From a virus, in the IMG/VR virus record IMGVR_UViG_3300032288_005189, positions 1 to 21,233 of that record: a stretch of 21,233 bases of DNA, one strand, 5' to 3'. The notes beneath the pieces were generated by a model. It had not been told where the DNA came from. It did not search any database and saw only the letters and a program-made list of their open reading frames with translations. Shown here piece by piece: positions 1-21,233 of this stretch (positions are counted from its first letter, which is position 1; each line of letters starts with the position of its first letter). The position numbers and the translations under genes are program-made.

Positions 1-78
1 ACCTGATTTTATAATTTGTTTTGCTAAAAGATCAACTAGCTCTTCTATTTCTTCCCACGTAACATAAAACTTTTCCAT
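1..78 (-). CDS. Phosphoribosyltransferase-like protein, N-terminal fragment
   Basis: Only the first 26 residues are in the window; the rest lies beyond base 1. The visible start (MEKFYVTWEEIEELVDLLA) matches the opening helix of xanthine/hypoxanthine-type phosphoribosyltransferases, where a Y-V-[ST]-W-E-E-[IV] stretch precedes the core Rossmann-like fold. Family members join a purine base to PRPP. The PRPP-binding loop is not visible, so the assignment rests on resemblance of this short segment. Its ATG overlaps the TAA of the preceding small gene by one base (TAATG), suggesting translational coupling. A purine salvage enzyme would suit its place downstream of queE, but this is inference. Confidence 0.5.
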   Translation of the reverse strand, partial: MEKFYVTWEEIEELVDLLAKQIIKSG

Positions 79-263
79 TATATTTGGTTATCTAAATCAA
101 AATGGGTTTTGGGTTTAAATAAATTTTTATAATCATATAATTTAAACCATCCATATTTCAAACCTTTATGATAATCATTATAGGTCCATGTAAATTTCCA
201 ATTTGGCATTATCTGTAAATGCCACATTAATATTCTTAAATTTAATCTTAAAGTTGTTCCCAT
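78..263 (-). CDS. Small tryptophan- and tyrosine-rich protein of unknown function
   Basis: A 61-residue protein I do not recognise. It is rich in aromatic residues (W14, W22, W26, Y28, Y32, Y37, W39) and basic residues, with no membrane segment, no cysteine and no obvious domain. It starts 2 bases after the stop of the HNH endonuclease gene and its stop codon overlaps the next ATG by one base, so it sits in a tightly coupled operon; that packing is the main reason to call it real. A second in-frame ATG at residue 13 could be the true start, giving 49 residues. Confidence 0.5.
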   Translation of the reverse strand: MGTTLRLNLRILMWHLQIMPNWKFTWTYNDYHKGLKYGWFKLYDYKNLFKPKTHFDLDNQI

Positions 264-265
264 TA

Positions 266-871
266 TTATTTATTGTATTTTTTACTATTATTTACTCGTT
301 TAGTCCATTTTAAATTTTCTGGTGTGGTTGCTTCATATGGGGAAAGTCCTTCTTTAAAACATTGTGATCTAGGTTTAACATGGTCTAATGTAGGGTAGTT
401 TTTGTCACTGTAATGGAGTTTTAAATTATCTTTTATATGTTCTCCATCTATGTAATCATATCCATCCCAAGTTTCAAGCATTTGCTTTCGAATTTTTCTC
501 GTTAACCAATCACACCTTCTCCAATATTGTTTCCAGTCGTAATTTTCTATAATATTACCATTTTTCTTTCGAGTTTCCAAACCTTTTTTCCAAGATTCTT
601 CACTCCAACTTTTTCTCATATGGGAGGCTCTTTCAGTTCTTTCTTCTCCCATGTTTTCTTTAACCCAATTCCCCTGGCATTTATTGGAGCAAAATTTGTT
701 TTGTTGGCTAGGGTAGAATCGAATTAAAGTATTACATTGAGTACACTCTATATAATTTCTTTCTTTGGCTCTACTTTTTTGTCTACATTCCTTTGAACAA
801 TATTTGCTATAAGGTCCATTAGATTTATAATCTATATTACATTCTTTACATGTTTGTTTATACTTACTCAT
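266..871 (-). CDS. Free-standing HNH homing-type endonuclease with two zinc-finger modules
   Basis: A 201-residue protein with two N-terminal Cys4 zinc-ribbon modules (C8, C11, C25, C29 and C43, C46, C61, C65), a basic middle region (residues 75-130), and a C-terminal HNH nuclease core: T-L-D-H164 for the first histidine, E-N186-L-K-W for the central asparagine, and N194-N195-S-K near the end. Such proteins nick or cut DNA and spread their own gene between related phages. It lies directly after queE. Start chosen at the ATG at 871, which lies 7 bases downstream of a conserved 15-bp promoter-like element and has no Shine-Dalgarno sequence. The element implies transcription independent of queE. 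Confidence 0.88.
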   Translation of the reverse strand: MSKYKQTCKECNIDYKSNGPYSKYCSKECRQKSRAKERNYIECTQCNTLIRFYPSQQNKFCSNKCQGNWVKENMGEERTERASHMRKSWSEESWKKGLETRKKNGNIIENYDWKQYWRRCDWLTRKIRKQMLETWDGYDYIDGEHIKDNLKLHYSDKNYPTLDHVKPRSQCFKEGLSPYEATTPENLKWTKRVNNSKKYNK

Positions 872-878
872 ATGTCGT

Positions 879-893
879 TTTATTATACATATG
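879..893 (-). promoter_or_regulatory. Conserved 15-bp promoter-like element, site A (HNH gene)
   Basis: Reads CATATGTATAATAAA on the minus strand, ending 7 bases before the HNH start codon at 871. The same 15 bases occur exactly at three other sites in this window and with one change at a fourth. TATAAT inside it resembles a -10 element, and TATAATA is reminiscent of T4-type late promoters (TATAAATA). The promoter role is inferred from recurrence and placement. Confidence 0.65.
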
Positions 894-923
894 TAAAAGT
901 ATACTCTTCTTTACGGATTTAAA

Positions 924-1709
924 TCAAACTCCGCGACGGGTGTCGAAAGCTATAATGTGGTCTCTACCAGTCATATTATATCCTTTTTCAGCACACATAT
1001 CAAATACAAGTGGGTACATTTTAATTAATTCCTCTCTTGTATCTCCAGCTGGCATGATGTATGTTTTTTGCTTTGGGATATCTAATGCAATTCTAAATGC
1101 TTCAATCTCATTTAAATTTTCCTCGGTACCATCCCACACTGGTTTATAATGATAATCTGTGTGATAAGCTAATGTTTGTTTGATTGTATCCATCTTGAGA
1201 CGGAATTTATTATGTTGATCAATCATTTTTTGGTCCACAATCGCTCCTTGAGGCGTAGCAACACCAAGTACGGGTACAGAATTAGCAAACTTTGGACTGA
1301 GAGATATAAGATCAATAGGATAGTCAGTGGCAAGGAAATGAGATCCTTCAGTTTCGATAGTAATAAGTATTCCTCTTTCATGAGCAAAATGGGTTAATTC
1401 GTTTACTAATTTAGGCCACATCGTAGGACTTCCGCCGGTAAGCATCATCTCCTTAATATGGGGATTTTCATCGTATATTTTAACGACATCATCAAAACTA
1501 AATATTGCTTTTTCTGGGTGGATAGATGTATAGAAAGAATCGCACCATCCTCCTTCTCCAAAGTAACAACGATGTGTGCATCCTGTTGTGCGGACTGCTA
1601 TAGTAGGGCGACCAAACCTACTCCCTTCAGATTGTACGCAACGATAAAGTTCAATAATTGCTTGTGTTTTTGCCTTTTCGGCTTCGGTCATTCTTGGAAT
1701 TTTGTTCAT
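924..1709 (-). CDS. queE: 7-carboxy-7-deazaguanine synthase (QueE-like radical SAM enzyme)
   Basis: A 261-residue radical SAM protein. QueE converts 6-carboxytetrahydropterin to 7-carboxy-7-deazaguanine (CDG), the ring-contraction step of preQ0 synthesis. Visible landmarks: Q26-S-E-G near the N terminus, the FeS cysteines C44, C48 and C56, the SAM-binding T91-G-G-S-P, and I-E-T-E-G at about 118-122. The cysteine spacing is CX3CX7C rather than CX3CX2C, the residue after the third Cys-Asp is serine (C-D-S, usually C-D-T, whose Thr binds magnesium), and TGGSP replaces TGGEP. Length is usual for the family. Its ATG overlaps the TGA of the upstream HNH gene (ATGA), so it is probably co-transcribed with that endonuclease. 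It is separated from queC and queD by a terminator but should work with them. Confidence 0.88.
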   Translation of the reverse strand: MNKIPRMTEAEKAKTQAIIELYRCVQSEGSRFGRPTIAVRTTGCTHRCYFGEGGWCDSFYTSIHPEKAIFSFDDVVKIYDENPHIKEMMLTGGSPTMWPKLVNELTHFAHERGILITIETEGSHFLATDYPIDLISLSPKFANSVPVLGVATPQGAIVDQKMIDQHNKFRLKMDTIKQTLAYHTDYHYKPVWDGTEENLNEIEAFRIALDIPKQKTYIMPAGDTREELIKMYPLVFDMCAEKGYNMTGRDHIIAFDTRRGV

Positions 1710-2086
1710 ATATCTAATTTTAAATACTCTTCAAATGTACAAATAATATTTTGTCTCTCCAAATAATGATATTCCATATGACAATTTCTACATATAGGAA
1801 CACATTTTCGTACTTCTTCTTTTATTGTTTTAATACTATATGCGTTAAATTGTAAATCAGTAACAGATTTATATTTTTTAGATGGGTCTAAATGATGAAA
1901 TTCTATTAAATACCATTTGTCTAAATTACATTTAACGCATTTGCAACGTTTTTTAAAACGAATTATGAATTCTTTGTTTCGTTTTTCAAACTCTTTCTTT
2001 TTTGTTTTACCTGTTTTTTGGTATTTGTTTTTGTAATACCATGCACGATATTCAGGGGTATTACCTTTTGGTTTTTGTTCTTCCAT
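1706..2086 (-). CDS. Small HNH endonuclease, homing type
   Basis: A 126-residue protein with a classic zinc-bound HNH core: C50-x2-C53, then I-E-F-H64-H65-L-D-P, then C99-x2-C102-H103 and H107. The first 45 residues are strongly basic and probably bind DNA. Start chosen at the ATG at 2086; an in-frame ATG at 2107 exists but lies inside the conserved promoter-like element and would add seven residues. The gene sits between the terminator of the DNA-modification operon and queE, and its TGA overlaps the queE ATG. It may therefore both be mobile and provide the promoter that reads into queE. Homing rather than another HNH role is inferred from its isolated, promoter-bearing placement. Confidence 0.85.
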   Translation of the reverse strand: MEEQKPKGNTPEYRAWYYKNKYQKTGKTKKKEFEKRNKEFIIRFKKRCKCVKCNLDKWYLIEFHHLDPSKKYKSVTDLQFNAYSIKTIKEEVRKCVPICRNCHMEYHYLERQNIICTFEEYLKLDI

Positions 2087-2095
2087 AATGTATTG

Positions 2096-2110
2096 TTTAT
2101 TATACATATT
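2096..2110 (-). promoter_or_regulatory. Conserved 15-bp promoter-like element, site B (HNH-queE)
   Basis: Reads AATATGTATAATAAA on the minus strand, 14 of 15 bases identical to site A, ending 9 bases before the ATG at 2086. It lies just downstream of a strong hairpin terminator, which fits a new transcript for the HNH gene and queE starting here. The promoter role is inferred. Confidence 0.62.
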
Positions 2111-2120
2111 GAAAGAAAAT

Positions 2121-2146
2121 GGAGACCATACAAAACTATGGTCTCC
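2121..2146 (-). terminator. Hairpin terminator of the deazaguanine operon
   Basis: Perfect 10-bp inverted repeat (GGAGACCATA / TATGGTCTCC) with a 6-base loop, 5 bases after the stop of the 91-residue gene. It is followed on the minus strand by the T-rich ATTTTCTTTC. On the plus strand TTTT also follows, so it could act in both directions. It separates the dpdA-queC-queD-thioredoxin operon from the HNH-queE transcript. Confidence 0.75.
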
Positions 2147-2151
2147 TTTTA

Positions 2152-2427
2152 CTATTTTCTTACAAATCTAATTCGACCATGTCTTTTTACACCTTCACGA
2201 TTCACTTCATTTACTTTGTGGAAATGTTTTATTCCTCCTAACGGATAATTTACATCGGCTTTATCAATAACTTCTTTCAACCAAGGCATCCCTATTGAAA
2301 TGTACCATTTAAAAAATTGTATATTTAAACTATTAGACCCTCTAGATTTCCAAAAGCGTTTAAACCAATCTCTTTTTTCAATTTGAACCCAAAATACCCA
2401 GTCAACTTTTTCTAATTTTGACTCCAT
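2152..2427 (-). CDS. Protein of unknown function, last gene of the deazaguanine operon
   Basis: A 91-residue protein I do not recognise. It is basic and aromatic-rich, with many tryptophans in the first half (W10, W13, W21, W26) and a basic C terminus (residues 76-91). No cysteines, membrane segment or known motif are visible. Its ATG lies 16 bases inside the end of the thioredoxin gene, so translation is probably coupled, and its stop is followed closely by a strong terminator. A nucleic-acid-binding role would suit the charge but is only a guess. Confidence 0.55.
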   Translation of the reverse strand: MESKLEKVDWVFWVQIEKRDWFKRFWKSRGSNSLNIQFFKWYISIGMPWLKEVIDKADVNYPLGGIKHFHKVNEVNREGVKRHGRIRFVRK

Positions 2428-2660
2428 AAACTTTTTATCTGTGATTCTGTTAAAACTCCGGCTTGCTTTGCTACAGCTTGCCCATTATCTACTACAACTA
2501 ATGTAGGTATATTTCTTACACCATATTCGGCAACCAATTGAGGACTCGCATCTACATCAATAAATTCAACCGGAATTTCACGGCTTACTTGTTCCATTAT
2601 TGGTTTGAAATTTCTACACGGACCACACCATGCTGCGCTAAAGTAAAGTATTTTTTTCAT
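2412..2660 (-). CDS. Thioredoxin-like protein
   Basis: An 82-residue, minimal thioredoxin fold. The redox motif W11-C12-G-P-C15 is intact and is preceded by the usual beta strand (residues 3-8); the cis-proline loop N50-I-P52-T is present. It is shorter than typical bacterial thioredoxins (about 105 residues) and similar to phage thioredoxin/glutaredoxin-size proteins. It probably acts in the cytoplasm as an electron donor; the class I ribonucleotide reductase encoded elsewhere in this window, whose NrdA ends in a CxxC tail, is the obvious candidate partner. It lies in the deazaguanine operon and its ATG overlaps the stop of an upstream mini-ORF (ATGA). Confidence 0.88.
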   Translation of the reverse strand: MKKILYFSAAWCGPCRNFKPIMEQVSREIPVEFIDVDASPQLVAEYGVRNIPTLVVVDNGQAVAKQAGVLTESQIKSLWSQN

Positions 2661-2728
2661 TTTGTTAATAAATATTGAAATTTGATATCACCAAATGTAG
2701 TTGTAACTGTATAGTAATTATTTTCCAT
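2657..2728 (-). CDS. Possible 23-residue mini-protein
   Basis: A short open frame beginning at an ATG at 2728 (MENNYYTVTTTFGDIKF...) and ending in a TGA that overlaps the thioredoxin ATG by the common ATGA arrangement. It overlaps the end of the preceding 39-residue frame by 11 bases. No family is recognisable. The ATGA coupling and the lack of other use for this DNA support it, but a frame this short could be chance, or could serve only to carry ribosomes into thioredoxin. Confidence 0.35.
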   Translation of the reverse strand: MENNYYTVTTTFGDIKFQYLLTK

Positions 2729-2837
2729 TTTTTTCTTTGTTAAGTTCGTCTTGAAAGATTTTTGCTATTCTAGGGCTAAAAGGACCTATTGTAATTGGTG
2801 GTGGAGGTGGGATAACTTTTTTCTTTTTATTCCCCAT
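2718..2837 (-). CDS. Small proline-rich basic protein, 39 residues
   Basis: The frame starts at the ATG at 2837, inside the last codons of queD (11-base overlap), and ends at 2718. The N terminus is lysine-rich (K4-K7) and followed by a polyproline run (I9-P10-P-P-P-P-I-T-I-G). No known domain. The gap between queD and thioredoxin would otherwise be about 170 bases of unexplained sequence in an operon with almost none, which supports a real gene. Function unknown. Confidence 0.5.
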   Translation of the reverse strand: MGNKKKKVIPPPPPITIGPFSPRIAKIFQDELNKEKNGK

Positions 2838-3429
2838 AACTTGCTGAATTTCTTTCGTGTTCGTAGACCTCTACTTTTGTTGCTTTAACTCTACCTTTTG
2901 TTTCTTCTTTTAAAAATTCATTTATTACATAATATAAATGTTCAGCAAATTTTTCACACCCAGTTGCTGCTAAAATTCTTAATTGGATTATACCATCTGC
3001 ATCCATTTGTTTAAATTTCTCTAAATATGGATCATCAATGGCAACAATTGTAGTGTGATCTAGTAAAAATGTAAAGTAGTCTTTTGGGGACATACCTGCA
3101 ATTTGGGTTTTTGCACGTTTCATACCTCCAAAATCCCATACCCAATTTCTTTCATCTAGTTCACCCTCAAACCATACTCTAAATGATACTGCGTAACCAT
3201 GTAAGAATTTACAATGAGTTCCTTCTGCTTTCCATTGACGGAAACATGCTGAGTAACCGTCAAATAATTTTGTTGATTTAAATTTTTTCATTTTATTTTT
3301 CTTTTCCATAACTTTTTGGTGTAATTCCCAATCTAATATACAACTATTTTTCCAATTTACCCAATCCTCTTTAGACATTGAATCTAAAGCAGAATCTAGT
3401 TCTTTGTTTAATTTGTCCCAATTAGCCAT
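2827..3429 (-). CDS. queD: QueD-like 6-carboxytetrahydropterin synthase
   Basis: A 200-residue member of the 6-pyruvoyl-tetrahydropterin synthase/QueD fold. QueD turns dihydroneopterin triphosphate into 6-carboxytetrahydropterin, the QueE substrate. Recognisable parts: C73-x3-H77-G-Y79 (family C-x3-H-G-H), D99-F-G-G-M-K, the L-D124-H125 active-site pair, G157-C-E159-K-F-A-E in place of P-T-x-E-N, and V-E-V-Y-E190 near the end. The first 50 residues are an extension absent from short bacterial QueD. Of the three zinc histidines only H77 is clear: the third is Tyr79 and the first aligns with C62/F63. The catalytic Cys, Asp-His and Glu are kept. It starts 2 bases after the queC stop. Fold confident; exact reaction less so because of the altered metal site. 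Confidence 0.8.
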   Translation of the reverse strand: MANWDKLNKELDSALDSMSKEDWVNWKNSCILDWELHQKVMEKKNKMKKFKSTKLFDGYSACFRQWKAEGTHCKFLHGYAVSFRVWFEGELDERNWVWDFGGMKRAKTQIAGMSPKDYFTFLLDHTTIVAIDDPYLEKFKQMDADGIIQLRILAATGCEKFAEHLYYVINEFLKEETKGRVKATKVEVYEHERNSASYGE

Positions 3430-4315
3430 TATGTGTTTCTAATACTTTTGTTACTTCATTTACTACGTGTTCCCATGTTACAGGACCATTTTCATTAGCA
3501 TAACGTACAGGATCAGGACGACCTAATTTAATAAACGCCTCTACTCGCTCAACTGATGATGCTGATTTATAATCAGAGAACCAATCGGAGCAATCAACTA
3601 TTTCATCTTCATTATTTACAAATGCTAAATTTAGGTAGATAGGTTTATATGAAGTATTTGTACGTTTGTATACTTCATAAAAATCTAAATTTAATTCTTT
3701 ACATAATACTTCCCCATCTTGTAAAATAGTAAATTTATCTCCTTCAAGATATGGTGTAAAATAACCTACTTTTTCAGACCCCCAATTACCAATTCTAAAT
3801 GCTGCATCATCAGCATCTCTAAATTCTTGACGACAATCAGGATAAATTGCATGATCACCCGCATGAATACCCATTGCTATATCACATTGTTCACCTGTTT
3901 TATCAGCAATTGAAAGTGCAACTGCTTGAGTAATTGAAGCAAATATTTTGTTACGATTTGGAACAACTGTTGCTTTCATATTTTCTTCAGCATAATGTCC
4001 TTCAGGTACATCATCTCCACCTGTTACAAGTGCTGAATTAAGTAGGTCTGTTAAGCCATCTAATTTGATTTGGCGGTAATTGATAGGGTTGTAATTTAAT
4101 CCAGTTACTGTAATGGTTCCTAGTTGATCTATTTCTGTTTTTTCAACATTACCATTTAGATAATCTACTAACGATTCAGCTCGTTCAAGTTCAACTCGAT
4201 GCTTTTGTCCATAATCAAATGAAATTGCTGTTACCGTGTCGTATTCTTTTAAACAACGTAACAAAAGTGTACTGGAATCCATTCCTCCAGATAGGGATAT
4301 CACAACGTGTTTCAT
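3422..4315 (-). CDS. queC: QueC-like 7-cyano-7-deazaguanine (preQ0) synthase
   Basis: A 297-residue PP-loop ATPase. QueC uses ATP and ammonia to turn CDG into preQ0 through an amide intermediate. Visible motifs: ATP-binding S9-G-G-M-D-S-S15, D34-Y-G-Q-K-H, V117-V-P-N-R-N-K-I-F125, and G149-I-H-A-G-D-H-A-I-Y-P-D-C-R. The C terminus keeps the family frame (T219-N-T-S-Y and R257-V-E-A-F...G-R-P-D-P) but all four zinc cysteines are replaced, by S222, D248, S251 and S254. It is longer than bacterial QueC (about 220-230), with insertions near residues 80-112 and 226-247. It overlaps the upstream 47-residue gene (ATGA). The neighbouring QueD and DpdA-like genes point to DNA modification. Confidence 0.88.
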   Translation of the reverse strand: MKHVVISLSGGMDSSTLLLRCLKEYDTVTAISFDYGQKHRVELERAESLVDYLNGNVEKTEIDQLGTITVTGLNYNPINYRQIKLDGLTDLLNSALVTGGDDVPEGHYAEENMKATVVPNRNKIFASITQAVALSIADKTGEQCDIAMGIHAGDHAIYPDCRQEFRDADDAAFRIGNWGSEKVGYFTPYLEGDKFTILQDGEVLCKELNLDFYEVYKRTNTSYKPIYLNLAFVNNEDEIVDCSDWFSDYKSASSVERVEAFIKLGRPDPVRYANENGPVTWEHVVNEVTKVLETHNG

Positions 4316-4455
4316 AATTTATTTGCTATTTTTCTAATTGTTTCTTCATCTTCATTTAATAATTGTAAACGAGACATTGGTCTTAATAGTTTTAAGATCA
4401 AGTCGTGCCATTCTTTATCGTTTGCGTTACTATTTTTGGGATAATTCTTCGCCAT
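4312..4455 (-). CDS. Small protein, 47 residues, upstream of queC
   Basis: The frame starts at an ATG at 4455 and its TGA overlaps the queC ATG (ATGA); its start lies 26 bases inside the end of the preceding small gene. The protein is basic at the N terminus and helical-looking afterwards (W16-H-D-L-I-L-K-L-L-R). No family recognised. Its snug fit between two genes in the operon supports it being real. Confidence 0.55.
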   Translation of the reverse strand: MAKNYPKNSNANDKEWHDLILKLLRPMSRLQLLNEDEETIRKIANKL

Positions 4456-4603
4456 ATTCTTCGTTATTTAATTTATCAAATTCTTCTTTGGTAAGACCTC
4501 CCATTAACATATAAGTTTCAAAGTCAATATCCAAGAGTCTCCAATGATTATACCATTCTACTTTCCAAATTTCACGGTATTCTTCAAATGTCTGTCTGTC
4601 CAT
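4430..4603 (-). CDS. Small acidic protein, 57 residues
   Basis: The frame starts at the ATG at 4603, two bases after the stop of the 84-residue gene, and ends within the next small gene. It is acidic and rich in tryptophan and tyrosine (W13, W17, W21), with a helical C-terminal part (L37-T-K-E-E-F-D-K-L). No known domain. Together with its neighbours it forms a string of short genes between the dpdA-like gene and queC, so a role in the modification pathway or host takeover is possible but unproven. Confidence 0.55.
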   Translation of the reverse strand: MDRQTFEEYREIWKVEWYNHWRLLDIDFETYMLMGGLTKEEFDKLNNEEYGEELSQK

Positions 4604-4605
4604 AA

Positions 4606-4860
4606 TTAAAAAGGTAAATCGTCATCAATGTCGTAATTGATTTGTCCAGGTAAATCTTCCATATGAATAGATTCTGGTTTTCTAAAGTAGAAATCCAAAA
4701 AATCCTTAGGGTACAAATTTACTGTTCCTGTATATTTTGGATTTGCAACTTTTCTTGTTTGGATTGGGATTTTGTTTTGAATAGCCATTACAGCTACTTC
4801 TTTTCCTAATTGTTCACCTGCTGGTTTTCTTAGGTAATCGTAAAGTGATAAGTATTCCAT
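4606..4860 (-). CDS. Small protein ending in an SSB-like acidic tip
   Basis: An 84-residue protein of unknown family, placed 1 base after the stop of the dpdA-like gene. Its last eight residues, D77-I-D-D-D-L-P-F84, closely resemble the C-terminal tip of bacterial single-stranded DNA-binding proteins (E. coli DDDIPF; Bacteroidota SSBs often end DDLPF), which recruits repair and replication enzymes. The middle (P31-I-Q-T-R-K-V-A-N-P-K-Y-T-G) is basic and strand-like, but at 84 residues it is too short for an ordinary SSB OB fold. It could be a reduced ssDNA-binding protein or a decoy that captures SSB-interacting host enzymes. Both readings are inference. Confidence 0.65.
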   Translation of the reverse strand: MEYLSLYDYLRKPAGEQLGKEVAVMAIQNKIPIQTRKVANPKYTGTVNLYPKDFLDFYFRKPESIHMEDLPGQINYDIDDDLPF

Positions 4861-4861
4861 A

Positions 4862-5656
4862 TTATAAGTTATTTATTTCTCTAAATTTTCTAATATTATA
4901 TTCTATAAGTTCAGTTTCAATAAAATCTTCACTTACATCTTGATATTTGTTCATGTTGGCTACTGGTTTTGGAGATATACCTAATTGATGATATACTCTT
5001 TTTTCTATACCCGCCATAACGGGGTTTGAAGTGTCAATTGATTCTATAAATTTAAAGTTTTTATACATTCCAAATTCAATTGGAGAAGCAGTTCCAAGTA
5101 AATGTACACGATCAAAATCACTTAAAAGTTTATTTTTATATAAAGAAGAAATAGCCATAAATCTACCTACAGCTTTTCCAAAATCTTTATCTGGGTGGGG
5201 GCAAAGTTCATGGTAATATGAAGCACCATATGAATATGCTATTTTCTTATATCCTAAATCTTTATATGTTCTTGTACATAATATAGCTTCATGTAAATCT
5301 TTTGCTTGAACTACTGCTACTTTTTCAACACCTTCAGGTAATTCAACTTTTGACCATTGTCTTGCATTTACAACTGAAGCTGTATAGTCTTCCCATACAT
5401 CAGGTACTATAAATTCATTTGGTTTGATTTCGTTTACCCAATACATTAAACGTTTTGTATTATATGCTTCGCCTAGTTCATGGAGGGAATTGTCCATTAC
5501 AATATAGCGTCCCATTTTCTTTGACTCGTAGAAGAAATTGCGATATTCTTCATTTTCGTCCATTAAATGGGGTAAGAGGTAATCAAAATCATTGAACTCT
5601 CGACTTTTTTCAAGTAGGCAAAATGGTACTTCGTGTGATACTTTTACTTTTTTCAT
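4862..5656 (-). CDS. dpdA: DpdA-like DNA deazaguanine transglycosylase (TGT superfamily)
   Basis: A compact 264-residue protein with the TIM-barrel signatures of the tRNA-guanine transglycosylase superfamily: V53-M-D55-N-S-L-H-E-L-G (the TGT general acid/base Asp region), V84-P-D86-V-W-E-D (substrate Asp), A140-Y-S-Y-G-A, V184-H-L-L-G-T-A-S-P-I-E-F, and S206-I-D208-T-S-N-P (nucleophile Asp region). The C-terminal zinc cluster of tRNA-acting TGT (three Cys, one His) is not visible. Phage DpdA proteins exchange guanine in DNA for preQ0 or related bases, and linkage to queC, queD and queE supports that here. Start chosen at ATG 5656; an in-frame ATG at 5674 overlaps the promoter -7 element, so it is unlikely. 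Confidence 0.78.
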   Translation of the reverse strand: MKKVKVSHEVPFCLLEKSREFNDFDYLLPHLMDENEEYRNFFYESKKMGRYIVMDNSLHELGEAYNTKRLMYWVNEIKPNEFIVPDVWEDYTASVVNARQWSKVELPEGVEKVAVVQAKDLHEAILCTRTYKDLGYKKIAYSYGASYYHELCPHPDKDFGKAVGRFMAISSLYKNKLLSDFDRVHLLGTASPIEFGMYKNFKFIESIDTSNPVMAGIEKRVYHQLGISPKPVANMNKYQDVSEDFIETELIEYNIRKFREINNL

Positions 5657-5671
5657 AACTTTAAATTTTAT

Positions 5672-5703
5672 CAAATATAATAACTAAATTTTGTACCTCC
5701 AAA
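5672..5703 (-). promoter_or_regulatory. Bacteroidota-type promoter (TTTG-N20-TATATTTG) for the deazaguanine operon
   Basis: On the minus strand TTTG (5703-5700) is followed after 20 bases by TATATTTG (5679-5672), matching the Bacteroidota primary sigma factor consensus TTTG-N19-21-TAnnTTTG. Transcription would start a few bases before the ATG at 5656. The -33 box lies inside the last codons of the GIY-YIG gene. It is the only good match of this type seen between genes in the window and suggests host polymerase drives the operon. Confidence 0.65.
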
Positions 5704-6289
5704 TATATCCAACAGAAGTAGCATTTTCTCCTTTTCTTAAAGCATTATTAATTGCTGTAGGGTTCCCACCAACACTTCGGGCTGCTTCTTCAATGCTGGG
5801 GTGTTCTTGGATAAAATTCCCTTGTTTATCATATTGGAGGACAGGTTTGTTATTAGATGGGATAGGTTTTCCTTTTTTAGATTGGCTTATTTTAAGTTTA
5901 TTTTCTTCACTTCGTGTTTTACCTTTCCAATGAGAATTTTTTCTTTTACCTACATTCAATTTTCCTTTTTCGCTAATAAGTTTTCTGGTGTTTTCATTAT
6001 GGGCTTCTACCCCACCTCCTCCAGGGTTTGAATTTAAACCTTCACTATATGAGTTATAGAATTCAATCCAGTATTTTTCTCGTTGAGCTAACAAAATTTC
6101 AATATCTTCTATCACTTCAAATGTATGGTTTTCAAAACCGTATATTTCAAAGGATTGATTTAATTTTGGTTGTTTTTCAGTTTTACTACTATTCTTGTAA
6201 TTCATCCATCTAACATGGATATTTTGTGAACATCCTATATAAACTTCTCCTTTTGGGTTTGTAATTTTATAAATTCCACTTTTTTTCAT
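5684..6289 (-). CDS. GIY-YIG homing endonuclease with NUMOD3 and NUMOD1 modules
   Basis: A 201-residue free-standing endonuclease. The N-terminal GIY-YIG nuclease shows G5-I-Y7, Y17-I-G19, R27 and the catalytic Glu in Q69-R-E71-K-Y-W, followed by N86-S-N-P-G-G-G-G. DNA-binding modules follow: a NUMOD3-like segment (H120-W-K-G-K-T-R-S-E-E...S-K-K-G-K, 120-141) and a NUMOD1/IENR1-like helix-turn-helix (148-198, with L-Q-Y-D...S-I-E-E-A-A-R-S-V-G...I-N-N-A-L). The layout resembles phage homing endonucleases of the I-TevI/Seg type. It lies between a small Bacteroidota-phage gene and the dpdA-like gene, with its own conserved promoter-like element 8 bases upstream of the ATG. Confidence 0.92.
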   Translation of the reverse strand: MKKSGIYKITNPKGEVYIGCSQNIHVRWMNYKNSSKTEKQPKLNQSFEIYGFENHTFEVIEDIEILLAQREKYWIEFYNSYSEGLNSNPGGGGVEAHNENTRKLISEKGKLNVGKRKNSHWKGKTRSEENKLKISQSKKGKPIPSNNKPVLQYDKQGNFIQEHPSIEEAARSVGGNPTAINNALRKGENATSVGYIWRYKI

Positions 6290-6297
6290 GTTTCCCG

Positions 6298-6312
6298 TTT
6301 ATTATACATATG
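6298..6312 (-). promoter_or_regulatory. Conserved 15-bp promoter-like element, site C (GIY-YIG gene)
   Basis: Exact CATATGTATAATAAA on the minus strand, 8 bases before the GIY-YIG ATG. Identical to sites A, D and E. The promoter role is inferred from recurrence ahead of unrelated genes. Confidence 0.65.
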
Positions 6313-6351
6313 TGGAAGACAATAAAAAATGCGGGAGACAGTAAAATATTT

Positions 6352-6717
6352 TTACTCTTTTATTACTAGTTCTTCTCCTGTTAATGCAAAGTATAAGTTT
6401 TGAAGTTGGTGAACGTATTTAATCTGGGTTTCTATTGTTACACTAGTAAATTTGAAAAAATTATCTCCTATATAAACGAGTGCTTTTCCACAAGGGGTAA
6501 AAATAGTTAAAAATTTATTTCCCTTCCATTCAAATCCAAACTTCAACAACCATTCTTCTGTAAGTAATATAGGTCTTGTCCGTTCATAATCTTCTATGGT
6601 ATCCTGAGTTTCTTCTAAGTCAACTACCACGCATGCTAAATGGTTGATTTCAATGACTTTAGCAATTCTGTTGCCTAAATCTACTAAATTTCCAATCCTT
6701 AACTCACTTGCTTTCAT
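6352..6717 (-). CDS. Conserved Bacteroidota/phage protein of unknown function
   Basis: A 121-residue protein of a family I recognise from Bacteroidota genomes and their phages by its frame: M-K-A-S-E-L-R-I-G-N-L-V at the start, P49-I-L-L-T-E-E-W-L-L-K-F-G-F in the middle and K99-Y-V-H-Q-L-Q-N-L-Y-F-A-L-T-G-E-E-L at the end. The biochemical role is unknown to me; the segment before the P-I-L-L-T-E-E-W helix is beta-rich. Its ATG overlaps the stop of a 28-residue mini-gene (ATGA). It is useful mainly as an indicator of the host phylum. Confidence 0.8.
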   Translation of the reverse strand: MKASELRIGNLVDLGNRIAKVIEINHLACVVVDLEETQDTIEDYERTRPILLTEEWLLKFGFEWKGNKFLTIFTPCGKALVYIGDNFFKFTSVTIETQIKYVHQLQNLYFALTGEELVIKE

Positions 6718-6800
6718 CTCTTCTTAGTTTTTCTATCTTTTACACATATATCACAATAACATTTGGGTTTGATAGATGGTACTTTTGGGAAATTTTTCAT
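6714..6800 (-). CDS. Mini-protein with a CxCxxC motif, 28 residues
   Basis: A very short frame from the ATG at 6800 to a TGA overlapping the next ATG (ATGA). It is highly basic with a compact cysteine motif, K13-C14-Y-C16-D-I-C19, which could bind a metal together with another chain. It starts one base after the stop of the preceding gene (6802). No family recognised. The perfect fit on both sides supports translation. Confidence 0.5.
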   Translation of the reverse strand: MKNFPKVPSIKPKCYCDICVKDRKTKKR

Positions 6801-6801
6801 A

Positions 6802-7047
6802 TTAATTTAATGCGTAATTATATTCTGTTGCTTCTTCATATACACCATCTGCATTTGCAAAACGATCTGCACTATAACCATACCACCGTAACCCCATTTT
6901 GGTCATACCATAGTTGTTAATTCCAGCTATAACAAATACTTTCTGGTCAAAATTGTTGATAAATTCTCTTTCTACTTCATATTCTCTACCTTCAATAAGT
7001 TCTCCTCCTTCAGGTAGTTTTTTATCATTAATACAAATTACCTTCAT
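6802..7047 (-). CDS. Small conserved phage protein, 81 residues
   Basis: The opening M-K-V-I-C-I-N-D followed by I18-E-G-R-E-Y-E-V-E resembles a family of small beta-rich proteins common in Bacteroidota and their phages. Residues 19-45 look like SH3-like strands. The protein is mildly acidic, with no membrane segment or catalytic motif. Its ATG lies 20 bases inside the end of the previous gene. Function unknown. Confidence 0.65.
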   Translation of the reverse strand: MKVICINDKKLPEGGELIEGREYEVEREFINNFDQKVFVIAGINNYGMTKMGLRWYGYSADRFANADGVYEEATEYNYALN

Positions 7048-7279
7048 CGTTTTTGTTTAAATTTTTAATTTCTTTATGAATATGGATTGCAGATTCTAAA
7101 TCGTGTTTATTTTCTGGTATTTCTTTTAGTGGGGAAGAGTAGAATTTTTCAGTTCCATCAGGGTGGATTGATTTAGATACTCGAATACCTCTTATAGGTT
7201 TGTATTCTTTTTGGCAGATAAAACCCATGTTTCTTAAAACACGTAATAGTTTAAATTTAACTTTCTTTTTTAATGTCAT
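7028..7279 (-). CDS. Small basic protein of unknown function, 83 residues
   Basis: Strongly basic at the N terminus (M-T-L-K-K-K-V-K-F-K) with no recognised domain. A possible beta hairpin spans residues 26-50 and a charged helix 56-78. It overlaps the next gene by 20 bases and starts after a 39-base gap downstream of the thioesterase gene; that gap is AT-rich and I see no good promoter or terminator in it. Judged real from frame length and packing. Confidence 0.55.
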   Translation of the reverse strand: MTLKKKVKFKLLRVLRNMGFICQKEYKPIRGIRVSKSIHPDGTEKFYSSPLKEIPENKHDLESAIHIHKEIKNLNKNDEGNLY

Positions 7280-7318
7280 AACTTTTATTTTTAATACTTT
7301 AATATACGAAAGAAAAAC

Positions 7319-7741
7319 CTATTTTCCAACCTCTCCTGTTTCTTTTTCTACTAAAAGGTTTCTTACTCTGCTTTTTGCTTTTTCACCTAGTGGGATAGGA
7401 TGACCTTCTTCATCAATTTGAACAAATTTAATATGAGTTTTTAAAACTACAACTTGGTTACCTGTATAAACATTATGAGCTCTAGCCTCCATGTATAAAT
7501 TAATAGAACTGTTTCCAATTGATTGGGGATAACCATATATTTTTACCAATTGGCCTTCACGTGCTGGTTTTTCAAAATTACATTTATCGATTGATACGGT
7601 TACCATTCGAGGTGTATCACATAATTGCATTGCATATCCTGCAGCTGAAGCGTCTATCCAGGCTAGAAGTTTGCCTCCGAATAGGTTGCCATGGAAACCT
7701 AAATCAGATTTTTTAATTGGATGTGAATTTAAAAATTCCAT
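7319..7741 (-). CDS. Hotdog-fold acyl-CoA thioesterase (YciA-like)
   Basis: A 140-residue single hotdog domain. The signature N19-L-F-G-G-K-L-L-A-W-I-D-A-S-A-A follows the family pattern in which the loop before the long central helix and its Asp take part in thioester hydrolysis, and T48-V-S-I-D-K-C-N-F supplies the next strand. Such enzymes hydrolyse acyl-CoA to free acid and CoA in the cytoplasm. Length matches bacterial YciA-type proteins (about 130-150). It lies 3 bases after the DUF2061 gene, in the operon of a tail fibre and a sulfotransferase. A thioesterase is unusual cargo for a phage; a role in host lipid or envelope metabolism is possible but not shown. Confidence 0.85.
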   Translation of the reverse strand: MEFLNSHPIKKSDLGFHGNLFGGKLLAWIDASAAGYAMQLCDTPRMVTVSIDKCNFEKPAREGQLVKIYGYPQSIGNSSINLYMEARAHNVYTGNQVVVLKTHIKFVQIDEEGHPIPLGEKAKSRVRNLLVEKETGEVGK

Positions 7742-7744
7742 AAC

Positions 7745-7954
7745 TTAATTTTTTTTAATTCTAACAAATTTGTACCAAATACGCTCGTGTAAAAAGTATA
7801 TAATTGGTTTAATTAATAGCTCTCCAATTCCCAACAACGAGGACATTTCAATTGAGGCACCTAACGAGTATGCTGTAATTACAGTTGTTAAGGTACCTAA
7901 AATACGATATGAAAATGTTTTTAATATGTGGCGAGTTAATGGAGACTCTTCCAT
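7745..7954 (-). CDS. DUF2061 membrane protein
   Basis: A 69-residue protein carrying the DUF2061 signature: R8-x3-K12-T-F-S-Y-R-I-L-G-T at the start and K49-P-I-I-Y-F-L-H-E-R-I-W near the end. Two hydrophobic segments (about 17-32 and 39-55) suggest an integral membrane hairpin with a basic tail. The biochemical role of DUF2061 is unknown; in Bacteroidota I recall it near sulfate-activation genes (cysD, cysN, cysC), which fits the sulfotransferase encoded just upstream. That link is from memory and should be tested. It starts 3 bases after the sulfotransferase stop codon. Confidence 0.85.
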   Translation of the reverse strand: MEESPLTRHILKTFSYRILGTLTTVITAYSLGASIEMSSLLGIGELLIKPIIYFLHERIWYKFVRIKKN

Positions 7955-7957
7955 ATA

Positions 7958-8776
7958 TTACAAATAGTTAAATTTGTTGAAATACCAAGCGTAATGTTGT
8001 TTAATTTTATCGCAATTATGGAATCCTAAAATACTTGTATAATCTTGAGATACTGGTTTGATTGTTGGTTGTATCTCGTGGTCTCCAAATATTCCATGTA
8101 TAACATCATTTTCGTGTGTTAATTGCTTAACATTGTTAAAGTCGTGTTTATAATATGGAATTTCTAGATAATTGTATATACGTTGCATTTCTGCCTCTGG
8201 GTTTGTTGTAAAATCCTCAAAGCGGATAAATAGGAAATGACTATCGTATCCTTGTACATGGGAATCATATAACCACTCTAGAGCAGGTCCAATTGGGGGT
8301 GCAACAGAAAAATGTTGCATACGTGAATCTGTTGTCATGTTTTGGAGTTGAGCTCCGTTTACTATTTGAGGGTCTTTGTGTGGGTTTTTTCTGTAATTTT
8401 TTTCCATGGAAGCAAATATACCTCTCAAATCTCGAACCATTACTATGGCTTTTGCTCCTGGTTCAATAAAATTGGCAAAACGAAAATTGCCTGTCCATGC
8501 TCTACTTTTGTCTATAACATAAGGACGATCAGTTAGAGCATCAAAATATCCGTATAAACCGGCTCTACAAAAACCATGGAATGCTTTTTCCATTTCTTTT
8601 GGATCTTGTGCTTTGAAAGCATCTCCAGTTGAATAAATTGAACGTGCTGTTAATAGAAATTCTACTACACCAGAGGTTGGTGTTGCATATATTTCTGGGT
8701 TTTGCATTAACACATTTTGTAATAACGTTGAGCCTGCTCGTGGGAGCGAGGCATTGAAAAAAACCTTTTTTACCAT
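7958..8776 (-). CDS. PAPS-dependent sulfotransferase
   Basis: A 272-residue sulfotransferase-fold protein. The 5'-phosphosulfate loop is S10-L-P-R-A-G-S-T-L-L-Q-N and the 3'-phosphate-binding region is I111-V-M-V-R-D-L-R-G-I-F-A-S-M-E-K. The C-terminal half contains the usual F-I-R-F-E-D-F segment (about 183-190). These enzymes move sulfate from PAPS to a hydroxyl or amino group on sugars, lipids or proteins. No signal peptide is evident, so it acts in the cytoplasm. It lies 5 bases after a tail fibre gene and 3 bases before DUF2061. The acceptor is unknown; a tail protein or host surface glycan is plausible given the neighbourhood. Confidence 0.88.
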   Translation of the reverse strand: MVKKVFFNASLPRAGSTLLQNVLMQNPEIYATPTSGVVEFLLTARSIYSTGDAFKAQDPKEMEKAFHGFCRAGLYGYFDALTDRPYVIDKSRAWTGNFRFANFIEPGAKAIVMVRDLRGIFASMEKNYRKNPHKDPQIVNGAQLQNMTTDSRMQHFSVAPPIGPALEWLYDSHVQGYDSHFLFIRFEDFTTNPEAEMQRIYNYLEIPYYKHDFNNVKQLTHENDVIHGIFGDHEIQPTIKPVSQDYTSILGFHNCDKIKQHYAWYFNKFNYL

Positions 8777-8781
8777 AAATT

Positions 8782-9921
8782 TTATTGAATCATTAACAAT
8801 CTATATGTATTTCCATTTAAGTTAATTGCTAAAGTATGAGTTGAACTTGCACTTACTTCAGATGCAATTGGTCCAAGTGGATACGCTGGGGAACCTAAAA
8901 CAAGTTGTCCGTTATCTGTTGCTGTAGCTCCTGTACCTAAAATAAGTGAGCCGGAAAAATCACCTGATTGGGCATTATATCCTAAAGCAATGTTATAGGC
9001 TCCTATTGAGTTATTAGCTAAAGCACTTTGACCTAAAGCAATGTTGTGGTTTCCATATCCATTGTTTTGTAAAGCATTTAAACCTAAAGCAATGTTATAA
9101 GCTCCTGTTAAGTTATTAGCTAAAGCATTATTACCTAAAGCAACGTTGTAATTTCCTGTTGTGGTATTAGTTAAAACACTATTACCTAAAGCAATGTTGC
9201 CTACTCCTGTGCTATATGTATAGCCTCCATAACCATCAGATATTTTTTGTCCTGTCAATGCACTGGGCCCTATTGCAATATTTTGTTTAGAGGATTGAAA
9301 GTATTTTAATGTATCAGATCCTAGGGCAATATTGCCAGTAGTATCAATATTTGATTCTAAAGCATTTGGACCTAAAGCAACATTACTGTTTCCTATTGTA
9401 TTATTAAGTAAAGCCGCTTGACCTAAAGCAACGTTGCTAGTTCCTGTTGTATTATACAATAAGGCACTCACACCTAAAGCAATATTGTAATTTCCTGTAT
9501 TGTTTAGTAAAGTATTTGGACCTATAGCAACATTATATGTTCCTGTTGTATTATTTACTAAAGTATTGTTACCTATAGCAATATTATTTTGTCCTGTTGT
9601 ATTATCGCGTAAAGCATTTTGACCTATAGCCGTGTTATATGCTCCATATGTATTTGAAGTTAAAGCATTTGGGCCTAAAGCAACATTATAGTTTCCTGTT
9701 ACATTATTAGCTAAAGTATTTGGTCCTAAAGCAATATTAGTTGAATCATTACCTGCACCTAAACTAGCATTTAAGTTATTGATTGTACCTGAAAATGATC
9801 CAGTTAAGCTATTAATTGTAGCATCTACTGTGTTTCCTAATCCATCTTGGATTATACCTCCATCTATTTGGAGTACTCTTTGGTATGATTGACTTATTGG
9901 TTGCCCGGTAAAATTTGCCAT
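8782..9921 (-). CDS. Tail fibre-like protein with YadA-head-like 17-residue repeats
   Basis: A 379-residue protein. Residues 1-60 form a likely attachment region containing S39-L-T-G-S-F-S-G-T-I. Residues 61-325 hold about 15 repeats of roughly 17 residues with the core N-[IV]-A-[LI]-G-x-x-[AT]-L-x-x-N-x-x-G-x-Y, the pattern of trimeric autotransporter head domains, also found in phage fibres as a left-handed beta-roll. The C terminus (326-379) has L-V-L-G-S-P and ends A-I-N-L-N-G-N-T-Y-R-L-L-M, like other phage fibre ends. No peptidase domain is seen. It probably forms a trimeric receptor-binding or decorating fibre. The start at 9921 shares M-A-N with the other fibre gene in this window. 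Confidence 0.85.
   Translation of the reverse strand: MANFTGQPISQSYQRVLQIDGGIIQDGLGNTVDATINSLTGSFSGTINNLNASLGAGNDSTNIALGPNTLANNVTGNYNVALGPNALTSNTYGAYNTAIGQNALRDNTTGQNNIAIGNNTLVNNTTGTYNVAIGPNTLLNNTGNYNIALGVSALLYNTTGTSNVALGQAALLNNTIGNSNVALGPNALESNIDTTGNIALGSDTLKYFQSSKQNIAIGPSALTGQKISDGYGGYTYSTGVGNIALGNSVLTNTTTGNYNVALGNNALANNLTGAYNIALGLNALQNNGYGNHNIALGQSALANNSIGAYNIALGYNAQSGDFSGSLILGTGATATDNGQLVLGSPAYPLGPIASEVSASSTHTLAINLNGNTYRLLMIQ
8947..9741 (-). repeat. About fifteen 51-bp coding repeats in the fibre gene
   Basis: Degenerate tandem units of about 51 bases encode the 17-residue NIALG-type repeats; on the plus strand CCTAAAGCAA recurs in most units. One unit near the middle is enlarged by a glycine/tyrosine-rich insertion (G-Y-G-G-Y-T-Y-S). 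The repeats are close enough in DNA for slippage or recombination to change fibre length. Confidence 0.85.
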
Positions 9922-9941
9922 TGAAAATTTAATTTAGTTCT

Positions 9942-9956
9942 ACTATAATACATATT
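9942..9956 (-). promoter_or_regulatory. Weak variant of the promoter-like element before the fibre gene
   Basis: The minus strand reads AATATGTATTATAGT, sharing ATATGTAT and a following TATA with the conserved element but with several changes, and it lies 20 bases before the ATG rather than 7-9. It is in the only intergenic gap ahead of the fibre-sulfotransferase operon, where a promoter would be expected. Confidence 0.4.
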
Positions 9957-9967
9957 AAAAGAAAAAT

Positions 9968-10051
9968 CTAACTCCAACCTTTTCCAATGAAAATCATTGC
10001 TTTAATTCTTTCTTGTTCTAGCCAAGCTAGAAATTTGAGTAATCGTTTCAT
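9968..10051 (-). CDS. Mini-protein, 27 residues, coupled to thyX
   Basis: A short frame whose ATG at 10051 overlaps the thyX TGA (ATGA) and which ends in TAG at 9968. The product is basic and amphipathic (M-K-R-L-L-K-F-L-A-W-L-E-Q-E-R-I-K-A-M). No known domain. Coupling and good amphipathic character suggest translation; function unknown. Confidence 0.5.
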   Translation of the reverse strand: MKRLLKFLAWLEQERIKAMIFIGKGWS

Positions 10052-10668
10052 AATTCAAATGCTTCAATGGTATATTTAAAAGGATTTTCTTCAATGTTTT
10101 TAACCAAATCAAGCATTTGTTGAGCCAATTCTCTTACCTCAATTTGAGCATGTTCACTGTTTCTAAGTTGTTGGAAATGAGAAAAACTCCTCCAATTAAA
10201 CATTATATCCATTGTAATTTGGGAATTGAATGTTTTAAAGAAACGAGCAGATTCTTTAGCACGTTTACGACCTAATATTGGGGTTAATTCTTCTAAACAC
10301 TGATGGTAAAGAATATTAGCTTCATTTGTAAAATTATGCAATGCTATATTCCATCGTTCTGGCCAATCTGAAGGGATATATGTTTTATCTTCTTTAAGTT
10401 CTTTATATCTAGCGCTTTCTCCATTTATACTTACTCCGATTCTATGCTTAAGTAAATGGATATGAGTTGCTTGATCTACTGTAACTAGAAAATGTAATCC
10501 TGATTTTTCAAATGGAGTATGATGTCCCTCACTAGCTAACATTTTTAATAGTTTAGGTACACGTCCTATCTTTTCTTCTGTAAGTTCTCTAGATGTACTT
10601 GTCCAAGCTGAACAAGCATGGGTTAAGTCATCTCCGTAGTGTCCTAGTAATTCAACTTGATTAATCAT
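10048..10668 (-). CDS. thyX: Flavin-dependent thymidylate synthase ThyX
   Basis: A 206-residue ThyX. It methylates dUMP to dTMP using methylene-tetrahydrofolate and NADPH with FAD, as a homotetramer. Visible motifs: G48-H-H-T-P-F-E-K-S-G-L-H-F for FAD/substrate contacts, and the signature K74-H75-R76 followed by I-G-V-S-I-N-G-E-S85-A-R-Y. The canonical motif is RHR-x7-S; here the first Arg is Lys and eight residues separate KHR from the serine. The start overlaps the end of the upstream small gene. Together with NrdA/NrdB it supplies DNA precursors during phage replication. Confidence 0.93.
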   Translation of the reverse strand: MINQVELLGHYGDDLTHACSAWTSTSRELTEEKIGRVPKLLKMLASEGHHTPFEKSGLHFLVTVDQATHIHLLKHRIGVSINGESARYKELKEDKTYIPSDWPERWNIALHNFTNEANILYHQCLEELTPILGRKRAKESARFFKTFNSQITMDIMFNWRSFSHFQQLRNSEHAQIEVRELAQQMLDLVKNIEENPFKYTIEAFEL

Positions 10669-10889
10669 AGTACAATCCCTTTTACTTGTTTGTATTCTGG
10701 TCTAGTATCTTCATGGATAGAGCTAGCTAGTTCATGTGGTCCATAATACCATTCAGTATTTACTTTTAAACAAAATCTATCTGGTTCTGAAATCTCGGCA
10801 AAATGAAATCCACCTTCATATCCAGGGACAAAAACATGTAGTTCTGGGTCTAATGTTTGTAATTTTTCAATTAGTTCTTTAATTGTCAT
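10665..10889 (-). CDS. Small conserved protein upstream of thyX, 74 residues
   Basis: Begins M-T-I-K-E-L-I-E-K-L-Q-T-L-D-P-E-L-H-V-F-V-P-G, a pattern common in small phage and bacterial proteins in which a first helix is followed by a strand with Asp-Pro and a P-G-Y-E-G turn. The function of this family is unknown to me. The gene overlaps both neighbours by 4 bases (ATGA), so it is co-translated with the AT-hook protein and ThyX. Confidence 0.65.
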   Translation of the reverse strand: MTIKELIEKLQTLDPELHVFVPGYEGGFHFAEISEPDRFCLKVNTEWYYGPHELASSIHEDTRPEYKQVKGIVL

Positions 10890-11392
10890 ATGTTGTTTTT
10901 TTTAGGTCTTCCACGTTTTTCAGGTTGTTTACCTGTTTTGTCAAATGTTTTGAGACAATAAAAATAAAATTCCTCTATTGTACCTCCAAATTCTCCTATA
11001 TGTTGTTCATATTTTTCTTTTGTCATTTCAAATTCACGTAAAAAACCATTTTGCAAAGATTTTAAACGATCAACTTCGTCTTTTTCAAAATCTTCAATTA
11101 AACGTTTTCTACGAGCTAAATCAACTGAATTTTTTTCGAGTAATTTTTGAATATCACCTCTATACTGGGTATAAAGTTCATTTATTTCTAGTTCAGTTAA
11201 TTTCCATTGCCAAAAGTAATGTGAAAATTCATATTCACCATTTTGGATACGTTGTAAAAATGTAGCTCCTTTAGGTAATGGTTTGTTTTTTGTATCAAAA
11301 CGTCTCCACCATTTAAATTGATTGTAATTGAGTGGTTGTAGTTTTTTTATTTCTTTTAAAACTAATTTTGGATCAGACGTATTATATAACAT
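10886..11392 (-). CDS. Unknown protein with a C-terminal AT-hook
   Basis: A 168-residue protein. The N-terminal part (1-65) is rich in Trp/Tyr/Phe, with W28-W-R-R and Y59-F-W-Q-W-K. Residues 66-135 look like a long charged helix or coiled coil. The C terminus ends in E158-K-R-G-R-P-K-K, an AT-hook core (RGRP) that binds the minor groove of AT-rich DNA. No catalytic motif is seen. It is the first gene after a terminator, and TATATTTA upstream on the minus strand is one base from a Bacteroidota -7 box. A role in transcription control or packaging of the AT-rich genome is possible but unproven. Confidence 0.65.
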   Translation of the reverse strand: MLYNTSDPKLVLKEIKKLQPLNYNQFKWWRRFDTKNKPLPKGATFLQRIQNGEYEFSHYFWQWKLTELEINELYTQYRGDIQKLLEKNSVDLARRKRLIEDFEKDEVDRLKSLQNGFLREFEMTKEKYEQHIGEFGGTIEEFYFYCLKTFDKTGKQPEKRGRPKKNNI

Positions 11393-11415
11393 AACCTTTA
11401 TTTTGTCGTAAATAT

Positions 11416-11438
11416 AAAAAGGCCCTTTTAGGGGGCCT
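11416..11438 (-). terminator. Rho-independent terminator after the repeat-rich fibre gene
   Basis: The minus strand reads AGGCCCCCTAAAAGGGCC followed by TTTTTATATTT: a GC stem (AGGCCC/GGGCCT on the plus strand) with a T run. It lies about 25 bases after the stop codon of the 482-residue gene and before the AT-hook gene. Confidence 0.85.
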
Positions 11439-11461
11439 AGTTTTTTTGTTAAAGTTTTAAA

Positions 11462-12910
11462 TTAACTTATAGATCCTATAAAATTACCTCCTACATTAGC
11501 AATCCATACAACAGCAACTCCACCACTTCCTAAAGATACAGTTGAAACAGCAGTTTGTCCTGCTCCTCTAGAACACAAAACAGAAGTATATCCCGAATTG
11601 GTTGTGCTGGCTTGGATAGAGAATGATCTTGGGGTAACATTAATAGAGGTATTTCTAATGTATATCTTTATTGATCTCCCATCTGTTAAATTAGAGATTT
11701 GTAAAGTTCGGTTACCTGAAAAGTTGGCTATCCAGCTAGCTATTCCAAATATGCTAGAATTAATTACCATAGGAGTAGTTATTCCATTAGTTAATGGGAT
11801 TGTTCTTTGTATAAGACTTCCACTTGTGGTAAAAGCTAAAGACGAAGTAGAGGCATTTGAAGCACTTGTAGCAAATGAAGCACTTGTAGCAAATGAGGAA
11901 CTTAAAGCATAGGATGCACTTGTAGCAAATGAGGCACTTAAAGCATAGGATGCACTTGTAGCAAATGAGGCACTTGTGGCATATGATGATGTACCATAAA
12001 ATTGCCCGTTTTCCCAATCTAGAATAGTTTGAAGAGATGAATCAACAAGGTTTCTATTTCCCCAATTAGCTGAAATTATGTTATTTGAGTCTGTTAATAG
12101 TCTTGAGTCCCAATAAATTGACTCTATAGTAGAAGAATCTATTAAAGTTCTTGTAAACCATGAACCAGCAGATACATTTGAAGTGTCAGTTAAACTTCTT
12201 AAATTCCAATCAATTGATTGATTACCGGCACTATCAAGTAATAATCTATTATTTGAATCTATACTGTTATTGGTTCCATCATTTACTATTAAATTTCCTG
12301 ATATACCTACTGTTATGCCTGAGCCAGAAATGTAAAGTGATCCTGTGTGAGAGTCATTACCAAATTTAAGGATATAACGAGCATCTGCTGCTGGTACGTC
12401 TAAAGGGGCTACTACTAACCATTGTCCTTCTCCAGTAATTGAACTAGTAGTATAAATATAAGCATCCCCATTATTATTTGGGTTAGCATCTCCTGAAACA
12501 ACCCATAAAGTACCAGGGGAAAGTGAACCTGTATTGTCCCCAGAAGAAGAGATTACTAAAGAGGATGAATCTCCTGTCAATGTAGCTGCTAATGCTACTG
12601 AAACGTTTCCACCAGGGGAAGGAAAAACACCATTTACTGATGTTACAAATCCTGCTACTCCTGCTGATGTTAAAATAGGTTGTCCAGCAATATACCCAGC
12701 ATTTGCTATATTAAGATCATTCCCAATAACAAGGTCATTAGCAATCGAAACATCAGGAGCAAAATTAACTGGGCCTGTTACTGTTAAAGATCCTGAAATT
12801 GTAATATCATATGCTTCTATTCCTGTAAATGCATCTACTGATTGAGACACATGGCCTGGGGTGATAATTCCTAAAGAAACAATGGTAGCTTTATCTAAAG
12901 TATTTGCCAT
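11462..12910 (-). CDS. Tail fibre-like structural protein with two repeat types
   Basis: A 482-residue protein with no signal peptide. Regions: an N-terminal attachment part (1-110, with A33-Y-D-I-T-I-S-G-S-L-T-V-T-G, common in phage fibres); a segment 110-185 with L-W-V-V-S-G-D and W-L-V-V-A-P-L like fibre shaft modules; five 16-residue repeats R-x-L-x-D-S...W starting at R222, R238, R254, R270 and R286; eight hexads of S-[YF]-A-[TL]-S-A (309-356), probably a trimeric stalk; and a compact beta-rich C-terminal domain (370-482) ending G-N-F-I-G-S-I-S. It probably forms a fibre or fibre-adaptor trimer that contacts the host. A variant of the conserved promoter-like element ends 7 bases before the ATG, and a terminator follows, so the gene may be its own transcript. 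Confidence 0.82.
   Translation of the reverse strand: MANTLDKATIVSLGIITPGHVSQSVDAFTGIEAYDITISGSLTVTGPVNFAPDVSIANDLVIGNDLNIANAGYIAGQPILTSAGVAGFVTSVNGVFPSPGGNVSVALAATLTGDSSSLVISSSGDNTGSLSPGTLWVVSGDANPNNNGDAYIYTTSSITGEGQWLVVAPLDVPAADARYILKFGNDSHTGSLYISGSGITVGISGNLIVNDGTNNSIDSNNRLLLDSAGNQSIDWNLRSLTDTSNVSAGSWFTRTLIDSSTIESIYWDSRLLTDSNNIISANWGNRNLVDSSLQTILDWENGQFYGTSSYATSASFATSASYALSASFATSASYALSSSFATSASFATSASNASTSSLAFTTSGSLIQRTIPLTNGITTPMVINSSIFGIASWIANFSGNRTLQISNLTDGRSIKIYIRNTSINVTPRSFSIQASTTNSGYTSVLCSRGAGQTAVSTVSLGSGGVAVVWIANVGGNFIGSIS
11843..11986 (-). repeat. Eight 18-bp coding repeats (SYATSA-type hexads)
   Basis: Tandem 18-base units, read on the plus strand as GCACTTGTAGCAAATGAG with small changes, encode S-[YF]-A-[TL]-S-A. 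Several adjacent units are identical or nearly so, making the tract prone to slippage. Confidence 0.88.
12008..12247 (-). repeat. Five 48-bp coding repeats (R-x-L-x-D-S...W units)
   Basis: Protein repeats of exactly 16 residues with arginines at 222, 238, 254, 270 and 286, each followed by a Leu, an Asp at +4 and, in all five units, a Trp near position 13-14. The DNA units have diverged more than the 18-bp tract, suggesting an older duplication. Confidence 0.8.
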
Positions 12911-12917
12911 TTATTAT

Positions 12918-12932
12918 TTTATTATAAATATC
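12918..12932 (-). promoter_or_regulatory. Variant promoter-like element before the repeat-rich fibre gene
   Basis: The minus strand reads GATATTTATAATAAA, 13 of 15 bases matching CATATGTATAATAAA, and ends 7 bases before the ATG at 12910, the same placement as at the endonuclease genes. It follows a terminator, so a promoter is needed here. The variant has no ATG, which favours a DNA-level signal over an upstream open frame. Confidence 0.6.
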
Positions 12933-12976
12933 TAAAATTCTTAAATATTTAATTTTTGCAATTTAATATAAGATAT

Positions 12977-12997
12977 AAAAAGGCCCCTTTAGGGGCC
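12977..12997 (-). terminator. Rho-independent terminator after the lysis cassette
   Basis: The minus strand reads GGCCCC-TAAA-GGGGCC followed by TTTTTAT: a perfect 6-bp GC stem, 4-base loop and T run, 24 bases after the stop of the holin-like gene. It closely resembles the terminator at 11416-11438. Confidence 0.9.
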
Positions 12998-13020
12998 AAA
13001 ACACTTTTAAATAATGTTAA

Positions 13021-13188
13021 TTATTTTTTGTTTTTGTCTACGATTGACCAGATAGTACCTGCTAAAGCGATAGTACCACCAATCAATTCATTTAGTAAGC
13101 TTTCATCAAGATATCCTTTAACTACAAGGAAACCTCCAAGAAATGTCAAGACGTGTCTTGCTACTCCGAAAATTTGATCTTTACTCAT
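13021..13188 (-). CDS. Pam3 gp28-like putative holin
   Basis: A 55-residue membrane protein from the ATG at 13188. Residues 5-25 (I6-F-G-V-A-R-H-V-L-T-F-L-G-G-F-L-V-V-K-G) and 36-49 (I36-G-G-T-I-A-L-A-G-T-I-W-S) are hydrophobic and match the frame of the Pam3_gp28 putative holin family: R-H-x-L-T near the start, a G-G turn, and I-W-S-x-x-D-K at the end. Holins form membrane lesions that release the endolysin. It lies 18 bases after the endolysin stop and ends the lysis transcript at a strong terminator. Assigned from pattern recognition; the lysis context agrees. Confidence 0.75.
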   Translation of the reverse strand: MSKDQIFGVARHVLTFLGGFLVVKGYLDESLLNELIGGTIALAGTIWSIVDKNKK

Positions 13189-13206
13189 TTTATTTTATTT
13201 TATTGT

Positions 13207-14085
13207 TTACAAACTTAATAACATGTCGATTAATTCCTGTTGTGGGAACATATCAACTTTTCCTCTTAACACATTAGTATGTGAATACATTCCTGGTGTA
13301 GAATTAGCTTTAGTCAAATCTAATACATCAAATCCATCAGCACCTTTTGCTTTAATATATTCTACTAAACCTACTCTAGGGTCAATACTGTATTTGTTGG
13401 CACAATAAAGTATCCAATTTTTTAATACTCTAATTTGTTCATCTGAATAACGATGCCAAAATTGAAATCCTCTAAATGGTTTAGCTAATTTAACTATCTG
13501 AGATGGGTCAGCTGGGGTGTTAACATAAGTTTTTCCATTAACAATTTGCCCCATGTTACATACTTCAATAGCAACTGAGTTTCGGTGCATTACAGAATTA
13601 CCAGTTCCGGTATGCCATCCATATCCTCCTTCAGGAAAACATTGAATTAATTCACCATCAAATTTTGTATTACCGTTTTTTACAGATGGACCACCTAATA
13701 TAAATTCAGTTGCAACATTGCCACGGTTATCTCTAGCCCACATATCTGCTACTTGATATGGATTTTCCCATCCTGCTGTGTGATGTAAAAATATCCAGTC
13801 TTTTGGTACAGGACCTTTAAAATACGTACCTTCAGGCATGTAATGTTTAATAATTTCTAAAGCTGATTGGGTTTCTTCATTTTCAGCATTGTCTGTGTTT
13901 AAAATACCCATATGAGCCCATGTTCTGGGGCCTACAACTCCATCAACTGTTAATCCGTTTTTTGCTTGATAGTCTCTTACAGCTTTTTCTGTTTTAGGAC
14001 CAAAATCCCCATCTACTGTAAGTTTAAGAAACTCTTGAAGAGTTTTTACGGCTTCGCCCTTGCTTCCTCGTTTTAATGTCGTCAT
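13207..14085 (-). CDS. Endolysin: peptidoglycan-binding domain plus N-acetylmuramoyl-L-alanine amidase
   Basis: A 292-residue lysin. An N-terminal PG-binding type 1 domain (1-60: L4-K-R-G-S-K-G-E-A-V-K-T-L-Q, D25-G-D-F-G-P-K-T, D48-G-V-V-G-P-R-T-W) is followed by an Amidase_2 domain (95-285) with candidate zinc ligands H101/H102 (I-F-L-H-H-T-A-G) and H269 plus D278 (Y-S-H-T-N-V-L-R-G-K-V-D), and H158 in Y-G-W-H-T-G. It cleaves the MurNAc to L-Ala bond of the host wall. No signal peptide is seen, so release should depend on a holin. Its first 62 bases lie within the end of the upstream membrane-protein gene in a different frame. Holin-like genes flank it on both sides. Confidence 0.92.
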   Translation of the reverse strand: MTTLKRGSKGEAVKTLQEFLKLTVDGDFGPKTEKAVRDYQAKNGLTVDGVVGPRTWAHMGILNTDNAENEETQSALEIIKHYMPEGTYFKGPVPKDWIFLHHTAGWENPYQVADMWARDNRGNVATEFILGGPSVKNGNTKFDGELIQCFPEGGYGWHTGTGNSVMHRNSVAIEVCNMGQIVNGKTYVNTPADPSQIVKLAKPFRGFQFWHRYSDEQIRVLKNWILYCANKYSIDPRVGLVEYIKAKGADGFDVLDLTKANSTPGMYSHTNVLRGKVDMFPQQELIDMLLSL

Positions 14086-14260
14086 CTTTAAATAAATTAG
14101 TTAAAAACTTACCTATTACGCCGGTAATTAAGGCTGTTAAAGCAACCCATTGTACATTTTCATACATTGCAAAACCTGTTACGGTAGTACTTACTGCAAG
14201 TAGAGCATCACCTAATTTTCTCCATTTAATAGGAGTTGGTTTATAGTAGTTCTTCAACAT
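14024..14260 (-). CDS. Small membrane protein of the lysis cassette, holin-like
   Basis: A 78-residue protein from the ATG at 14260. A basic start (L2-K-N-Y-Y-K-P-T-P-I-K-W-R-K) is followed by two hydrophobic segments, about 17-31 (L-G-D-A-L-L-A-V-S-T-T-V-T) and 37-52 (V-A-L-T-A-L-I-T-G-V-I-G-K-F-L), and a charged, basic tail (53-78), the shape of a small two-pass holin. The last 62 bases overlap the endolysin start in another frame. In-frame earlier starts exist (ATG at 14272 inside the promoter-like element, GTG at 14287); 14260 gives the most sensible N terminus. An antiholin or other membrane accessory is possible. Confidence 0.62.
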   Translation of the reverse strand: MLKNYYKPTPIKWRKLGDALLAVSTTVTGFAMYENVQWVALTALITGVIGKFLTNLFKDDDIKTRKQGRSRKNSSRVS

Positions 14261-14275
14261 TTTATTATACATATG
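14261..14275 (-). promoter_or_regulatory. Conserved 15-bp promoter-like element, site D (lysis cassette)
   Basis: Exact CATATGTATAATAAA on the minus strand, beginning one base after the nrdA stop codon and directly abutting the ATG at 14260. It would separate lysis-gene expression from the nrdB-nrdA transcript, as expected for a late promoter. With no spacer, a start just downstream would give a leaderless or internally initiated mRNA. Confidence 0.62.
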
Positions 14276-14276
14276 T

Positions 14277-16001
14277 TTAACCTTCACAGGCTACGCAATT
14301 ATCGTCTCTTGAAATTGTATCTCCACGTAAAATCGACTCAGATCGCATATAGTATAAAGTTTTAATACCTTCTTTCCAAGCCAATTTATGCACGTCACTT
14401 ATGTATTTTGGTGAATCTGAAGGATCAAATGTTAAATTTAATGAAATAGCTTGATCAACAAATTTTTGTCTGATAGCATTTTGTCTAACTAGCTCGTATG
14501 GATTGATTTCTTTGAATGTTAAGAATATTTCTTTTTCTTCATCTGTTAAGATATAATCAGGTAATCCCATTACAGAACCTTTATCTTTGGCTATTTGGTC
14601 CCAAACACTATCAATGTTATATCCTTTAGATTCAAGTAATTTTTCTAATGTTGGGTTACGTTTAATAAATGTACCTTTAGCTGTTTTTAAGTTAAATACA
14701 TTTGCAGGGATTGGTTCAATTGAAGGTGATACACCTCCTGAAATATGGGCATTTGATACTGTAGGGGCAATTGCTAGATGGTGTGTATGTCTTAAACCTG
14801 TACCTTTACACCATTCAGGCTCACCATATAATTCTGCTTGATCACGGGATGCTTTTAATGCTTCTTTTTCAATAAAATCAAACATTAAACGAGTGTAAGA
14901 ATTTGCTTGCAATCCAACAAAAGGTAAACCTTTTTCTTGTAAAAATGTATGCCATCCTAAAACACCAATACCAATTGCTCTACCTTTAGATGCTGAGCGG
15001 TAAGTGTTTTCCATGAATCTAATATTTTTAGATCTATCAATGAATTCTTGTAATACACCTTCCAAAAACCAACATGTTAATTCTGGTAGAGTCATTCCAT
15101 TTTCAAATTTATATTCACTCCATTCATCCCAACGTGCTAAATTCAAAGAAGATAAACAACAAATAAATGAATGTAGTTCATCTGTATAAAGTGAAATTTC
15201 AGAACAAATATTTGTCATTGAAACATTTAAATTGTTCTTTTTATATGCTTCAGGGTTTGCATTATTTACATTATCCTCAAACATAATGTAAGGTTCACCT
15301 GTTTCAAGTCGTGTTTTTAATATTTCACCCCATAATTTCAATGACTTTGGATCACGCTCCTCTACTTTATTCATAAACTCATCATCAATTACTACACATT
15401 GGTGCATGTTTAAACATTGTCTGTTTACATCTCCTTTTGGACGTCGTATCATCAAGAATTCTTCAATATCTGGGTGGTTAATGCTTAAATTAACTGATGC
15501 TGCTCCTCTTCTAACTGAACCTTGATTTGTTGCTAAAATTGTTGAATCATATATTTTAACCCAAGGAACTACACCCTCACTTACTCCATTTCCAGAAATT
15601 GCTTTACCGCGTCCTCTAATTCGAGATACACCAATACCAACACCTCCACCTTGAGATGATAAACGCATTAATTCTGAATTAGCAAGTGCAATTCCCTCAA
15701 TTGAGTCATCAGTGTCAATTCCAAAACATGAAATAGGCATTCCACGCTCTGTTCCCATGTTAGAGAGAACAGGTGAAGCTAAACATAACCAATTTTTTGT
15801 CATTGCCTCGTAAAAGTATGGTTGTAAATCTTTACGTTTTAAGCGTTTAGCTGCTGCTCTAGAAACACGTTTAAATGCTCCATAAACATCTTCATCAGGC
15901 ATTAAATAACCTTTTGAAATCATTGACAATGAAATTTCATTCATCCATTCAGGGTAATGTTTACCCTTAATCCAGTTTGTTGTATCTACTTGTATGCTCA
16001 T
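14277..16001 (-). CDS. nrdA: Class I ribonucleoside-diphosphate reductase alpha subunit
   Basis: A 574-residue catalytic subunit that reduces NDPs to dNDPs. Active-site residues: C92 (S-C-F-G) and C282 or C281 (I-C-C-L-S-S-L-N-L) as the redox pair, N264-I-C266-S-E268 with the thiyl-radical Cys and catalytic Glu, the Y550-Y551 radical-transfer pair, and the C-terminal C569-x2-C572 shuttle tail that thioredoxin or glutaredoxin reduces. It is much shorter than E. coli NrdA (761) and has no N-terminal ATP-cone, so dATP feedback inhibition through that domain should be absent. The gene follows nrdB by 4 bases. The thioredoxin-like protein encoded at 2412-2660 is a candidate reductant. Confidence 0.95.
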   Translation of the reverse strand: MSIQVDTTNWIKGKHYPEWMNEISLSMISKGYLMPDEDVYGAFKRVSRAAAKRLKRKDLQPYFYEAMTKNWLCLASPVLSNMGTERGMPISCFGIDTDDSIEGIALANSELMRLSSQGGGVGIGVSRIRGRGKAISGNGVSEGVVPWVKIYDSTILATNQGSVRRGAASVNLSINHPDIEEFLMIRRPKGDVNRQCLNMHQCVVIDDEFMNKVEERDPKSLKLWGEILKTRLETGEPYIMFEDNVNNANPEAYKKNNLNVSMTNICSEISLYTDELHSFICCLSSLNLARWDEWSEYKFENGMTLPELTCWFLEGVLQEFIDRSKNIRFMENTYRSASKGRAIGIGVLGWHTFLQEKGLPFVGLQANSYTRLMFDFIEKEALKASRDQAELYGEPEWCKGTGLRHTHHLAIAPTVSNAHISGGVSPSIEPIPANVFNLKTAKGTFIKRNPTLEKLLESKGYNIDSVWDQIAKDKGSVMGLPDYILTDEEKEIFLTFKEINPYELVRQNAIRQKFVDQAISLNLTFDPSDSPKYISDVHKLAWKEGIKTLYYMRSESILRGDTISRDDNCVACEG

Positions 16002-16005
16002 AATA

Positions 16006-16959
16006 TTATAAATCGCTCCAATCAGCGGTTGATTTTGAATAATCTGTTACTCGGTTTGCAAAGAAATCTTGGTGTGTTTTACCACTTGTTAAATGTCCAA
16101 ACCATTCCATTTGTTTAATTAAATTTGGATCAATATCATTGTAGATAGCTGAGTATCCAAGTTCGATTAGTTTTTGGTTTGCTCGTTCTTTAATGAAATT
16201 TTTTAATTGATCTTTATTTAAACCTTCAATATCTCCCATTTCAAATGCCTTATCAATAAAATCAAATTCTAATTTTACAGATAAATCACATGCTTCATAT
16301 ATTGCTTGAGTTAATTGAGGAGTATCTAATTCAGGTACTTCAGATAAAAGTGTTCTATATAACCAACATCCTGCTTTTGAATGTAAAGATTCATCACGTA
16401 CACTCCATTCGACAATTTGACCTGTTCCTTTCATTAAATTACGTAATTGAAAAGACATCAATACAGCAAATGAAGAAAATAAATTAACACCTTCGGTAAA
16501 TGCTGAAAATATAGCTAATGAAAGTGCTCTGTCATGTAAAGTATCTCCAGGTTGTTCAACTAAACGATCAATTTTAGCTTTTGCTTCCTCGTCTTCCATA
16601 AATGCTTGGAAATCATCTAAACCAAGTTCTTCATTTAAACGAGCATATGCTTCAGCATGAATTGATTCAAAATCAGCAAATGCACAAGCCATTGCTTTAA
16701 TTTCGTGTTTTGGAAACCAATCAACAACTTTAGTGGACCAATAATCATTTACATATGTTTCTGTTTGTGCAAATGATTTTAATATGTTTCCAATTAAATT
16801 CTTTTCACTTTCAGTAAGTTTAAGTTTCCAGTCATTTAGATCTGAAGATAAAGGTACCTCATCAGCAAGCCAGTGCCCCCTATGTTGGTCTTTAAAGAAC
16901 TCAAACGCAGTTTGATATTCAAATGGTTTGTAATGTGGACGAAGTTCAGTTATTGCCAT
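16006..16959 (-). CDS. nrdB: Class I ribonucleoside-diphosphate reductase beta subunit
   Basis: A 317-residue radical-generating subunit with ferritin-like helices. Metal ligands read E67 (A-Q-T-E-T), E98 and H101 (F-E-S-I-H-A-E-A-Y), E156 (F-T-E-G), E190 and H193 (R-D-E-S-L-H). Tyr105 is at the tyrosyl-radical position, so a Tyr-radical enzyme is expected. The first ligand is Glu where E. coli NrdB has Asp84. The C-terminal tail (S-T-A-D-W-S-D-L) fits the peptide that docks to NrdA. It is followed by nrdA after 4 bases and preceded by an HNH endonuclease gene, so the two subunits are probably co-transcribed. Confidence 0.95.
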   Translation of the reverse strand: MAITELRPHYKPFEYQTAFEFFKDQHRGHWLADEVPLSSDLNDWKLKLTESEKNLIGNILKSFAQTETYVNDYWSTKVVDWFPKHEIKAMACAFADFESIHAEAYARLNEELGLDDFQAFMEDEEAKAKIDRLVEQPGDTLHDRALSLAIFSAFTEGVNLFSSFAVLMSFQLRNLMKGTGQIVEWSVRDESLHSKAGCWLYRTLLSEVPELDTPQLTQAIYEACDLSVKLEFDFIDKAFEMGDIEGLNKDQLKNFIKERANQKLIELGYSAIYNDIDPNLIKQMEWFGHLTSGKTHQDFFANRVTDYSKSTADWSDL

Positions 16960-16964
16960 ATTTG

Positions 16965-17660
16965 TTATATTAATTTATTACTTTTATTTCTATTTCCAAT
17001 TTGATCTTTGTATCCAAAACTTTCTGCTATTTCTGTTGTTTTAAATAAAGGTTGTGTATTCTGATGGTTAAATGCTTTATATATGTTTTCTTCTTGGGTT
17101 AAGTCAAAAGTAGAAAGGGGGATTTTGTGATCTATTTCCCAAATTACACCATAATTTCCCCAACTCATTTCTTTTAAAAACATATTTTCTAAATATACAA
17201 TATATTCTTTAATAGAACAACCTAAATATTCAATGGTAGATTCACTTTTTCTTTCTTTTAAATGATAGCTTATCATACTTCCTATAGAATCTTTTATTTT
17301 ATATTCTATATTGTTTTGTCTTTTTTGTTTAACATATTTTCTATCATATTCCCTTCGTTTGTTTTTATTTTCAGGGATTGACATAAATTTTTTAAATGAA
17401 TTTTTTTTAATTTCTTTGTGTCGTTCTTGATTATTTTGTATCCAATTTTGAGTAGTTTCTACTAGTTTTTCTTTATTTGATTTGTTCCACTCTCTACATT
17501 GAGTATAAACTTTTTCTTTATTTATTGTTTTATATTGTCTATCATATTCTTTTTTGCAACTTTTACACATACTTTCAAATCCATCTTTAGATAGTTTTCT
17601 TTTATGAAAGTTGGTTGGGTTAACTTCAAATATATTTTCACATTTTATACACGATTTCAT
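16965..17660 (-). CDS. Free-standing HNH endonuclease between the helicase and nrdB genes
   Basis: A 231-residue protein. A Cys4 zinc motif is at the N terminus (C4-x2-C7 and C32-x2-C35), a long lysine-rich linker follows (40-125), then I143-E-Y-L-G-C-S-I-K-E-Y and the HNH core W174-E-I-D177-H178-K-I-P-L-S-T-F-D-L with H199-Q-N201-T-Q-P-L-F. The arrangement is that of phage HNH homing endonucleases. The gene starts at ATG 17660, 8 bases after the conserved promoter-like element, and ends 5 bases before nrdB, so its transcript would also cover nrdB and nrdA. Insertion beside ribonucleotide reductase genes is a common habit of phage homing endonucleases. Confidence 0.9.
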   Translation of the reverse strand: MKSCIKCENIFEVNPTNFHKRKLSKDGFESMCKSCKKEYDRQYKTINKEKVYTQCREWNKSNKEKLVETTQNWIQNNQERHKEIKKNSFKKFMSIPENKNKRREYDRKYVKQKRQNNIEYKIKDSIGSMISYHLKERKSESTIEYLGCSIKEYIVYLENMFLKEMSWGNYGVIWEIDHKIPLSTFDLTQEENIYKAFNHQNTQPLFKTTEIAESFGYKDQIGNRNKSNKLI

Positions 17661-17668
17661 AATATCAT

Positions 17669-17683
17669 TTTATTATACATATG
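17669..17683 (-). promoter_or_regulatory. Conserved 15-bp promoter-like element, site E (HNH-nrdB-nrdA)
   Basis: Exact CATATGTATAATAAA on the minus strand, 8 bases before the HNH ATG at 17660, in the 61-base gap after the helicase gene. I see no hairpin terminator in that gap. Confidence 0.65.
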
Positions 17684-17721
17684 GTAAAAATATATTAAAG
17701 TCGCTAGCCAATGTGCAAGTT

Positions 17722-19083
17722 TTATGCGTTTAGTTCAAAAAATTTATTAGATAGCATTTTGCGATCTAAGTCGTCAAAATTGTCATTTGATTGTTTACTT
17801 CTAGGAGCAACTGTATCTGCTTCTTCATCGTAATGATCTCCAATGGCAATGTGGCCATTTGATGTGTTTACATCTACTTGAAATGTTAAACCATCCATTC
17901 CATAACGATTTTTCATAATGTGAAGTCTTCCTGTTCCATTAACTTTATCTTCTTTTTTCCTTGATAATGATATTGAAAGGTCAGTTATCATCATTTTATC
18001 GTAACTTCCCGCAGCTTTATCACCTTCAATGACATCGTCTTTTGCACCTGCGCGATTTACTTGAGAAACTGACCAAATTGGTATGTTTAATTCACGAGCT
18101 AATCCCTTAGTGCTTGTATAAATATCATCAATCTCTCCTTTACGGTCAACATTTCTTTTTCTTGTTGAAAGAAGATCTATGTAATCTATTATAATTAAAT
18201 CTGGTTCAATTCCTAGATCTCTTACTTTTTGGATGTGTGATTCTATGGTAGAAATTGTAGTTTTTCCCATAGGAAATTCACGAATAATTAATTCACCTGG
18301 TAAATCTACTGTTGATTTTTCAACGGCTTCTTTATGTTTTTCTAATTGGTCTACTGGTGTGCCAGTAAAGAAAGCGTCATATCGTCTTCCAGTATAAGCT
18401 TCACTTAATTCTAAAGTATAGTGGATAACATTGTAACCCATTTGAACAGCAAATCCACCCAAAGCAACTAATGTCCAAGATTTACCTCCACCAGGATTAC
18501 CAAATATTAAACCTAAATCTCCATTACCTAAACCACCTTGAATTAGTTCATTTATTTCAGGCCAAGGTGTAGGTACAATTTTTCTATGGTCTTCTCTATA
18601 ACGTGATTCAACATCACGTTTATACTCGTGTCCAATATTCTTGTCTTGACCTGCTTTCATAGCTGATTCAATCATATATTTGATTGAATCATAATCGCCG
18701 GCTTTAAGTAAATCAACGCTATTTAATAGTGCTTTTTTAAGTTGTTGATTTTTACAAAATGTAGAAAATTCTTCTTGCACATATTGTAAATCATCTAAAT
18801 CAGCTCTGTATGCTTCACGTAATTGTTCTTTTACAGAAACTTTAAGTACTTCATTGTCCAATTTTTTCATTTCCACCTTTAGGATGTCCATGGAAATAGT
18901 TGTATGATACTTTTCATAGTACTTAATAATTTCGTTTATAATCCATTTATGTGCAGGATTTGAAAAATATTCATCACTTAATACATCATTTATATTTTGT
19001 AAGAATTCTTTGTGTGTTAAGAGGGATGAAATGACCTTCATTTGGAAGGATGGTCCATACTCGTCTATGCTAACTAACGTCAT
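17722..19083 (-). CDS. DnaB/gp41-like replicative DNA helicase
   Basis: A 453-residue hexameric-type helicase that unwinds DNA at the phage fork. An N-terminal helical domain (1-110) precedes a linker and a RecA-like core (about 165-410): Walker A G195-N-P-G-G-G-K-S, Walker B D295-L-I-I-I-D300-Y-I-D, sensor-type S338-V-S-Q341-V-N-R, and the C-terminal S-L-S-R-K-K-E-D...M-K-N-R-Y-G arginine-finger region. Length and layout match T4 gp41 and other phage DnaB relatives. No primase domain is fused. It follows the 5' nuclease gene after 30 bases with no visible promoter, so it is probably in the same replication transcript as UvsX and the nuclease. Confidence 0.9.
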   Translation of the reverse strand: MTLVSIDEYGPSFQMKVISSLLTHKEFLQNINDVLSDEYFSNPAHKWIINEIIKYYEKYHTTISMDILKVEMKKLDNEVLKVSVKEQLREAYRADLDDLQYVQEEFSTFCKNQQLKKALLNSVDLLKAGDYDSIKYMIESAMKAGQDKNIGHEYKRDVESRYREDHRKIVPTPWPEINELIQGGLGNGDLGLIFGNPGGGKSWTLVALGGFAVQMGYNVIHYTLELSEAYTGRRYDAFFTGTPVDQLEKHKEAVEKSTVDLPGELIIREFPMGKTTISTIESHIQKVRDLGIEPDLIIIDYIDLLSTRKRNVDRKGEIDDIYTSTKGLARELNIPIWSVSQVNRAGAKDDVIEGDKAAGSYDKMMITDLSISLSRKKEDKVNGTGRLHIMKNRYGMDGLTFQVDVNTSNGHIAIGDHYDEEADTVAPRSKQSNDNFDDLDRKMLSNKFFELNA

Positions 19084-19113
19084 TTTTTATAACTTTTATT
19101 TAAATTTAATAAC

Positions 19114-20145
19114 TTATTGTTGATTTTCCAACAATTCTTTAAAAACATCGCGAACCCAAAAATCTGTATTTCTGATTAAATTCCCAATTTGATCTTCTTC
19201 ACACATTTGAACAAATTCTTCTGGTAGAAATTCTAATTGGGCATTTTGAACAAAATCATCTACATATTCTTTGTCTTTATCTGACATCATTGGGTTAGAT
19301 AGGTCCATTACTTTGTATTTATTTTCTAGATTTTCAACATCATGTAATACTCTTGCATACACAATATGTTCTTTCAATCTAGATTCAGCAATATCTAATA
19401 TATCGTCAAATGATAAATCTTGAGTTTTCAATTCAGGGAAACGTTTAAATAAACCTTTTGGTCCTAAACCTTTAATACCTGTGATTCCATCTGAATTATC
19501 ACCCATTAATAATTTATAAAGGAGAAAGTTGTTAGGGGTAACACCAAATTTTTCTTTTACTGTATCTGTTGTGTAGTATTCTTTTTCGATAGGACGATAT
19601 ACAATTACTTTTTCTGTAACTAACTGTAGGTAATCTTTATCGCTTGATACTATAAATGCTCTGTCTTCTGGTTTAGTAGGTAATGTTGAGCTTAAATATG
19701 CTATAACATCATCGGCTTCTACTCTACTTAAACATATTGTTTTAACAGGTAATGTTGTTAAGTATTGGATAATACGTACTATTTGGTCTACTTTTGAATC
19801 ATCTTCCTCCTCTAAATTATCAAATAATTCATGTTTTGTAACTCGAGTTATATTCCTTGCAGATTTATATTCAGGTATAATATTTTTTCTATTATTAGAT
19901 GATCCAGGTCCGTCAAATACAACATAAACTTGTGTTGGTTGTATAGTACGAATTAAAGCACCTAATGAACGAAAAAATCCTCCTAAACCCCCTATATGGA
20001 CTCCGTTTGAATTTACAGCGTTTATAGCACTAAAATTTCTAAAAAATAAATTGAGTCCGTCTATTAAAAGGTATCGTTCTGATTTTGGCAATTCTTCTCC
20101 GTGTTCTTGTATATTGTCAAGGAGGTTTAAGAGGTCTTTTTTCAT
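19114..20145 (-). CDS. 5'-3' exonuclease/flap endonuclease (T4 RNase H-like)
   Basis: A 343-residue PIN-like nuclease that removes RNA primers and flaps during lagging-strand synthesis. Acidic metal-site residues are in place: D29 (L-L-I-D-G), D78 (V-V-F-D-G), E143-A-D145-D146 (V-E-A-D-D-V), D169 and D171 (S-S-D-K-D-Y), D216 and D219 (G-D-N-S-D-G). The H3TH DNA-binding region follows (I221-T-G-I-K-G-L-G-P-K). About 80 C-terminal residues are acidic and may contact a partner such as the phage ssDNA-binding protein, as in T4; that is inference. It lies 3 bases after the UvsX-like gene. Confidence 0.92.
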   Translation of the reverse strand: MKKDLLNLLDNIQEHGEELPKSERYLLIDGLNLFFRNFSAINAVNSNGVHIGGLGGFFRSLGALIRTIQPTQVYVVFDGPGSSNNRKNIIPEYKSARNITRVTKHELFDNLEEEDDSKVDQIVRIIQYLTTLPVKTICLSRVEADDVIAYLSSTLPTKPEDRAFIVSSDKDYLQLVTEKVIVYRPIEKEYYTTDTVKEKFGVTPNNFLLYKLLMGDNSDGITGIKGLGPKGLFKRFPELKTQDLSFDDILDIAESRLKEHIVYARVLHDVENLENKYKVMDLSNPMMSDKDKEYVDDFVQNAQLEFLPEEFVQMCEEDQIGNLIRNTDFWVRDVFKELLENQQ

Positions 20146-20148
20146 ATA

Positions 20149-21232
20149 TTAATCTTCGTTTTCAAATAAATCTGGTGTTGGTGCTTTTTCATCCCATTCA
20201 CTATTGTCTTCTTGTACTGTGTAGTTACCTTGTCCTAAAATATCTGCCCATTCGTGTGAGTGTGCATCTTTATATTTTTTAACGGCATTTGGATCATCTT
20301 TAATAAAACCGTGTACAGTTGAAATAATTGTTCCCATTGTTGTAATACCATTAATATGGTTTTTATCACATGCAATTTTAGTACGTAATGCAAATTCAAC
20401 TTTTTTCTTATCTTTTACAGCATTGATTTTAGATGTACCAGCATTTGTAACATTACCAAATGTTAAACATAAAGACACATCATAGTAAAATGTATCTCCA
20501 CCTTTATTTGTCATTCTAGGTTGTGACATTGGTGTTAAGGCCGGAGCAACACCTACTTTGTTTACAATAAACAAGGTATTCGTGTATTTTGAACTTTCCT
20601 TACGAGACATTACAATCTGCTGGTTGATAAAATTACCAAATTGAGTTGCAATAGCTCCTGCGTTCCACATTGGGTTATTTTTACCTTGCTCAATTGACAT
20701 TTGACATGGGATTGAACCAACTGAATCCCATATAAATAAAAGATCATATGGTAGATTTCCTTTTTTCTGTTCGGTAAGTAAATCAATGATAAATTCAGCA
20801 ATATCTTCAATTGAATTTAAGGTACTTCTATCTCTATAGATAAAGAAACCAGTTTGATCAACAATTTCACCTGTATCTGTATCAACTACATCCTCGATTT
20901 GGAATCCCATTTTTTTCCAGTGTTCCCAATCATGTTTCATTTCAGTAATAATCAATACAGGCAATACCCCCATCTTTTGAGCATTAACTGCTATTTCAAT
21001 GGTCATAGTAGATTTTCCTGTGTTTGATTTACCTCTAACCATAGCATTATGACCCATAGGGATTCCAGGGATTGATAGTGCTTCTTGCAAAGCAGGTGAA
21101 AATGGGATCCACCTTTGTTCTTTGAATTTAACGTTAGACGCTAAACCTTTATTTGCTTTAAATTTGTCTAAACTAAAGGCGGTTTTCAGTTCTTTGTCCG
21201 CCGCCTCTGTTAGCGATTTTCTTGCTCTAGCC
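20149..21232 (-). CDS. uvsX: UvsX/RecA-like recombinase (start at window edge)
   Basis: The frame stays open to the window end. The last two window bases read TG in frame on the minus strand, followed by codons for A-R-A-R-K-S-L-T-E-A-A, so the likely ATG lacks only its A, giving 361 residues. The RecA-like core shows Walker A G68-K-S-N-T-G-K-S-T and Walker B L166-L-F-I-W-D170-S. The acidic C terminus (P-D-L-F-E-N-E-D) is typical of UvsX. The protein forms filaments on ssDNA and drives strand exchange in recombination-dependent replication. It leads the replication block in this window. An in-frame TTG at 21090 exists, but the longer frame is clearly coding. Confidence 0.9.
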   Translation of the reverse strand, partial: ARARKSLTEAADKELKTAFSLDKFKANKGLASNVKFKEQRWIPFSPALQEALSIPGIPMGHNAMVRGKSNTGKSTMTIEIAVNAQKMGVLPVLIITEMKHDWEHWKKMGFQIEDVVDTDTGEIVDQTGFFIYRDRSTLNSIEDIAEFIIDLLTEQKKGNLPYDLLFIWDSVGSIPCQMSIEQGKNNPMWNAGAIATQFGNFINQQIVMSRKESSKYTNTLFIVNKVGVAPALTPMSQPRMTNKGGDTFYYDVSLCLTFGNVTNAGTSKINAVKDKKKVEFALRTKIACDKNHINGITTMGTIISTVHGFIKDDPNAVKKYKDAHSHEWADILGQGNYTVQEDNSEWDEKAPTPDLFENED

Positions 21233-21233
21233 A

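Follow-up and report, generated by a model that had tools for sequence, protein, structure and literature searches.

The gene at 3422..4315 on the minus strand of the viral DNA analyzed here (21,233 nucleotides, hereafter the window) quite probably codes for a functional QueC-type enzyme whose zinc knuckle has given way to a zinc-free form of that loop, as judged from the sequence and a predicted model. We also lean towards a wider view: that zinc-free QueC is a widespread, unrecognised and functional preQ0 synthase, which arose at least twice, needs zinc for neither of its reactions, is the sole QueC of Poseidoniales, some planctomycetes and a Thiotrichales bacterium, and is used by many phages for DNA base replacement.

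The gene starts with ATG and encodes a 297-aa protein, annotated as a zinc-less QueC-type 7-cyano-7-deazaguanine synthase. It matched PF06508 with 121.2 bits (E 5.7e-35), where the Pfam gathering score is 22 bits, and phrog_1550 (“QueC-like”) with 1.5e-38. Its PDB matches were QueC 2pg3 and 3bl5. The score against the equivalog model TIGR00364, 122.8 bits, lies below the curated cut-off of 150.3. Flavobacterium phage immuto is the closest isolate, at 82.7%. The ATP-binding motifs were described as intact in an earlier note on this DNA, and they are: SGGMDS (9–14), YGQKHxxE (35–42), VPNRN (118–122) and YPDC (158–161) make up the ATP and substrate sites, and the zinc-loop tyrosine is kept as Y223. 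The protein has the whole set of canonical QueC motifs (SGGxDS, YxQxHxxE, VPxRN, YPDC and the loop Tyr), which is kept across its clade. The AF2 model, built on an alignment of 64 sequences, has a pLDDT of 89.3 and a pTM of 0.89. When it was compared with the PDB by Foldseek, QueC 3bl5 and 2pg3 ranked at the top, followed by Cap9 (9nto). The TM score to 3bl5 was 0.76 by target length (E 1.7e-10), as for a QueC fold. An insert at about residues 226–248 is predicted to form a beta-hairpin. The best supported assignment from sequence is that of a PF06508 member that would work like QueC, outside both the zinc criterion and the equivalog cut-off.

The earlier note had proposed that all four zinc cysteines are replaced, and the alignment bears this out. 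When R257 is used as the anchor of C-x2-C-x2-C-x2-R, residues D248, S251 and S254 fall on the Cys positions, and S222-Y223 aligns with the cysteine of the S-C-Y motif. In an alignment with zinc-type QueCs, the four columns were Cys in 42 of 42, and the window clade has S, D, S and S. The C(x)8CxxCxxC zinc-binding motif of canonical QueC is absent from the window protein. We scanned viral contigs with this protein and found 597 relatives, the best 80 of which were kept, giving 83 viral sequences for comparison. In this set (best 80 of 597), S222, Y223, D248, S251, S254 and R257 are invariant (83/83), as are SGGMDS, YGQKH, VPNRN and YPDC, apart from one M12L. Among the relatives kept, the serine codons are of both kinds, with TCN/AGY counts of 75/8 at position 222, 79/4 at 251 and 65/18 at 254. 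Serine was therefore retained at the three positions through repeated codon change. Such mixed codons are as expected under long purifying selection, and would reflect neither chance nor an error in a single sequence. A bacterial relative used as the query brought in about 80 more viral QueCs, which also contained no zinc motif, and a zinc-type relative from Bacteroidetes used as the query returned few viral matches. Among the viral relatives, neither the length nor the sequence of the insert between P225 and D248 is constant. C242, which lies inside this hypervariable insert, is not conserved.

The minus-strand order of the surrounding genes is queC, queD, thioredoxin, queE, with a dpdA-type gene 0.5 kb upstream. 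QueD (6-carboxytetrahydropterin synthase; 2827..3429, minus strand; PF01242 2.3e-14, phrog_2389 9e-36) has a start that overlaps the stop of queC. QueE is encoded at 924..1709 (minus strand; phrog_2076 1.1e-45, TIGR03365 1.7e-14). The DpdA-type DNA guanine transglycosylase lies at 4862..5674 (minus strand; phrog_19058 1.6e-38), and its start is probably the ATG at 5656, not the TTG at 5674. It is about 37% identical to the Campylobacter CP220/CP21 proteins and matches the “DNA guanine transglycosylase” of immuto. By structure, its AF2 model (pLDDT 92.6) resembles TGTs as well as DpdA (7ui4), which inserts preQ0 into DNA. Cui et al. 2023 reportedly dealt with DpdA3. The thioredoxin (2412..2660, minus strand; WCGPC; PF00085 1.7e-17) might reduce QueE or ribonucleotide reductase. 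Near 81 related queC loci, with flanks of up to 6 kb each (more for immuto), we found DpdA in 56, QueD in 51, QueE in 44 and thioredoxin in 55. The window thus holds QueD, QueE, QueC and DpdA of the 7-deazaguanine DNA modification set. FolE was not found in the window, which is a fragment, and was found in its relatives: it is encoded by immuto, a complete phage, and by 4 of 7 long related contigs, and DpdA is also encoded elsewhere in them. The DpdA profile matched immuto, the FolE-bearing long contigs and Campylobacter CP21, with no match in Iggy.

Several other features of the region were recorded. The QueD at window 2827-3429 is a variant that lacks two of the three canonical zinc His: YSxxF stands in place of FxAAH and LHGY in place of LHGH. 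An invariant His lies beside its catalytic Cys (HC). The same variant occurs at 5389-5877 of the Thiotrichales locus L104 and in about 99 viral loci, and is common to phi38:2, RHEph06, HD01 and Poseidoniales. The idea of a wholly zinc-free pathway was rejected, because phi38:2 has this QueD variant together with a zinc-type QueC, one phage with zinc-less QueC has canonical QueD, and the phage FolEs retain their Cys/His motifs (MCSHHH, NCVSCRG). ORFs resembling homing endonucleases, HNH or GIY-YIG (NUMOD1), are interspersed among the modification and nucleotide-metabolism genes of the window (266-871, 1706-2107, 5684-6289 and 16965-17660). A sulfotransferase-family protein is encoded at 7958-8776 (PF13469 4.8e-16). 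Long degenerate GNxNVALGxxAL repeats at 8782-9921 resemble the head repeats of trimeric surface proteins and probably belong to a tail or capsid fibre.

Zinc-less QueC is also found in cellular genomes. Our scan of a genome collection recovered it from Poseidoniales (marine group II archaea), from planctomycetes including Pirellulaceae, from a Neomarinimicrobiota MAG and from Thiotrichales bacterium 19S9-11. In the archaea and planctomycetes it has the pattern TxTSYxPDxxGRSSGxSGADVER, where S, S, S/T and D mostly stand in for the four cysteines. It was the only full-length QueC in 8 Poseidoniales, 5 planctomycete and 1 Thiotrichales genomes, although many of the cellular genomes compared are MAGs of uncertain completeness. 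TGT was present in all 14 of these genomes but one archaeal MAG, and QueF (above cut-off) and QueA were present in the five planctomycetes and the Thiotrichales. Exactly one QueC match was obtained in 55 of 60 Poseidoniales genomes, at 110-139 bits. As none of these scores reaches 150.3, the cut-off of TIGR00364, the proteins may be overlooked in automatic annotation. The zinc cysteines were absent in 30 of 30 Poseidoniales QueCs read; most archaeal loci have queE right beside queC, and queD was found in all three archaeal genomes checked. In one planctomycete order, 56 of 57 other genomes had a full-length QueC of 210-260 bits, which was zinc-type in 30 of 30 read. The zinc-less form thus substitutes for the zinc-type enzyme in a planctomycete minority. 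The Thiotrichales QueC (L104), the most revealing of these cases, has the SDYKSAS motif of the window clade, with queD and queE placed divergently beside queC, next to gpsA, on a bacterial chromosome. This genome has no other full-length QueC, and TGT, QueF and QueA are present. A YhhQ-type transporter, which could import preQ0, lies near its queF, and such a transporter was found in 5 of 7 bacterial genomes tested. No YhhQ salvage transporter was found in two of the planctomycetes with zinc-less QueC (G012, G014).

Many Poseidoniales QueCs carry a methionine sulfoxide reductase B domain as a fusion (L129:6001-7104, with PF01641 at 8.5e-44; L108, L110, L115-L119 and L219-L248). In each of three MAGs there are two distinct QueCs, of which one resembles those of Poseidoniales or of phages: G008 (L185, L186), G015 (L143, L184) and G004 (L187, L188). 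These are probably mixed bins. The second copies in G008 and G004 were set aside, as they appeared to be foreign or viral contigs mixed with the canonical QueC.

A maximum-likelihood tree of 115 QueCs required two changes of zinc status, both forced by well-supported branches, although branches are long for some rows and the bootstrap was not yet entirely stable. The Thiotrichales QueC grouped with the phage clade with 100/100 support. The second zinc-less lineage consists of the QueCs of Iggy, RHEph06, R5C, HD01, ZHS and a Stenotrophomonas phage, and adjoins the zinc-type QueC of CAjan. Its replacement motif is SHT(A/S)YDGxYPPxxxDHAxxLRA (Iggy, L087; RHEph06, L094; also L091, L093, L095 and L097). 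As forced by this tree, the zinc site would have been lost twice, independently. The Iggy-type lineage also carries an invariant H223 (RHEph06 numbering), which is new compared with the zinc-type QueC of CAjan.

If the zinc ligands had moved, as the earlier note had allowed, other Cys or His residues in the insert or elsewhere would hold the metal. We consider this very unlikely. C205 is Cys in 82 of the 83 viral sequences (best 80 of 597 kept), and C144 is Cys in most of them, as such a site would require. However, while the 19 viral-type sequences compared all share C205, no more than 23 of 46 cellular zinc-less sequences do; C144 is Cys in none of those 46, and C144 and C242 are lineage-specific. 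H39, H107, H151, H155 and C161 lie in or around active-site motifs and are about equally kept in zinc-type QueCs, so they provide no substitute site. A comparison of each alignment column with 42 zinc-type QueCs led us to reject relocated ligands: there is no clade-specific conserved Cys/His set, the insert has no conserved ligand, and the four alternative Cys/His residues in the inserted segments that the earlier note named as its own refutation are absent at the sequence level. It is still less credible that the loss of the hallmark metal motif marks a degenerate, inactive protein retained for some other reason. Across the 83 viral relatives (best 80 of 597 kept), the catalytic motifs vary little or not at all, and the replaced residues are strongly selected at the codon level.

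The earlier note also suggested a related reaction, and here the DNA bases reported for phages are informative. Rosebush and CAjan DNA contains dPreQ0 (PMC6884629), and both are of types with a zinc-retaining QueC. In PMC11008142, which cites Olsen et al. 2023, Iggy DNA is described as dPreQ0. PMC8306585, citing Crippen et al. 2019, gives 100% dADG for CP220 and CPt10. The QueC of Campylobacter phage CP21, a relative of the dADG phages, retains the zinc cysteines. The equation of zinc loss with an amide stop therefore fails both ways, since CP21 (dADG type) keeps zinc and Iggy (dPreQ0) has lost it, and zinc status does not predict nitrile or amide. A changed reaction is accordingly not borne out as a consequence of zinc loss, and QatC and Cap9 keep their cysteines. 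An amide stop in the window phage itself is possible, if rather unlikely: QueC would convert CDG to ADG, DpdA would insert ADG, and the phage DNA would carry dADG. Beyond its own group, the window DpdA has its nearest match in the CP220-type phages (∼37%), to which PMC8306585 ascribes 100% dADG, and the window proteins that were scanned gave no recognisable QueF or amidotransferase. On the other side, the zinc motif of CP21 QueC means that dADG is possible without zinc loss, the Thiotrichales and planctomycetes have the zinc-less enzyme as their sole QueC beside QueF, which uses the nitrile, and phages of the zinc-less Iggy type are reported as dPreQ0 (PMC11008142). Equally hard to credit as an inactive protein is one that conjugates CDG to a protein or another acceptor, as Cap9 and QatC do. 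Among PDB folds, Cap9 (9nto) comes next after the QueC chains, but Cap9 and QatC retain the zinc cysteines, the window neighbours are queD, queE and dpdA with no CD-NTase or QatB partner, and the cellular relatives are the sole QueC in genomes with tRNA-guanine transglycosylase.

A dispensable zinc site, the remaining suggestion of the earlier note, agrees with the two independent losses and with zinc-less proteins as the sole full-length QueC in Poseidoniales, five planctomycetes and the Thiotrichales, nearly all with TGT. That an archaeal order and some bacteria have only a zinc-less QueC argues that the zinc is structural and dispensable. We therefore favour a working, zinc-free QueC. In this enzyme, a loop formed by S222, D248, S251 and S254 with the beta-hairpin insert would take the place of the zinc knuckle. 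QueD and QueE would make CDG, which the window QueC would adenylate and, with ammonia, turn first into the amide and from there into preQ0. In ordinary QueC, the zinc would be structural, outside catalysis and replaceable by polar contacts. In Libby et al. 2026 (PMC13329287), Y35, R99, Y131 and Y189 are essential in E. coli QueC; their window counterparts are Y35 (YGQKH), R121 (VPNRN), Y158 (YPDC) and Y223 (TSY). The neighbouring DpdA-type transglycosylase may exchange guanines of the phage DNA for the QueC product, and the exchange may protect the DNA against host nucleases. The product of the window QueC is presumed to be preQ0, and the DNA base could be either dPreQ0 or dADG. Against preQ0 synthesis by the Iggy-type QueC, the host of Iggy could supply preQ0 by its own enzyme.

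In Libby et al. 2026 (PMC13329287), QueC is defined by the zinc motif, as one of two hallmarks, together with the catalytic motifs; loss of the catalytic signature within PF06508 is read as loss of preQ0 synthesis; missing zinc motifs are reported for the LarE and GMP synthase clusters only; and the archaeal clusters 7, 8 and 10 are left unanalysed. In the literature covered, which is partial, we found no published report of a zinc-less QueC with its catalytic motifs intact. A functional zinc-free form would mean that the metal is structural, and would offer a natural set of substitutions with which to probe the role of zinc. It would also correct annotation, since the Poseidoniales QueCs all score below the NCBIfam cut-off. 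Absent zinc ligands alone are insufficient to infer a new reaction.

Compared with known systems, the PP-loop domains of LarE and GMP synthase share the fold and likewise have no QueC zinc motif, but they lack the QueC substrate motifs that are present in the window protein. Cap9 (type IV CBASS) and QatC share the QueC fold and ATP site, but they keep the zinc cysteines, use CDG to modify protein and have no DpdA/QueD/QueE context. The window protein does not fit this type, as it has no zinc cysteines and neither a CD-NTase nor qatA/B/D was found among the window proteins scanned. Canonical QueC (E. coli; B. subtilis, 3BL5; Pectobacterium, 2PG3) has in common with it the PP-loop fold, SGGxDS, YxQxHxxE, VPxRN, YPDC, the tyrosine of S/C-Y and the pathway neighbours queD and queE. 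The window protein differs by having S, D, S and S for C(x)8CxxCxxC, by its greater length with insertions, and by its sub-threshold equivalog score. The Iggy/RHEph06-type QueCs have also lost the four zinc cysteines, kept the catalytic motifs and lie in queD/queE/folE clusters, but they carry another replacement motif and group with zinc-type CAjan, not with the window clade. The QueCs of Poseidoniales and some planctomycetes belong to the same larger clade as the window protein, with S, S, S/T and D for the cysteines. In contrast to the window form, their Asp is fourth instead of second, they have no hairpin insert, and in Poseidoniales they are often fused to MsrB.
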